NCBI RefSeq assembly: GCF_037076525.1
Contig: NZ_AP029018.1
Span: 1,178,001 to 1,242,000 of the forward strand
From: Selenomonas sp. TAMA-11512
Lineage (GTDB): Bacteria; Bacillota; Negativicutes; Selenomonadales; Selenomonadaceae
DNA length: 64,000 nt
Direction of reading: 5' to 3'
In this document: piece by piece, positions 1 to 64,000 of the stretch
Layout of the letters: every line of letters begins with the position of its first letter
Position numbering within the stretch: the first letter of the stretch is position 1
Position numbers and translations under genes: made by a program
The notes under the pieces: generated by a model
What the model saw: the letters and a program-made list of their open reading frames with translations, nothing else
Told to the model about the DNA's origin: nothing
Databases searched by the model: none

Positions 1-1
1 C

Positions 2-1600
2 CTCGGCGCTGCGCACATGGTTACGGGCTCGTGCTATCTCTTGGAATCCATGGGAAAGAAATTTCTTGTTGATTGCGGTATGTTTCAGGGCGGGAGACGG
101 ACACGTGATTTAAATTATAGGGAGTTTCAGTTTATCCCTGCAGATATTGACTGCGTCCTTTTGACGCACGCGCATATAGATCATTGCGGCTTGCTGCCGA
201 AGCTTTGCAAGGAAGGATTTCGCGGAGAGATCTTTGCGACGAAGGTGACGACGGAACTGGCACAGATTATGCTGCCGGATGCGGCGCATATTCAAGAGTA
301 TGATACACAGATCATGAACCGCAAGGGACAACGAAGCGGCGATGAGCCCGTACAGCCGCTCTATACGATGGAAGATGCCGTGAGCTCATTGAAGCATTTC
401 GTCTCCGTTGAATACAACGAGCGATTTGCTATTGCAGATCATATCTCTGTGTGCTATCGAGATGCCGGGCACATCATGGGATCGGCGATCATTGAGATTT
501 TCATTCATGAGAACGGCGAAGAGACAAAGCTTGTATTCTCCGGCGACTTGGGCCAGCCCGATCAGCCGATTCTGAAAAATCCAACCGCCATTAAGGGCGC
601 GGACTATCTGATTGTCGAATCGACGTATGGTGATCGTCTGCATCAGATGTATGACCGTGAACAGGCGCTCTTGGACATCATTCAAGATACGATGGACCGC
701 GGAGGCAATGTCATTATCCCCTCATTTGCCGTAGGGCGTACGCAGACTCTGCTCTACTACTTCTACAAGCTTTGGAAGGAAGGGCGCATGGAGGATATTC
801 CGATTATCCTAGACAGCCCGTTGGCGATTTCCGCGACGCGCATATTTATGGAAAATATGCAGGACTTTGATGAGGAGGCCATTGCACTCTTTTCGGAAAG
901 TGGAGGGACAATACCGCAGATGCCCCATCTGCACATCTGCAAGACGGCCGAGGAGTCTCGCGCTCTGAATTCGCGGGACAGTTCCGCCGTTATCATCTCG
1001 GCGAGCGGGATGGCGGACGCAGGACGCGTTCTGCATCATTTAAAGCACAATCTTTGGCGCCCGGAATCGACGGTGCTTTTTGTCGGCTATCAGGCGGAAG
1101 GAAGCTTGGGACGCCGTCTCTTAGATGGTGCAAAGCGCGTGCGCGTGCTTGGAGAGGAAATCGTTGTCCGTGCGAATATCAAGATGCTTGACGGATTCTC
1201 GGCGCACGCGGATCTGCATCAAATTATGGACTGGCTGGAGCCATTGCAGGAACCGAGACCGGCTAAGATCTATATCGTGCATGGTGAAGCCCCTGCTGCG
1301 GAATCGCTCAAAGAGCAGATTGAGAAGAAACTGGGAGAGGATGTCTATATTCCTTTCTATGGGGATATGGTTAATATAGAGGGGCGTACAGATACGCTGA
1401 CGGCTTCGGCACTGCCGGAGATTCATGTGGAGATGGAAATGGAGGATTTCCTGCGGACGGTGGATTCCACTTACCGGCAGCAGCGCCGTCGCCTCCTGCA
1501 ATATGTTGTACGAAATCCGCAGCACATGGAGACGGTTATTCGCACGATGCAAAAGGGTTGGAACTATATGCGCAGGCTGTTTTCCAACTATAATATTTGA
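2..1600 (+). CDS. beta-CASP metallo-beta-lactamase-fold RNA hydrolase (5' partial)
   Basis: This is a ribonuclease-like hydrolase of the metallo-beta-lactamase/beta-CASP family, expected to act on RNA in the cytoplasm. The reading frame is open to the left edge, and the residues before the first ATG (LGAA) complete the family's N-terminal GAAxxVTGS motif, so the true start lies outside the window. Visible motifs are the zinc-binding THAHIDHCG around nt 161-190, FSGD near nt 537, SASGM near nt 1000 and the C-terminal SAHAD near nt 1200. A C-terminal extension of about 100 residues follows the last motif. rbgA begins 18 bp downstream, so the two are probably co-transcribed. Whether it is an endo- or exonuclease cannot be told from sequence. 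Confidence 0.9.
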   Translation, partial: LGAAHMVTGSCYLLESMGKKFLVDCGMFQGGRRTRDLNYREFQFIPADIDCVLLTHAHIDHCGLLPKLCKEGFRGEIFATKVTTELAQIMLPDAAHIQEYDTQIMNRKGQRSGDEPVQPLYTMEDAVSSLKHFVSVEYNERFAIADHISVCYRDAGHIMGSAIIEIFIHENGEETKLVFSGDLGQPDQPILKNPTAIKGADYLIVESTYGDRLHQMYDREQALLDIIQDTMDRGGNVIIPSFAVGRTQTLLYYFYKLWKEGRMEDIPIILDSPLAISATRIFMENMQDFDEEAIALFSESGGTIPQMPHLHICKTAEESRALNSRDSSAVIISASGMADAGRVLHHLKHNLWRPESTVLFVGYQAEGSLGRRLLDGAKRVRVLGEEIVVRANIKMLDGFSAHADLHQIMDWLEPLQEPRPAKIYIVHGEAPAAESLKEQIEKKLGEDVYIPFYGDMVNIEGRTDTLTASALPEIHVEMEMEDFLRTVDSTYRQQRRRLLQYVVRNPQHMETVIRTMQKGWNYMRRLFSNYNI

Positions 1601-1618
1601 AAAAAGAGGATAGAAGAC

Positions 1619-2566
1619 ATGCCAAGGGCTATAAAAAAGGGTAAGGAGAAAACGGGAGAGAAAAAGGCGGACACGGTAAGAGGAGAGAAGCCGGAACCCA
1701 TCATCCAATGGTTCCCGGGGCACATGAAGAAGGCGCGAGAGCTGATCGAGGAAAATCTAAAGCTTGTTGATGTCGTTGTAGAGCTCCTCGATGCACGGAT
1801 ACCGATGGCGAGTGCAAATCCGATGCTCCGTGAGATCATCCGGGGATTGCCTCGAATCATTGTATTAAACAAGAGCGATTTGGCAGATCCACGGATAACG
1901 AAACGATGGGTAGAGCATTTCACCCGGCGGGGGATGGCGGCAATCGCTATAGATGCCGTGACAGGCAAGGGCGTAAAAGGGCTGTTGTCCCTGATTGCCG
2001 ATAAAGCAAGGGCGCAGACGGAGCGTCTCGTAAAGAAGGGCGCTGCACCCAGGAAGGCGCGTGTCATGATCCTGGGGATCCCGAATGTGGGAAAGTCGTC
2101 GCTCATCAATCGTCTTGCCGGCGGCGCCAAGGCAAAGACGGCAGATCGACCCGGGGTAACACGTGCAAAGCAGTGGATCCGCATCGGAAAGGATGTGGAT
2201 CTCCTGGATACACCGGGAATTCTATGGCCCAGGTTCGAGGATATGGAAGTAGGACTGAAGCTGTCCTTCATGGGTTCTATCAATGATGAAATATACGATC
2301 GAGAGAAGACGACAACCCTCTTATTGGATGTCTTGCGTCGGGAGTATCCGCAGGCAATCATGGAGCGATTCAAACTGGAAGAACTGCCCGCAGATGCACT
2401 TGAGCTCAAGGAGCTTATCGGAAAAAAACGCGGATGCTTGCTAAAGGGCGGAATCGTGGATATGGAGAAAGTCGAGCGAATTATTCTGGCGGAGTTTCGC
2501 ATGGGAAAATTCGGCACGATCAGTCTCGAAGTGCCGCCGGAAGATGAGGATACAGCCGAGACGTGA
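1619..2566 (+). CDS. rbgA: Ribosome biogenesis GTPase RbgA (YlqF)
   Basis: A circularly permuted GTPase needed for late assembly of the 50S subunit. The G-motif order is permuted: G4 (NKSD, about residues 84-87) precedes G1 (GIPNVGKSS, about 153-161) and G3 (DTPG, near 197). The N-terminal QWFPGHM signature is present. The 315-residue length is slightly above the usual 280-300 because of a Lys-rich N-terminal extension of about 25 residues. An AGAGGATAG-like ribosome site precedes the ATG. The next gene, rnhB, starts just after the stop, as in the conserved rbgA-rnhB order of Firmicutes. Confidence 0.95.
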   Translation: MPRAIKKGKEKTGEKKADTVRGEKPEPIIQWFPGHMKKARELIEENLKLVDVVVELLDARIPMASANPMLREIIRGLPRIIVLNKSDLADPRITKRWVEHFTRRGMAAIAIDAVTGKGVKGLLSLIADKARAQTERLVKKGAAPRKARVMILGIPNVGKSSLINRLAGGAKAKTADRPGVTRAKQWIRIGKDVDLLDTPGILWPRFEDMEVGLKLSFMGSINDEIYDREKTTTLLLDVLRREYPQAIMERFKLEELPADALELKELIGKKRGCLLKGGIVDMEKVERIILAEFRMGKFGTISLEVPPEDEDTAET

Positions 2567-2583
2567 CAGCTGAGGGACGAGGA

Positions 2584-3366
2584 ATGGATTTAACAAAGTT
2601 AGATGAATTGACGATAAAAGAGATAAGTGTTTTGTATGCGCAGCTTGCGCCGAAAGAACAAGATCAGTTGATGCTGCTCGTTGCAGAAGATGCCAGGCAG
2701 GGCGTGCGCCGCTTGGCGAACAGCTGGAAGAGAGAGAAGGCGGAGCGCGCGCGATTAATGAATCTCTATGCCTATGAAAAAGCGGCCATGGCAGAGGGAG
2801 CCCAGTATATTGCCGGGGTCGACGAGGCCGGGCGCGGCCCTCTGGCAGGACCTGTTGTCGCTGCAGCCGTTATCCTGCCGTACGGTCTGCAGCTGCCGAA
2901 GCTGAATGATTCGAAAAAGCTGTCGGAAAAGACGCGCGAGGAACTCTACAGTGAAATCCGGGAGAAGGCAATCGCCGTGCAGACAGCGATCATAGACGCC
3001 GTTACCATCGATCGCGTCAACATCTATCAAGCGACGATGAATGGGATGTACGATGCGATTTTTGCGCTTCAGCCCGTGCCGGATACTGTGCTGATTGATG
3101 CCGTCGAGCTGAAGCATCTGACGATGCCCTCCAAATCCATCATCAAGGGTGATGCCAAATCCGCTTCGATAGCAGCGGCATCCGTTATTGCGAAGGTCAC
3201 GCGTGACCGCATGATGACGGTCTATGATGCTGCGTATCCCAGATATGGATTTGCACAGCATAAGGGGTATGGTACAGCGCAGCACATCGAGGCAATTCAA
3301 AAACTGGGTGTGACACCCATACATCGAAGAAGCTTTGAACCCATTCGCTCGATGGGTCTGCACTAG
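2584..3366 (+). CDS. rnhB: Ribonuclease HII
   Basis: Endonuclease that removes ribonucleotides embedded in DNA and RNA of RNA-DNA hybrids. Type 2 RNase H signatures are clear: GVDEAGRGPLAGP at about residues 78-90 (Asp-Glu pair), DSKKLS, an Asp before AVELKHL and GDAKSASIAAASVIAK near 190, then HKGYGT. The protein is 260 residues from the ATG at 2584, which has GAGGGA six bases upstream. A GTG at 2563 overlapping the rbgA stop is an alternative start. The extra ~70 residues before the catalytic core are typical of the Firmicute form. Confidence 0.95.
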   Translation: MDLTKLDELTIKEISVLYAQLAPKEQDQLMLLVAEDARQGVRRLANSWKREKAERARLMNLYAYEKAAMAEGAQYIAGVDEAGRGPLAGPVVAAAVILPYGLQLPKLNDSKKLSEKTREELYSEIREKAIAVQTAIIDAVTIDRVNIYQATMNGMYDAIFALQPVPDTVLIDAVELKHLTMPSKSIIKGDAKSASIAAASVIAKVTRDRMMTVYDAAYPRYGFAQHKGYGTAQHIEAIQKLGVTPIHRRSFEPIRSMGLH

Positions 3367-3406
3367 AGTTAATACAGGACGTGTTTTTCAGGGGAGAAGG
3401 ATATAG

Positions 3407-5566
3407 ATGCCGATTGAAAATGCAGCCGCTGCGGCAGGTTCGCTGCAGCCGATACGACAAACGCCCGCCTCGAATCAATCCGAGTCTGTCAGCCGTCGCG
3501 GTGATGGATCTGCGGCATCTCCTTTTGCCAAGGAAACGAATGTCAACATACGAAATTCCATCATTGATCTGTCGGCAGTACTGACCCGCTTATCGGAAAG
3601 TCAGGATGCATCTATAGATGAAATGCCGAAAAAGCTGCAGGAAGTCATCAAAAATATTATGGAGACGAGCTTTGCCTACAACCGCACGCTTGGAGAGGGC
3701 ATAGGAAGCACCGCGGAAAGCCAGCGGTTTTCCATGGAAGAGCTCAAAAGCCTCTCCCGTATGCTCACGCAGCTTGGGTCGATGGCAGAAAAGGGGACAT
3801 TTACAGGCAGCCTATCGGATGAGCTGTCCACGATTGTGCAGGGACTGAAGAAGTTCATGACTTCGGAGACGGGCGGAAGCCAATTAGAGCCTGTTTTATT
3901 GAATAAATTGGCATTTTCACTCCTCGTTGCAGAAGGCGAGGGAGGCAATCCGGCAGAAGCTTTGCCCGCACAGCTGATGGGGCTTCTGCTCGTTCTGTCC
4001 GGTGCAAACAGTGCTGCGCAGTCAAATGTGAATGAGTCTTCTTCGACGATGCTGAAGCAGCTCGTCAATTATTTCTTCCCACAGGCGGAGGTAGAGGGCG
4101 GGCAGGAGCAGCAGGCCATGCAGAGCCGCAATCCCACAGCACAAGAAAATCAGGGGCAATCGTCGGCAAATCGTGCTGTAAATACAGGGAACGAAGCACT
4201 CCTTGGACGGCAGGGAAGCGATTCAACGCAGAATGGAGTTCGCACGGCACAGGGGCAGCCTGCGTCCCAAGGACAGCCGGCATCCGCTCCGCAGCAGGCA
4301 GGGCTGCAGGGGCAGCCCGCGTCTCAAGGACAACCGGCATCCGCTCCGCAGCAGACAGGGCCGCAAGGGCAGTCAGCATCGCAGGGACAGCCGGCATCCG
4401 CTCCGCAGCAGACAGGGCCGCAAGGGCAGCCGGCGTCTCAGGGACAGCCGGCATCTGCACCGCAACAGGCAGGGCCGCAAGGACAAGCCGCGTCTCAGGG
4501 CCAGCAGGCATCCACTCCGCAGCAGGCAGGTCAAGGACAACCTACATCGCAAGGACAGCAGACATCTGCTCCGCAGCAGGCTGGGCCGCAGGGGCAAGCC
4601 TCGTCTCAAGGACAGCAGGCATCCGCTCCCCAGCAGGCAGGGCCGCAGGGGCAACCTGCATCGCAAGGACAGCAGACATCCGCTCCGCAGCAGGCAGGGC
4701 CACAGGGACAACCCGCATTGCAAGGACAGCAGGCATCCGCTCCACAGCAGGGGCAATCGATGCGTGGGACCGGCGCCGAAGGAGAAATGACACAGACCGC
4801 GAAGGCGGGGACACAGTTCTTGCCGCTGGAGAACAGTACACAGCTCATGCAGACGCTGCGTCAGACGGCAGGGTTTTTACTGAAGCACGGGAATCTCAGT
4901 CAGACAGAGCAGGAACAGCTGCAAAATTTTTTACTGAATAAGACCGGGTCACTGTCGAAAAAGGATGCCGGAGAGATGGAGCAGCTCCTCAAGCTCGTCC
5001 GTAATAATATTCCCGCTGCCGTATGGCAGACCGCCAATCGTCAGAATTTAAGCGAGCTGCCAAGACTTTGGGCGTTCATGCAGTTTGCCGATTTCTTATC
5101 GGCAAAGGATATGAAGGAAAGGCAGCTCAAACGGGCGGGAAGAGATCTTTCCGATTTCGTAACCTCGATGCGGCGATCCATGGAGGGCGAGAGCTTCATG
5201 CGCACCGACCGCGACGGAAGGGTGCAGCGATCAGTGGATTTCATGGTGCCGCTGTATTTGAGAGAGGGAGAAAAGCAATATCCGGCCTATATCAATGTGT
5301 ATAATGAATATCGCTCCTCGGCAGAGGATGGAACAATGCATAAGGAAACTTGGTTTCGACTGACTGTCTTGACACAGAATATCGGTACGGCAGAGATGGT
5401 CTTCCAGATCTATGACGATCATCAAGTCAACATGCAGCTGCTTTTTTCAGAGAGGTTCGTACGCGATGAATTTCAAGAGTATGTACCGGATATACGGGCC
5501 TCTTTCCGCGACCTTTCACTTGAGCTGGGAGAGCTCAAAATCGGCATAGCAGGTGATAGAGCATGA
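3407..5566 (+). CDS. FliK-like (YlqG-type) protein with 19-residue tandem repeats
   Basis: A 719-residue protein in the position of ylqG in the rbgA-rnhB-ylqG-ylqH order of Bacillus. The C-terminal part (about 600-719; VDFMVPLYLREG, WFRLTVLTQNIG, AEMVF) resembles the C-terminal hook-length-control domain of FliK. The N-terminal 230 residues are mainly helical. Between about residues 283 and 448 lie nine Gln/Pro/Ala/Ser repeats. There is no signal peptide or membrane segment. The stop overlaps the start of the FlhB-like gene (ATGA), so the pair is translationally coupled. FliK and the FlhB C-terminus work together in the flagellar export switch, which suggests this pair interacts too, but its role is unproven. 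Repeats make the central part low complexity. Confidence 0.7.
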   Translation: MPIENAAAAAGSLQPIRQTPASNQSESVSRRGDGSAASPFAKETNVNIRNSIIDLSAVLTRLSESQDASIDEMPKKLQEVIKNIMETSFAYNRTLGEGIGSTAESQRFSMEELKSLSRMLTQLGSMAEKGTFTGSLSDELSTIVQGLKKFMTSETGGSQLEPVLLNKLAFSLLVAEGEGGNPAEALPAQLMGLLLVLSGANSAAQSNVNESSSTMLKQLVNYFFPQAEVEGGQEQQAMQSRNPTAQENQGQSSANRAVNTGNEALLGRQGSDSTQNGVRTAQGQPASQGQPASAPQQAGLQGQPASQGQPASAPQQTGPQGQSASQGQPASAPQQTGPQGQPASQGQPASAPQQAGPQGQAASQGQQASTPQQAGQGQPTSQGQQTSAPQQAGPQGQASSQGQQASAPQQAGPQGQPASQGQQTSAPQQAGPQGQPALQGQQASAPQQGQSMRGTGAEGEMTQTAKAGTQFLPLENSTQLMQTLRQTAGFLLKHGNLSQTEQEQLQNFLLNKTGSLSKKDAGEMEQLLKLVRNNIPAAVWQTANRQNLSELPRLWAFMQFADFLSAKDMKERQLKRAGRDLSDFVTSMRRSMEGESFMRTDRDGRVQRSVDFMVPLYLREGEKQYPAYINVYNEYRSSAEDGTMHKETWFRLTVLTQNIGTAEMVFQIYDDHQVNMQLLFSERFVRDEFQEYVPDIRASFRDLSLELGELKIGIAGDRA
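4253..4750 (+). repeat. 57-bp in-frame tandem repeat, nine units
   Basis: Nine consecutive units encode variants of GQPASQGQPASAPQQAGPQ. Seven are exactly 19 codons, the fifth is 18 and the last is 15. Units differ at a few recurring positions (P/Q, A/T, A/S), so the array is diverged, not freshly expanded. Because the unit is a multiple of three and free of stops, long spurious reading frames appear in the other frames and on the other strand. Confidence 0.95.
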
Positions 5567-5886
5567 GTGGAAGAGACAGAGTACCGCCCGTTGAGCCGGA
5601 GACAGATCCCGGTGCGGATAAGAAGGCGGTCGCGTTAAAGTATACGCCGGGGGAGCAGGCTGCACCAAGAGTTGTCGCTAAAGGAAAGGGCTTTGTTGCT
5701 GAAAATATATTGGCAACTGCAAGAAAAAATTCCGTGCCGACATATCAGAACAAATCCTTGGTTAACATGCTGATGGCACTTGAGCTTGACCGTGAGATAC
5801 CACCGGAGCTCTATCGAACGATTGCTGAGATCATGGCTTATGTCTATCGTATTGATAAGCGTCACGAGACAGAGTCGAATCGATAA
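5563..5886 (+). CDS. FlhB C-terminal-domain homologue (FlhX/YlqH)
   Basis: A 107-residue protein matching only the cytoplasmic C-terminal domain of the flagellar/type III export switch FlhB (AVALKYTPGE, APRVVAKGKGFVAENI, EIPPELYRTIAEIMAYVYRID). It has no membrane segments and lacks the autocleaving NPTH motif, as in FlhX/YlqH. Such proteins can partly replace the cleaved FlhB domain in other bacteria, or act outside the flagellum. It overlaps the FliK-like gene by four bases (ATGA). The first ~30 residues are acidic and variable. Confidence 0.85.
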   Translation: MSGRDRVPPVEPETDPGADKKAVALKYTPGEQAAPRVVAKGKGFVAENILATARKNSVPTYQNKSLVNMLMALELDREIPPELYRTIAEIMAYVYRIDKRHETESNR

Positions 5887-5902
5887 ATGCCGGGAGGTAT
5901 GG

Positions 5903-6295
5903 ATGAACGTTAAGGAAATTGGAAATCGAGGAGAGCGTTTAGCGGCACAGTACTTGGAGAGGCAAGGATTTCGTATTTTAGAGAGGCAATACCGAACGCG
6001 AACGGGAGAAATAGATTTGATTGCCCGACAGGGTGCCGTGCTTGTATTTGTCGAGGTAAAGACCCGACACCCATCCGGCTATGGCAGAGGTGCGCAGTCC
6101 GTGGACCGCAAGAAGCAGGAACGAATTGCCCGCACAGCGCTCATCTATGCCCAAAAGATGGGAACGCTCCATTCCTCCATGCGCTTTGATGTGATTGAGA
6201 TCCATCTCGCCGGGGAAACAGACAGAGACTCTGTGAGCATCTCCCACTATGAAAATGCCTTTGAGATGCAGCAGATGTCATCGATGTTCGTATGA
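5903..6295 (+). CDS. YraN family endonuclease-like protein (UPF0102)
   Basis: A 130-residue protein with the restriction-endonuclease-like fold of the YraN/UPF0102 family (IGNRGERLAAQYLERQGF near the start, TGEIDLIARQ and VFVEVKTRH). The D, E-x-K pattern matches the PD-(D/E)xK nuclease core. The cellular role is not settled; neighbours in many genomes are rnhB and comM, as here. The ATG at 5903 has GGGAGG five bases upstream. An upstream in-frame start near 5780 would overlap the FlhB-like gene and adds no family-like sequence. Confidence 0.85.
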   Translation: MNVKEIGNRGERLAAQYLERQGFRILERQYRTRTGEIDLIARQGAVLVFVEVKTRHPSGYGRGAQSVDRKKQERIARTALIYAQKMGTLHSSMRFDVIEIHLAGETDRDSVSISHYENAFEMQQMSSMFV

Positions 6296-6316
6296 GTTTA
6301 TCGGGGAGGAAGAGTC

Positions 6317-7843
6317 ATGTTTGCAAAATCGTATGGTGCAGTCACACTGGGCGTAGATGGCAAAATCATCGATGTTGAGGTAGACATGTCTCTGGGATTC
6401 CCCAGCTACGATGTCGTGGGACTTTTAGACACGGCCGTCAAGGAATCTAAAGAACGTGTGCGCACGGCGATAAAAAATGCAGGGGTGAAATTAAATCCTG
6501 CTCGCGTGATGATCAACTTGGCACCGGCGGACCTCCGAAAGGACAGTGCGGGACTTGATTTGCCGATAGCCATGGGTCTGCTGTCCGCCTATGGAATCAT
6601 TCCAGCAGAACGCATACAGAAGATGCTCTTTGCTGCAGAGCTGTCTCTGGAGGGCGAGCTGCGCACCGTGCGAGGTGTCCTGCCCATGGCTGTTGCCGGT
6701 CGTGAGGCGGGGTTTGAAGAGATGGTTGTGTCCCCGGACAATGCGCAGGAGGCTCTTTTGGTGGATGGTATTCGCATCTATGCACCGACGAGCCTCGCTG
6801 CGCTTATTGCATTTTTGCAGGGAAAAGCGGACATATCTCCTGCAGTGCCTGCGGACAATTCTACAGAGATTGGTGACTTTGGCGAGGACTTTGCGGATGT
6901 GCAGGGCCAGTTTCAGGCAAAGCGCGCACTGGAAATCGCGGCGGCCGGCGGGCACAATGTGCTGATGGTAGGGGCGCCCGGCGCCGGCAAGACGATGCTG
7001 GCGCGCCGATTGCCGACGATCCTGCCTCCCATGACGAAGCAGGAAGCGCTTGACGTGACGAAGATCTATAGCATAGCAGGGCTCTTAAAGCAAGGCAGCG
7101 GATTGATTGAGGAACGACCGTTTCGAAGCCCGCATCACACGACATCTACAGTCGCTATGATCGGAGGAGGCAGCGTGCCCCGCCCCGGAGAGGTGACACT
7201 CAGCAATCACGGCGTGCTCTTTTTAGATGAACTGCCGGAGTTTTCCAAACAGACACTGGAGGTTTTGAGACAGCCGTTAGAAGATGCAGAGGTCACGATA
7301 GCCAGAGTGAATGCGACATTGACCTTCCCGTCCAGAATGATATTGGTCTGTGCGATGAATCCATGTCCCTGCGGGTGGAACGGAGATAAGGATCGAAGCT
7401 GCGACTGCACACCTTATGAAATCAAACGCTATACGAGGAAGATATCGGGACCGCTCCTGGATCGCATCGATATCCATATACGTGTACCGCGTGTCGAGTA
7501 CAAGGAACTGACCGCGAGAGAAAAAGCGGAGAGTTCGGCTGCGATTCGTCAACGGGTGCTTGAAGCGCGTGAACTGCAGCGAAAACGGTTGGAAGGCTAC
7601 GGGATCTATTCCAATGCGGAAATGGGACAGGCGGTGCTTAAAGAGACGTGCCGGATGACTACCGAGGCGCAGGCACTCTTGAAGCAGGCATTTGATGTCA
7701 TGCAGTTATCTGCCCGCTCCTATGCGAGGATTATCAAGGTAGCGCGAACCATCGCCGATCTTGACAGACGTGAGCAAATCGAAGCAAAGCATGTCGGGGA
7801 AGCGATATCCCTGCGCAATGATGTCGGGCTCAATATCGAATAG
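6317..7843 (+). CDS. YifB/ComM family Mg chelatase-like AAA+ ATPase
   Basis: A 508-residue protein with the three-part ComM architecture. It has an N-terminal LonC/ChlI-like domain (from FAKSYGAVTLGVDG), a central AAA+ domain with Walker A GAPGAGKT near residue 218 and Walker B FLDELPEF, and a Mg-chelatase C-terminal domain (YARIIKVARTIADL). A Cys-rich CPCGWN...CDC insert is typical. In Gram-negative bacteria ComM is a hexameric helicase that promotes branch migration during natural transformation; that role here is by homology only. GGGAGG precedes the ATG. Confidence 0.92.
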   Translation: MFAKSYGAVTLGVDGKIIDVEVDMSLGFPSYDVVGLLDTAVKESKERVRTAIKNAGVKLNPARVMINLAPADLRKDSAGLDLPIAMGLLSAYGIIPAERIQKMLFAAELSLEGELRTVRGVLPMAVAGREAGFEEMVVSPDNAQEALLVDGIRIYAPTSLAALIAFLQGKADISPAVPADNSTEIGDFGEDFADVQGQFQAKRALEIAAAGGHNVLMVGAPGAGKTMLARRLPTILPPMTKQEALDVTKIYSIAGLLKQGSGLIEERPFRSPHHTTSTVAMIGGGSVPRPGEVTLSNHGVLFLDELPEFSKQTLEVLRQPLEDAEVTIARVNATLTFPSRMILVCAMNPCPCGWNGDKDRSCDCTPYEIKRYTRKISGPLLDRIDIHIRVPRVEYKELTAREKAESSAAIRQRVLEARELQRKRLEGYGIYSNAEMGQAVLKETCRMTTEAQALLKQAFDVMQLSARSYARIIKVARTIADLDRREQIEAKHVGEAISLRNDVGLNIE

Positions 7844-7922
7844 ATAGAGTTCCATGGATAAAGGACGAAGGTTTCATTTGCCGCACAGAGGATATACCGC
7901 CTATAGAGGTGAATCCTATCTA

Positions 7923-7951
7923 TTGTTTTTCTATCGTATTTGTGCTATGAT
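7923..7951 (+). promoter_or_regulatory. Sigma70-type promoter upstream of tig
   Basis: TTGTTT (7923-7928) and TATGAT (7946-7951) are separated by 17 bases in the 202-bp gap between comM and tig, placing a transcription start about 90 bases before the tig ATG. Confidence 0.65.
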
Positions 7952-8045
7952 ACATCAGTATGGCATATTGGGTTGCGTATGTCTTTTTACAAAAGGCGAA
8001 CCACTATGACCGATAAGCATTTTTACAGGAGGGTATTTCAACACA

Positions 8046-9335
8046 ATGAAGGTCACTAAAGAGCAAATAGAAAACAAGCAGGTAGTTCTGACGATTGAGG
8101 TCGAAGCAGCAGAGTTAAAGAAAGCAATGGATGCTGCCTTTAAGCATCAGGCAGGCCATGTCAATATTCCGGGTTTCCGCAAGGGAAAGGCGCCCAAGAA
8201 GCTTGTCGAACAGCATGTCGGCAAGGATGCCATCCTGCAGGAGGCTTTTGATCGCGTTGCACAGCCTGCCTTTGCAGAGGCTCTTGACAAGGAGGACGTC
8301 CAGCCGGTTACACGTCCTAAAATCGAGGTTGTTACGCTCGAAGAGGGCAAGGACGTCGTCTTTAAGGCGACGGTCACACCGAAGCCGGAGGTCAAGCTCG
8401 GTGAATACAAAGGGCTCAAGATAGAGAAGAAGATAGATGCTGTCACCGATGAAGATGTCGACAAGCAGATCAACAATATGCTCAACCGTCAGGCAAAGAT
8501 GGTGGATGCTCCCGAGGGGGCATCTGTCAAGGACGGAGACTTCATCACGTTAGATTTCAAGGGCTTTGTTGACGGTGAGGCGTTTGCCGGCGGCGAGAGC
8601 AAAGATTACCCTCTGCAGATTGGCTCAAAGAGCTTTATCCCGGGGTTTGAGGATCAGCTTATCGGGGCAAAGATCGGTGAGGAGCGCGATGTCAACGTTA
8701 AGTTCCCGGACGAGTACCATTCCAAGGAGCTTGCCGGCAAGGACGCGAAATTCGAATGCGTTGTCCGCTCCATCAAGGAAAAGCAGCTCCCGGAGCTCGA
8801 TGATGAGTTTGCAAAGAAGGCAAGTACATTCCAGACACTGGACGAGCTGAAGACAGACATTCGCAAGAATCTTGAAGAGACAGCGGAGCGCAAGGCGGAG
8901 CAGGATCAGCAGATGGCGGCTCTCGAGCAGGCAACGCAGAATATGGAAGTTGAAATTCCGGATGTCATGATTGAGGATCGCATCTCGATGATGCTTCAGG
9001 AGATGTCCATGCGCATGCAGCAGCAGGGGCTGAACTTCCAGGATTATCTCCAGCACTCGGGTGCGGATATCACAAAGATTCGCGAGGATTATCGTGAGAC
9101 GGCGACTGCCAATGTTCGTACGGATCTTCTTCTGGATGCTGTTGCAAAGGCGGAGGACATCAAGGTGGAGCCGGAGGATTTGGATGCGGAAGTCGCCGGC
9201 ATGGCAGCTGCTTACGGTGCAACCGTGAAGGAAGTCCAGAAGATCATCCGTGAGCAGGGACGCATCGGCGATCTTGCGACGACGGTGCTTCGCAAGAAGA
9301 CGGTCAAGCTGATTACGGACAGCATTGCAGAGTAA
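8046..9335 (+). CDS. tig: Trigger factor
   Basis: Ribosome-bound chaperone and peptidyl-prolyl isomerase that receives nascent chains. The 429 residues show the N-terminal ribosome-binding domain with the signature GFRKGKAPKK near residues 42-51, an FKBP-type isomerase domain (GDFITLDFKGFVDGEAFAGG, FIPGFEDQLIG, about 150-245) and the helical C-terminal chaperone arms. GGAGGG precedes the ATG. clpP and clpX follow directly, the usual tig-clpP-clpX order, joining folding and degradation in one transcription unit. Confidence 0.97.
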   Translation: MKVTKEQIENKQVVLTIEVEAAELKKAMDAAFKHQAGHVNIPGFRKGKAPKKLVEQHVGKDAILQEAFDRVAQPAFAEALDKEDVQPVTRPKIEVVTLEEGKDVVFKATVTPKPEVKLGEYKGLKIEKKIDAVTDEDVDKQINNMLNRQAKMVDAPEGASVKDGDFITLDFKGFVDGEAFAGGESKDYPLQIGSKSFIPGFEDQLIGAKIGEERDVNVKFPDEYHSKELAGKDAKFECVVRSIKEKQLPELDDEFAKKASTFQTLDELKTDIRKNLEETAERKAEQDQQMAALEQATQNMEVEIPDVMIEDRISMMLQEMSMRMQQQGLNFQDYLQHSGADITKIREDYRETATANVRTDLLLDAVAKAEDIKVEPEDLDAEVAGMAAAYGATVKEVQKIIREQGRIGDLATTVLRKKTVKLITDSIAE

Positions 9336-9365
9336 TTGCGATTCCCCAGAATGGAGGGGGCTCTA

Positions 9366-9986
9366 TTGAGTAATTATGTGCCAATGGTCGTCGAGAGATC
9401 GAACCGTGGCGAACGTGCATACGATATCTATTCGAGACTCTTGAAGGAGCGCATTGTCTTCGTCGGCGGTCCCATCGATGATGCGGTGGCAAATGTAGTC
9501 GTTGCCCAGCTCCTTTTCCTTGAATCGGAAGACCCGGATAAGGATATCCACCTTTACATCAACAGCCCGGGTGGTGTTGTGACCGCAGGGCTCGCCATCT
9601 ACGATACGATGCAGTACATCAAACCGGATGTATCGACGATCTGTATCGGACAGGCAGCCAGCATGGGCTCGCTTCTTCTGACGGCCGGTGCGAAGGGAAA
9701 ACGCTATGCGCTGCCTCTCGCCCGCATCATGATTCATCAGCCGCTCGGCGGTGCACAGGGGCAGTCTACGGATATTCAGATTCAAGCGAAGGAAATCCAG
9801 CGATTGCGCGATGTCGGCAACGACATCCTCTCTCGTCATACGGGGCAGCCCGTGGATAAAATCATGGCGGATACCGAGCGTGATAATTTTATGTCGGCAG
9901 AGGAGGCAAAGATATACGGTCTCATCGATGAGGTCGTCACAAGACCGCCGGCCGGAGATAAGACGAAAGATGCATCCGAAAAGTAA
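9366..9986 (+). CDS. clpP: ATP-dependent Clp protease proteolytic subunit
   Basis: Serine peptidase that forms the tetradecameric proteolytic chamber fed by ClpX. The catalytic Ser lies in GQAASMGS (about residue 98), His in IMIHQPLGG (about 123) and Asp in ERDNFMS (about 172). The best start is TTG at 9366, with GGAGGGGG five bases upstream. It gives the standard N-terminus SNYVPMVVE and 206 residues. Upstream in-frame ATG/TTG codons would add sequence not seen in the family. Confidence 0.96.
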
Positions 9987-9998
9987 GAAGGTGATATC

Positions 9999-11264
9999 GT
10001 GTTGAAGTTTGGCGATGAGAAGGGGCAGCTCAAGTGCTCTTTTTGCGGTAAGTCGCAGGAACAGGTCAGAAAGCTCGTAGCGGGACCCGGTGTATACATC
10101 TGCGATGAATGCATCGAGCTTTGCAATGAAATCATCGAGGAGGAATTCTCCGAGGATATCGAGGTCGATCTGAAGGATGTGCCGAAGCCAAAGGAGATAC
10201 GAAAGATTCTCGATTCCTATGTCATCGGGCAGAGCGAAGCGAAAAAGTCTCTTGCGGTCGCGGTTTACAATCACTATAAGCGCATCAACTGCAACACCTC
10301 CAAGTCGGATGATGTGGAGCTTCAAAAATCGAATATCCTTATGATCGGACCGACGGGCAGCGGAAAGACGCTTCTTGCGCAGACTCTGGCGCGTATTCTG
10401 AATGTGCCTTTCGCGATTGCGGATGCGACGTCTCTTACGGAGGCCGGTTACGTGGGTGAGGATGTGGAGAATATCCTCTTAAAGCTCATACAGGCAGCGG
10501 ACTACGATGTGGAGCGCGCGCAAAAAGGCATCATCTACATCGATGAGATTGATAAGATTGCCCGCAAGTCGGAAAATCCGTCGATTACGCGCGATGTCTC
10601 CGGAGAAGGCGTGCAGCAGGCCCTCTTGAAGATTTTAGAGGGGACGACAGCGTCCGTTCCGCCGCAGGGAGGACGAAAGCATCCGCATCAGGAGCTTATT
10701 CAGATTGATACGACAAACATCCTGTTCATTTGCGGCGGGGCCTTTGACGGCATTGAGAAGGTTATCGACAGCCGTATGGGACAGAAAAATCTGGGCTTCG
10801 GGGCCAAGATTGAGTCGCGTGTCGAGAAGAATATAGGCGAAACCCTGAAGAATATCCTTCCGGAAGACCTTTTAAAAAGCGGTCTGATACCGGAGTTTAT
10901 CGGACGGCTGCCTATCGTCGTAACACTGGCGGCGCTGGATGAGGAGGCGCTTGTAAAGATCCTCATAGAGCCGAAAAACGCACTTGTTAAGCAGTATCAG
11001 AAGCTTCTTGAGCTCGATGGCGTCAAGCTCAGCTTTGAGGACGAAGCGCTGCATCTGATTGCCAAAGAGGCGTTGAAGCGTAAGACCGGAGCGCGCGGAT
11101 TACGCTCTATCATCGAGGACACGATGCGAAATGTCATGTACGAGATTCCATCCGTCGATGGTGTGACAGCGTGCGCTGTCACCAAGGAAGTCATCACGGA
11201 AAAGAAAGAACCGCTGCTGACCATCGATGAAGCGGCAAAGAGCAGCACAGACGTGCCTGCCTAA
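9999..11264 (+). CDS. clpX: ATP-dependent Clp protease ATP-binding subunit ClpX
   Basis: AAA+ unfoldase that selects substrates and threads them into ClpP. At 421 residues it has the usual length. It carries an N-terminal zinc-binding domain with four Cys (about residues 13, 16, 35, 38), Walker A GPTGSGKT near residue 117, Walker [11 protein letters not shown], and the C-terminal small domain ([12 protein letters not shown]). The start is GTG. It lies 12 bp after clpP. A hairpin with a T-run ends the unit at 11276-11323. Confidence 0.97.
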
Positions 11265-11275
11265 AAGGAAATAAA

Positions 11276-11323
11276 GGAGGTTGTCTCACGCAAAATCATA
11301 TGCCGTGTGATGACCTCTTTTTT
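11276..11323 (+). terminator. Intrinsic terminator after clpX
   Basis: GAGGT and CACG pair with CGTG and ACCTC across a loop, with G-T pairs and one mismatch in the middle of the stem, followed by TTTTTT. It separates tig-clpP-clpX from lon. Confidence 0.7.
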
Positions 11324-11425
11324 CACTTCAACTTTTCCATGATCTTTCCCGTATACAGGATGAAGACCATGGAAAAAGGCGGAGGGACAGACAATATATA
11401 GCTCATGGAATAAGGAGGTAAGATT

Positions 11426-13732
11426 ATGACTACGGAGCGTAAGCTCCCTTTACTGCCCTTGCGCGGTATGATTATTTTTCCCTATATGATTATCAATCTG
11501 GATGTAGGCAGAGAGCGATCCGTCGCGGCACTGGAAGAAGCAATGGTACGCGACCACGGGGTCATGCTTATCGCACAGAAAAATCCGGATAAAGAGTCAC
11601 CCGAGGAGGAAGATCTTTACGAGGTGGGAACAGTCGCAGAGGTGCGTCAGCTCATCAAGCTTCCGGGCGGGACGATGCGTGTTCTCGTTGAAGGCATGTG
11701 TCGTGCAAGAATTACAAACTATGAGGAGCTGGAGGATTTTGCCGAGGTCACGGTTGTAGAGCATCACGATGAAATTCCCACCGATATGGAGACGGAGGCA
11801 AGGATACGAGGTGTTGTCGGTGAGTTTGAGGAATGGGTCAAGCTGAGCCACAAGATACCGCCCGATACGCTTGTATCCGTCACATTGATGGAGGATGCCG
11901 GCCGACTTTCCGATCTTATTGCCAGTCATTTGAATCTCAGGAACGAAGATCGTCAGATGCTTTTGGAAGCACTGGATATCAAGGATCGCTTGGAATGCCT
12001 GTACAAGATTCTGGCCAGAGAGATTGAAGTCCTGGAGATTGAAAAAAAGATCGGCAACCGCGTTCGCAAGCAGATGGAGAAAATCCAAAAGGATTACTAT
12101 CTGCGCGAGCAGATCAAGGCAATTCAAAAAGAGCTTGGAGACGATGATGATAAAGCTGCCGATATAGCGCGCTATCAGGAGAAGATCGAAAACGGTGATT
12201 ATCCGGAAGACGTAACCAAGACCATAGAGAAGGAACTGCGTCGTCTTGAGCAATCCTCCCATTTATCGGCGGAAGCAGGCGTCATTCGCACCTATGTGGA
12301 GGTGCTTTTAGAGCTGCCTTGGAACATTGAAACGGACGAAGCCATCGATATGAAAGAGGCTGAGGCAGTTTTGGAAAAGGACCACTACGGTCTGGAGAAG
12401 GTCAAAGAGCGCATCCTGGAATATCTCGCCGTGCATAAACTGACCAAAAATCATCATGCACCGATTCTATGCCTCGTGGGGCCTCCCGGCGTAGGCAAGA
12501 CGTCGCTGGCTTCATCCATTGCCGGAGCAACGGGCCGTAAGTTCGTTCGGGCATCTCTGGGCGGGGTGCGCGACGAGGCGGAGATACGAGGACATCGTCG
12601 CACCTATGTCGGCGCACTTCCGGGGCGCATCCTGGAAGGCATCAAAAAGGCAGGGAGCAAGAATCCCGTATTTCTTCTCGATGAGGTTGATAAGATTGCC
12701 ATGGACTACAAGGGTGATCCGACAGCAGCACTGCTGGAGGTCTTGGATCCGGCGCAGAATTCCACTTTCAGCGATCACTATGTAGAGCTGCCCTTTGACT
12801 TATCAAAGGTGCTTTGGGTACTGACGGCAAACACACTTGGCAATATTCCGAGAGCACTGCGTGATCGTGTTGAGGTCATCACGCTTTCCAGCTATACCGA
12901 GATTGAGAAGAAGGAAATTGCGAAGAGATATCTCTTGGCACGGCAGCGTGAGGAAAACGGATTAAAAGCGAAATCACTGCAGCTTGGCGCCGGCGTCTTG
13001 GAGACACTTATCTCAAACTACACGCGGGAGGCCGGCGTTCGTGAGCTTGAGCGCTCGATCGGGCACATCTGCCGCAAGGCGGCACGCAAGATTGTGGAGG
13101 ATGATGTATCGGTCGTTCGCGTAACGAAGAAGAATTTGAAGGATTTTCTGGGCCGGCCGAAGTTCCTGCATACGAAGGCGGAGAAGAAGCCGCAAGTCGG
13201 TGTCGTCACGGGGATGGCATGGACGGAAACAGGAGGCGATATTCTGCCGACAGAAGTTGCCGTACTGCCCGGTAAAGGCAAGCTCATTCTGACCGGACAG
13301 CTCGGTGATGTTATGCAGGAGTCGGCGCAGGCGGCACTCTCTTATGTGCGCAGCCGGCAGGAGAAATTCCATATCGCCAAGGACTTCCATGAAAACCAGG
13401 ATATTCATATCCACTTGCCGGAAGGTGCCATTCCAAAGGACGGACCATCTGCCGGTGTTACGATGGCGACGGCGATGATTTCTGCACTTTCGGGCAAGAA
13501 GGTCCGACGTGATGTCGCCATGACGGGAGAGATCACACTGCGCGGACGTGTCCTGGCAATAGGAGGACTCAAGGAGAAGGTGCTTGCCGCATATCGTGAG
13601 GGAATGCGCGTTATTCTCTTGCCGAAAGAAAATGAGAGAGATATTGAGGATATTCCGGAGGAAGTTCGAGAAAAGCTCGAGTTTTTCCCCGTTGAGACAA
13701 TGGATGAAGTATTGGGGCACGCATTGCTATGA
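11426..13732 (+). CDS. lon: ATP-dependent protease Lon
   Basis: Single-chain AAA+ serine protease degrading misfolded and regulatory proteins. The 768 residues contain the N-terminal substrate-binding domain ([15 protein letters not shown]), a coiled-coil middle, Walker [10 protein letters not shown] near residue 352, Walker [11 protein letters not shown], and the C-terminal protease domain with catalytic Ser in KDGPSAGV (about 674) and Lys in GLKEKVLAA (about 717). AAGGAGG precedes the ATG. The stop overlaps the ysxC start, so they are coupled. No obvious HrcA (CIRCE) or CtsR box lies in the 160 bp upstream. Confidence 0.97.
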
Positions 13733-14349
13733 GAAATGTGACAATCACACAGGCAAAATACATCACCTCTGCGGTGAGCAAAGAGCAGTATCCCGAGAGC
13801 TGCCGCAAGGAGATCGTCTTCATCGGCAGGTCAAATGTGGGGAAGTCATCGCTGATCAATTCATTGGCGCGCGTGCACAATCTGGCGCGCGTCTCCGGAC
13901 AGCCGGGAAAGACACAGACGATTAACTTTTATGAATTGGGGGCAAAGATCGACGGGGTGGAGGATCGACAGACCTTTCATCTTGTCGATCTGCCCGGATA
14001 CGGCTATGCCAAGACAGGCAAGGAAAATCGCCGCACATGGTCGAAGTTCATTGAGGAGTATCTCCTGACAAGTCAGGAGATACAGTTTGTTACGCAGCTC
14101 ATAGATATTCGTCATGAGCCGATGGCATCGGATGTCGAGCAGTTTCGTTGGCTGGTCGATCACGGTTTGCCCGTGCTCGTTGTCGCGACGAAGGCGGATA
14201 AGATAGGCAAGACGACGAGAGACAAGCACCTTGCAGCTATCAGACGGGCACTTGGTGTTCCTGAGATCGACATACTGCCTTATTCATCCGTAAAAAATGA
14301 AGGTCGTTCAGAATTGCTTGACGTGATAGCAAATGTTTTGCTAGAATAG
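13729..14349 (+). CDS. ysxC: Ribosome biogenesis GTPase YsxC/EngB
   Basis: Small essential GTPase for 50S assembly. The 206 residues carry G1 GRSNVGKSS (about 33-41), the G3 region DLPGYGYAK, and a TKAD G4 motif. The start overlaps the lon stop by four bases (ATGA), the common lon-ysxC arrangement in Firmicutes. No ribosome site is visible apart from the coupling. Confidence 0.96.
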
Positions 14350-14381
14350 GCATAGGAAATATGCAGAAGCGAGGAGAACCC

Positions 14382-14834
14382 ATGCTGGATCACTTTGATA
14401 AAAAGCTCTTGAATGTCTTGCAAACGGGACTTCCGATTGCAGAGCGCCCTTTTGCCGTGCTGGCAGAGCAGTTGGATAGCGATGAGGATACCGTCCTTGA
14501 ACGGATACAAGCGCTGAGAGACAGGGGATACATTCGTCGAATCGGTTCTTTCTTTGATTCGGAAAAGCTCGGCTACAAGGGGACATTGGTGGCGCTTTGC
14601 GTGAAAAGCGATAAGATGCAGGAGGTGGCATCCTTTGTCAACCGATATCCGGGAGTTACGCATAACTATGAGCGTGAGGGAGAATATAACCTTTGGTTTA
14701 CTCTCTTGACACCAAATGAAGAGAGTAAGAAACACGTTCTTGATGAAGTGCGATGTCGGGAGGGCGTGATTGCCCTGATGGATCTCGCCTCGAAGAGAAA
14801 GTACAAGATCAATGTTCAGTTCAAACTAGGATAG
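14382..14834 (+). CDS. Siroheme decarboxylase subunit, AhbA-like (Lrp/AsnC fold)
   Basis: A 150-residue Lrp/AsnC-like protein with an N-terminal winged helix and a C-terminal ligand domain. The HNYEREGEYNLWFTL segment matches the conserved His-Asn-Tyr patch of AhbA/NirDLGH siroheme decarboxylases, which remove two acetate carboxyls from siroheme in the alternative haem route. GAGGAG lies five bases before the ATG. A second paralogue follows 11 bp downstream, as required for the heterodimer. A plain transcription-regulator role is the alternative, but the tandem pair argues for the enzyme. Confidence 0.75.
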   Translation: MLDHFDKKLLNVLQTGLPIAERPFAVLAEQLDSDEDTVLERIQALRDRGYIRRIGSFFDSEKLGYKGTLVALCVKSDKMQEVASFVNRYPGVTHNYEREGEYNLWFTLLTPNEESKKHVLDEVRCREGVIALMDLASKRKYKINVQFKLG

Positions 14835-14845
14835 GAGGAAATGCC

Positions 14846-15319
14846 ATGCAGCTGGATGCGGTTGATCAATCGATTATACGCGCGATGCAGGGTGACTTCC
14901 CCCTTGTCCGGGAGCCCTATAAGGAGATTGCGGAAAAAGTCGGCATTCCGCTTGAGGAGCTTTTGGAGCGTCTGCAGGCACTGAAAGAAGGCGGCGGCAT
15001 TCGCAAGATGGGCGCCGTACTGAAGCATAAAAATGCGGGCTTTGTAGCCAATGTGCTCTGCGTGTGGGAAGTACCGGCGAATCGCATGGAAGAGGTCGCC
15101 ATGGAAATGAGCAAGGACCCTGCCGTCTCCCATTGCTATGACCGCACGACGATGCCGGATTGGCCATATAGTGTTTACACCATGATTCACGGCAAGAGCC
15201 GAGAGGAATGTGAGCGCGTGGCAGAACGCTTGGCAGAAATGACGGGGGTTACATCTCGCAAGATGCTTTACTCTGTCAAGGAATGGAAAAAGACCTCGAT
15301 GACGTATTTTTCTGAATGA
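14846..15319 (+). CDS. Siroheme decarboxylase subunit, AhbB-like (Lrp/AsnC fold)
   Basis: A 157-residue paralogue of the preceding gene with the same two-domain Lrp-like layout. It contains GGIRKMGAVLKHKNAG and the SHCYDRTTMPDWPYSVYTMIHG segment; His-Cys-Tyr and the following aromatic stretch match AhbB. Together the two would form the heterodimer that makes didecarboxysiroheme. AGGAGG is correctly spaced before the ATG at 14846. A terminator follows. The rest of the haem or haem d1 route is not in the window. Confidence 0.75.
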   Translation: MQLDAVDQSIIRAMQGDFPLVREPYKEIAEKVGIPLEELLERLQALKEGGGIRKMGAVLKHKNAGFVANVLCVWEVPANRMEEVAMEMSKDPAVSHCYDRTTMPDWPYSVYTMIHGKSREECERVAERLAEMTGVTSRKMLYSVKEWKKTSMTYFSE

Positions 15320-15326
15320 CTGCAAC

Positions 15327-15360
15327 GAGCTGCTGCGACTGTGCGGCAGCTCATTTTTTT
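15327..15360 (+). terminator. Intrinsic terminator after the AhbA/AhbB pair
   Basis: GAGCTGC (15327-15333) pairs with GCAGCTC (15346-15352), extended inward by further pairs, and is followed by ATTTTTTT. Confidence 0.8.
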
Positions 15361-15373
15361 GGAGGGAATACAG

Positions 15374-16564
15374 ATGGTGAATGAAAAGATGCTGACACTC
15401 GGCACGAAGAAGTCGACGATTCGTACCATCTTTGAATACGGGCAGAAGCGCATCGCCGAGGTGGGAGCGGAAAACGTCTATGATTTCAGTTTGGGAAATC
15501 CAAATGTACCGACGCCGGAGTACATCAAAGAGGCTGCCGTCGATATTTTACAGACGACGGATCCTGCCGAGGTGCACGGTTATACAGTAGCGCCCGGAAA
15601 GCCCGCTGTACGAGCGGCGATTGCAGAGGCGATCAATGAGCGATTCTCCATGCAACTCACATCTTCCAACATCTTTATGACGGCCGGCGCTGCGGCGGCA
15701 ATTACAATTTGCTTTAAGGCACTCAATGAGGAATCGGACGAGTTCATCACGATTGCTCCATTCTTCCCGGAGTATCAGGCGTTCGTAGAGTCCGTAGGCG
15801 GCAGACTCGTCATCGTTCCGCCAAAGAGGGAGACGTTTCAGATTGACTTCACTGCTTTTGAGTGTTCCGTTACGCCGAAAACTAAGGCGGTCATTGTCAA
15901 CTCGCCAAATAATCCGAGCGGTGCCGTATACAGTGAAGAGACCATTAAGAAGCTCGCTGAAATCCTTGAGGCAAAGGAGCGGGAATATGCGCATCCCATA
16001 TTCATTATAGCGGACGAGCCGTATCGTGAGATTGCCTATGAGAGGATTGAGGTCCCCTATATTCCGCACTTTTACAAGAATACTCTCGTCTGCTATTCCT
16101 ACAGCAAATCCTTTTCTCTCGCCGGCGAGCGAATCGGTTACATCGTTGTGCCGAGTGAGGTGGACGGCTTTGCCGAGGTCTATGGAGCGATCGCCGGCGC
16201 TGGTCGCGTGTTGACGCATGTCAATGCGCCGTCCCTGTGGCAGCTTGTCGTCGCTCGCTGTGCGAAGAAGCCGTCCGATATATCCGCCTATGAGGAAAAT
16301 GGACGGATTCTCTACGAGGGACTTATTGAAGCCGGCTTTACCTGCTTGAAGCCACAGGGCGCGTTTTACCTATTCCCGAAGGCGCTTGAGGAAGACGATC
16401 GTGCCTTTTGTGAGAAGGCAAAAAAATATGATCTCTTGCTTGTGCCGGGGTCGGACTTTGGATGTCCCGGACACTTTCGTGCCTCCTATTGCATCAGGAA
16501 GGAGACCATTGAGCAATCCATTCCCGTCTTTAAGAAACTTGCGGAGGAGTATCGAAAGAAGTAA
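15374..16564 (+). CDS. Pyridoxal-phosphate-dependent class I/II aminotransferase
   Basis: A 396-residue fold-type I aminotransferase. Visible signatures are DFSLGNPNVPTP near the N-terminus, NSPNNPSG, ADEPYREI, and the PLP-binding Lys in SYSKSFSLAGERIGY (about residue 244). It is closest to the aspartate aminotransferase group, but the substrate cannot be fixed from sequence. The ATG at 15374 has GGAGGG seven bases upstream; an earlier in-frame ATG would start inside the preceding terminator. It is transcribed toward lgt, and the two share a bidirectional terminator. Confidence 0.88.
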   Translation: MVNEKMLTLGTKKSTIRTIFEYGQKRIAEVGAENVYDFSLGNPNVPTPEYIKEAAVDILQTTDPAEVHGYTVAPGKPAVRAAIAEAINERFSMQLTSSNIFMTAGAAAAITICFKALNEESDEFITIAPFFPEYQAFVESVGGRLVIVPPKRETFQIDFTAFECSVTPKTKAVIVNSPNNPSGAVYSEETIKKLAEILEAKEREYAHPIFIIADEPYREIAYERIEVPYIPHFYKNTLVCYSYSKSFSLAGERIGYIVVPSEVDGFAEVYGAIAGAGRVLTHVNAPSLWQLVVARCAKKPSDISAYEENGRILYEGLIEAGFTCLKPQGAFYLFPKALEEDDRAFCEKAKKYDLLLVPGSDFGCPGHFRASYCIRKETIEQSIPVFKKLAEEYRKK

Positions 16565-16644
16565 GGAAGATGGGGCTAGGAAGCACGGATGCATTCAGCC
16601 CGATCATCTCGGTACATCTTTTGTCCGCTTGTCGGCGATTCCAT

Positions 16645-16685
16645 AAACGAAAAAACCACCCGTCAAACAGGTGGTTTTTTCGTTT
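16645..16685. terminator. Bidirectional terminator between the aminotransferase and lgt
   Basis: A perfect 16-bp inverted repeat (16645-16660 and 16670-16685) with a 9-base loop, A-rich on the left and T-rich on the right, works on both strands. The last codons and stop of lgt (minus strand) lie inside it, so the end of Lgt is encoded by the hairpin. Confidence 0.9.
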
Positions 16686-17472
16686 TTCCTTTCGAGGCGG
16701 GAGAGGTTTCTTTTCTATGCCCCAGATACAGGAAAGCAATAATTGCAAGAACGATGGCGCCGAGGCTGGTTGTCTGCGCGGAGGTGAAGAGGCCGAAGAT
16801 GAGGTCGGTGTAGTCGCCGCGAAGATACTCAAGAAAAAATCGTACGCCGGAGTAAAGCATCACATAAAGCGCGAAAGCCTGCCCTTTGGCATGAGGAAAA
16901 GAGCGAAAGAGAAGGAGAAGCGCGAAGATCACAATGTCAAGCTGTCCTTCCCAGATCTCGGCAGGCCAGAGAGGCTGGGCGCCATACGTATGGTAGGCCA
17001 GGCTCGTATCGGGATAGAGAATGCCGAAAGAGCCGCCTGTCGGTGCGCCGAAGGCGTCACCGTTCAGGAGATTGGCGCAGCGGCCGAGGGATTGTCCTAA
17101 GATAATGGCCGGGGCAACGATATCAAGCCCTCTGAGAATATCAATTCCCTTTTTTCGCGCATAGAGAATGCCTGTGATGACACCGAGGAAGACACCTCCT
17201 TGGATAGCCATGCCTCCCTGCCAGACGTTGAAGATTTCCGTGATGTGGTGTTGGTAGTAGCTCCAGTCAAAGAAAAAGACGTCCCAGAGCCGTGCGCCGA
17301 GGAGTCCTGCAATGCCGCAGTAGATACCGAGATCGACAATGTTCGATTGCAGTTTCTTATCCTCGCGGGCAAGAAAGTAAGCGACTCCGGTCGCCAAAAT
17401 GATGGATAGAGAAAGAATGAGACCATACGAGCGAATGGGAAAGTCGCCGACAAAGAAAAGATATGGATGCAT
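16663..17472 (-). CDS. lgt: Prolipoprotein diacylglyceryl transferase
   Basis: Inner-membrane enzyme that transfers diacylglycerol from phosphatidylglycerol to the lipobox Cys of prolipoproteins. It is 269 residues with about seven membrane segments. Family marks include FPIRSYG near the start, the WQGGMAIQGG segment and GRCANLLNGDAFG (Lgt signature). The ATG at 17472 is preceded by CTGGAGG; a TTG nine codons further up is possible. The lipoprotein deacetylase at 29.8-30.7 kb is a likely substrate. Confidence 0.95.
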   Translation of the reverse strand: MHPYLFFVGDFPIRSYGLILSLSIILATGVAYFLAREDKKLQSNIVDLGIYCGIAGLLGARLWDVFFFDWSYYQHHITEIFNVWQGGMAIQGGVFLGVITGILYARKKGIDILRGLDIVAPAIILGQSLGRCANLLNGDAFGAPTGGSFGILYPDTSLAYHTYGAQPLWPAEIWEGQLDIVIFALLLLFRSFPHAKGQAFALYVMLYSGVRFFLEYLRGDYTDLIFGLFTSAQTTSLGAIVLAIIAFLYLGHRKETSPASKGKTKKPPV

Positions 17473-17515
17473 AAACGATTTGACCTCCAGGATGCACAAA
17501 AGGCAGCGCAGATTC

Positions 17516-17544
17516 TTGAAATTTTCCCGCAGTTATGATACTAT
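17516..17544 (+). promoter_or_regulatory. Possible promoter of ileS
   Basis: TTGAAA (17516-17521) and TACTAT (17539-17544) are 17 bases apart, giving a leader of about 120 nt. The -10 box matches only four of six positions. Confidence 0.4.
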
Positions 17545-17670
17545 CCTATATTAGCGGTTTCTATGAAAAATTGCAATATTTTACAGAGGTTGAGCCTTAT
17601 TTATCCGATGGGCAGAATGCGCGGCAGGGTGCTGCAGGACCGGCGGGGAGAGGCTGCGGGAGGTATCGTC

Positions 17671-20600
17671 TTGCTATATAAGAAAGTGGACACAAATCTG
17701 AACTTTTCGATGAGAGAAAAGGAAGTCATCGATTTTTGGAAGGAAAACGACATCGCACAGAAGGCGATTGATAATCGTGAAGGCTGCGACACGTTCACGT
17801 TTTACGACGGGCCTCCGACTGCCAACGGACAACCGCATATAGGGCATGTTCTGACACGAGTTATCAAGGATATGCTTCCTCGTTACCAGTCAATGAAGGG
17901 CAAGAAGGTACTCCGAAAAGCCGGCTGGGATACACATGGGCTCCCGGTTGAGATTGAGGTCGAGAAGCGTCTCAACATCAGCGGCAAGGAACAGATTGAA
18001 GCGTACGGCATGGAGCCGTTTATCAAGGAATGCTGCGAGTCGGTCTGGAAGTACAAGGGAATGTGGGAGGAGTTCTCCGATGCGGTCGGCTTCTGGGCGG
18101 ACATGGAGCACCCCTATATCACCTACGAAAATGATTTCATTGAATCCGAGTGGTGGGCACTGAAGGAGATTTTCAAGAAGGATCTCCTCTACAAGGGGTA
18201 CAAGGTCGTTCCATATTGTCCTCGATGCGGTACACCGCTTTCCTCGCATGAGGTTGCGCAGGGCTATAAGGATGTCAAAGAAAAGTCTGCCATGGTCAAG
18301 TTTCGCGCCAAGGGGGAAGATGCCTGCTTCCTGGCATGGACGACGACGCCTTGGACCCTGCCGTCGAACCTCGGTCTCTGTGTCAATCCTTCGGTCACCT
18401 ATGTGAAGATCAAGGTTGGAGATACAGTCTACTATCTCGCGGAAGATCTTGTGGATACGGTCTTCGACGGCGTCGAGGGAGAGCGTGAGGTCTTGGAGCG
18501 CATGCCGGGTAGAGACCTTGAGTACAGAGAATACGAGCCGCTCTATAACTATGCCGAGGGCAAGCTGCAAAAGAAAGCGTTCTTCGTTACCTGCGATGAC
18601 TATGTCACAACTTCGGACGGTACCGGTATTGTCCATATTGCACCGGCTTTTGGTGAGGACGATAACCGTGTCTGTGCAAAGTATGATATGCCGTTCGTTC
18701 AGTACGTCGACAGCAAGGGCGAGATGACGGCTGAGACGGATTGGCCCGGAATCTTTGTCAAGAAGGCAGACCCCCTGATCCTCAAGGATCTCGAAGCGAA
18801 GGGGCTGCTCTTCAAGGCTTTGTCCTTTGAGCATAGCTATCCGCACTGCTGGCGCTGTGATACACCGCTCATCTACTACGCTCGTGAGTCGTGGTTCATT
18901 CGCATGACGGCGGTCCGTGACCGTCTGATTGCCAACAACGCGACCGTCAACTGGATTCCGGAATCCATCGGCAAGGGGCGCTTTGGGGATTGGATTGAGC
19001 ACGTGCAGGACTGGGGGATCAGCCGCAATCGCTATTGGGGTACGCCATTGAACATCTGGGAATGCGCGTGCGGGCATCAACATTCGGTCGGATCGATTGC
19101 AGAGCTTCGTGAGCTGGCGCCGAATACCCCTGCCGACATCGAGCTTCACCGCCCGCACGTGGATAAGGTCACGTTCCCTTGTGAAAAGTGCGGCAAGGAG
19201 ATGCACCGAGTATCCGAGGTCATCGATGTCTGGTTTGATTCAGGCGCCATGCCCTTTGCGCAGTGGCATTATCCGTTTGAAAACAAAGAGATTTTCGAGC
19301 AGCGCTTCCCGGCGGACTTTATTTCCGAGGCTGTCGATCAGACGCGTGGCTGGTTCTATTCGCTCTTAGCCGTCTCGACACTGCTTTTTGACAAAGCGCC
19401 ATACAGGAATGTCATTGTCCTTGGTCATGTACAGGATAAAGACGGACGCAAAATGTCAAAGTCAAAAGGCAATGCCGTTAACCCGATGGACGCACTCAAA
19501 GAATACGGCGCAGATGCGATCCGCTGGTACTTCTATGAGAACAGTGCTCCTTGGCTGCCTAATCGCTTCCATGGCGGTGCCGTGCAGGAAGGGCAGCGTA
19601 AATTCATGGGCACGCTTTGGAATACATATGCGTTTTATGTGCTCTATGCCAATATTGACAGCTTCAACCCAAAGGAGCATACGCTCGATTACGATAAGCT
19701 CTCCATCATGGATAAGTGGATTCTTTCCCGACTCAATACGATGGTCAAAGAGGTCGATGGACATCTGTCAAATTATCGCGTAACAGAGGCGGCAAAGGCC
19801 ATTCAGGCATTTACCGATGAGCTCTCGAACTGGTACGTTCGCCGCAGCCGTGAGAGATTCTGGGGCAAGGAAGAGACGCAGGATAAGATCAACGCCTATA
19901 TGACTCTCTACACATCGCTTGTAACCGTCTGCGGCGCAGCGGCTCCCATGGTTCCTTTTATCACGGAGAGCATCTATCAGAATCTCGTTCGCAGCGTGGA
20001 TTCCGATGCTCCCATCAGCATCCATCTGACGGATTATCCGACGGCCAAGGAGGCTTTTATCGACAAAGTGCTTGAGGACAATATGGAAATCGTCTTAGAA
20101 ATCGTTGTCCTCGGACGTGCGGCACGCAATACGGCGGCTATTAAAAATCGTCAGCCGATCGGTCACATGTATGTCAAGGCAGAGCATGAAATCGATGACT
20201 TCTTTAAGGAAATCGTGGAAAATGAGCTCAATGTCAAAGAGGTCGTATTCAAAGACGATATGGAGGCATACCTCTCCTATAGCTTCAAGCCAAACTTCCC
20301 TGTCTTGGGAAAGAAGGTCGGTAAGCGGATCGGAGAGATCAAGGCGGCGCTTGCCGAGATCGACGGACACGCGGCAAAGCGGATGCTTGACTCGACAGGC
20401 AGACTGACGCTTTGTCTTGCCGACGGCGAGGTCGACCTCATCCCCGAAGATATTGAAATCAGCATGAGCCAGACAGAGGGCTTTGTCACTGAGCACTATG
20501 GATCGGTGACTGTAGCACTGGAGACGACATTGACAGAAGAGCTTCTGGAAGAGGGCTTTGTTCGTGAAGTTATCAGCAAGGTGCAGTCGATGCGCAAGGA

Positions 20601-20799
20601 TTCCGGATTTGAGGTCACGGATCACATCCGTCTCTCGGTCACAGGCAACGACAGGATCAGCGAGATGCTTCGTAAGAATGAGGAGTTCCTCAAGGAAATT
20701 ACGCTTACCGATGCGGTCAGCTACGATGTGCCGGTTGCTGAGGAGAAGACGTGGGATATCAATGGCGAATCCGTCAATCTTGCCGTCCATAAGGTGTGA
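17671..20799 (+). CDS. ileS: Isoleucyl-tRNA synthetase, type 2 (IleS2-like)
   Basis: Charges tRNA-Ile. It is a class I synthetase of 1042 residues with HIGH in QPHIGHVL (about 56-59) and KMSKS (about 594-598). Segments such as [47 protein letters not shown] and the WECACG...VGSIAEL insert match the second type of bacterial IleS, which resembles eukaryotic cytosolic and Thermus enzymes. The preferred start is TTG at 17671 (GGGAGG seven bases upstream; protein begins [11 protein letters not shown]). Upstream in-frame codons give unrelated sequence. No convincing T-box was found in the leader. Confidence 0.96.
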   Translation: [1042 protein letters not shown]

Positions 20800-20853
20800 C
20801 ATGAGGAAGCACAGCGCGTAAAAAGACTTTTCCGATGAGGGAGATGGCAATGC

Positions 20854-20882
20854 AGGCTGTCGCTTGTGCGGCAGCCTTTTTC
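20854..20882 (+). terminator. Intrinsic terminator after ileS
   Basis: AGGCTGTCGC (20854-20863) and GCGGCAGCCT (20868-20877) form a 10-bp stem with one T-G pair, a TTGT loop and a T-run. Confidence 0.85.
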
Positions 20883-20901
20883 TATACAGGGAGGCGGGAG
20901 C

Positions 20902-22377
20902 ATGTTGATTACAGCGTGTAGCGATGCGGAGATCATTGACGGCGTCTTGAAGGAATTTGCCGAACTTGCGAGGATACCGCGCCCTTCCGGGCAGGAAAAA
21001 TCCGTCAGCGATTATCTGAAGAAGCGGTTTGAGGCACTGGGGCTGACCGTAGTGCAGGATGAAGTGTATAACATCATAGCCGATCTCCCCGCTTCGGATG
21101 GGCTTGAGGATGCACCTCGCATTATATTGCAGTGCCATATGGATATGGTCTGCGTAGCGGATGAGGGTGTCGTCTTTGATCCGCTGAAAGATGCTATAAA
21201 GCTTCATCGTACAGAGACATGCCTGACTGCTGTCGGCACAAGTCTGGGTGCCGATGACGGCATGGGCATAGCCGCCATCCTCTGCATGATTCCCTCTATA
21301 CAGCGTACGGCACACGCGCCTGTGCGCATCATCTGCACGGTGGATGAGGAACGAGGCATGACGGGAGCGATACACCTCGATTCAAAATATCTGCAAGATG
21401 CCGTCTATCTTATCAATGCAGACTCGGAAAATTACGATGAGCTTACGGTGGGATCTGCCGGCAGCGTAAATATCGATTTTTCCAAGAGGATAGAGCGTAT
21501 CGCGCCCCGCTTTAAACAAGCGTGGAGCGTGCGCATAACGGGACTTAATGGCGGACACTCGGGCGAGCGCATCGGTGATAATAGGGCGAACGGAGCAAGT
21601 GCATTGGCAAGCTTCTTTGCAAACATGGAGTCCCATGATGCCTGTGAGATTGCCGCTTTTTCAGCGGGGACGGCGCGAAACGCAATCCCAGCGAGCGGTG
21701 AGGCGACCTTCGTAACCGATGCTGTGGAGGAGACACTGCGTACAATCCTTATGGACACCGAAAAAGAGCTGCGAGCAGCTTACGGGATGGCCGATCCGAA
21801 TATACGGCTTATGCTGGAGTCTGTGCCGATGCCTATTTCCGTCGCGGATCACGCGGAGGCGCAGACGTTCCTGCGTCTTCTGCGCATCCTTCACAGCGGC
21901 GTCTATGCCATGTCCCTGCAGAGTCCTCTGCAAGTAGAAACCTCTGCGAATCTTGGCATTGCACGCCTCGACGAAGAAGCGGCGACCGTGTGTTTTTTCC
22001 CGCGATCTTCCAATGATGCGAAGATTCGATCCTTCATTCAAGCAGCAAAAGACATAGCTTATATGACCGGCTACCGTATCGATATCGGCAATGTCGCGCC
22101 CGGCTGGCAGGAGAAGCCGAAGAGCGCACTTCGAAATATTATGACCGAGGTCTTTCAAGAGCAGAATGGCAGGCCCATGAAGGTGCAGACCATTCACGCG
22201 GGACTGGAGTGCGGCTATTATGCGGAAAAGAACCCGGAGCTTGATATGGTCTCCATCGGTGTTACAACGAAGGATATCCACAGCCCGAAGGAGAGTGTCA
22301 TTCTGTCATCGATTCCGCCGATTGTGCGATTGATGAACGAAACCCTGGCGCGCATTTTTGCAGCTGAAAGAGGATAA
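20902..22377 (+). CDS. pepD: Aminoacyl-histidine dipeptidase (PepD-type, M20)
   Basis: Zinc M20 peptidase (491 residues) that hydrolyses dipeptides such as Xaa-His in the cytosol. Metal-site motifs are LQCHMDMVC, GTSLGADDGMG and VDEERGMTG, and the later ECGYYAEKNPELDMVSIG and DIHSPKE segments are typical of PepD. The ATG at 20902 follows GGAGGCGGGAG. It is alone between the ileS terminator and the YbjN-like gene. Confidence 0.9.
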   Translation: MLITACSDAEIIDGVLKEFAELARIPRPSGQEKSVSDYLKKRFEALGLTVVQDEVYNIIADLPASDGLEDAPRIILQCHMDMVCVADEGVVFDPLKDAIKLHRTETCLTAVGTSLGADDGMGIAAILCMIPSIQRTAHAPVRIICTVDEERGMTGAIHLDSKYLQDAVYLINADSENYDELTVGSAGSVNIDFSKRIERIAPRFKQAWSVRITGLNGGHSGERIGDNRANGASALASFFANMESHDACEIAAFSAGTARNAIPASGEATFVTDAVEETLRTILMDTEKELRAAYGMADPNIRLMLESVPMPISVADHAEAQTFLRLLRILHSGVYAMSLQSPLQVETSANLGIARLDEEAATVCFFPRSSNDAKIRSFIQAAKDIAYMTGYRIDIGNVAPGWQEKPKSALRNIMTEVFQEQNGRPMKVQTIHAGLECGYYAEKNPELDMVSIGVTTKDIHSPKESVILSSIPPIVRLMNETLARIFAAERG

Positions 22378-22418
22378 CCGGATGCTCCCGCGGCAGGAAA
22401 AAAGATGAATGTATAGAA

Positions 22419-22436
22419 TCAAGATATGTATCTTGA
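22419..22436. promoter_or_regulatory. Palindrome, possible operator
   Basis: TCAAGATA-TG-TATCTTGA, two perfect 8-bp arms with a 2-bp spacer, lies 70 bp upstream of the YbjN-like gene. The geometry suits a dimeric winged-helix repressor, but no promoter boxes are clear around it. Confidence 0.35.
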
Positions 22437-22506
22437 GATAAACAGCAGCAGTGGGATGCCAAATGATATGCTGAAATCAAACGAAAAAAAATAAAGAGGT
22501 GTCGTC

Positions 22507-22941
22507 ATGGTCGAAAGTGCAGAAAAGTTCAAAAAATTCCTCAAGGAAAATAAAATAGACAGCTATCAGAGTGAGTCACTTCGAGATAAGCACAAGAGCG
22601 TGATTTTTCGGTCCACGATTGAAGTGGAGGGCCAGTTCGTCCCCATTGGCGTCATATTTGACGATACGATTTACGTCATCGTACGCGCAAACCTTGCTCC
22701 TAAAGCGCTCAATGATCAAAATGCTTATGCTATTGAGCGATTCCTCATGCGGCTCAATAACAGCAGCAAGCTTTTCAAATACTATTTGGCACCGGATACA
22801 TCGATCATATTGGATGCCTGTATACCGATGCTGGAGGAGAATTTCTCATCCGAACTGGTGCATACGATTGTCGGCGTCGTGGCAAAAGAAGTGGAGACCC
22901 GTCACAAGGAATTGATGCAGCTCGTGTGGTCGGCGCATTGA
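22507..22941 (+). CDS. YbjN/type III chaperone-like protein
   Basis: A 144-residue protein of unknown function. It has no signal peptide or membrane segment. The layout (N-terminal helix, then FRSTIEVEGQFVPIGVIFDDTIYVIVRANLAPKA and a helical C-terminus) resembles the YbjN/tetrameric type III secretion chaperone fold. AAAGAGGTG precedes the ATG. It lies between pepD and rmlA with 130 and 49 bp gaps. Assignment is by overall pattern, not by a catalytic motif. Confidence 0.55.
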   Translation: MVESAEKFKKFLKENKIDSYQSESLRDKHKSVIFRSTIEVEGQFVPIGVIFDDTIYVIVRANLAPKALNDQNAYAIERFLMRLNNSSKLFKYYLAPDTSIILDACIPMLEENFSSELVHTIVGVVAKEVETRHKELMQLVWSAH

Positions 22942-22990
22942 TGCGCTGACGATGGCCTGCACAGCTAATACATAGGGGAGAGGTGCGCAC

Positions 22991-23869
22991 ATGATAAAGA
23001 AGGGGATTATCTTAGCGGGAGGCTCCGGAAGTCGTCTCTACCCTCTGACGAGGGTCATCAGCAAGCAGCTGATGCCTATCTTTGATAAGCCGATGATCTA
23101 TTATCCGTTGAGTACTCTGATGTTGGCCGGAATAGAAGAGTTCCTGGTCATCACGACACCACAGGATGCAGCGCTCTTTGAGGCGCTTCTTGGCGACGGC
23201 AGCCAGTGGGGGATTCACATTGCGTATGCTGTGCAGCCAAAGCCCGAAGGCCTCGCGCAGGCCTTTACCATCGGTGAGCGCTTTATTAACAACGAAGGCT
23301 GTGCGCTGATTCTGGGTGACAATATCTTTTACGGTGCCGATCTCGCACAAAGTCTGCAGCAGGCAGCGCAGAAGACATCGGGTGCGACGGTCTTCGCCTA
23401 CTATGTCCGTGACCCGGAGCGCTATGGCGTTGTGGAATTTGATGCGGAGGGAAATGCCATTTCTCTTGAGGAAAAGCCGAAAGAGCCCAGGTCGAATTAC
23501 GCCGTTACAGGCCTCTACTTCTATGATCGTGACGTCGTGGAAATAGCGAAGTGTGTCAAGCCGTCGGCACGAGGTGAGCTGGAGATTACAGATGTGAACA
23601 AAGCCTACCTGGATCGCGGTACTTTGCGGGTGCAGAAGCTCCGCCGCGGATACACCTGGCTTGACACGGGAACACATGAATCTCTTTTGCAGGCAGCATC
23701 GTTTGTTCAGACCATACAGGATCGGCAGGGCCTCAAGATCGCCTGTGTTGAGGAAATCGCTTACCGTATGGGGCACATCGATGCGGCGCAGCTGGAAAAG
23801 CTTGCTGCGCCCTTGGCGAAAAACGACTATGGACAGTATCTCCTACAGTTGGCAAGAGATAAGGGGTAA
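22991..23869 (+). CDS. rmlA: Glucose-1-phosphate thymidylyltransferase
   Basis: First step of dTDP-sugar synthesis: dTTP plus glucose-1-phosphate to dTDP-glucose. It is 292 residues with the nucleotide-binding [16 protein letters not shown] at the N-terminus, [16 protein letters not shown], and GDNIFYG. It heads an rmlA-rmlC-rmlB unit; rmlC follows three bases after the stop. GGGGAGAGG precedes the ATG. Confidence 0.96.
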
Positions 23870-23872
23870 GGT

Positions 23873-24439
23873 ATGAATCGTATAGATACAGCACTTCCGG
23901 GGGTGTGCATCCTGGAGCCGCGCGTCTTTGGCGATCTCCGTGGCTGGTTTATGGAGAGCTGGTCGAGAAAAAAGCTAGAGACGGTCGGCATTTATGCCGA
24001 CTTTGTGCAGGATAATCAATCGTTTTCCAAGGAGAGGGGGACCCTTCGCGGCCTCCATTATCAGCGCCCTCCGATGGCACAGGCAAAACTTCTGCGCTGC
24101 ACGCGAGGGGAGATACTCGATGTCGCTGTCGATGTTCGCGAGGGCTCACCTACCTATGCGGCGTGGGTAGCGGTCAAGTTATCGGCAGAGAATAAACGCC
24201 AGCTTTTTATACCGCGCGGATTCCTGCACGGATTTATCACCCTGACAGACGATGTAGAGGTACTGTATAAGGCGGATAACTACTACGCGCCGGAGGCAGA
24301 TGGAAATGTGCTGTGGAAAGATCCGCAGATAGGTATCGATTGGGGAATGGAGCCGGTTGTCCTGTCCGATAAGGATCGCACCGCTCCGCTTCTCGCCGAA
24401 GCAAAGACAGGCTTTCGCTATGAGGAGGAAAAGGGATGA
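23873..24439 (+). CDS. rmlC: dTDP-4-dehydrorhamnose 3,5-epimerase
   Basis: Third step toward dTDP-rhamnose. It is 188 residues of the cupin-fold RmlC family: FGDLRGWFMESW, QDNQSFSKERGTLRGLHYQ (with the catalytic His in LHYQ), GEILDVAVDVR and PRGFLHGF. The stop overlaps the rmlB ATG (ATGA), so translation is coupled. Confidence 0.95.
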   Translation: MNRIDTALPGVCILEPRVFGDLRGWFMESWSRKKLETVGIYADFVQDNQSFSKERGTLRGLHYQRPPMAQAKLLRCTRGEILDVAVDVREGSPTYAAWVAVKLSAENKRQLFIPRGFLHGFITLTDDVEVLYKADNYYAPEADGNVLWKDPQIGIDWGMEPVVLSDKDRTAPLLAEAKTGFRYEEEKG

Positions 24440-25443
24440 AGCTTCTTGTAACGGGGGGCGCAGGTTTTATCGGCAGCAACTTCGTACGCTATATGCTGGA
24501 TGCCGCGCCGGAGGACGACATTCTCTGCGCAGATGCTTTAACGTATGCCGGCAACTACGAGTCTCTGGTTGATCTCGAGGCGAATCCGAAGTTCCGCTTC
24601 CGTGAACTTGATATTCGCGATAAAAACGGTGTAGATGCTCTCTTTGCTGCAGAAAGACCCGAAGTAGTCGTCAACTTTGCCGCCGAAAGTCATGTCGATC
24701 GCTCCATTGAGTCTCCGGATGTCTTTCTCGAGACGAATGTGATGGGGACAAGCGTGCTTTTGGAGGCGGCTCGCCGCTATGGCGCAGAGCGCTATCATCA
24801 GGTGTCGACAGATGAGGTCTATGGCGACTTGCCGCTGGACCGCCCGGATCTCTTCTTTACCGAGGAGACACCGCTGCATACTTCAAGTCCGTATTCAGCA
24901 TCAAAGGCGGCGGCAGATCTTTTGGTACTTGCCTATCATCGTACATATGACTTGCCGGTTACCATCTCGCGCTGCTCGAATAATTACGGTCCGTATCACT
25001 TCCCCGAGAAGCTTATCCCGCTGATGATCGTCAAGGCGTTACACGACGAGAAATTGCCTGTCTACGGTGACGGCAGGAACGTTCGTGATTGGCTTTTCGT
25101 TCGGGATCACTGCCGCGCCGTTCATTCCATTTTAGCGGACGGCAAGGCAGGGGAAGTCTACAATGTTGGCGGTCACAATGAAAAGACGAACCTTGAGGTC
25201 GTCAAGACCATCCTGTCTGCACTTGGAAAGAGTGAAGAACTGATCGAATTTGTTGAGGATCGCAAAGGGCATGACCGTCGATATGCAATCGATCCGACAA
25301 AGATTCGTCGGGAACTCGGTTGGGAGCCGCAAGTACGCTTTGCAGACGGTATCGGCAAGACCATTGACTGGTATGTCAAGAATCACACATGGTGGGAGCA
25401 CATTCTGGATGGCAGCTATGCCTCTGTACGCCCGAAGAAATAA
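24436..25443 (+). CDS. rmlB: dTDP-glucose 4,6-dehydratase
   Basis: Second step of the pathway, an NAD-dependent short-chain dehydratase of 335 residues. Marks are GGAGFIGSNFVRYM (cofactor site), NFAAESHVDRSI, STDEVYGDL and the active-site YSASKAAAD. No rmlD reductase follows in the window; the gene is followed by a promoter and tRNA-Ala. Products are expected to feed cell-surface polysaccharide. Confidence 0.96.
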   Translation: MKLLVTGGAGFIGSNFVRYMLDAAPEDDILCADALTYAGNYESLVDLEANPKFRFRELDIRDKNGVDALFAAERPEVVVNFAAESHVDRSIESPDVFLETNVMGTSVLLEAARRYGAERYHQVSTDEVYGDLPLDRPDLFFTEETPLHTSSPYSASKAAADLLVLAYHRTYDLPVTISRCSNNYGPYHFPEKLIPLMIVKALHDEKLPVYGDGRNVRDWLFVRDHCRAVHSILADGKAGEVYNVGGHNEKTNLEVVKTILSALGKSEELIEFVEDRKGHDRRYAIDPTKIRRELGWEPQVRFADGIGKTIDWYVKNHTWWEHILDGSYASVRPKK

Positions 25444-25482
25444 TCCGATGCAAACTGCAAAATCGTATGAAATAAAAAATGC

Positions 25483-25511
25483 TTGCATATGGATTAGAGT
25501 TTATGTATAAT
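25483..25511 (+). promoter_or_regulatory. Promoter of tRNA-Ala
   Basis: TTGCAT (25483-25488) and a perfect TATAAT (25506-25511) with a 17-base spacer, ending 19 bases before the mature tRNA. Confidence 0.85.
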
Positions 25512-25530
25512 AGCAAAGTAGATTGTCAAC

Positions 25531-25606
<76 letters not shown>

Positions 25607-25621
25607 TAAGCAGATAGTCAA

Positions 25622-25649
25622 AGACCTTGCGGGGAGCAGGGTCTTTTTT
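25622..25649 (+). terminator. Terminator of tRNA-Ala
   Basis: AGACCTTGC (25622-25630) pairs with GCAGGGTCT (25636-25644), with one G-T pair, followed by six T. Confidence 0.85.
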
Positions 25650-25680
25650 GTGTGTATTGGTCGGAATGACAGCCGCCGTA

Positions 25681-25721
25681 AAAAAGAGCTGTCCGTATAG
25701 CCTTTGCTACGGACAGCTCTT
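25681..25721 (-). terminator. Terminator of the small membrane protein gene
   Basis: A perfect 14-bp inverted repeat (25684-25697 and 25708-25721), with a T-run on the minus strand, just beyond the stop at 25723. Confidence 0.85.
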
Positions 25722-25722
25722 C

Positions 25723-26055
25723 TCAGGCTGCGAAATAACGTATATATACTGTGTAGGCAAAGAGTGCCAGGGATATAAAGAGTGCCGCAAAGCTTGCTCG
25801 TGTTATCCAGGTCAAAATCGGCTCTTTGACTTTACCCTGCCGCATGACAAATGTTAAGATCAAAGAGACGGAGAGTGCCGCATACATGGAACGATCTATG
25901 ACGGGGAGCTGATCCCAGCCGACGATCATCAGGAAGAAGACGAGACCGATCATGAGCAGAAGAAAAATATCCCGTCCTTTTTTTCGAGGTGGTACAGCAG
26001 GTGCCGTTTCCTTCGGATGCACTTTGTTTTGTATTTTTTTTAACTGTCTTGCCAT
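25723..26055 (-). CDS. Small membrane protein of unknown function
   Basis: A 110-residue protein with a basic N-terminus (KKIQNKVH) and a Pro/Lys-rich linker, followed by three hydrophobic segments (about residues 29-46, 56-73 and 86-106) that should cross the membrane. No known domain is recognised. The start at 26055 has AAAGGA six bases upstream; an ATG seven codons earlier lacks a ribosome site. It is transcribed away from the NtrC-like regulator and has its own terminator. Confidence 0.6.
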   Translation of the reverse strand: MARQLKKIQNKVHPKETAPAVPPRKKGRDIFLLLMIGLVFFLMIVGWDQLPVIDRSMYAALSVSLILTFVMRQGKVKEPILTWITRASFAALFISLALFAYTVYIRYFAA

Positions 26056-26179
26056 GCGAATCCTTTCTTTGTCCATAACCCGTACAAATTGTTAATGCAT
26101 ATATCATAGGACATATAAGCTCGTTCGTCAAGACAGATCGAGAGGAGAAAGATAAACGCGGATATCTTTTCTTCGGCCC

Positions 26180-26208
26180 TTGTTGTATTGTCTGTTTCGC
26201 TGTATAAT
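26180..26208 (+). promoter_or_regulatory. Promoter of the NtrC-like regulator gene
   Basis: TTGTTG (26180-26185) and a perfect TATAAT (26203-26208), 17 bases apart. It overlaps an upstream in-frame ATG, supporting the start at 26264. Confidence 0.7.
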
Positions 26209-26263
26209 ACATCATGTGGAAAAATGCCTGAAGATAGCGTATAAAGAAGAGAGGAGAAGGGAA

Positions 26264-27871
26264 ATGAGCAAGCAGAAACATTCGGATGCGATAACGTATT
26301 TCGATCTGCTGCTTGAGCCCGTCTTGTATTTTTTTTCTGCACAGCGAATAGAGATTATGCTGCTGGACGCAGACAATCAAATCCTGTGTTCCTCCGGCGG
26401 TGAAGCGTGCGTGCCGATTTCGAAAAGCAGGCAAAGAGAGATATTCTTGCCGATTTACATTAATGGGGAGGAGACGTACCGTCTCCGTGCCTTGTCAAAA
26501 GAGCGGAAGAGTGCGGACCAAGGGACGGTGACGGCACTTTTGCTGCTGCTGCAGCACTCCCTGCAGCTTGCCATCGAGCAGGGCCAGAAGCTGACGGCGC
26601 GTGAGAAGCTGTTGGATGCCGCGCCTGTCGCCTTTTATCATGTGCTGCCGGACAGTGAAATTGCCTATGCCAATCAGCTTGGGAAGGAGCGCTTGGCGAG
26701 AATCGGTGCGGATTCCAATGATGTTGTCGGACAGCGGCTGAGCGACCTCATCCATAATTATCAAGCGACGCCCATTTATCGAGGAGCAGCAGGTATTCCC
26801 TCCTATAATCAGGAGGTTACGTGGGTAACCGATGCACGCACCTATGAGGATATTACGACGGTGGTGCCAATCGATACGACATTGTCGAACGAAGGGCAAA
26901 GCGTGGTGACCGTTTCCATGCCGATTGAGGATCTTCGCTCTCTTGTCGCGCATACCGCCGGATATACGGCAAAATACAGTCTGAGCTCTCTTGTGGGAGA
27001 GAGCTCGGTTCTTCAAGAGATACGAGAGCGTGCCGTGCGTGCAGCAAAAAAGAAACATCATGTGCTGCTTCTAGGTGAAGAAGGTACGGGAAAGCAGCGC
27101 TTTGCACACGGTATCCATCAGGCAAGTGCTCGATCGAAAGGGCCTTTAATCTCTATTCACTGCAAGGATATCCATCCCGAGCTCTTAGGACAGGAGCTCT
27201 TTGGGATTGCTTTGTCCGCGGAGGTCAGTCGTCCGGGAAAACTTGAGCTTGCCTCCGGAGGAAGTCTTTTCATCAGTGAAATTGAAAGTCTGCCCAAGGC
27301 GATGATGCAGTCGCTGGCAAAGGCTCTTCGCGAGGGGCATGTAAAGCGTCTCGGGGAGCACGTAATGCGTACAATTGATGTGCGCATTATCGCGGCGAGC
27401 GCAAGAGACATCAAGAAAATGGTCGAGCAATCGACCTTTGATGCGGATCTGTATGAGATCTTGAGCAAAAGTATTTTACGGCTGCCGACGCTGCGCAGCC
27501 GTATGGAGGATATACGTTTGCTCGCCAATCATATCCTGTGGGAGCTGTCCGGTCAGCATCATTTACCGGAAAAACATCTGGCAAAAGCGGCGGAGAAGAA
27601 ACTGTCCGCATATGATTGGCCCGGAAATGTAAAGCAGCTGCAGCATGTGCTGGAATATGCCTTCTTTCATACAGAGAATGCGGTCATTGAGGCGGAAGAC
27701 ATTCAGATTATGGGAAATGTCCGCCCGTCCAGTCCGTGGAAGGAAGAGCGGGAAGTCTTCGTCAAAGCGTGGGAAGCGGCAGGGCATAATGTCAGTCGTT
27801 TGGCGAACCTATTAAATGTCAGCCGTGTGACACTCTATCGGTATCTGAAGAAATATGGACTTGAAAAATAA
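26264..27871 (+). CDS. Degenerate NtrC-type (sigma54 activator-like) regulator with PAS domain
   Basis: A 535-residue transcription regulator with an N-terminal sensing region, a PAS-like domain (LLDAAPVAFYHVLPDSEIAYAN, about 124-220), an AAA+ domain and a Fis-type helix-turn-helix at the end (NVSRLANLLNVSRVTLYRYLKK). Walker A GEEGTGKQ is intact (about 271). The GAFTGA loop that contacts sigma54 is absent, the Walker B Asp is Ser (FISEI where FLDEI is usual), and both arginines of the FRxDLYxRL finger motif are replaced (FDADLYEIL). It is therefore unlikely to remodel sigma54 polymerase and may act as a sigma70 regulator. GAGGAGAAGGG precedes the ATG. trmB follows 23 bp downstream. Target genes are unknown. 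Confidence 0.8.
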   Translation: MSKQKHSDAITYFDLLLEPVLYFFSAQRIEIMLLDADNQILCSSGGEACVPISKSRQREIFLPIYINGEETYRLRALSKERKSADQGTVTALLLLLQHSLQLAIEQGQKLTAREKLLDAAPVAFYHVLPDSEIAYANQLGKERLARIGADSNDVVGQRLSDLIHNYQATPIYRGAAGIPSYNQEVTWVTDARTYEDITTVVPIDTTLSNEGQSVVTVSMPIEDLRSLVAHTAGYTAKYSLSSLVGESSVLQEIRERAVRAAKKKHHVLLLGEEGTGKQRFAHGIHQASARSKGPLISIHCKDIHPELLGQELFGIALSAEVSRPGKLELASGGSLFISEIESLPKAMMQSLAKALREGHVKRLGEHVMRTIDVRIIAASARDIKKMVEQSTFDADLYEILSKSILRLPTLRSRMEDIRLLANHILWELSGQHHLPEKHLAKAAEKKLSAYDWPGNVKQLQHVLEYAFFHTENAVIEAEDIQIMGNVRPSSPWKEEREVFVKAWEAAGHNVSRLANLLNVSRVTLYRYLKKYGLEK

Positions 27872-27894
27872 GAGGAGCAGAAGGAGTTTATCGA

Positions 27895-28545
27895 TTGCGT
27901 TTGCGTAGAAAGCCTTGGATTGATGAGGCAATACATGAGTATAGAGATTTTGTTTTTCCGAAGGATGCACCGGTCGACGCATCAGCAAAGGGAAGATGGA
28001 GAGAAATATTCGGCAGAGAGGCATCTCTTTCCGTTGAACTGGGGACGGGAAAAGGAGACTTCATCACAGCGCTCGCTGCACGCCATCCGGAGCAAAATTT
28101 CCTGGGCATTGAGATGCAGCAGGGCGTACTGTATTTGGCAGCGAAAAAAGTCGCTGAGCAGGAGCTCAAAAATGTGCGGCTTGCCGTATTTGATATCCAC
28201 CATTTAGAGGATGTTTTTGCTCCGGGAGAGATTCAACGCATATACCTGAACTTCTGTGATCCTTGGCCGAAGAAACGACATGCGAAGCGTCGACTGACAC
28301 ATCGAAATTTCCTTATGCGCTATCAGAAGCTTCTGGCACCCAGAGGAGAGATGCACTTCAAGACGGATAATCGGCCGCTCTTTGATTTCTCTATCGAGGA
28401 GTTTGCAGCTATGAATCTGAAGGTGAGTGAGCTGTCTTTTGATCTTCATGCGGAAGAGAGGCCGGAGAATATCGAGACGGAATATGAGCGCAAATTCAAC
28501 GCATTGGGTGAAAAAATCAATCGATGCGTCGTGACGTTCCCGTGA
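27895..28545 (+). CDS. trmB: tRNA (guanine46-N7)-methyltransferase
   Basis: SAM-dependent methyltransferase for m7G46 in the tRNA variable loop. It is 216 residues with the SAM-binding ELGTGKGDF, FLGIEMQQGVL, and the catalytic NFCDPWPKKRHAKRRL signature, and a C-terminal TEYERKF. The start is TTG with AAGGAG eight bases upstream. It sits between the NtrC-like regulator and the SEDS gene. Confidence 0.95.
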   Translation: MRLRRKPWIDEAIHEYRDFVFPKDAPVDASAKGRWREIFGREASLSVELGTGKGDFITALAARHPEQNFLGIEMQQGVLYLAAKKVAEQELKNVRLAVFDIHHLEDVFAPGEIQRIYLNFCDPWPKKRHAKRRLTHRNFLMRYQKLLAPRGEMHFKTDNRPLFDFSIEEFAAMNLKVSELSFDLHAEERPENIETEYERKFNALGEKINRCVVTFP

Positions 28546-28578
28546 TAAGATGTGCGTCGTGAAAGAAGGTGTGTGTTT

Positions 28579-29796
28579 GTGGCGCAGCCTGTAGAAAAGC
28601 CGAAAAAGGTGTTTTGGGTCAGCGATATGGAGGCGGTATTGACCGTATTCCTTGTGCTGCTTGTCTTGGGGACAATGAATGTTTTCAGCTCCAGCTTTAT
28701 CATGGCGCAGGTGAACTATGACCAGCCGTATTACTATTTCCTCTATCGACAGCTTATCAATCTGGCCGTTGGCTTTGTCTGCTTTATCATTGCCTGTCGT
28801 GTTGACTATCATCGATGGCGTGATTGGATCGTTCCCGTTGTATTGCTGACGATTGTGGCGCTTGTTGTCGTACTTGTGGCAGGCGTAGAGGTCAATGGAT
28901 CAAAGCGATGGCTGAGCTTGGGGCCGCTGCCGCAGATACAGCCGGCAGAAATCGCGAAGCTCGTCGCGCTTATGCTGGTCGCAGCCTATGCGGCACATCG
29001 TGTGCACAACAATCTGCGAATCAATATCATCAATCCGCAGATGGCGATCATCGCTTTGATGGCGGCGTTGATTGAATTGGAACCCGATGGCGGCACGATG
29101 TCCATCGTATTGGCTGTGCCGTTTCTCGTCCTGATGATTGCCGGCCTGCACAAGTGGAAGGTCATATCTACAATCACTCTTGGAATCATAGGAATTGCGG
29201 CGCTCTCCATCGTGCAGCCGTACCGCATGGAACGATTCAAGGTGCTGTTAGATCCGTGGGCGGATGCACAGGGAATCGGTTATCAGACGGTGCAGTCGCT
29301 CTCCGCCATCGGGTCGGGCGGGCTCACGGGCATGGGACTGGGCATGGGGGTAAGTAAGTACAGCTATCTGCCGGAGGCACACACGGATTTTGCATTCGCG
29401 ATCTTTAGCCAGGAGACGGGATTTCTCGGGGTGACACTGATGCTCTTCCTGTTCGCTGCTTTGACCATCTACGGAGCGAGGATTGCCAATGCAGCACAGG
29501 ATGCTTACGGGCAGTTCCTGGCAGCCGGGGTATTGCTCCTGATTGTGACACAGGCTATCATCAATCTTCTGATGGTTGCCGGGATTTTGCCTGTCATTGG
29601 CGTACCGCTACCGTTCATCAGCTACGGAGGGACATCTCTTATGGTAAGTATGGCGAGTATAGGGATACTTATCAACATCGGGCACCAAAGCGCACGCGCA
29701 GCCAAAAAGAGAGAAAGAGAAGAACGGCTGAAGGGAATACAAGAGACTCTCGAGACGAAGCAGGGAAGGTCTCGTCATCTGGAGCTTGTAAAGTAG
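28579..29796 (+). CDS. SEDS peptidoglycan polymerase (FtsW/RodA/SpoVE family)
   Basis: Integral membrane glycosyltransferase that polymerises lipid II. The 405 residues contain about ten membrane segments and the family signatures WLSLGPLPQIQPAEIAKL, DGGTMSIV, YLPEAHTDFAFAIFSQE and PLPFISYGGTSL. The GTG at 28579 is chosen (AGAAGG nine bases upstream); a start 27 bases earlier is possible. FtsW is slightly favoured over RodA by the C-terminal motif, but without a partner PBP gene nearby this is not certain. The C-terminus is a basic tail. Confidence 0.9.
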   Translation: MAQPVEKPKKVFWVSDMEAVLTVFLVLLVLGTMNVFSSSFIMAQVNYDQPYYYFLYRQLINLAVGFVCFIIACRVDYHRWRDWIVPVVLLTIVALVVVLVAGVEVNGSKRWLSLGPLPQIQPAEIAKLVALMLVAAYAAHRVHNNLRINIINPQMAIIALMAALIELEPDGGTMSIVLAVPFLVLMIAGLHKWKVISTITLGIIGIAALSIVQPYRMERFKVLLDPWADAQGIGYQTVQSLSAIGSGGLTGMGLGMGVSKYSYLPEAHTDFAFAIFSQETGFLGVTLMLFLFAALTIYGARIANAAQDAYGQFLAAGVLLLIVTQAIINLLMVAGILPVIGVPLPFISYGGTSLMVSMASIGILINIGHQSARAAKKREREERLKGIQETLETKQGRSRHLELVK

Positions 29797-29808
29797 AGTT
29801 TGCGCCAA

Positions 29809-30663
29809 TCAAGGTTTCGGCGTCATAGGTGTAATTACGCCGAAGTGGTAACCGCGATCTTTAAAGAGACGGATGATGCCCGGAAGAGCGTCAACTGTCT
29901 CTTTTTGTGTGCCGGAGGCATGCATCAAAAGAATGATGGAGCTTGCATGGGTCATGGAGGCTAATTGCGTGCGAACATTTTCCAAGAGCGCTGCAGCCGT
30001 GAATGCTTCCCCTGTGGCATCGCCATTGGACATATTCCAATCGTGGCTGGCGTATCCGTTCTTGGTGAGAAGCTCCCTATAGGCGGGTGTGAAGTTGCCC
30101 GTTTCCCCTCCGGGTGCACGCAAAATCAAGGGACGCACACCGAGGATCCGATGGATGATCATGTCCGTTGCATCGATGCTGGCGAGAAAGCTCTCCGGAG
30201 AGGCGTAAACTGTATTGTAATCGTGGTCGTAGCTGTGGTTGCCAATGGCATGATGCTCCCGATAGATACGGCGCAGTACATCAGGATGTGCCTCGACATT
30301 CTTTCCGACGACGTAAAATGTCGCGGGAACACCTTCACGATGGAGGATATCAAGAATTTGTGGGGTATTGACAGAATCAGGCCCGTCATCGAAGGTGAGA
30401 TAGACAATTTGCTCATTTGAGGTGCGCCGGAGAGTGGGGAGGGATAGCGAAAGCCCTTTGTCTATGCGCTCTTTTCTTGTGTACGGATCGTAGACAGGGA
30501 TTCCGGGATTGTTGAGATGCAGATTCGTGTAGTCGTCCGAAGCGAGAACAATAAAAGGCGTGTTTTCCTGCAGATTCTCTACAGTAGGCGCGGTGTTTTC
30601 CTTGCATCCCGTAAGAAAGCAAAGCATCAGCAAGAGCGAAAAAACATACAGACATGCGCGCAA
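29809..30663 (-). CDS. Polysaccharide deacetylase lipoprotein (NodB domain)
   Basis: A 284-residue exported lipoprotein. The signal peptide ends in the lipobox LTGC (Cys20). The NodB-type domain has TFDDGPD (about residue 98), the metal-binding HSYDH and the RAPGGE motif, consistent with metal-dependent removal of N- or O-acetyl groups from peptidoglycan or other polysaccharide. The start is TTG with AAGGAGA upstream. It converges with the SEDS gene, 12 bp apart, with no clear terminator between. The substrate is unknown. Confidence 0.88.
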   Translation of the reverse strand: MRACLYVFSLLLMLCFLTGCKENTAPTVENLQENTPFIVLASDDYTNLHLNNPGIPVYDPYTRKERIDKGLSLSLPTLRRTSNEQIVYLTFDDGPDSVNTPQILDILHREGVPATFYVVGKNVEAHPDVLRRIYREHHAIGNHSYDHDYNTVYASPESFLASIDATDMIIHRILGVRPLILRAPGGETGNFTPAYRELLTKNGYASHDWNMSNGDATGEAFTAAALLENVRTQLASMTHASSIILLMHASGTQKETVDALPGIIRLFKDRGYHFGVITPMTPKP

Positions 30664-30844
30664 GAATATCTCTCCTTTTTGCGTGTTGAATGATATCTTT
30701 TATTGTATATAGAACGCTGATTTTCTGCAAGGCTGCAATGTGCAGAGGCTTTTTGTTTTTTTCAAGATATGGTATGATAAGAGTGTATATGTATGTCGGC
30801 ATTTTATAAAATACGCCTCAGAGCAGACTGGAGAGGTAGAAATT

Positions 30845-31783
30845 ATGCATCAAAAAGCAGTGCATATATGGAAGGAGGCGCAGCGCTATCTCGTTGTCAT
30901 TATCGGCAGCTTTATCTGCGGCGTTGGAATCAATTTACTTCTCGTCCCGGGACAGCTCTTGTCCAGCGGCATCAGCGGCATAGCGCTCTTGGGACACTAT
31001 ATGCTTGGCTGGCCGATTGGTCTTCAGATACTGCTTTACAATATTCCGATTCTCTTCTTATCCTACAGATTTCTCGGCAAAAGATATACGGCAGATACGA
31101 TCATCGGGACGGTGCTCTTTTCTCTGGCCATCGATGCGACGGCTTTCTTACAGGCATATGAGGCCGTTCGGGATGTAATGCTTTGTGCGATCTTCGGCGG
31201 TATTGTCTCGGGGATCGGATATGGACTGATATTTAAGTCGGGCTCAAATACGGGCGGTATGGATGTCATCGGTGCCATCATCAAGAAATACTATTCGATT
31301 GACGTCGGTACGGTGGTGTTTGCCATCAATCTCGTCATTGTCTTAGCATCGGCATGGATTTTTAACCTCGAGATTGCGCTTTTCACGATGGTATCCATCT
31401 ATGCGACGGCAGAGCTGACAAATCGATTTGCTGCAGGCTTTAACAGGGAAAAGGCGATCTTTATCATTTCCGATAAAAGCGAGCGCATCGGAGAATCCAT
31501 CATGGTACATCTCCATCGCGGCGTCACTTACCTCGATGCACGCGGCGGCTTTCTGAAGGAAAAGAAGAGTGTTGCCTACGTCATTGTAAGTCTGACACAG
31601 GTCGGGATGGTGAAACGCATTGTGAATAAGGATGATCCGAGTGCGTTTATGATCGTCATGGACGCGTCCGAGGTTATGGGGCGAGGATTCTCGCAAAACA
31701 CGATTCTCTATCGCTTTGCCCTTCGCAAGGCCATGATACAGGAAGCCAGGGAAAAGCACGAAGTGAAGAACCCCGAAGCATAA
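30845..31783 (+). CDS. YitT family membrane protein (DUF161/DUF2179)
   Basis: A 312-residue protein with about five or six membrane segments in the first 200 residues (starting RYLVVIIGSFICGVGINLLLVPGQL) and a soluble C-terminal DUF2179 domain (about 225-300; KSVAYVIVSLTQV, DPSAFMIVMDASEVMGRGF). The family is widespread in Firmicutes and its function is not established. The ATG at 30845 follows GAGAGG. It converges with putP, separated by a short hairpin. Confidence 0.88.
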   Translation: MHQKAVHIWKEAQRYLVVIIGSFICGVGINLLLVPGQLLSSGISGIALLGHYMLGWPIGLQILLYNIPILFLSYRFLGKRYTADTIIGTVLFSLAIDATAFLQAYEAVRDVMLCAIFGGIVSGIGYGLIFKSGSNTGGMDVIGAIIKKYYSIDVGTVVFAINLVIVLASAWIFNLEIALFTMVSIYATAELTNRFAAGFNREKAIFIISDKSERIGESIMVHLHRGVTYLDARGGFLKEKKSVAYVIVSLTQVGMVKRIVNKDDPSAFMIVMDASEVMGRGFSQNTILYRFALRKAMIQEAREKHEVKNPEA

Positions 31784-31787
31784 AAGA

Positions 31788-31811
31788 AAACCACCCTTAA
31801 TAGGGCGGTTT
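31788..31811. terminator. Hairpin between the convergent YitT and PutP genes
   Basis: AAACCACCCT (31788-31797) and AGGGCGGTTT (31802-31811) pair with one mismatch and a TAAT loop. The T-run is short, so termination strength is uncertain. Confidence 0.55.
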
Positions 31812-31817
31812 AAACGT

Positions 31818-33296
31818 TCAAATATCGCTCTTCTCAACCGCATCAAAGGTGGAGGTGATTTCCTCGGCAGGCGGCGTATCGAGTCGACTGATGATGTAGA
31901 TGGTTAAAAGCGCGAAGAGAAAGCCGGGGACAAGCTCATAGAGCCCGAAGAATGCAAACTGCTTCCAAATAAGGACGGTTATACCGCCGACAATGATGCC
32001 GGCGAGGACACCGTTTCTTGTGGCACGTCGCCAGAAGAGAGACATCAAGAGGGCGGGACCGAAGGTGGCACCGAAGCCGGCCCAAGCATAGGCGACCATA
32101 TCAAGAATCAGACTCGACGGATTCATGGCAATCGTGATGGCGAATCCCGCGATGCATAAAACGGAGATACGGCTGACCCAAAGAAGCTCCTTTTGCTCCG
32201 CTGTGCTGCGGAAGATGGAACGATAGAAATCCTGTGCAAAGGCAGATGCTGCAACGAGAAGCTGTGCCGATGCCGTGCTCATGATGGCGGCGAGGACCGC
32301 CGACAGGATGAGTCCCGCAGCGAAAGGACTGAAAATATCATGTGTCATGCGAAGGAAGACAGTTTCGCTGTCGCTGCCGGAAAGTGCGGGGACAAGGAAG
32401 ATGTGACCGACAAGTCCGACGAGAACAGCGGCGGAAAGAGAGATGACAACCCATGTCATAGCAATGTGCATGGCAGATGTCAGCTCTTTGGAAGAGCGAA
32501 TTGCCATAAAGCGGACGAGGATATGCGGCTGTCCAAAGTAGCCGAGTCCCCAACCCATGAGAGAAAGAAACTCTATGAACCCGAGCATGGAGCCGTCAGG
32601 TTTGATAAAGGGATTGAAAAAAGTGGGCTCCACCAGATAGAGAGATTCCAAAGAGGTCACGGGACCACCCAACAGCATCATGCCCGCAAAGGGAACGAGC
32701 AGGATCGCGAAGAACATCATGACGCCCTGAATGAAATCTGTCATCGAGACAGCAAGGAAGCCTCCTGCAAGTGTGTAAAAAACAACAACAAAAGCACCTA
32801 AGAGAACGGCAGCTTCATAGGGGATGCCGAAGATGGTCTCAAAGAGCTTACCGCCGGCGACGAAGCCGGATGAAGTATAAATGATGAAAAAGATAAGGAT
32901 GAATACAGCCGGGATCACGCGCAGGAGATTGCTTCTATCCTGATATCGATTCTGCAGGAAATCCGGAATCGTCAGGGAGTTGTTCGCAAGCTCCGTGTAT
33001 TTTCTAAGCCTTTCGGCGACGAATTTCCAGTTAAAATACGTGCCGAGTGCAAGCCCCAGGGCAATCCAGCCCGCATTGAGTCCCGCCAGATAGGCAAATC
33101 CGGGCAGTCCCATCAACATCCAGCCGCTCATATCGGAAGCTTCGGCAGAGAGAGAAGTGACCCAGGCACCGAGCTTTCGATTGCCCAAGATGTAGTCCGC
33201 CATATTGCGAGTGCGTCGATAATAGTAGATCCCTATGAGCATCATCAGAGAGAGATAGACAATAAAGGCAATGATGATGAGGATATTGTCGGTCAA
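31818..33296 (-). CDS. putP: Sodium/proline symporter (PutP, SSS family)
   Basis: Na+-coupled proline uptake in the inner membrane, 492 residues and about 13 membrane segments. SSS-family marks include GRNRKLGAW-like GNRKLGAWVTSLSAEASDMSGW, GLALGTYFNW, and the GGFLAVSMTDFIQG sodium-site region. The TTG at 33296 is chosen because AAAGGAGG lies seven bases upstream. It is divergent from the FAD dehydrogenase gene, with an 85-bp shared regulatory gap. Confidence 0.9.
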   Translation of the reverse strand: MTDNILIIIAFIVYLSLMMLIGIYYYRRTRNMADYILGNRKLGAWVTSLSAEASDMSGWMLMGLPGFAYLAGLNAGWIALGLALGTYFNWKFVAERLRKYTELANNSLTIPDFLQNRYQDRSNLLRVIPAVFILIFFIIYTSSGFVAGGKLFETIFGIPYEAAVLLGAFVVVFYTLAGGFLAVSMTDFIQGVMMFFAILLVPFAGMMLLGGPVTSLESLYLVEPTFFNPFIKPDGSMLGFIEFLSLMGWGLGYFGQPHILVRFMAIRSSKELTSAMHIAMTWVVISLSAAVLVGLVGHIFLVPALSGSDSETVFLRMTHDIFSPFAAGLILSAVLAAIMSTASAQLLVAASAFAQDFYRSIFRSTAEQKELLWVSRISVLCIAGFAITIAMNPSSLILDMVAYAWAGFGATFGPALLMSLFWRRATRNGVLAGIIVGGITVLIWKQFAFFGLYELVPGFLFALLTIYIISRLDTPPAEEITSTFDAVEKSDI

Positions 33297-33381
33297 TATA
33301 AGTCCTCCTTTAAGATACATACCCGTTTATTATATAAAAAGAGTTTGCACTTGTAAACGGGAAGAAAGGCATGATGATAGA

Positions 33382-34770
33382 ATGGTGAACAACACAAGGT
33401 CTTATGATGTAGCGATTATCGGTGCAGGGCCGGCGGGTATCTTTGCCGCCTATGAACTGACAAAGGTGCGGCCGGAACTTCAGGTCGTCGTCTTAGAGAG
33501 CGGAAAATCCATTGAAGGTCGCCTGTGTCCCATTGCGGAGGGCAGATCGAAGAGCTGTATCGGCTGCAAGCCGTGCAGTATCATGCGTGGCTTTGGCGGG
33601 GCGGGAGCCTTCTCTGACGGCAAGTACAATTTTACAACGGCCTTCGGCGGATGGCTTAATGAATACATGCCGGATCAAAAGGTCATGGAACTCATCCGAT
33701 ATGTAGATGAAATCAACTGTGCGCACGGTGCTCCATCCAAGATTTTTTCAACGGCGCAGTCCGATTTGAAGCGCCGTGCGCTCGAGCATGATCTGCACCT
33801 CATGGAGGCGAGCGTTCGTCATCTCGGCACGGAGAACAATCTCAAGATGCTGACCTCGATCTACAATGAGCTCAAAGAAAAGGTGGAGTTTCGATTTCTG
33901 ACGCAGGTCAAGAGCATCCTTTCCGTGGGACATAGGGTGCAGGGAGTAGAGCTTGCAGACGGAGCGAAAATCGCCGCTGACTACGTCGTTGCAATGCCCG
34001 GCAGAGCGGGAGCGGAGTGGTTCTCTGATGAATGTCAGAGACTTGGGATTCAAAGCCGCAACAATCAGGTCGATGTCGGTGTTCGTGTTGAGGTGCAGGA
34101 CACGATTTTTAACCATATCACCGACGAGATGTATGAGGCAAAACTCGTCTATCGTACGAAGCGCTATGGGGATCGCGTGCGCACATTTTGTATGAACCCC
34201 CATGGTCACGTCGTCGCAGAGAATACAGACGGTATTGTGACAGTCAACGGACATTCCTACAGCGATCCGGAATTGCAGAGCGACAATACGAATTTTGCAA
34301 TTCTCGTCAGCAATCACTTTACGGAGCCCTTTAATGAACCGCATAAGTATGGAAAAAGTATTGCGTCTTTTTCCAATATGCTTGGCGGCGGCATCATCGT
34401 CCAGCGCTATGGAGACCTTCGTAAGGGGCGCAGGACAAATGCGCATCGCCTGGGGCAGAGCTTTACTGCTCCGACACTTGCGGCAACACCGGGGGACCTT
34501 TCTCTTGTACTGCCTCGACGTCACATGGACAACATCATGGAGATGATTGAGGCGCTCAACCATATCGCTCCCGGCATGACAAATGACGATACGTTGCTTT
34601 ACGGTGTGGAAGTCAAGTTTTACAGTTCCCGTACGGTTCTGACGCAGGCGCTTGAAACAAGTGTAGAAGGTCTATTTGCTGGCGGAGACGGTGCGGGAGT
34701 GACACGTGGTCTGTCACAGGCAAGCGCCAGCGGCGTGCATGCAGCAAGAGAAATTTTATCTCGCTGTTAA
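33382..34770 (+). CDS. FAD-dependent dehydrogenase (COG2509-like)
   Basis: A 462-residue flavoprotein with an N-terminal Rossmann site GAGPAGIFAAYEL and a C-terminal FAD motif GLFAGGDGAGVTRGL. The RLCPIAEGRSKSCIGCKPCSIMRGFGGAGAFSDGKYN segment, with four Cys in a small cluster, is typical of this uncharacterised family. The substrate is unknown. The ATG at 33382 has GGGAAGAAAGG about 12 bases upstream, a loose spacing. The gene is monocistronic in appearance. Confidence 0.8.
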   Translation: MVNNTRSYDVAIIGAGPAGIFAAYELTKVRPELQVVVLESGKSIEGRLCPIAEGRSKSCIGCKPCSIMRGFGGAGAFSDGKYNFTTAFGGWLNEYMPDQKVMELIRYVDEINCAHGAPSKIFSTAQSDLKRRALEHDLHLMEASVRHLGTENNLKMLTSIYNELKEKVEFRFLTQVKSILSVGHRVQGVELADGAKIAADYVVAMPGRAGAEWFSDECQRLGIQSRNNQVDVGVRVEVQDTIFNHITDEMYEAKLVYRTKRYGDRVRTFCMNPHGHVVAENTDGIVTVNGHSYSDPELQSDNTNFAILVSNHFTEPFNEPHKYGKSIASFSNMLGGGIIVQRYGDLRKGRRTNAHRLGQSFTAPTLAATPGDLSLVLPRRHMDNIMEMIEALNHIAPGMTNDDTLLYGVEVKFYSSRTVLTQALETSVEGLFAGGDGAGVTRGLSQASASGVHAAREILSRC

Positions 34771-34917
34771 GGATCGCTAAGAAGGAAAACAGAAAAAAGG
34801 TCCCTGGTATCCTCTTTTTATAGCAGGAATTTCCCGGCAGAAATCGAATTTGAATAAAGAATAAATACTTTTCGAAGCAGATGTGCTGTTTGTGATGAAA
34901 TAGAAAAGGTGAATGTT

Positions 34918-35781
34918 TTGGAAAAGGTTAAGATTATGATTGTTGATGACTCCAGGGTCAGTCAGGCAATGCTGGAGGGGATTTTATCCAAGACGGAATT
35001 TGAAGTCGTCGCGCTTGCGGGCAATGTGGCAGAGGCGGTAGAGCGCTACAAGGAGTTTCAGCCGGATGCCGTGACGATGGATATGAACCTGCCGGACGGT
35101 TCAGGACTTGATGCGAGTCGTCGTATCATTGAGTTTGATCCGAATGCAAAGATTGTTATGATTTCCGCTATGCGCGATGTCAGCCTCATGACGCGCGGAC
35201 GAGAGGTGGGGATTCACTCCTTTCTGCAAAAGCCCGTTAAGCCACAGGCACTTATGGATACCTTGATGGTGCTGTGTCACGATAAGATCGGTACGGCCTC
35301 CATTCTTCGTGAATCGTATGTTCGTACGTTTGCACAGGCGATGCAGCGCAGTCTGCAGAACCTCATCAATATGGAGAGCGAGATTACGATCACAGAGTCG
35401 GAGAGCAACTATCTCACGGTGCAGGGTATTGCGGTCATTTTGGGGTTGACAGGCTATCCGATGGGGCGTATCGTCGTCCACATGGAAAAGCCCGTTATGA
35501 AGGCGTTTGCCCATACGATGCTCGTCAAAGAGGTCGGTGTGGAACTCTCCGAGGATGAAGTCAACGATGCCATTGAAGAAGCCTCAAATATCATTGCAGG
35601 CCGCGGCGTATCGAAGGTGAACGATATCTTCCGTGATCGTGAGATTCGATTGACACCGCCCGGCACGATCAGCGGCAGCGGTATTCGCATTGCCAATCCG
35701 AAACTCACCTCGTTTGAGGTCAAAGCGACAACGAAAATCGGTGATATATATATGAACATTGGATTTGCAGAGGGGGCGTGA
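34918..35781 (+). CDS. Response regulator fused to a CheX-like phosphatase domain
   Basis: A 287-residue two-domain protein. Residues 1-125 form a receiver domain with acidic pair DD (10-11), phosphoacceptor D55 in VTMDMNLPDG, Thr/Ser in MISA and Lys in LQKPVKP. Residues 135-287 resemble CheX/CheC phosphatases and include an E-x-x-N motif in AIEEASNII. A receiver joined to its own phosphatase could limit signal lifetime or act as a phosphate sink. The start is TTG at 34918 (AAAAGG eight bases upstream); GTG at 34909 is the alternative. A stand-alone CheX follows six bases downstream. Confidence 0.82.
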   Translation: MEKVKIMIVDDSRVSQAMLEGILSKTEFEVVALAGNVAEAVERYKEFQPDAVTMDMNLPDGSGLDASRRIIEFDPNAKIVMISAMRDVSLMTRGREVGIHSFLQKPVKPQALMDTLMVLCHDKIGTASILRESYVRTFAQAMQRSLQNLINMESEITITESESNYLTVQGIAVILGLTGYPMGRIVVHMEKPVMKAFAHTMLVKEVGVELSEDEVNDAIEEASNIIAGRGVSKVNDIFRDREIRLTPPGTISGSGIRIANPKLTSFEVKATTKIGDIYMNIGFAEGA

Positions 35782-35787
35782 CGAGAG

Positions 35788-36261
35788 ATGGGTATGGACG
35801 CAAAGCTGGTCAATCCATTTATCGATGCATTTACAGCCGTCATGCCACAGCTTGGCTTTCCGGAGCCGAAGCGCACAGCGATGGGGCTAAAAGAGAAGGT
35901 CGTCAAGAGTAAAGGTGTCGCTGTCATTGTAGGCTTTACAAAGCAGATTCATGGTAATGTCGTCTATAACATGACGGAGGATACGGCAAAATCCATTGCT
36001 TCGACTATGATGATGGGAATGCCTGTAGAGGCATTCGATGAAATGGCACAGAGCGCGATTTCGGAGCTCAGTAATATGCTGACGGCGAATACGGCAACAA
36101 ACATCACGGCACTTGGCGTCGAGGTCGATATATCGACACCGTCGCTTTCCATTGGATCCGACTTCCAGATCAAGATCAGCAACGATAACTATCTATCGGT
36201 TGATATGGATTTAGCGGGACATGCGGTGGAGCTTGCTATTTTCGTTTCGAAGGATGCCTAG
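35788..36261 (+). CDS. cheX: Chemotaxis phosphatase CheX
   Basis: A 157-residue CheX-type protein expected to dephosphorylate CheY-like receivers. The phosphatase helix has the E-x-x-N motif in AISELSNMLTAN (about residues 89-100). It lies directly downstream of the receiver-CheX fusion and is probably co-translated. No other chemotaxis genes are nearby. The start ATGGGTATG could be either of two ATG codons. Confidence 0.85.
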   Translation: MGMDAKLVNPFIDAFTAVMPQLGFPEPKRTAMGLKEKVVKSKGVAVIVGFTKQIHGNVVYNMTEDTAKSIASTMMMGMPVEAFDEMAQSAISELSNMLTANTATNITALGVEVDISTPSLSIGSDFQIKISNDNYLSVDMDLAGHAVELAIFVSKDA

Positions 36262-36268
36262 GGAAATA

Positions 36269-36333
36269 CTGATAAAATGAAGCCCGATCTCTCGGCACAA
36301 TCTGTACCAATCGGACAGACTTTCTTTTATCAG
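36269..36333. repeat. Inverted copy pair of the TTTTATCAGCG repeat
   Basis: CTGATAAAATGAAG (36269-36282) and CTTTCTTTTATCAG (36320-36333) are imperfect inverted copies facing each other. The right one extends to a 25-base element (36311-36335) that matches the copy at 40544-40568 in 23 of 25 positions. Confidence 0.75.
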
Positions 36334-36370
36334 CGACTCCCCAGTATGATATTTACATCTCCGCTTACTG

Positions 36371-36389
36371 TGTGATAACTTTTATCACA
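36371..36389. promoter_or_regulatory. TGTGATAA palindrome
   Basis: TGTGATAA-CTT-TTATCACA, a perfect 8-bp inverted repeat with a 3-base spacer. It lies between two convergent genes, so a promoter role is not obvious. It resembles the palindrome at 60013-60028 but with different spacing. Confidence 0.4.
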
Positions 36390-36396
36390 TTCATTG

Positions 36397-36462
36397 AAAA
36401 GCGCCTCCCATGCTGTCTTTGTGGTTGTCAGTCCACATATAGACAGCATGGGAGGCGCTTTT
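36397..36462. terminator. Strong bidirectional terminator
   Basis: A perfect 22-bp inverted repeat (36397-36418 and 36441-36462) with AAAA on the left end and TTTT on the right, loop 22 bases. It serves cheX on the plus strand and the M20 hydrolase gene on the minus strand. Confidence 0.9.
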
Positions 36463-36473
36463 CGTTTTGAAAT

Positions 36474-37787
36474 TTATTTCTCCAGCAGGAGAGAGGCTCC
36501 GCTGGCGGCAATCATTTTGGCGGCATAGACGAGCGCCTGCTCGTCGAAGTTGAAGCGTGAGTCATGATGTCCCGCCGCGAGCTTCGCGCCGATCATCATG
36601 TAGGCGGCTTGTCCGCCGCGTTCCTGCACGCGTTCCATGAAGTAGGCGAAGTCCTCGCTCGCGCCGAAGTTCGTCTCCTGCATGATATCGCGGAAGAGTC
36701 CGAGCCCCTTTGCTCGATTCTCAAGATAGGCGGCAAGCTCCGGCGTATTGTTGCCGCCGGCAGAGCCTCCCGCCTTTTCAATCTTGACTTCGACATCGTA
36801 CATAAGCGCTGCCGACTTGATGATGCGCTCGGCTTCCTGCTCCATGTAGTGGTTGATCGCGCTCGACGCGCCGCGTGTCTCGATACGCAGCAGTCCCTTG
36901 TCTCCGATGACATTGCGTCCGCTGCCCGCCTCCATGTAGCCGACGTTGATACGTGAAGCGCCGCCCGAGTGACGCGAGATCGCGTGGAGGTTGAGCGCTG
37001 CACAGGCGGTCGCGAGCACGGCGTTCTTGCCCTCCTCAGGCGCAGCACCCGCATGGGCGGGCACGCCGACAAAATGCGCGTCATATTTGCTCGAGGCGAG
37101 GAAGCCGACAACGTTGCAGGCGACGCTGCCCGTCTCCTTTGCCTTGAAGCCGAAATGTGCGCCGAGCATATAGTTGACATCGTCGACGACGCCCTTTTCG
37201 ACCATCGCATGCGCGCCGCGCAAACCCTCTTCGGCAGGCTGGAAGACAAGCTTCACTGTGCCTGCGAGCTCGTCCTTCAGCGCGGCAAAGATGCGTGCGA
37301 CGCCCATCCCGACGGCGGTGTGTCCGTCATGACCGCAGGCGTGCATCGCGCCGGGGTGGCAGGAGGCAAACCCCTCGCGGTTCGGAAAATGCTCCGCTGC
37401 ATCCGTCTCGGTCACATCGTTGGAGTCCATGTCAAAGCGTATGCCGACGACGGGACCTTTTTTCGCGAAGCGGAGCGTACCGACAACGCCCGTAAAGCCG
37501 CCGTCCATGCGATCAAGCCAATGGGGATCTGCGCCTTCTCTCTGCGCACGTTCCTTCTCCCGTGCGAGTACCGCTTCCGAGGGAACGCCCATGCGTGCGC
37601 TCTCCTCCATGACTTCGCGTCCGACCTGCACCTCATAGCCGAGCTCTGCGAGCGTCTTTGCGACAATCGACGCCGTGCGGAACTCTGTCCAGCCCGGCTC
37701 CGGATGACGGTGAAGATCGCGCCGCTGGCGGATCAGATCCTCCGCCATTTCATCCGCCATCTGCATGATTTTTGCATCCAGTTCCAT
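36474..37787 (-). CDS. M20 amidohydrolase, AbgA-like
   Basis: A 437-residue M20D-type metallohydrolase resembling the aminobenzoyl-glutamate hydrolase subunit AbgA. Motifs: LHRHPEPGWTEFRTA, CHPGAMHACGHDGHTA (metal ligands), FQPAEEGLRGAHAM, and GASEDFAYFMERVQ. The likely reaction is hydrolysis of an N-acyl or peptide-like amide; the natural substrate is not known. It is the last gene of a minus-strand unit with a PepT-like peptidase and a DcuC-like transporter. AGGGGAAC lies six bases before the ATG at 37787. Codons look more GC-rich than in flanking genes. Confidence 0.85.
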   Translation of the reverse strand: MELDAKIMQMADEMAEDLIRQRRDLHRHPEPGWTEFRTASIVAKTLAELGYEVQVGREVMEESARMGVPSEAVLAREKERAQREGADPHWLDRMDGGFTGVVGTLRFAKKGPVVGIRFDMDSNDVTETDAAEHFPNREGFASCHPGAMHACGHDGHTAVGMGVARIFAALKDELAGTVKLVFQPAEEGLRGAHAMVEKGVVDDVNYMLGAHFGFKAKETGSVACNVVGFLASSKYDAHFVGVPAHAGAAPEEGKNAVLATACAALNLHAISRHSGGASRINVGYMEAGSGRNVIGDKGLLRIETRGASSAINHYMEQEAERIIKSAALMYDVEVKIEKAGGSAGGNNTPELAAYLENRAKGLGLFRDIMQETNFGASEDFAYFMERVQERGGQAAYMMIGAKLAAGHHDSRFNFDEQALVYAAKMIAASGASLLLEK

Positions 37788-37804
37788 CGTGTTCCCCTTT
37801 CGTA

Positions 37805-38932
37805 TCAATGCTTCGCCGCGACTTCCTGCACAAGCGCAAGCGTCAGCTCCGCCGCGTCATAGAGATCCTGCTCAAGGATGCTCTCCTCCTTCGTGTGGCA
37901 GTCCGTCATGCCCACGGCGAGGACAGCGGTCGGAATGTTGTAGGAGTTGTAAAAATTTGCGTCCGAGCCGCCGCCCGCCTCCTCAAGGTGTACGGGGAAG
38001 CCGCATTTCTCCGCCGCTTTCCGCAAATAGCGCAGGGGTAGGGCGTCCGGCGAGAGTTCGTACGGATCATAGTCTTTCTTTACAGCGATGTCAACGGTGC
38101 AGCCCGTACCCTCGATCGCCGTGTTTACCGAGTCCACGATGCGCTGCGTAATCGCGTCGAGCTTCGCCTTGTCGCGGCTGCGCGACTCAAAGCAGATAGT
38201 GCAGAATTCGGCAACGACGTTCGTAGCTGTACCGCCCGTGATCTTGCCGACGTTGCAGGTCGTCTCTTCGTCAATGCGCCCCTGCGGCACTGCCGTGAGC
38301 ACATGACCTGCCGCCGTGATGGCGTTATGTCCTGCCTCGGGCGCAATGCCTGCGTGGGCGGTCTTGCCTTGGATGCGCACCTCAAGCTGGTTCTTGCCGG
38401 GAGCCTTGAACGCCGCTGTGCCGGGATGTCCGTGCGTGTCAAGCGTGTAGCCGAAATCGGCGTGCAGAAGGTTTTGGTCAATGTTCTGCGAGCCGTTCAC
38501 GCCGCCTTCCTCAGCGACGTTGAAGACAACCTGCAGATCGCCGTGCGAGATGTTCCCTTCCTTTAGGCAGCGCAGCGTCTCGAGGATTGCAGCCACACCG
38601 GCCTTGTCGTCCGTGCCGAGGATGGTCGTGCCGTCGGAGCGGATCACACCGTCTTTGAGAACGGGCTTGATGTTCGCACACGGCTCGACGCAGTCCATAT
38701 GCGCCGTGAGCATGAGGACAGGCGCATCCTTCACTGTGCCTTTGAAGTTCGCAATGATGTTGCCGCAGTTTCCGCCGAGAATCTCACCGGCATTGTCCTC
38801 GTGGATCTCCGCCGCACCGAGCTCTTTCAGCCGAGCAGTGAGAAGATCGCCGATCTCACGCTCATCGAGTGTGGAGCATCGGATGGAGACAAGCTCGAAG
38901 AATGTATCGAGCACTCTTTTTTTTTCGATCAT
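37805..38932 (-). CDS. M20 peptidase, PepT-like
   Basis: A 375-residue M20B-type zinc aminopeptidase related to tripeptidase T. Motifs: TAHMDCVEP, SDGTTILGTDDKAG, NVAEEGGVNGS and AHAGIAPEAG. It probably trims short peptides in the cytosol. It lies 17 bp upstream of the AbgA-like gene and 15 bp downstream of the transporter, all on the minus strand. GGAAC-like sequence precedes the ATG. GC-rich codon use matches its two partners. Confidence 0.85.
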   Translation of the reverse strand: MIEKKRVLDTFFELVSIRCSTLDEREIGDLLTARLKELGAAEIHEDNAGEILGGNCGNIIANFKGTVKDAPVLMLTAHMDCVEPCANIKPVLKDGVIRSDGTTILGTDDKAGVAAILETLRCLKEGNISHGDLQVVFNVAEEGGVNGSQNIDQNLLHADFGYTLDTHGHPGTAAFKAPGKNQLEVRIQGKTAHAGIAPEAGHNAITAAGHVLTAVPQGRIDEETTCNVGKITGGTATNVVAEFCTICFESRSRDKAKLDAITQRIVDSVNTAIEGTGCTVDIAVKKDYDPYELSPDALPLRYLRKAAEKCGFPVHLEEAGGGSDANFYNSYNIPTAVLAVGMTDCHTKEESILEQDLYDAAELTLALVQEVAAKH

Positions 38933-38947
38933 GGGGATGTTCCTTCC

Positions 38948-40222
38948 TTAGATGAACAGCACAATCATAAAGGTGATAGTCGCGAGCAGCATGGGCAGAG
39001 CGTTGCGCTTGGAGATCTCCATCGGGCTGACCTTTGCGAGACCCGCGCAGACCATAGCCGCACCGGCGACAGGAGACATGGAGCGTCCCATCGCACCTGC
39101 CATCTGCGCAAGCGAGCCGAGGTCGACGATGGACATGCCGAACGCCTCCGCCTGTGGTGTGATCGCACCGTTAAAGGCAAGCGCCGCGGCGTCACCTGAG
39201 CCGGAGATGACGGCAATGAGGAAAGGACCGAATGCACCCGCAAACTTCGCGATAGACTCTGATCCCTTCATCGCCTCGATGAGTGCACCGGTGAGACCCA
39301 TTGCCGCCATACCTGCGGTAAAGACGGCGGCGGCGATGATGAGACCCATAACGCTGCCGTAGGCGCTGCCCATGCCGTCAAAGAATTTCTTCGTGACCTC
39401 CTGCGGATTCTTGCGCGTTGCGATGAGCGCGAGAATAGAACCGGTAATCATGGCGGTCGGTACATCCGTCAGCGGGAGAACGGCAATCTGTTTGCTGCCG
39501 AGCACGAGCATGATGAGGGGAACGAGAGGAATAAGCGCGTAGATGGGATTGACCTTAAAATTCGCGTTCTGCTCCCCCTCGGTGAGCTGTGCAAGATAGG
39601 AATTACGGCGCTCCTCCGTGGGGCCCTCCTTGCATATGATGGCAATTGCCGTAAGTGCGATAATGCAGACGAACGAGGCAATGATGGCGGCAGGCGCTTC
39701 ATTCATGATGACGGTCATCACGTCCGTGCCGGCCAGATCGGCGACAAAGGGGTTGTGCGAAGTACCGGGGCTGATTGCGCTGCCCCACGTTCCCGCGAGA
39801 ACGGCTGCCGCCGCCATGGCAGGGTGAACGCCCGCCGCGATAAGGGCGGGGATGAGGATACTGCCGACCGCCGCCGCGCAGCCCGCTGCACTCGGGATGG
39901 CGATGTTGATCCACCATGTCAGGAGAACAGCGAGAGGAATGAGAATGGCACGTGTCTTCGTGATGACGCCGGAGATGGACTCGACAAGATGACGATCGCA
40001 CTCCGTAAGCTTCATGACGAACGAGAAGCCCATGACAGTACAGATGACAGGTACAAGCGTGCCATGTACCATCGTCTTGCTGAACGTTGTAATGGCATTT
40101 CCGGCGACTCCGCCGATGATACACATGAGAAGACCTGCGGCGAAGAGTACCATGCGCGCCTCATACTTCTTGATGATGGCGGCGAAGGCAATGATGACAA
40201 TAATTCCACCTGTGATAGCCAA
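38948..40222 (-). CDS. DcuC-family anaerobic C4-dicarboxylate transporter-like permease
   Basis: A 424-residue permease with about 12 hydrophobic segments. It fits the DcuC/ion-transporter superfamily: paired half-loops GTWGSAISPGTSHNPFVADLAGT and SGSGDAAALAFNGAITPQA. DcuC proteins export succinate or exchange it for fumarate, but placement ahead of two M20 hydrolases suggests an organic acid or acyl-amino-acid substrate. The TTG at 40222 is chosen because AAGGAGG lies eight bases upstream. It is the first gene of the unit. Confidence 0.8.
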   Translation of the reverse strand: MAITGGIIVIIAFAAIIKKYEARMVLFAAGLLMCIIGGVAGNAITTFSKTMVHGTLVPVICTVMGFSFVMKLTECDRHLVESISGVITKTRAILIPLAVLLTWWINIAIPSAAGCAAAVGSILIPALIAAGVHPAMAAAAVLAGTWGSAISPGTSHNPFVADLAGTDVMTVIMNEAPAAIIASFVCIIALTAIAIICKEGPTEERRNSYLAQLTEGEQNANFKVNPIYALIPLVPLIMLVLGSKQIAVLPLTDVPTAMITGSILALIATRKNPQEVTKKFFDGMGSAYGSVMGLIIAAAVFTAGMAAMGLTGALIEAMKGSESIAKFAGAFGPFLIAVISGSGDAAALAFNGAITPQAEAFGMSIVDLGSLAQMAGAMGRSMSPVAGAAMVCAGLAKVSPMEISKRNALPMLLATITFMIVLFI

Positions 40223-40336
40223 TGAAAAAACCTCCTTGAAAATAGAATAGAAATACATATGTCAAATTAAAATTCGATAATAAAAACAGAAATCCTCTTA
40301 ATTTAATAGAAAATTTGCACTTATTTTTCAGATAAA

Positions 40337-40369
40337 ACACAAAACCGCCGTGTCAACGCAGGACGCGGC
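40337..40369 (-). terminator. Probable terminator of the ArgH-like gene
   Basis: On the minus strand GCCGCGTC and GACACGGC pair with one mismatch, followed by GGTTTTGTGTTTT. It would stop argH transcripts before the DcuC-like operon. Confidence 0.5.
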
Positions 40370-40543
40370 AGCTTCATAATCATACTGCGGTTGTCTTCTT
40401 TTACCATGCAAATCCAAGAGGGGGCAAGTCGAAGGAACAGACCGACTGGTCGGGTTTCTGTAAGAGAGTGGCTCACAATGTCCGCAAGGCGGACATTTGT
40501 ACGTGCAGCATGCCTCCTTGATAGAAGGAACCATCTGCATTGA

Positions 40544-40568
40544 TCGGACAGACTTCATTTTATCAGCG
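40544..40568. repeat. Copy of the TTTTATCAGCG repeat
   Basis: A 25-base element starting TCGGACAGACTT and ending TTTTATCAGCG, identical at 23 of 25 positions to 36311-36335. It abuts the 3' end of the ArgH-like gene. Confidence 0.8.
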
Positions 40569-40573
40569 GATCA

Positions 40574-42046
40574 TTAAATTTGCTTCTGTATGCGGTCGTA
40601 TGCTTTCCGAACGACATCCTTCCGCTCTTCCAGCCAAGATTCCTGCTCGCTAATCATCGCATCAGACATCTCCAGCATCTGACGGAGTGATTCCTCACCG
40701 GGACTGCCGAGGCTTGTTTTTCCACAAACATTCAGAAGCGGATCCAGAACGGTCCAGATTTCATCATCCGTCGACTCCAATGCTCTTCCAATCACCTGCT
40801 CGGAAGATTCTTTCAACAGAGAGGCATTCATTTCGGTAATCTCCTTTTGACTCTCTGCTAAGACATTGACCATATCCGCTACAATATCATGTGCCTCCGA
40901 AAAGGATATGTCGTGCTTTCGCACGAGAAAATCGGCAAGCGCCGTGACGGTGGAGAAATTGGACTTCGCGGCTTCGTACATTCGCTCCTTATGGAAGGTA
41001 AAATACTTCAGCGTCTCGTGGAAAAGACGAAGTGCGTCCCGACTGGTTTCCCATGCAGGCCAGTATGTAGCATGCATTTCGAAGAGATCCATACAAAGCG
41101 AAAACAGCGTGTTCTTTGCGACGGCACATCCCGATACGAATGTCCCTATCATATTGGATGCTTTTGCTTTGACCATTTCAAGCGTAACAGGGTTCTTTTT
41201 CTGTGGCATAATACTGCTGACGATGGCGATTTCCCCGCCTACCACAGCATAGCCGAACTCATCCGTGCACCAGATATAATGATCCTGCGCAAAGCGACTG
41301 AGATGGACCATCAGGATAGAGACTGCACTCTCCGTCTCGAGCAGATAGTCTTTATTGCCGACACAGTCCATTGCGTTGGTTACAATTCCCTCAAAACCGA
41401 GCATTTCTTCAAGGGCCTTGCGATCAATCGGAAATCCCGTTCCCGCCAGAGCGGCAGCTCCAAGCGTCTCCTGATTCGTCTTTTCATAGGCTTCCCTCAG
41501 ACGGTCAAAATCTCGTCCCAACGCTTCAATCGCGGCCGTATAGTAATACCCTACAGTAATCGGCTGTGCCGGCTGCATATGGGTATACCCTGTCATAATG
41601 CAGTCGCGATACTTATGTGCGAGCTTCAGCATTCTTCTTTGAAGCGCAATAACCTCCTCGCAAAGCGTCCAGATCGACTTGCGGGTTTCCATCCGCCAGA
41701 GTGTCGCATATATATCGTTGCGGCTGCGCCCCGTGTGCAGCCGTCCGCCTACAGCAATCCCTACCTTTTGCAGGAATTTCTGTTCGAGGTTGAAGTAGAG
41801 CTCCTCGTATTTCCCATCGATGTCCTGCTCCGTAAAATGATCACGGACATAATCGAGCCCCTCCAGAATGGTGCGTGCTTCCTCTATAGAAATAATCTTC
41901 TGCTGCAGCAACATCTTTGCATAGGCTTTATTGAGGAGAATCATTTCTTCAAAGCCATGCCGATACTCAAGCAAAATCCCCGGCTCTGCTATTTCCTTGC
42001 GAAAAAAAGGTGACATCTCCGCCTTTAACCGATTTCTGCCTCGCAT
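40574..42046 (-). CDS. Argininosuccinate lyase-like enzyme (fumarase/aspartase superfamily)
   Basis: A 490-residue member of the fumarase/aspartase superfamily. ArgH signatures include HTGRSRND (about residues 103-110), the TGYTHMQPAQP segment and the SSIMPQKKNP loop. The enzyme should cleave a C-N bond by beta-elimination, releasing fumarate if it is a true ArgH. It differs from standard ArgH at the N-terminus (no GRF start) and has no argG partner. Its partner is an agmatinase-like ureohydrolase just upstream, so a catabolic or non-arginine substrate is possible. The ribosome site lies inside the end of the preceding gene. Confidence 0.8.
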   Translation of the reverse strand: MRGRNRLKAEMSPFFRKEIAEPGILLEYRHGFEEMILLNKAYAKMLLQQKIISIEEARTILEGLDYVRDHFTEQDIDGKYEELYFNLEQKFLQKVGIAVGGRLHTGRSRNDIYATLWRMETRKSIWTLCEEVIALQRRMLKLAHKYRDCIMTGYTHMQPAQPITVGYYYTAAIEALGRDFDRLREAYEKTNQETLGAAALAGTGFPIDRKALEEMLGFEGIVTNAMDCVGNKDYLLETESAVSILMVHLSRFAQDHYIWCTDEFGYAVVGGEIAIVSSIMPQKKNPVTLEMVKAKASNMIGTFVSGCAVAKNTLFSLCMDLFEMHATYWPAWETSRDALRLFHETLKYFTFHKERMYEAAKSNFSTVTALADFLVRKHDISFSEAHDIVADMVNVLAESQKEITEMNASLLKESSEQVIGRALESTDDEIWTVLDPLLNVCGKTSLGSPGEESLRQMLEMSDAMISEQESWLEERKDVVRKAYDRIQKQI

Positions 42047-42053
42047 ATTAAAG

Positions 42054-42989
42054 TCATCTCCTATTCAGCATGATATGACCCATGAAGTCGAGCATTGTCA
42101 TGGCAGCCACACGCGGTGTAACGCCTGTTGGATCGTATTGCGGCGCTACTTCAACCATATCAAATGCGACCACCTCGCCCTTCCGGGCAATCCCCTCGAG
42201 AACCTCCGTCTCCCAATTATAGCTCAGTCCGCCCGGAGAAGGCGAGCCGACGCCGGAAGCAATAGAGAGGTCATATCCGTCTATATCAATGGTCACATAA
42301 TATTGCGCTCCATCGGGAATAAGCGCCAGAACTTCATCCGGCGTCATCTTACTGGCCTGACGCGCCGTGATAATGGTGCTTCCATATTTCCTTGCATCCT
42401 CGAAATCGGATCTTCGGCTGCTGCCAAGCCCCCGTATCCCGATCTGGAACATATCCCCAATATGACTCATCTCTGACATGCGCCGCATAGGGCTGCCATT
42501 CGTATACTTTTGACCGCCCGCCGCATATGTCCAATCGAGATGTGCATCGAATTGAATTACTACGAGATCTTTAAACCGATCAAGCGCCCGTGCCACCGGA
42601 ATCGTGATCGAATGATCGCCGCCCATGACGGCAGGCAATGCCCCGCGGTCCAAAATCATACGGATCGCAGCTTCAATATTGGCAAAGGATTCCTCCACAT
42701 TTGCTGGAACCATATCTACATCGCCACAGTCGACGACACGAATTGGCGCTGCCAGCAGCTGCTCATCATAGTCAGGGTCATAGAATCCCGCATCGCCGCG
42801 GCCATAGTGACAAGAGACCTCACGAATCCTGCGCGGACCGAATTTGGAGCCGTTCATATAGGCTGTCCCTAAATCATATGGTACACCAATTACCGCAATA
42901 TCCGCATCCAGTGTTGTCAAGTCTGTATGAATCGGATATTTTGCAAAAGATGCTATCCCGGTGATTGGCAAGTTGACTTTTTCCTGCAT
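42054..42989 (-). CDS. Agmatinase/ureohydrolase family protein
   Basis: A 311-residue manganese ureohydrolase (arginase/agmatinase/guanidinobutyrase/formimidoylglutamase fold). Metal-ligand motifs: GGDHSIT, FDAHLDW and DIDGYDLS, then EVAPQYD near the C-terminus. Substitution of HTDT by HLDW and the GYDLSIASG loop set it apart from textbook SpeB, so the guanidino or formimino substrate is open. It is the first gene of a two-gene unit with the ArgH-like lyase, 7 bp apart. Confidence 0.85.
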   Translation of the reverse strand: MQEKVNLPITGIASFAKYPIHTDLTTLDADIAVIGVPYDLGTAYMNGSKFGPRRIREVSCHYGRGDAGFYDPDYDEQLLAAPIRVVDCGDVDMVPANVEESFANIEAAIRMILDRGALPAVMGGDHSITIPVARALDRFKDLVVIQFDAHLDWTYAAGGQKYTNGSPMRRMSEMSHIGDMFQIGIRGLGSSRRSDFEDARKYGSTIITARQASKMTPDEVLALIPDGAQYYVTIDIDGYDLSIASGVGSPSPGGLSYNWETEVLEGIARKGEVVAFDMVEVAPQYDPTGVTPRVAAMTMLDFMGHIMLNRR

Positions 42990-43012
42990 AGGATCTCCTC
43001 CTCAATGACTAT

Positions 43013-43047
43013 TGTCCGGATTATTCTTGCATTTTATCAGCGATTCC
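43013..43047. repeat. Diverged copy of the TTTTATCAGCG repeat
   Basis: TTTTATCAGCGATTCC (43032-43047) matches the core and right flank of 36325-36340 with one difference, preceded by TGTCCGGA where the other copies have TCGGACA. It lies between the acyltransferase stop and the ureohydrolase start. Confidence 0.6.
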
Positions 43048-43086
43048 TCATGGCTGACTTTTTGGAGTGAAACAGATAACCTCCTT

Positions 43087-44220
43087 TCACTTTTTTGTTC
43101 CGATGGTACATAAATTGAAGTACGGTACCATGGAGCCGAATTTCCGACAAAGAATGGCAGCCAGGATGGATGAAAGTAAAACGACAACATAGAGCAGAAC
43201 AGACTTGGATGCAGTCAATATGATACCGTGATTCTCCAGGTAGAGCGTGTAATGACCGATGAAGAGAGGATGGACAAGGTAAGCAAAGTAGGAATGGCGG
43301 CCGAGGAGTGAGAAGATAGGGTTGAGGCAGGAAGGATAATGCTGATAGGTGAATATCATGAAGAAGAAAAAGGAAGCGGCCAGTGTATATACGATGCCTT
43401 GCGGAGAAAGCTGATGCGCTGTATTGATGGCATCCATCTGTGTATAGCCGCCGTCCATGAGCGAATAGTAGTAGTGCAGAAGGGCGATAATGGAGCCAAA
43501 GGAAAATAGGGAGACAGTAAGCTGATGATCTTTGAGAATTCGAAGAAATTCATCAATGTGCATTGCCGCATAACCGCCAATCAAAAAAACAAATGCATAA
43601 TGCAGTGGCAGATAGTTTAAGCGATAGAGCAGCAGCGATTTAAAAAAGGAGTCCTCCAGCGAATACGTCCAAATAATAAAATCCATATCATAGCTGGAAA
43701 AATAATTGAAACCAACCTGTAAAAAAAAGAGTATGACAAGTCCGATAGGATTGATTTTTCGCAGAATTTGATACCAAAGCGGCATGGAGATATAGAACCA
43801 AAAGAGAATGACTAAGAAATAGAGATGGTATTTTGCATTTCCGAAAAAGAGGAGATCGGCAAGATAGGGAATGGCGGGAAATCCCGTATGATACAGAATG
43901 CTGTCATGATAAAGATAAAAGAGTGACCAGACCATGTACGGCAATAGGACCGCCTTTGCGCGCCGCCGGATAAATGACCGGTAGGAAAAAGGCTTTTGCG
44001 GATCCATATTGTAAAAAATGCCGAAGGCAGAGATGAAAAAGAAGATAGGGACGGCAAACCGAGTTACGATTTCATAGAGTGCTGTCAAATTGGCATTGGG
44101 AACCGGACTGCCTAAATACTGGGATCCGATGTGAATCCCAATTACGCCGAGCATCGAGATTCCTCTTATGTATTCGATTGCAGGAAGCCTGGGCTTCGTC
44201 ATGCATACACCGCCATTCAT
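43087..44220 (-). CDS. Membrane acyltransferase family 3 protein
   Basis: A 377-residue integral membrane protein with about ten hydrophobic segments. The N-terminal IEYIRGISMLGVIGIHI (Arg-Gly and His of the family) and FAVPIFFFISAFGIFY identify an acyltransferase 3 (O-acetyltransferase) protein. Such proteins modify surface polysaccharide or secreted glycans. Composition is visibly more AT-rich than its neighbours, suggesting transfer. The ATG at 44220 has AAAGGTG upstream; another in-frame ATG lies at 44202. Confidence 0.82.
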   Translation of the reverse strand: MNGGVCMTKPRLPAIEYIRGISMLGVIGIHIGSQYLGSPVPNANLTALYEIVTRFAVPIFFFISAFGIFYNMDPQKPFSYRSFIRRRAKAVLLPYMVWSLFYLYHDSILYHTGFPAIPYLADLLFFGNAKYHLYFLVILFWFYISMPLWYQILRKINPIGLVILFFLQVGFNYFSSYDMDFIIWTYSLEDSFFKSLLLYRLNYLPLHYAFVFLIGGYAAMHIDEFLRILKDHQLTVSLFSFGSIIALLHYYYSLMDGGYTQMDAINTAHQLSPQGIVYTLAASFFFFMIFTYQHYPSCLNPIFSLLGRHSYFAYLVHPLFIGHYTLYLENHGIILTASKSVLLYVVVLLSSILAAILCRKFGSMVPYFNLCTIGTKK

Positions 44221-44285
44221 TGAATTTTCACCTTTGACTATAACGAACTTTTTCAATTTTGTCCATAAAATGGTGTTACTTTTAT

Positions 44286-44314
44286 TTGCTTTTTCACTTT
44301 GTAGTGACTAGAAT
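44286..44314 (+). promoter_or_regulatory. Promoter of murI
   Basis: TTGCTT (44286-44291) and TAGAAT (44309-44314), 17 bases apart, 23 bases before the murI GTG. Confidence 0.6.
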
Positions 44315-44337
44315 AGTAGAGGGGAGGGCTCGATGCT

Positions 44338-45150
44338 GTGAAAACGATACAGAAAAAAGACAGACCCATTGGGGTTTTTGATTCCGGGCTGGGAGGCATA
44401 AGTGTCTTAAAGGAGCTGATGTACCTCTTGCCGAGAGAAAACTATATCTTTTATGCCGATGCGGCGCATACTCCATATGGAGAGCGAAGTATCGAAGAAC
44501 TTGAAGCATTGACAACGCGTGCTGCGGAAACACTGATCCAAGAGGGTGTAAAAGCCATTTTGATTGCCTGCAATACGGCGACGAGTGCCGCCGGACAGGC
44601 ACTGAGAGAGAAGCATCCGGAGCTGCCCATCATCGGGATTGAGCCTGCGGTAAAGCCGGCCGTGCTCTCCGGCGGACATCCGACGGTTGTCGTGATGGCA
44701 ACACACGCAACACTTCGCCAGGAGAAGTATAGAAAACTGCTTGAAAAGTATAAAAATCAAGGAAATATCTACAGTTTGCCGGCTCCCGGGCTTGTGACCT
44801 TTGTGGAACAGGGGGAGCTTGACACGGAGGCGGTGCGCAGTTATATCCGTGAAGGAATAAAGGGGTTGTCGATACCCGATAACAAGATCGATGCGGTCGT
44901 CTTAGGATGCACACATTTCCCTTTTGTACGAAGTGCGATTGAATCCGTTGTGGGAAAAGAGGCCAATGTCTACGACGGAGCGCAGGGGGCTGCGCAGGAG
45001 ATGAAGCGGCGTTTGAAAGCACAGGAGCTGCTTTCGGAGCGTACGGAGACGGGAACGATACTTTGGCAAAACAGTAAGGGCGAAGAGGCGTATAATAAAA
45101 AGGCAGAGGGAATGCTTGCCTTGTTAAAGGCGCATACGCTGCGCGAATGA
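44338..45150 (+). CDS. murI: Glutamate racemase
   Basis: Supplies D-glutamate for peptidoglycan. It is 270 residues with FDSGLGGISVL near the N-terminus and the two catalytic Cys in IACNTATS and LGCTHFPF. The start is GTG with GGGGAGGG upstream. The gene heads a unit with a thioesterase and azlCD. A Lys-rich C-terminal tail follows the catalytic domains. Confidence 0.95.
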   Translation: MKTIQKKDRPIGVFDSGLGGISVLKELMYLLPRENYIFYADAAHTPYGERSIEELEALTTRAAETLIQEGVKAILIACNTATSAAGQALREKHPELPIIGIEPAVKPAVLSGGHPTVVVMATHATLRQEKYRKLLEKYKNQGNIYSLPAPGLVTFVEQGELDTEAVRSYIREGIKGLSIPDNKIDAVVLGCTHFPFVRSAIESVVGKEANVYDGAQGAAQEMKRRLKAQELLSERTETGTILWQNSKGEEAYNKKAEGMLALLKAHTLRE

Positions 45151-45170
45151 ACGGCGTGGGGGGAAGTTAT

Positions 45171-45566
45171 ATGTCGGAAAATAAGGAATTGGCTGCAGGG
45201 CTCGTCGGTCACGCGGAGACATTTGTTGATGAGGAGAATACGGCGGAATCGATGAAAAGCGGTATGCTTCCCGTCTTCGCAACCCCTGCCATGGTTGCGC
45301 TGATGGAAGAAGCTGCCTGCGCGGCAATTGCGGAAGCGCTTAGAGCGGGAGAAACGTCCGTTGGGATATCGCTCTCCATTGCGCACCTTGCGGCGACACC
45401 TGTGGGGAGGAAGGTACAGGCAGAGGCGAAGCTGCTTGCCGTTGAAGGAAGAAAGCTTACCTACGAGATTGTTGCGAGGGATGCGTCCGGCGAGATCGGT
45501 AAAGGGACGCATGAACGGTTCTTGGTGGATGTGAAGAAATTCCTGCAAAAGGCTGCAAGTCGATGA
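45171..45566 (+). CDS. Thioesterase of the fluoroacetyl-CoA thioesterase (FlK) family
   Basis: A 131-residue hotdog-fold protein. TPAMVALMEEAA and IAHLAATPVG supply the Thr, Glu and His seen in FlK-type thioesterases. FlK itself protects against fluoroacetyl-CoA, but most bacterial members have unknown acyl-CoA substrates. The ATG at 45171 has GGGGGGAAG six bases upstream. The stop overlaps the azlC start, so they are coupled. Confidence 0.85.
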   Translation: MSENKELAAGLVGHAETFVDEENTAESMKSGMLPVFATPAMVALMEEAACAAIAEALRAGETSVGISLSIAHLAATPVGRKVQAEAKLLAVEGRKLTYEIVARDASGEIGKGTHERFLVDVKKFLQKAASR

Positions 45567-46303
45567 GCCGATGGATTACAGGACTTCGAGCAAAACGCGA
45601 AGTTTTTCGTGCGGGGATGCGAGATTGTATACCGATTGCCTTAGGGTATTTCGTGGTCTCCTTTACGTTGGGAATTGCTGCGCATAATGCCGGACTTACT
45701 GCGTGGCAGAGTTTTTGGACAAGCTTCTTCAACATGGCATCGGCAGGGGAATACGCCGCGTTTACTGTCATAGCGGCGGATGCTCCGTATTGGGAAATGG
45801 CACTGATTACGCTCGTTGCCAATATTCGGTACAGCCTCATGAGTACGGTCTTGAGTCAGCGGTTTTCACCATCTGCCTCTATATGGCACCGCATCGGCGT
45901 AGGTGCGTGTGTGACAGACGAGATCTTCGGCATTACGATTTCCAGAAGGGGCATGATAGAGCCTGCCTATAACTATGGAGCGATTGCCTTGGCGGTGCCG
46001 GCGTGGTCCATCGGTACAGCGCTTGGGGTGCTGGCGGGCGATATACTGCCGCCGATGCTGCTCAGCTCTCTCAGTGTGGCACTCTACGGTATGTTTATTG
46101 CGATTATCATACCGCCGGGGAAAGTGGATCATCGTATCCTTGCCCTTGTTGTGATCAGCTTTTTGCTCAGTGTGGCGGGAACATTGGCGCCTATACTGTC
46201 TTTGTGGTCGGCTTCAACGCGTACGATTGTGCTGACCATTTTGATTGCCGGAAGTGCGGCGTATTTCCTGCCGATGGATGAGGATGGAAACGATGGAACA
46301 TGA
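45563..46303 (+). CDS. azlC: Branched-chain amino acid exporter, large subunit AzlC
   Basis: A 246-residue membrane protein with about seven or eight segments. AzlC signatures include AFRAGMRDCIPIALGY-like RAGMRDCIPIALGYFVVSF and MASAGEYAAF, ANIRYSLMS, and the VTDEIFG motif. With AzlD it forms an exporter of branched-chain amino acids and analogues. ATGA overlap with the thioesterase gene; the end overlaps azlD. Confidence 0.92.
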   Translation: MSRWITGLRAKREVFRAGMRDCIPIALGYFVVSFTLGIAAHNAGLTAWQSFWTSFFNMASAGEYAAFTVIAADAPYWEMALITLVANIRYSLMSTVLSQRFSPSASIWHRIGVGACVTDEIFGITISRRGMIEPAYNYGAIALAVPAWSIGTALGVLAGDILPPMLLSSLSVALYGMFIAIIIPPGKVDHRILALVVISFLLSVAGTLAPILSLWSASTRTIVLTILIAGSAAYFLPMDEDGNDGT

Positions 46304-46601
46304 TTTTGGGGTTTACTTTCTCGTCATGACGGCTGTGACGCTTGCTATTCGTCTCTTGCCGTTGACACTCATACGACGGCCCATCAAGAACCGATTTTTG
46401 CGTTCTTTTCTCTACTATGTGCCATATGTGACACTGGCTGTGATGACGGTGCCCGCGATTGTGCAGGCGACGCAGATTCCGGAAGCCGGTGCGGCGGCGC
46501 TTTTTGCAGGCATTGTGCTGGCATGGTTTGGCGGCAGCCTCTTTCAAGTATCAGCAGCGTGCTGTATCATTGTACTTCTTTTGGAGTTTTTCCTTACGTG
46601 A
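46293..46601 (+). CDS. azlD: Branched-chain amino acid exporter, small subunit AzlD
   Basis: A 102-residue protein with four hydrophobic segments and the family motif RLLPLTLIRR, then FLYYVPYVTLAVMTVPAI. It overlaps the end of azlC by 11 bases. The start at 46293 (after GAGGATGG) is preferred; 46284 is an in-frame alternative. Confidence 0.88.
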   Translation: MEHDFGVYFLVMTAVTLAIRLLPLTLIRRPIKNRFLRSFLYYVPYVTLAVMTVPAIVQATQIPEAGAAALFAGIVLAWFGGSLFQVSAACCIIVLLLEFFLT

Positions 46602-46676
46602 TTCCGACGGGCAGGATTTTGGCATGCGTTAGGAGAATACTAAGCGTGGAAGAATGAAAAGAGAAGGGAAGTCATC

Positions 46677-47345
46677 ATGCAATATCGTGCCGTTATTTTC
46701 GATTTAGATGGAACGTTGATTGATTCATTAGAGGATCTTGCCGATAGTGTCAATCAGATGCTGAGAAACCATGGACTCCCGACGCATACATCCGATGCTG
46801 TACGTCTCATGATTGGCAACGGTACACAAAAACTCATAGAGAGAGCGCTTCCTAAGGAATACCTATCGGATGCCGACTTTGTTAAGGCTGCTGTCAAGGA
46901 ATACAAGGAAATATATCAGAATCACATCTTGGAGAAGACCCGATCTTATCCGGGGATTCTGGAGATGCTGCACGAGCTTTCACTGGAACATATTCCGATG
47001 GGGATATGCACCAATAAGCATGTGGAAGCGGCGGAGACGATTGTCAAAATTCTCTTTGAAGAAAAGCTCTTTCAGATTGTCCTCGGTGATTGTCCGGGAA
47101 AACCGAAAAAACCGGACCCTACGACGGTTTTGGAAATTGCATCCGTGTTGTCAGCAAGGCCGGAGGAGGTCGTGTATTTGGGCGACAGCGCGGTTGATAT
47201 GGAAACGGCGACGCGGGCCGGCTTTCTGCCTGTGGGGGTGCTTTGGGGGTTCCGTGACAAAGAGGAGCTTGTAGGTGCAGGTGCAAAGATTCTCTTGGAG
47301 CACCCGATGGATCTCTTTGATCAGGTCACTTTTGTTCGTGTGTAA
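46677..47345 (+). CDS. gph: Phosphoglycolate phosphatase-like HAD hydrolase
   Basis: A 222-residue HAD-family phosphatase: FDLDGTLIDS at the N-terminus (nucleophile and acid Asp), CTNKH (motif II), KPKKPDPT (motif III) and LGDSAVDMETA (motif IV). Gph removes phosphate from 2-phosphoglycolate formed in DNA repair; other sugar phosphates are possible. AGAAGGGAAG precedes the ATG. A strong terminator follows. Confidence 0.87.
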   Translation: MQYRAVIFDLDGTLIDSLEDLADSVNQMLRNHGLPTHTSDAVRLMIGNGTQKLIERALPKEYLSDADFVKAAVKEYKEIYQNHILEKTRSYPGILEMLHELSLEHIPMGICTNKHVEAAETIVKILFEEKLFQIVLGDCPGKPKKPDPTTVLEIASVLSARPEEVVYLGDSAVDMETATRAGFLPVGVLWGFRDKEELVGAGAKILLEHPMDLFDQVTFVRV

Positions 47346-47350
47346 TTCTT

Positions 47351-47376
47351 GCGCCATCTTTTGATGGTGCTTTTTT
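47351..47376 (+). terminator. Intrinsic terminator after gph
   Basis: GCGCCATC (47351-47358) and GATGGTGC (47363-47370) pair across TTTT with one G-T pair, followed by six T. Confidence 0.85.
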
Positions 47377-47410
47377 CGTTGTATTTGGCTGCATCTTTGG
47401 AGGTTGAAAA

Positions 47411-48172
47411 ATGCAGGATTTGCTGCGGGAGATGCATCAATGGATGCATGATTATATGCGCTCTTTTTACACGGATGATGAAGAGGTGCAAAAGGGGATT
47501 GTCTTGAAGGAGGAGCATACGGGATATGTTACTTCGATTTCGAAGGAGCTTGCCGGGCATCTGGGCCTTTCCTTGGAAGATCGGCAGCTCGCTGAAATCA
47601 TCGGACTCTTTCACGACGTGGGCCGCTTTCGGCAGTTTTCCGTCTATCGGACGTTTAACGATGCAAAATCGGAAGATCATGCAGCGCTGGGCTTGCAGGT
47701 CTTGGAGGAATTGCCCTTCCTGAAAGAGATGCCCAAGGCATCTGCGGATATTGTGCGATTTGCGATTCTATGGCACAACAAAAAGGAGATACAGGGCGCA
47801 AAGAGCAGACGACAGCTTTTTTTCGCGAAGCTCATACGGGATGCGGATAAGCTCGATATCTATCGCGTGCTTCGCCCATTTTTGACAGCGCCGACAGATG
47901 AGGGAATTAGTCGGGATTTTGTAACAAAGTTTCGAAACGGTGAACAGGTGGATTACACCAAAATTCGTACGCAGGAGGATCGAAAGTTGGTGCGTCTCAT
48001 GTGGGTGTACGACATCAACTTTGCATGGACATTGAAAAAAGTGGCAGAACGGGGCTATGTTGCGGATATTATCAAGGAACTGCCGAAGGATAAAGACGTA
48101 GAGGAAGGCGTCCGACGATTGCTCGCGTATGTCGAAAAAAAGTGTGCGCAGCCGGATGTTGCGGAACTATAA
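47411..48172 (+). CDS. HD-domain phosphohydrolase
   Basis: A 253-residue soluble HD-superfamily hydrolase: EEHTGYV (first His), GLFHDVGRF (HD dyad), LWHNKK, and RDADKLD near residue 145. Such proteins hydrolyse nucleotide or other phosphates; the substrate is unknown. GGAGG lies upstream of the ATG. Unlike the HD-GYP pair at 54-56 kb, its HD dyad is intact. Confidence 0.8.
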   Translation: MQDLLREMHQWMHDYMRSFYTDDEEVQKGIVLKEEHTGYVTSISKELAGHLGLSLEDRQLAEIIGLFHDVGRFRQFSVYRTFNDAKSEDHAALGLQVLEELPFLKEMPKASADIVRFAILWHNKKEIQGAKSRRQLFFAKLIRDADKLDIYRVLRPFLTAPTDEGISRDFVTKFRNGEQVDYTKIRTQEDRKLVRLMWVYDINFAWTLKKVAERGYVADIIKELPKDKDVEEGVRRLLAYVEKKCAQPDVAEL

Positions 48173-48245
48173 TCCGAAGGGCGAATATTCAAGGAGAAAT
48201 GCAGGATTTTCCTAATGCTTCAAGAATAGTAAACAGGATAAAAGA

Positions 48246-48268
48246 AGGCAGTAAAAGCTGCCTGTTTT
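48246..48268 (+). terminator. Hairpin between the HD hydrolase and glnS
   Basis: AGGCAG (48246-48251) and CTGCCT (48258-48263) pair across TAAAAG, followed by GTTTT. It is short and weak-looking. Confidence 0.55.
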
Positions 48269-48296
48269 GGGCTTGCAGGAAGGTAGGATTAAATCG

Positions 48297-49970
48297 ATGG
48301 ACGAAACCGTACGATCGGCTAATTTTATTCATAATATAATTGATGAGGATTTGCGTCAGGGCAAGTATGCAGAAGGGATTCATACACGGTTTCCGCCCGA
48401 GCCGAATGGCTATCTGCATGTGGGGCACGCGAAGTCTGTCTGCTTGAACTTTGGAACGGCCCTCAAATATGCCGGTCTTTGCAATCTGCGATTTGACGAC
48501 ACAAACCCGGTAAAGGAAGATACGGAATATGTGGACTCCATTGAAGAGGATGTCAAATGGCTTGGCTTTTCTTGGGATAAGCGCAAGTTTTATGCTTCGG
48601 ATTATTTTGAGCAGCTGTATGCTTATGCGGAAAAGCTCATCGAGAAAGGACTCGCCTACGTCGACGATCTGTCGGCAGAAGAGATCCGGACGTATCGGGG
48701 GACGCTCTATGAGGCCGGCAAGGAAAGCCCGTATAGGAACCGGTCAAAGGAAGAAAATATCGATCTCTTTCGTCGGATGCGCGCGGGTGAATTTGCCGAT
48801 GGCGAGAAGGTGCTGCGAGCGAAGATAGATATGGCATCGCCGAATCTCGTGATGCGTGATCCCGTCATCTATCGCATTGCGCACACATCGCATCATCGAA
48901 CGGGGGAGGCGTGGTGCATCTATCCCATGTATGACTTTGCACACCCTTTATCCGACGCGATTGAGAGGATTACACATTCGTTGTGTACGTTGGAATTTGA
49001 GGCGCATCGTCCGTTTTACGATTGGCTCTTGGATGTGTTGGAGTTCGATGCGAATACGCGGCCGAAGCAGATTGAGTTTGCACGACTGGAGCTTGCTAAT
49101 ACGATTACGAGCAAGCGAAAGCTTCGTCAGCTTGTCGAGGATAAGCTCGTTGCCGGTTGGGATGATCCTCGTATGCCGACGATATCCGGCATGCGTCGCC
49201 GGGGCTATACGCCGTACGCCGTGCGCGATTTTTGTGAGCGCATCGGCGTAGCGAAGGCTAACAGTCTTGTGGATCCTGCTATTCTTGAGCATTGTGTCCG
49301 AGAGGATTTGAATGAGCATGCGCCTCGAGTGATGGCTGTCCTGCGTCCGCTCAAAATCGTGCTGACGAATTATCCGGAAAATCGGACGGAGGAGCTGACG
49401 GCGGAGAATCACCCCACAGGAGGAGGACACCGTTATGTGCCGTTCTCTCGTGAGCTCTACATTGAGCAGGAAGATTTTGCGGAAGAACCGCCAAAGAAGT
49501 TCTTTCGCTTAAAGCCCGGCGGTGAGGTTCGCTTAAAGCACGCCTATATTATCAAGTGCGAAGAGGTCATCAAGGATGATGACGGGAACATTGTTGAACT
49601 GCGCTGCACCTATGATCCGGATTCGAAGTCCGGAGGTGCATCGGCCAATCGAAAAGTAAAGGGCACGCTTCACTGGGTGGCCGCGAAGACGGCGATTCGA
49701 GCCGAGGTGCGTCTCTATGACTCCTTAATTGTTGCCGATGAAGAGGGAAATGTGCCCGAAGATTTTCTGGAGGCATTGAATCCCGAATCCCTGGAAGTTC
49801 TTAAGGATGTTCGAGTAGAGCCCTCTTTGGAACGTACAGCAGAGGGATCCAGATATCAGTTTTTAAGACAGGGCTATTTTGTGGTTGATTCGGATACGAC
49901 GCCCGAGCAGTTGGTCTTTAACCGTATTGTCGGACTAAAAGACAGCTTTGCGAAGGTGAAGAAGGGATAA
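48297..49970 (+). CDS. glnS: Glutaminyl-tRNA synthetase
   Basis: Class I synthetase of 557 residues. [16 protein letters not shown] carries the HIGH-type motif and TSKRKL the KMSKS-type loop; the C-terminal beta-barrel anticodon domain ([20 protein letters not shown]) separates it from glutamyl enzymes. Many Firmicutes lack GlnRS and use GatCAB, so its presence is notable for a Negativicute. The ATG at 48297 has AGGTAGGA upstream; a TTG ten codons earlier falls in the hairpin. Confidence 0.95.
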
Positions 49971-49974
49971 ATAC

Positions 49975-50271
49975 ATGAAAAAGATTCCCAGAAACCTGGA
50001 TGATAAGGAAATGCTGAAGGGATATAAAGAAGAGGAAAGCGTAACGGATATATTTTTACGCAAGGAAGTGAGGGAGAAGGAAGAGCGTACAGCTGCCATA
50101 GCAGAGCAGGAGGAGGGGCTCTCCATGGCGGGATTGACGCCGCCGCTCATAGAAAAGCTGTCGAAAGAACTTTTACAATTGCGCTTGGAGCTGTTTGCTG
50201 CAGGAACGAAAAACTGCAACAAATGGAAGATCAGGCGTAATGGTCATGCCGTAGAAATCATTGCTGAATAA
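49975..50271 (+). CDS. Hypothetical protein, 98 residues
   Basis: A small, highly charged, Glu/Lys-rich protein (KEEESVTDIFLRKEVREKEERTAAIAEQEEG) with a predicted helical middle and a C-terminal KLSKELLQLRLELFAAGTKNCNKWKIRRNG segment. No membrane segment or known domain. It starts 5 bp after glnS with a weak ribosome site (AAGGGA) and ends 23 bp before the permease gene, so it is probably in the same unit. Function unknown. Confidence 0.6.
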   Translation: MKKIPRNLDDKEMLKGYKEEESVTDIFLRKEVREKEERTAAIAEQEEGLSMAGLTPPLIEKLSKELLQLRLELFAAGTKNCNKWKIRRNGHAVEIIAE

Positions 50272-50294
50272 CCGAATTAAGGGAGACAGTAGAT

Positions 50295-51581
50295 ATGGAA
50301 ACGGGTACTCTGATTGCCATCGCGATTTTTGTAGCATCCTATGCGCTGATTATCTCCGAGAAGGTACATCGTACGATTGTCGGTATATGCGGCGCCATGC
50401 TGATGATCCTCTTTGGAATCATATCACAGGAGACGGCGATACATCACATTGACTTCAATACGTTGGGGCTCTTGATGGGCATGATGATTGTTGTCAATAT
50501 TACGAGCGAGACGGGTTTATTCAACTTTCTTGCTATCTGGGCAGCCAAAAAAGTAAAGGCTCGTCCCATTGCGCTGCTGATTGCGCTTTCCGCTTTAACC
50601 GCTGCGTGTTCGGCGCTCTTGGATAACGTTACGACCGTTCTTTTGACCGTGCCTATTACGTTCAGTATTACGAAACAGCTTGAGGTGGATGTCAAGCCCT
50701 TTTTGATTGCGCAAATTCTCGCGTCAAATATCGGAGGAACGGCGACGCTGATCGGAGATCCTCCGAATATTATGATTGGCAGCGCTGTTGGCCTGCAGTT
50801 CATGGACTTTGTAATGAATCTGACGGGGATTGCCGTCATTATCTTCTTTGTCACGGTTTTTATGCTTGTACTTATCTATGGAAAAAATCTTCATACGACT
50901 GACGCATTGCGTGAGAAAATCATGCAGCTTGATGAGAGAAAGCAGATTTCCGATCCGCGGCTTTTGAAGAAGTGCCTATTTACACTGGCTGTTACGATTA
51001 CGCTCTTTGTCTTCCACGGTGCGCTTGGACTCGAGTCCGCAACGGCCGCCCTGACAGGCGCCGGCCTTTTGCTCCTGATCAGCTTCACAACGAAAGAGGA
51101 AAAGATTGCAAAAGCACTCTCAAAAATCGAATGGCTGGCGATTTTCTTTTTTGCAGGTCTCTTTATACTCGTTGGAGCACTTGTGGAGACCGGCGTTATC
51201 AAGATGCTTGCAGAGGAAGCGATTGCGATTACGAAGGGCGATGTAGTATCGACTTCGATGCTCATCATTTGGATGAGCGCGATTGCTTCCGCTTTTATTG
51301 ACAACATCCCGTTTGTGGCGACCTTGATACCGCTGATTCAGAACATGGGGCGGATGGGCATGACAAACCTCGAGCCGATTTGGTGGTCACTTGCCTTGGG
51401 CGCTTGCCTTGGCGGCAATGGCACATTGATCGGAGCAAGTGCCAATGTCGTCGTTGCATCCATGGCAGCACAGCGCGGGCAGCAGATTTCCTTTATCGGC
51501 TTTATGAAGATTGCGTTTCCCATGATGCTTTTGTCGATTGTCATAGCAAGTGTATATGTGTATTTAAGATATTTGATATAG
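50295..51581 (+). CDS. ArsB/NhaD-type permease (ion transporter superfamily)
   Basis: A 428-residue membrane protein with about 11-12 segments. [32 protein letters not shown] and the second repeat [30 protein letters not shown] mark the ArsB/NhaD family. Candidates are Na+/H+ antiport, arsenite export or an organic-anion role; no arsenic genes are near. It lies directly before leuS with a 10-bp gap. Confidence 0.82.
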
Positions 51582-51591
51582 GAGAATGCTA

Positions 51592-54075
51592 ATGAGTAAA
51601 TATGCACCGCAGAGCCTGGAAGCAAAGTGGCGAAAAAAATGGCAGGCGGAATCCGCCGGCCGCATGGAATCGGACTGCGATCGTCCTGAATACTATGTGC
51701 TCGAGATGTTTCCCTATCCATCGGGCAATCTCCATATGGGACATGTCCGCAATTATGCCATCGGGGATGTCATAGCGCGTCATCGCCGCATGGAAGGCTA
51801 TCATGTACTGCACCCGATGGGGTTTGATGCTTTCGGCATGCCCGCGGAAAATGCGGCGATACAGCATGGTGTAAAGCCTTCGGACTGGACATATTCCAAT
51901 ATTGAAAATATGAAGCGTCAGCAGAGCGAGCTTGGGCTCACCTACGATTGGTCGCGCGAAGTTGTCACTTGCCGCCCCGACTATTACCGCTGGACGCAGT
52001 GGCTCTTTCAGCTCTTTTACAAGCGCGGCCTTGCCTATAAAAAGGAGGCGTCAGTCAACTGGTGCGATACGTGCGGAACGGTTTTGGCCAATGAACAGGT
52101 CGTTGACGGAGAGTGTTGGCGCTGCGGACATATGGTGCAGAAAAAGAACCTCTCGCAGTGGTTCCTTAAGATTACCGAATACGCGGACACGCTTCTGGCT
52201 GATCTTGATAAGCTCGGAGGCTGGCCGGAGCGTGTCAAGACGATGCAGGAGAACTGGATCGGCCGTTCCGAAGGCTTGGAGTTCACGCTGGATGTTCCAA
52301 GTCTGCAGGAAAAGCTCCCGGTCTATACGACGCGTGCGGATACGGCGTTTGGTATCACCTTTGTAGCGCTCGCTGCGGAGCATCCGCTCCTCGAAAAAAT
52401 TCTTCAAGACAATCCGAAGGCAGAGGAGATTCGTGCCTTTGTTGAAAAAGTCAAGAACCAATCCGAGCTGGAGCGCACATCCGGCGAATCGGAGAAAGAA
52501 GGTATCTTCTCCGGCGTTTACGCGATAAACCCGTTTAACGGCAAGCAGGTAGAGCTTTGGATTACGAACTATGTTCTGGCCGAATACGGCACGGGTGCCG
52601 TCATGGGCGTGCCGTCTGAAGATCAACGTGACTGGATGTTCGCGAAAAAGTATAACCTTCCCATTATCCTGACGATACAGCCCGTCGATGGAACAGCGCT
52701 GAAGCTTGAGGAAATGACGGAAGCATATGTCGAGAAGAGCGGTACGCTCATCAACTCGGGCAAGTTCGACGGTATGGAGATGCACGAGGCGATTTCTGCT
52801 ATCATTGATGAAGCTGAGGCATGCGGCTTTGGCAAGCGAACCGTCAATTATCGCCTGCGCGATTGGCTCATATCGCGTCAGCGCTATTGGGGGGCGCCGA
52901 TTCCGGTCATTTACTGCGACACATGCGGAGAACAGCTTGTCCCGGAAGAAGATCTTCCTGTGCTCTTGCCGGAGGATGTCAAGTTTGAACAGGGGGCCGT
53001 ATCGCCTCTTGCACAGAGCGAGGAATTCCTCCATTGCACCTGCCCGAAGTGTGGAAAACCTGCACGCCGTGAGACGGATACGATGGATACCTTCCTCTGC
53101 TCGTCGTGGTACTATTTGCGCTATGCGGATCCGAAGAATACGAAGCTTCCTTTTGCCAGGGATAAGGTCAACTATTGGGCGCCGGTCGATCAGTATATTG
53201 GAGGCATTGAGCATGCGATTCTGCATCTGCTCTACTCCAGGTTCTTTACGAAGGTTTTGCGTGATGCGGGGCTCTTAGACTTTGATGAGCCGTTTACAAA
53301 TCTTCTGACACAGGGCATGGTCCTAAAGGACGGCTCCAAGATGTCGAAGTCCAAGGGCAACGTCGTGTCTCCTGAGGAGATCATCGCCAAGTACGGTGCG
53401 GATACGGCGCGACTCTTTATCCTCTTTGCGGCTCCTGTTGACCGTGATTTGGACTGGAGCGATCAGGGCGTTGAGGGTGCGTATCGCTTCCTGAATCGAG
53501 TTTGGCGCATCGTAGATACGTTTGCAGATACGGTAAAAACTGCAAAAGCAACGTATGATACAGCTGCCCTCACCGATGAGGGGAAAGAGCTTCGCCGCAT
53601 CCTGCATGCAACAATCAAAAAGGTGACGGACGATATTGGCGGTCGTTTCATGTTTAATACGGCAATCAGTTCGATTATGGAGCTTGTCAATGCATTCTAT
53701 GCGTTCCAGGATACGAAGGATCCTGCTCCTGAGCTGCTGAAGGAAGTCGTCGAGGATCTCTTAAAGCTTCTTGCACCATTTGCTCCGCATATCACGGAGG
53801 AGCTGTGGGAGATGATAGGACACACATCGAGTATTCATGCGGAGAAGTGGCCTGTTTGCGATGCAGCTGCGATTGTTCAGGACGAAGTGGAGATTGTGCT
53901 TCAAATTAACGGCAAGGTGCGTGAGAGACTCGTCATTCCGAACGGTTTGGATCGTACGACAATGGAGAAGATGGCTTTTTCAAATGAGAAGGTAAAGACA
54001 TTGATCGAGGGTAAAACCGTGGTCAAAGTGATCGCCGTACCCAACAAGTTGGTCAACATTGTTGTTAAAGGGTGA
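51592..54075 (+). CDS. leuS: Leucyl-tRNA synthetase
   Basis: Class I synthetase of 827 residues with an editing domain. HMGH in [15 protein letters not shown] and KMSKS in [14 protein letters not shown] frame the catalytic core, and a Cys pair ([15 protein letters not shown]) binds zinc. The C-terminal anticodon domain ends [15 protein letters not shown]. The start at 51592 follows AGGAGAA; an ATG six bases upstream is less well placed. No T-box leader; it is directly behind the permease gene. Confidence 0.97.
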
Positions 54076-54247
54076 TTGGTTCGAAAATAATTTGGGAAAA
54101 AAATCTTAGATTTTTATATTTTTCAGCAGGAATCTGCGACTATATGTCTAATTTACTATATAGATGCTTGTAGTAGGCATTTCGTATAATGGTTGTAGGC
54201 TGTTTTGTAGAGATGCATTAAATAGGTGATATAGAGAGGATACACAG

Positions 54248-55387
54248 ATGTTAAAACGGACATATTTGACGGAGTTAAAAGCGGGCATGGTGTTGGGACG
54301 TCCGATTTATAATGAGGATCTGACTGTTCTTTTTGAACAGGGAACCGTATTGACCGAGGAGCAAATTGTACAGATTTCCTGTATGGATTTACCTGCCGTT
54401 ACGATTTTGCTGCCGGATCCTATACAATCGGAGCAGTTGTCGCCACCAAAGCCTGTTCTTCAAAAGTCAACTTTAATAGAGGTCGGTTTTTTGAAGAATT
54501 ATCAGGACAGTTTTTTTCTTCTGCGCGATTTGTATGAACATGCAAGAGAAAATCGAAAAATCGATGTTTCAATTGCAGAACAAGTCGTTGCTTCCATATC
54601 TCCACTGATTAAAACGGCTGCGAAGGCAATTGCGCAAATTCACAGTATGTCCATGGATGGTGATTATCGGCTGCATCATACGCTGCATGTCGCTATTTTA
54701 GCAGGACTGATGGGGAAATGGCTTCGGATGAAAAAACCTCGCAGACGGAGACTGCTGCTCGCGGCTATCTTTATGGATATTGGGAACCAGCGGCTGTCAC
54801 CGGCACTCTTTGCAAAGAAAGGTGTGATGAGCAACGAGGAGCGTAATCTCATGCGGCGTCATGTGCAGTTTGGCTATGAGATGGTTATGGCCTCCCCGTT
54901 CGGACAGGAACCGGAGATTGCTGACGCGGTTTTGCAGAGCCATGAACGCAATGACCGTTCCGGCTACCCCAAAGGGTTAAAAGGTGAGCAGATCTGTGAT
55001 TTTGCAAAAATCCTTGCAATACTTGACATTTATGATGCGATGGGATCAAATCATTCGCATATCAAAAAACATTCTCCATACGAAATATTTAATATGCTTT
55101 ATATGAATATACAGGGCGGACAGATTGACATGAACTTCGGGGTTCCGTTTATTCGACATGTCAGTCAGTCTTTGCATGAAACATGGGTAATGCTTTCCAG
55201 CGGTGAAAAAGCCAAAATCGTCTATATTGACGAAACACGAGTGCTATCTCTTCCCGTTGTGCAGACTGCCGGCGGTGAGTTTTTGGATCTGAATCGGCAA
55301 AGCAATATAAAGGTTGAACACCTGCTTACGAATAAGGATTTGGATCAGGATGATGACGGCGAAGAAAGCGTTGGATTTGGATTATAA
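54248..55387 (+). CDS. HD-GYP-type signalling protein with degenerate HD motif (copy 1)
   Basis: A 379-residue protein with an N-terminal domain (TYLTELKAGMVLGRPIYNEDLTVL, about 1-60) and an HD-GYP-like C-terminal domain. The usual HDIGK is MDIGN (FMDIGNQRLSP), so the His of the HD dyad is Met. It keeps the HHTLHVA His, the HVQFGYE His, QSHERND..GYP and LDIYDAM. Cyclic-di-GMP phosphodiesterase activity is therefore doubtful; a binding role is possible. AGAGGATA precedes the ATG. A second paralogue follows 34 bp downstream. Confidence 0.85.
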   Translation: MLKRTYLTELKAGMVLGRPIYNEDLTVLFEQGTVLTEEQIVQISCMDLPAVTILLPDPIQSEQLSPPKPVLQKSTLIEVGFLKNYQDSFFLLRDLYEHARENRKIDVSIAEQVVASISPLIKTAAKAIAQIHSMSMDGDYRLHHTLHVAILAGLMGKWLRMKKPRRRRLLLAAIFMDIGNQRLSPALFAKKGVMSNEERNLMRRHVQFGYEMVMASPFGQEPEIADAVLQSHERNDRSGYPKGLKGEQICDFAKILAILDIYDAMGSNHSHIKKHSPYEIFNMLYMNIQGGQIDMNFGVPFIRHVSQSLHETWVMLSSGEKAKIVYIDETRVLSLPVVQTAGGEFLDLNRQSNIKVEHLLTNKDLDQDDDGEESVGFGL

Positions 55388-55421
55388 TTTGTGGAGAATG
55401 TAAAGCGGGGAAGAGGTAGTC

Positions 55422-56579
55422 ATGTTGAAGAGAACGCCTGTAGGGGACCTGCTGGAAGGGATGGTGCTGGGCCGTCCGATATACAAGGAGGATATGTCGA
55501 CGCTTCTGAGTGATGGAACCGCATTGACATCAGATCACATAGATGCGATTCGTGCGATCGGTATGCCGGCTGTATATGTTATCGTGGAGGATGATGTCGA
55601 TACTGCTTCTGTTTCAGACGAAGCGGCAAAGCATCCTGCGGGTGAGGCAAATGTTGCCCATACGGCATCGATCGACTATGATGCCAAGGCGATTCCGGAG
55701 AAGACGCAAATCTTGGATCAAGGATTTGTCAAGGAGTATAACGACTGTCTTGATAAACTTGAGATTGTCTATGAACAGGCCAAGTCCGGTCTTATTGATC
55801 CGGTTATGGCCGAGCAGCTGGCTTCTGCTGTTATGCGGCTTTCCAAAGGAGCGAAAGCCGTTTCACATATACATAACCTCGAAGTAAAAGGTGACTATAT
55901 TTTGCATCATAGTCTGCATGTCGCTATTCTTGCAGGATTGATGGGGAAATGGCTGCGCATGTCAAAACGCCGGCAGCGAGAGTTCATTATCGCCGCGCTT
56001 TTTATGGACCTTGGGAATATTCGATTATCGCCAACGCTTTTGAATAAATCGGGTCGACTCACGCCGGAGGAGCGAAAACTCATGCAGCGGCATGTTGAAT
56101 TGGGATATGAGATTGTAAGGGCTTCTGCTCTCGGAGAGAATGAAGATATTGCCAATGCTGTTTTACAGCATCATGAGAGAAATGACGGGACAGGCTATCC
56201 GAACGGTATTTCTAAAGAGCAGATTTCAGAATTTGCCCGTATTCTTGCGCTGTTGGATATGTATGATGCCATGGGCTCGAATCGAGTATACGCAAATAAG
56301 AAATCTCCCTTTGAAGTTTTTGATATTATGTCGAATGATATTACAAACGGCAAACTGGATACCGATTTCGGCTTCCAATTCATTCGTCGGGTGTGTCACT
56401 CTCTTCATGGCAACTGGGTGCAGCTGTCGAATGGAGAAAAGGCGAAGATCGTCTATATGGATGAATCGCGTCTATTCTCACTGCCTGTTGTTCAGACGAT
56501 GGAAGGAGAGTTCATCGATTTGAATCGTCAAGCGGATATAAAGATAAACCATCTCTTGACGAGTACGGAATTGGGATAA
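55422..56579 (+). CDS. HD-GYP-type signalling protein with degenerate HD motif (copy 2)
   Basis: A 385-residue tandem paralogue of the preceding gene with the same N-terminal (GMVLGRPIYKEDM) and HD-GYP layout. The HD dyad is again altered (FMDLGNIRLSP), while HHSLHVA, HVELGYE, QHHERNDGTGYP and LDMYDAMGSN are retained. The HHE and GYP parts are closer to consensus than in copy 1. The pair came from a tandem duplication. GAGG precedes the ATG. Confidence 0.85.
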   Translation: MLKRTPVGDLLEGMVLGRPIYKEDMSTLLSDGTALTSDHIDAIRAIGMPAVYVIVEDDVDTASVSDEAAKHPAGEANVAHTASIDYDAKAIPEKTQILDQGFVKEYNDCLDKLEIVYEQAKSGLIDPVMAEQLASAVMRLSKGAKAVSHIHNLEVKGDYILHHSLHVAILAGLMGKWLRMSKRRQREFIIAALFMDLGNIRLSPTLLNKSGRLTPEERKLMQRHVELGYEIVRASALGENEDIANAVLQHHERNDGTGYPNGISKEQISEFARILALLDMYDAMGSNRVYANKKSPFEVFDIMSNDITNGKLDTDFGFQFIRRVCHSLHGNWVQLSNGEKAKIVYMDESRLFSLPVVQTMEGEFIDLNRQADIKINHLLTSTELG

Positions 56580-56634
56580 ATGATAGATGGAGTCGTTACG
56601 CAGATGTTTTTGCGTTCGGCTCTATTTTTTAGAT

Positions 56635-56677
56635 AAAAGTCAAAAAGTCAAAAATACTATTTGACTTTTTGACTTTT
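56635..56677 (+). promoter_or_regulatory. 43-bp palindromic operator over the clpB promoter
   Basis: A perfect 18-bp inverted repeat (56635-56652 and 56660-56677, 7-bp spacer), each arm made of two AAGTCAAA units in direct repeat with an 8-bp period. It resembles doubled CtsR-type half sites (RGTCAAA), but with a different spacing from the usual CtsR box. The right arm overlaps the -35 box of the promoter. Confidence 0.85.
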
Positions 56678-56688
56678 ATGCGTATAAT
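56661..56688 (+). promoter_or_regulatory. clpB promoter
   Basis: TTGACT (56661-56666) and a perfect TATAAT (56683-56688) with a 16-base spacer, overlapped by the palindrome. Confidence 0.8.
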
Positions 56689-56746
56689 AGAAATTGTAAG
56701 AACAAAACACGCAGAAAATATTCTGCTGTACATGGAGGATAAGAAC

Positions 56747-59317
56747 ATGGCTGAGGAAAGATATACACAGAAGACGATGGCTGCATTGCAGACGGCACAG
56801 CAAATTGCCGCTATGCGCTACCATCAGCAGATTACATCCATGCATGCTTTTTTGGCATTAGTTCAGGAGCCGGAGGGGCTCTTGGAGACGATTTTTGCAG
56901 ATTGCGGTACAGATCTTCCGCTTTTAAAGACTCGTTTAGAGCAGGAATTGGCAAAGATCCCCAGCGTCAAGGGGCAGGAGCGCCTTTCTATGGGCATGGA
57001 TATGGTTCGCGTCTTGGGGCGTGCCGAGGAATATGCTAAAAGCATGAAGGATGATTATATCAGCACAGAGCACCTTCTCTTGGGATTGGCGGTCGACGGA
57101 AGTGAAGAGGTGCAGCGCATTGCCAAGGAATATGGCCTGACAAAAGCGTCGATTATGGATTCCGTGAAGAAAAATCGGAAGCAGAATGTTACAAGTGAAA
57201 ATCCGGAGGAAGGCTATCAGTCTCTGGAGAAGTTCGGCCGTGATTTAACGATGGCCGCTCGCAAGGGTAAGATTGATCCTGTGATTGGACGGGATGAAGA
57301 GATCCGCCGCACGATAGAGATTTTATCGCGCCGTACAAAGAACAATCCTGTGCTCATCGGTGAGCCGGGGGTTGGTAAGACGGCTATCGTAGAGGGGCTG
57401 GCCCGACGCATTGTGGCGGGGGATGTTCCGGAGTCATTGAAGAATAAGACGCTCTACTCTTTGGATATGGGCGCTCTTGTGGCAGGTGCCAAATTCCGGG
57501 GCGAGTTTGAGGAGAGATTAAAGGCTGTATTGAACGAAGTTGCAAAGTCGGACGGGCAGATTTTGCTCTTCATTGATGAAGTGCATACCGTGGTTGGCGC
57601 CGGTGCAGCTGAAGGTGCCATGGATGCGGGGAACCTGCTGAAGCCGATGCTGGCACGCGGCGAGCTGCGCTGCATTGGTGCAACGACGCTCAATGAATAC
57701 CGCAAGTACATCGAGAAGGACACGGCCTTAGAGAGACGTTTCCAGCCCGTGATGGTGGGAGAGCCCAGTGTGGAAGATACCATTTCTATTTTACGTGGTA
57801 TCAAGGAGCGCTATGAAGTGCATCATGGCGTGCGCATCCGCGATAATGCCCTGATTGCGGCGGCGACACTCTCCGATCGATATATTTCGGATCGATTTTT
57901 ACCGGATAAGGCGATTGATCTCGTCGATGAAGCGGCGGCAAAGCTTCGCACGGAGATTGAGTCCATGCCGGCACCTCTGGATGAAGTCCGCCGCAGACTC
58001 ATGCAGCTGGAGATAGAGGAACAGGCGCTGAAAAAGGAAAACGATGCGGCATCAAAAGAAAAGCTCGAAAAGCTCATCGAAGAAAAAGAGAACCTGCAAA
58101 AAGAGGAAAAAGATCTGAAGGACAAATGGGAAGGCGAGAAACAAGCTATCCTGCGCGTTCGTGCTGTCAAAAAGGAGTTGGATCAGGTCAAGAGTGAAAT
58201 GGAGAGTGCCGAGCGCGACTATGATCTCAATCGTCTTTCGGAACTTCGTTACGGCAAGCTGCCCGCATTGGAAAAGCAGCTTGCGGATGAAGAGTCCGCC
58301 ATTGCCAAACACGCAAAGGATAATCAGCTTTTAAAGGAAGAAGTGGAGGAGGAGGATATTGCGAAGGTGGTGAGCCGTTGGACAGGAATCCCGGTAGCAA
58401 AGATGCTCACCGGCGAGCGCGAAAAGCTTCTGCACCTGGAGGATGTCCTGCATACTCGTGTCGTCGGGCAGGAGGAAGCTGTTCGTGTAGTCAGTGAGGC
58501 CATCCTGCGTGCCCGTGCAGGGATAAAGGATCCGAATCGACCGATCGGTTCCTTTATCTTCCTGGGGCCAACCGGTGTTGGTAAGACGGAGCTGGCGAAG
58601 GCATTGGCGGAAGCTCTCTTTGATGATGAGCGCAGCATGATTCGCATGGATATGAGTGAATACATGGAAAAGCACTCCGTGGCTCGTCTCATCGGTGCGC
58701 CTCCCGGCTACGTCGGCTATGATGAGGGAGGGCAGCTTACAGAAGCCGTGAGGCGGCACCCCTATAGCGTGATTTTGCTTGACGAGATAGAGAAAGCGCA
58801 TAGAGATGTCTTTAATGTCCTTCTGCAGATACTGGATGACGGGCGCCTGACGGACGGCAAGGGACGCGTGGTCAACTTCAAGAATACCGTCATCATCATG
58901 ACAAGCAATCTCGGCTCTCATGAAATTCTCAATAAGAGCTTTGATGAGGCAGAGGGAGCGGTCAAGGAAATTCTGAAGGATTACTTCCGTCCCGAGTTTC
59001 TTAATCGCGTGGATGACATTATTGTCTTCAAGGGATTAACACAGGAAGAGGTCAAGAAAATTGCCGTTATCCTGCTTGAAAATCTGTCAAAACGCCTGGA
59101 AAAGCAGATCAAAGTATCGCTTCGCTGGACGGATGCCGCGATTGAGCAATTGAGCCGTGAAGGCTTTGATCCGAACTTCGGCGCGCGTCCGCTGCGCAGG
59201 ATGCTCACACACACTGTCGAGACGGCGCTGTCAAAGGAAATTATTGCAGGGCATGTCAAGGAAGGTGATACGGTAGAGATTGATGTGATGGATGGTGTAT
59301 TTACTTTTCGCACCTGA
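56747..59317 (+). CDS. clpB: ATP-dependent disaggregase ClpB
   Basis: Hexameric AAA+ chaperone that rescues aggregated protein with DnaK. The 856 residues show the N-terminal Clp domain, first ATPase (GEPGVGKTA near nt 57361), coiled-coil middle domain (about 410-530), second ATPase (GPTGVGKTE near nt 58567) and no ClpP-binding loop, which separates it from ClpC/ClpA. The ATG at 56747 has GGAGG eight bases upstream; earlier in-frame ATG codons lie in the promoter leader. Expression is predicted to be repressed through the upstream palindrome. Confidence 0.97.
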
Positions 59318-59346
59318 TTGTGTATCCTTTTCATAGAGAAGAAAAG

Positions 59347-59387
59347 ATATCTGCCCTCCCGGGATCTGATTCCGGAAGGGCAGATAT
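59347..59387. other. Long hairpin between clpB and the phosphodiesterase gene
   Basis: Perfect 11-bp arms ATATCTGCCCT and AGGGCAGATAT plus an inner CCGG stem. No T-run follows, so it may stabilise the clpB 3' end or lie in the leader of the next gene. Confidence 0.55.
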
Positions 59388-59419
59388 GTGTTGCACACCT
59401 GTTGAAAGGAAAGGCATCG

Positions 59420-59920
59420 ATGAAAATAGGCATCATGAGTGATAGTCATAACAATCGCTACGCGGTGGAGTGGGCAGTAGCGCGTGCAGGGGATGTCGAC
59501 CTCTGGCTGCATGCCGGAGACTGCGTGCCGGATGCGACGTATCTGGGGCTCTTATCATCTGTTACGGTTGAAAATGTCGCCGGCAATACGGATTGGCCGG
59601 ATGGAAAAACGCCTGATGATCTTGTTGTGGAAGCAGAAGGACATCGAATCTTTTTGACGCACGGTCATATTTACGGGGTGCGGTCAACACTGGAAATGCT
59701 TGTCGATGCGGCTGAACGGGAAGGGGCAGACATAGCTGTCTATGGTCACACACACGTTGTTCTTCAAGAATTAATTCAAGGGAGCGGCGGGGAGGTGCTG
59801 GTCATAAACCCGGGATCGATTTCTCAGCCGCGTGATGGAAAGCCGCCGGCTTTTATGATTATGACCTTGGAGGCGGGGTGTGCACCGGAGATAGAAATCG
59901 TTCATTACATGGAAAAATGA
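59420..59920 (+). CDS. YfcE/MJ0936-type phosphodiesterase
   Basis: A 166-residue calcineurin-like metallophosphoesterase. Metal motifs are SDSHNN near the start, LHAGDC, GNTD, THGHIYG and YGHTHV, in the family order. Members hydrolyse phosphodiesters in vitro; the physiological substrate is unsettled. AGGAAAGG precedes the ATG at 59420. A terminator lies about 170 bp beyond the stop. Confidence 0.87.
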   Translation: MKIGIMSDSHNNRYAVEWAVARAGDVDLWLHAGDCVPDATYLGLLSSVTVENVAGNTDWPDGKTPDDLVVEAEGHRIFLTHGHIYGVRSTLEMLVDAAEREGADIAVYGHTHVVLQELIQGSGGEVLVINPGSISQPRDGKPPAFMIMTLEAGCAPEIEIVHYMEK

Positions 59921-60012
59921 TTTTTCTATAAATAAAATTTTTCACTCTGTAAATGATAATAAACATCAAAAATGGATTTCCCTTTTAAAGACATTTCCTT
60001 TGAAAGGCCTTA

Positions 60013-60028
60013 TGTGATAAGTATCACA
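60013..60028. promoter_or_regulatory. TGTGA-N6-TCACA palindrome (Crp/Fnr-type)
   Basis: TGTGATAAGTATCACA is a perfect inverted repeat with Crp/Fnr-family half sites. It is 188 bp before the fumarase start and about 140 bp before the predicted transcription start, far for class I activation. Confidence 0.5.
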
Positions 60029-60088
60029 GAGTAAATGGTTCATGTGAGATTACAAAGCAAATGCTAAAAACGAATCCAATTCACCTTT

Positions 60089-60113
60089 AACCCCTTGATT
60101 TTCAAGGGGTTTC
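60089..60113 (+). terminator. Intrinsic terminator in the fumarase leader region
   Basis: AACCCCTTGA (60089-60098) and TCAAGGGGTT (60102-60111) form a perfect 10-bp stem with a 3-base loop, followed by a broken T-run. It ends transcripts from the yfcE side before the fumarase promoter. Confidence 0.8.
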
Positions 60114-60127
60114 TTGTGTTTTTAGTG

Positions 60128-60156
60128 TTGAATTAAAAATCTGAATATGATATGAT
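60128..60156 (+). promoter_or_regulatory. Promoter of the fumarase genes
   Basis: TTGAAT (60128-60133) and TATGAT (60151-60156), 17 bases apart, about 45 bases before the first start codon. Confidence 0.75.
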
Positions 60157-60200
60157 ACAACTGTGTGGGTATTCCATTTACTTATTTAGGAGGGTTTACT

Positions 60201-61043
60201 TTGCGTACAATCCAAACAGGGGAAATTACGGAAGCAGTAGCGCAGATGTGTAAGGAAGCGGCTTACTATCTGCCGGAAGATGTCTATGAGAAACTAAAAA
60301 AGGGCTATGAGACGGAGGAGTCTCCTGTAGGCAAGGACGTTTTGGAGCAGATTGTCAAGAATGCGGAAATTGCTAAGGCGGAGGATCGTCCTATCTGTCA
60401 GGACACCGGCATGACGATTGTTTTCGTTGAAGTCGGTCAGGATGTTCATATTGAGGGCGGAGCGCTGGATGATGCCATCAATGAGGGTGTCTCCAAGGGC
60501 TATGTGGAAGGCTATCTGCGCAAATCGGTCGTAGGAGAGCCTCTTTTTAATCGAAAGAACACGAAGGATAACACGCCGGCTGTCATCTATACGAGCATTG
60601 TTCCCGGTGACAAGGTTGAAATCTATGTCGAGCCGAAGGGCTTCGGCAGTGAAAATAAAGGCGGAGTTCGTATGCTTGTTCCGGCCGATGGCGTTGAAGG
60701 TGTCAAGAAAGCTGTGCTTGACATTGTCAAGCACGCAGGTCCGAATCCGTGTCCTCCGATGGTCTTGGGGATCGGCATCGGCGGCACGATGGATCGTGCC
60801 TGCGTCCTCTCTAAAAAGGCGCTGCTTCGTTCAACGAATGAGCGCAATTCGCATCCCGAATATGCAAAGCTGGAGAAAGATATCCTGACGATGGTTAATA
60901 AGACAGGTATCGGTCCGCAGCTCGGAGGGCGTACGACAGCGCTCGGAGTCAATATTGAATGGGGTGCGACGCATATTGCAGGACTTCCGGTCGCGGTCAC
61001 GATTTGCTGTCATGCATGTCGTCATTCGCACCGTGTACTGTAA
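60201..61043 (+). CDS. Class I fumarate hydratase, alpha subunit
   Basis: N-terminal half of an Fe-S (class I) fumarase/tartrate dehydratase, 280 residues: PICQDTGMTIVFVEVGQ (Cys ligand), PCPPMVLGIGIGGTMDRA (Cys), and a C-terminal Cys-rich end (VTICCHACRHSH). With the beta subunit it interconverts malate and fumarate using an oxygen-sensitive cluster. The start is TTG with AGGAGGG upstream. It leads a fum-sdh stretch. Confidence 0.92.
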   Translation: MRTIQTGEITEAVAQMCKEAAYYLPEDVYEKLKKGYETEESPVGKDVLEQIVKNAEIAKAEDRPICQDTGMTIVFVEVGQDVHIEGGALDDAINEGVSKGYVEGYLRKSVVGEPLFNRKNTKDNTPAVIYTSIVPGDKVEIYVEPKGFGSENKGGVRMLVPADGVEGVKKAVLDIVKHAGPNPCPPMVLGIGIGGTMDRACVLSKKALLRSTNERNSHPEYAKLEKDILTMVNKTGIGPQLGGRTTALGVNIEWGATHIAGLPVAVTICCHACRHSHRVL

Positions 61044-61061
61044 TCTTAGGAGGGGATAAAG

Positions 61062-61619
61062 ATGGCTGAAAAGATTCGTATTACGACTCCTTTTACGGAA
61101 GAGATGTCCAAAAAGCTGAAGGCCGGCGACAGCGTCCTCATCACGGGTAAGATTTACAGTGCACGCGATGCCGCTCATAAGGCAATGACCGAAGCTCTCG
61201 CTCGCGGTGAGAAGCTGCCCATCGATTGGCAGGATAAAATTGTCTACTATCTCGGTCCTACACCTGCAAAACCGGGAGATCCTATCGGATCTGCCGGCCC
61301 TACGACATCCGGCCGCATGGATGCCTATACGCCTACGATGCTTGATCAGGGAATCAAGGGAATTGTCGGCAAGGGCTCGCGTTCTAAGGAGGTCGTTGAT
61401 TCTATCAAGAAAAACGGCGTTACGTACTTCGCTGCTGTTGGCGGTGCTGCTGCGCTCATTGCAAAGTCCATCAAAAAGTATGAAGTGCTCGCCTATGAGG
61501 AACTCGGCCCGGAAGCTCTTGCTGAGCTGACCGTCGAAGAGTTCCCGGCGATTGTTGTCGTTGATCATGAGGGCAATGACTTCTACGAGATTGGTCAGAA
61601 GCCATATCGTGAAATCTAA
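61062..61619 (+). CDS. Class I fumarate hydratase, beta subunit
   Basis: C-terminal domain of the class I fumarase as a separate 185-residue subunit: GKIYSARDAAHKAM, YLGPTPAKPGDPIGSAGPTTSGRMD, GKGSRSKEVVDS and AVGGAAALIAKS are family signatures. It follows the alpha subunit by 18 bp with AGGAGGGG upstream, and should be in one transcript. The end is followed by a hairpin without a good T-run, so read-through to sdhC is possible. Confidence 0.92.
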   Translation: MAEKIRITTPFTEEMSKKLKAGDSVLITGKIYSARDAAHKAMTEALARGEKLPIDWQDKIVYYLGPTPAKPGDPIGSAGPTTSGRMDAYTPTMLDQGIKGIVGKGSRSKEVVDSIKKNGVTYFAAVGGAAALIAKSIKKYEVLAYEELGPEALAELTVEEFPAIVVVDHEGNDFYEIGQKPYREI

Positions 61620-61631
61620 GCTGGCATAGGG

Positions 61632-61650
61632 AGGGGAGCATAACTCCCCT
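61632..61650 (+). other. Hairpin between fumarase and sdhC
   Basis: AGGGGAG and CTCCCCT pair perfectly across CATAA; only CTTGTAT follows. A second small CCCC/GGGG hairpin lies near 61661. They may attenuate or stabilise the sdh message. Confidence 0.45.
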
Positions 61651-61697
61651 CTTGTATAATCCCCGAGAGGGGGCACTACCATTTTAGGAGGTCAAGT

Positions 61698-62318
61698 ATG
61701 TTTCACACAACTTTCTACGTCCGTCGACTTCACTCCCTTGTCGGATTGGTCGCGGTAGGCGGCTTCTTGCTGGAGCATGTCATCACAAACGCAAGGGCGC
61801 TTGGAGGTCCGGAGTCCTTGAATTCGGCTCTGGCTATGATGGAAGCAATTCCGAAGCCGATTTTTCTCGGTCTTGAAATCTTTGCGGTTGCAGTACCATT
61901 CCTCTTTCACATCATCTATGGTATCTATATTTGCAATCAGGCAAAGAACAACCCCGGCAACTATGGCTACATTCGCAACTGGCAGTTTGCTTTGCAGCGC
62001 TGGACAGCTTGGTATCTTCTCTTTTTCCTAATCGGCCACGTTGTCTATCTTCGTATCTTCCTTAAAGCAATCGGAGGCGAGCACATCAATTATGCGTTGA
62101 TTGCCGCACATCTTTCCAATCCGATCATTTGGGTTCTTTATCTCATCGGTATGGTGGCTGCAATTTTCCACTTTTGCAACGGCATTACGACATTCTGTAT
62201 GACGTGGGGTATCACAAAGGGACCTCGTGCGCAGACAGTTGTCGGTGTGGCAAGCATGGGGCTGTGCGCTCTGTTGTCGCTCATCACACTTGCGTTTATG
62301 GTTAGCTACCTCATCTAA
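61698..62318 (+). CDS. sdhC: Succinate dehydrogenase/fumarate reductase cytochrome b subunit
   Basis: Membrane anchor of 206 residues with five hydrophobic segments, like Bacillus SdhC and Wolinella FrdC. Candidate haem His residues lie in RRLHSLV, LLEHVI, LFHIIYG, IGHVVY and FHFCNG, enough for two haems b. It passes electrons between quinone and the flavoprotein. AGGAGG precedes the ATG. sdhA follows 18 bp downstream. Confidence 0.92.
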   Translation: MFHTTFYVRRLHSLVGLVAVGGFLLEHVITNARALGGPESLNSALAMMEAIPKPIFLGLEIFAVAVPFLFHIIYGIYICNQAKNNPGNYGYIRNWQFALQRWTAWYLLFFLIGHVVYLRIFLKAIGGEHINYALIAAHLSNPIIWVLYLIGMVAAIFHFCNGITTFCMTWGITKGPRAQTVVGVASMGLCALLSLITLAFMVSYLI

Positions 62319-62336
62319 AGAGAAGGAGAGACTTTC

Positions 62337-64000
62337 ATGGCAGATAAAAAGAAAATCATAGTTGTCGGCGGCGGCCTCGCAGGTCTTATGGCGACAATGA
62401 AAATCTGTGAACTTGGCGGCGAGGTAGAGCTCTTCTCCTACTGCCCGGTTAAGCGTTCACATTCGCTGTGCGCACAGGGCGGCATGAATGCCTGTATGGA
62501 CTTGAAGGGTGAGCACGACAGCATTTACGAGCACTTTGATGATACGGTCTACGGCGGAGATTTCCTCGCAGATCAGGGGGCTGTCAAGGGCATGGTCGAA
62601 ATGGCTCCGAAACTTGTCAAGATGTTTGATCGCATGGGTGTTGCTTTCAATCGTACGGCGGAGGGGACGCTGGATCTCCGTAACTTCGGCGGACAGAAGA
62701 ATAAGCGTACCGTATTCTCCGGATCGACGACCGGTCAGCAGCTTCTCTATGCACTTGATGAGCAGGTTCGCCATTGGGAGGTCAAGGGTGCTGTTAAGAA
62801 ATACGAGTTCTGGGAATTCGTCAAGATTATCAAGAACAAGGACGGCATCTGCCGCGGTATCGTTGCACAGAGCATGAACTCAATGGAGATTCGGTCCTTC
62901 CCGGCGGATGTTGTCATTCTCGCGACAGGCGGTCCCGGTATGGTCTATGGCCGTGCGACGGCTTCTACGATCTGTAACGGCTCGGCGGTATCTGCTGTTT
63001 ATCAGCAAGGTGCCCGCATCGGAAACCCCGAGTTTATTCAGATTCATCCAACGGCGATTCCGGGTACGGATAAGAATCGTCTCATGAGTGAGGCTTGCCG
63101 CGGTGAGGGCGGCCGCGTTTGGGTTTATCGCAACGGTGAGAAGTGGTACTTCCTTGAGGATATGTATCCGGCTTACGGAAATCTTGTTCCTCGTGATGTT
63201 GCGTCGCGTGCTATCTTTAAGGTTTGCGTCCATATGGGGCTCGGCATTAACGGTGAGAATCGCGTGTACCTCGATCTGTCGCACCGCTCGGAAGAGTTCC
63301 TCAAAAATCGCCTCGGCGGTATTCTGGAAATGTATGAGGAATTTGTCGGTCCAAGCCCTGCGAAGGTGCCGATGGAAATTTTCCCGTCAATCCATTACTC
63401 GATGGGCGGCATTTGGGTAGATAAGATGCATCATACGAATATCCGCGGTCTCATGGCTGCCGGTGAGTGTGATTACCAGTATCACGGCGCAAATCGTCTG
63501 GGTGCAAACTCACTGCTCTCCGCTACTTACTCCGGTGTCGTTGCGGGCCCGGAGGCTATGCGTCTTGCAAAGTCGGGTGAGCTGGGAGATGAGCTGACGG
63601 ATGCTGAGCTCGAGGCAGCACGTGCAGAAGTGCAGGCTGAGTATGACAAGATTCGTCAGATGGATGGCTCGGAGAATGCGCATCAGCTTCACCATGAAAT
63701 GGGAGACATCATGTATAAGTATGTCTCCATTGAGCGTGACAACAACGGCCTTGATCAGTGCCTCGTCGAGCTCAAGGATATTTTGAAGCGTTGGGATAAT
63801 ATCGGTGTTACAGATCGTGGCAACTGGGCTAATCAGGAAGCTATGTTTGTCCGTCAGCTTCGCAATATGATCATCTATGCGATGGCTATTACGAAGGCTG
63901 CCCGTATGCGTGACGAAAGCCGAGGCGCGCATGCAAAGATCGTCCTTGAGAATGGCGTCCGCAAGACAGATGCAGATGGTGAGCTTGTATTCATGACACG
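62337..64000 (+). CDS. sdhA: Succinate dehydrogenase/fumarate reductase flavoprotein subunit (3' partial)
   Basis: Catalytic flavoprotein, open at the right edge after about 554 codons. FAD-site VVGGGLAGLMA begins at residue 8, the FAD-linking His is in RSHSLCAQGGMNA, followed by HPTAIPG, the catalytic RGEGG region and GANRLGANSLLS. In an anaerobic Negativicute it may run mainly as fumarate reductase; sequence does not settle direction. AGAAGGAGAG precedes the ATG. sdhB presumably lies just outside the window. Confidence 0.95.
   Translation, partial: MADKKKIIVVGGGLAGLMATMKICELGGEVELFSYCPVKRSHSLCAQGGMNACMDLKGEHDSIYEHFDDTVYGGDFLADQGAVKGMVEMAPKLVKMFDRMGVAFNRTAEGTLDLRNFGGQKNKRTVFSGSTTGQQLLYALDEQVRHWEVKGAVKKYEFWEFVKIIKNKDGICRGIVAQSMNSMEIRSFPADVVILATGGPGMVYGRATASTICNGSAVSAVYQQGARIGNPEFIQIHPTAIPGTDKNRLMSEACRGEGGRVWVYRNGEKWYFLEDMYPAYGNLVPRDVASRAIFKVCVHMGLGINGENRVYLDLSHRSEEFLKNRLGGILEMYEEFVGPSPAKVPMEIFPSIHYSMGGIWVDKMHHTNIRGLMAAGECDYQYHGANRLGANSLLSATYSGVVAGPEAMRLAKSGELGDELTDAELEAARAEVQAEYDKIRQMDGSENAHQLHHEMGDIMYKYVSIERDNNGLDQCLVELKDILKRWDNIGVTDRGNWANQEAMFVRQLRNMIIYAMAITKAARMRDESRGAHAKIVLENGVRKTDADGELVFMT

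Follow-up and report, generated by a model that had tools for sequence, protein, structure and literature searches.

The clpB locus

The window (the whole 64-kb stretch of DNA that was analysed) carries a gene for the disaggregase ClpB, supported by Pfam and by a TIGR03346 match over its cut-off, and the product shares 83% identity with ClpB of Selenomonas ruminantium. The -35 and -10 boxes of its promoter match the consensus at 11 of 12 positions, and its ribosome-binding site was read from the sequence (Table 1). Just 5' of clpB are two adjacent and similar HD-domain (HD-GYP-like) genes, which apparently arose by tandem duplication. Some Negativicutes (families f25, f28, f35 and f3) gave no match to ClpB above the curated cut-off, and clpB may have been lost from these families.

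Over the promoter lies a 47-bp palindrome: two arms of 20 bp, each the perfect complement of the other, flank a non-symmetric centre of 7 nt. A sequence-only reading of this DNA had described a 43-bp perfect inverted repeat; the inverted repeat is real, but it is longer than stated and its perfection belongs to the arms. The same reading correctly saw two GTCAAA units per arm at an 8-bp period, with direct and inverted repetition combined, and an overlap with the -35 box of a strong clpB promoter. Each arm is a tandem direct repeat, and the heptad RGTCAAA is present in four exact copies. Since the right arm overlaps the -35 box, some of the TTGAC in it owes its conservation to the promoter. 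Positions 56580-56747, upstream of clpB, hold no CIRCE element (TTAGCACTC-N9-GAGTGCTAA) by reading.

Table 1. Features of the clpB upstream region, in positions of the window
Feature	Position	Strand	Remarks
HD-domain gene (HD-GYP-like)	54248-55387		first of two similar genes
HD-domain gene (HD-GYP-like)	55422-56579		second of two similar genes
Left operator arm (putative)	56633-56652	+	ATAAAAGTCAAAAAGTCAAA; GTCAAA at 56639-56644 and 56647-56652, period 8
Centre	56653-56659	.	AATACTA; separates the two arms
Right operator arm (putative)	56660-56679	-	TTTGACTTTTTGACTTTTAT; TTTGAC at 56660-56665 and 56668-56673, period 8; overlaps -35
-35 box	56661-56666	+	TTGACT; within right arm, from its inner unit
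-10 box	56683-56688	+	TATAAT; 16 bp beyond -35
Ribosome-binding site	56734-56739	+	GGAGGA
clpB	56747-59317	+	disaggregase, 856 aa; ATG at 56747

Conservation among the Negativicutes

A search for the doubled arrangement, which required a GTCAAA pair at period 8, a gap of 3-18 bp and a TTTGAC pair at period 8, found it at one place in its own genome and in 19 of 300 Negativicutes genomes, belonging to 10 genera, with no match for the reversed control. By these counts, and by a single-strand folding z of -8.5, the palindrome goes far beyond what chance would give. All 19 copies stand directly upstream of clpB. The search pattern itself fixes their heptads; between these the bases are almost constant (AA, sometimes AG), and the left flanks hold little information. 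Although any gap from 3 to 18 bp was allowed, the centre measures 5, 6 or 7 bp in 17 of the 19; in the remaining two, scored at 15 bp, the right arm is tripled, and putting it in register leaves a centre of 7 bp. The spacer between -35 and -10 is 16 bp in 15 of the 19 genomes.

When 70 clpB upstream regions were inspected under relaxed criteria, 30 of them had period-8 pairs on the forward strand and 32 had them on the reverse strand. The doubled inverted form is largely limited to the Selenomonadaceae, with single pairs or none in other families. Two clpB upstream regions from one other Negativicutes family (L437 and L447) combine 10- and 8-bp periods, so that some variation in spacing may be tolerated.

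The gene that precedes the palindrome varies in kind and strand among genomes, and is divergent in some, so the element belongs to clpB. This bears on the proposal that the palindrome is mainly a hairpin, acting either in RNA as a terminator for the HD-domain gene upstream or in DNA as a cruciform; the folding score and a predicted 20-bp RNA stem of -28.2 kcal/mol speak for it. The terminator or hairpin reading was rejected on the variable upstream gene, the lack of a U-tract after the palindrome and a terminator scan that made no call. The palindrome also spans the -35 box and lies 5' of the clpB start site, and versions with a single arm and no palindrome stand before ctsR and, in other families, before clpB, which makes a hairpin role highly improbable.

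A small predicted heat-shock regulon

The standard repressor of class III heat-shock genes in the Firmicutes is CtsR. The whole genome (one contig, 2.59 Mb) was scanned by pattern search with GTCAAAAAGTCAAA, and with at most one mismatch this pattern occurs at six places, all six before heat-shock genes: at both arms of clpB, in the ctsR promoter, and before hsp20, hrcA-grpE-dnaK (where dnaK is a putative assignment, based on the order of the genes and an incomplete reading frame) and groES-groEL. When matches with two mismatches are included the total is 34, against 13 for a control pattern, and the two-mismatch matches are mostly intragenic. The copy at hsp20 is a triple tandem array of GTCAAA type (GTCAAAAAGTCAATATGTCAAA, at about 2437-2458 of L033), with the hsp20 gene on the opposite strand, and that at hrcA-grpE-dnaK has an inverted arrangement. 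By reading, the promoters of hrcA-grpE-dnaK and groES-groEL (L034 and L035) carry CIRCE as well as the CtsR-like sites, with CIRCE some 25-50 bp further downstream. In the Selenomonadaceae, the family of the window, hrcA and groES likewise have CtsR-like sites; none of 30 promoters of hrcA examined in distant Negativicutes families had period-8 sites, only CIRCE.

Because the copies with no or one mismatch all precede heat-shock genes, ctsR among them, clpB is one member of a small regulon, and the gene of the repressor is another. The suggestion of the sequence-only reading that clpB has private heat-shock control falls with this. As that reading had observed, no similar site was found before tig, clpP/clpX or lon in this genome. 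The canonical pair at a 10-bp period has no exact match in the genome, only background.

Operator spacing across the phylum

To our knowledge, a single operator spacing has been published for CtsR. The consensus is A/GGTCAAA NAN A/GGTCAAA (PMC12634643), and the spacing of the ctsR operator itself was compared with it in a census of the 200 bp upstream of ctsR in 66 non-redundant Negativicutes and 67 representatives of the phylum's other classes, where a pair was counted with at most one mismatch, in one of its units. Period 8 was present in 57 of the 66 Negativicutes promoters versus 3 of the 67 others (Fisher p = 5e-24, shared ancestry uncorrected), and period 10 in 6 of 66 versus 38 of 67 (p = 3e-9, likewise uncorrected). 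The Negativicutes consensus, GTCAAAaaGTCAAAtataat, overlaps the -10 box; that of the other classes, GTCAAA[g/t]a[a/t]aGTCAAA, has the published spacing. Three named clpB promoters of Bacillaceae (L188, L189 and L203) served as a positive control for the method and show period 10. Among the matches listed in a genome-wide spectrum of exact pairs, period 8 (with an AA spacer) is the commonest in Negativicutes and period 10 in the second class; this spectrum is diluted by chance matches in coding sequence, and the ctsR-promoter census is preferred to it.

It might be argued that the 8-bp period is a coincidence driven by the promoter, with its -35 TTGAC and AT-rich spacers, and has no meaning for a repressor, and the -35 box does lie inside the right arm at clpB. 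At ctsR, however, the pair sits at -10 rather than -35 and still has period 8, other classes show period 10 in the same promoter region, and shuffling leads one to expect less than 0.5 for each period, so that coincidence has only a minute chance of being the explanation. The best reading of the census is that the 8-bp period is a class-wide trait of what appear to be CtsR operators in Negativicutes.

Some promoters depart from a simple pair. Upstream of clpB in Granulicatella elegans (Bacilli, L235) GTCAAA units occur at both 8- and 10-bp periods. Where ctsR promoters have a third unit (L117-L146 and L047-L116), the arrangement 10+6 is frequent in other classes, and 7+8 triples are seen in Negativicutes.

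The CtsR protein and its gene neighbourhood

The genome has a single ctsR, which lies outside the 64-kb window; with the palindrome also present before clpB in relatives, the two absences that the sequence-only reading had said would refute it, of a ctsR-like gene and of conservation, do not apply. Across the class, CtsR (PF05848) was detected in 243 of 250 genomes, and in 196 of the 197 of good quality. The N-terminal winged helix-turn-helix domain of the protein encoded here scores 105.5 bits against PF05848 (cut-off 23.1), and this domain is over the cut-off in all sampled members. A profile of Negativicutes CtsR matches the solved CtsR structure 3H0D over its length (8.7e-40), and the Negativicutes proteins align end to end with those of other classes.

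Within this common frame, an alignment of 65 Negativicutes proteins with 67 from other classes shows several class-specific changes. The tetraglycine thermosensor loop, RGGGGY, has become RG[S/L/A/T]GG[F/Y] (RGLGGF in this genome): its second glycine is replaced in 65 of 65 Negativicutes (Ser 32, Leu 28, Ala 4, Thr 1) and retained in 67 of 67 others. In the recognition helix PSQINYV has become PSQISYV, with serine in 64 of 65 Negativicutes versus 0 of 67 others. Negativicutes lack two residues in the linker that joins the DNA-binding domain to the C-terminal one, and about four more in the C-terminal half. The dimerisation domain PF17727 was detected in 14 of 26 Negativicutes versus 26 of 26 others sampled, and scores 19.9 bits in the protein of this genome, against a cut-off of 23.8. 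A shorter linker and an altered dimer domain would be expected if the two DNA-binding heads sit closer together. The link between these protein changes and the 8-bp period comes from a single contrast at class level, which may represent one evolutionary event.

The replaced glycine is G65 of Bacillus subtilis in the numbering of PMC12634643. The glycine loop has been reviewed as conserved among all Gram-positive homologues (PMC5506225), and in a B. subtilis mutant carrying G65S heat inactivation is reported to be suppressed (PMC6305308). About half of Negativicutes CtsR proteins have exactly serine at the equivalent position.

The period-8 element precedes ctsR-mcsA-mcsB-clpC in most Negativicutes examined, and in most of those with enough downstream sequence ctsR is followed by genes whose size and sequence fit mcsA, mcsB and clpC. 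McsB is the CtsR kinase and the usual inactivator of CtsR. In the genome studied here the ctsR-mcsA-mcsB-clpC operon arrangement was not found; ctsR is followed directly by radA (5355-5810 and 3834-5210 of L032, both on the reverse strand). McsB (PF00217) is present in 34 of 40 Negativicutes genomes and absent from the whole of this one, from which the usual CtsR-inactivating kinase is therefore missing. In three other neighbourhoods (L101, L106 and L109) a single gene of about 900 aa, whose product starts MLCQKCGLKEAV or similar, stands 3' of ctsR in place of mcsA-mcsB-clpC, and possibly encodes a ClpE-like protein with an N-terminal zinc finger.

These findings also bear on which repressor reads the element. 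That some winged-helix repressor other than CtsR does so is suggested by the misfit of period 8 to the published CtsR consensus (PMC12634643). Against this, the heptad is that of CtsR, the element stands in the promoter of ctsR itself and before ctsR-mcsA-mcsB-clpC across the class, the genome has no exact period-10 site, and CtsR has changed in the same class; a different repressor is, in our judgement, improbable. The sequence-only reading had offered a CtsR variant as one option, and this idea is supported; the shorter period and the joining of direct with inverted repetition that it saw are genuine.

A proposed mode of regulation

We consider the clpB element to be, with a probability of about 0.82, an operator of the CtsR regulon with a non-textbook geometry, an 8-bp variant found class-wide; binding by CtsR is inferred here from sequence comparison. 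The 10-bp spacing was looked for and not found, and the element is therefore placed as a variant and not as a classical CtsR operator. It very likely works like the classical operator.

Negativicutes CtsR would read the usual RGTCAAA heptad as direct repeats with one base between the heptads, where the textbook operator has three. One CtsR dimer would bind each direct pair, giving two dimers at clpB, one per arm; the sequence-only reading had likewise offered two dimers, which is plausible. The promoter-side dimer would cover the -35 box of clpB and block RNA polymerase, and the second, upstream dimer would add occupancy and cooperativity; the narrow centre of 5-7 bp suggests contact or cooperativity between the two. 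The same confinement of the centre could point to a CtsR tetramer, or to a dimer that spans the inverted inner units, with contact across the centre. We think this arrangement unlikely, though it deserves some weight: the promoters of ctsR, and of clpB outside the Selenomonadaceae, have direct pairs only, and a centre whose length shifts by single bases is looser than one would expect of a rigid complex.

At the ctsR promoter the -10 box is covered by a single pair. Heat would lower the affinity of CtsR, and clpB would then be expressed together with ctsR, hsp20, dnaK and groE, of which the dnaK and groE operons would be additionally subject to HrcA through CIRCE. A wider proposal, to which we would give slightly less than an even chance, is that CtsR has been re-engineered in Negativicutes: its operator pitch would be 2 bp shorter, matching the shorter linker and diverged dimer domain, and its thermosensor loop would have lost the G65-type glycine. 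In the lineage of the window, where McsB is absent, this CtsR would work without it, and heat would have to be sensed and repression relieved along a different route.

No description of an 8-bp CtsR operator was found in open-access papers, with most subscription journals and RegPrecise lying outside this coverage, and no open-access paper was found that treats CtsR together with Negativicutes or Selenomonas; a Veillonella parvula paper reports only slight up-regulation of stress genes, ctsR included. A class in which both spacing and loop have changed is a natural experiment in how a winged-helix dimer sets the pitch of its operator and in whether the glycine loop truly is the thermometer. 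In Negativicutes such as Selenomonas, Megasphaera, Propionispira and their relatives, a large part of the CtsR regulon will escape motif searches built on the 10-bp consensus.

Comparison with known systems

The closest known system is the class III CtsR operator of B. subtilis, which shares with the element described here the heptad, the tandem direct repeat, the overlap with -35 or -10, the ctsR, clp and chaperone genes, and autoregulation. It differs in its period of 10, against 8 here; at clpB the pair described here is in addition doubled, with the second copy inverted across a centre of 5-7 bp. The repressor likewise has the winged-helix domain and full-length profile match of known CtsR (PF05848/PF17727; PDB 3H0D), but departs from it in the changed loop, the asparagine to serine change in the recognition helix, the shorter linker and, in this genome, a PF17727 score below the cut-off. 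For a CtsR that is kept without the McsA/McsB inactivation pair there is a known precedent in Oenococcus oeni (PMC6305308), although that organism is a Gram-positive lactic acid bacterium. The class I system of CIRCE and HrcA also uses an inverted repeat at chaperone genes, and at hrcA and groES it accompanies the CtsR-like sites; it differs in the sequence of its repeat and in having no copy upstream of clpB here.
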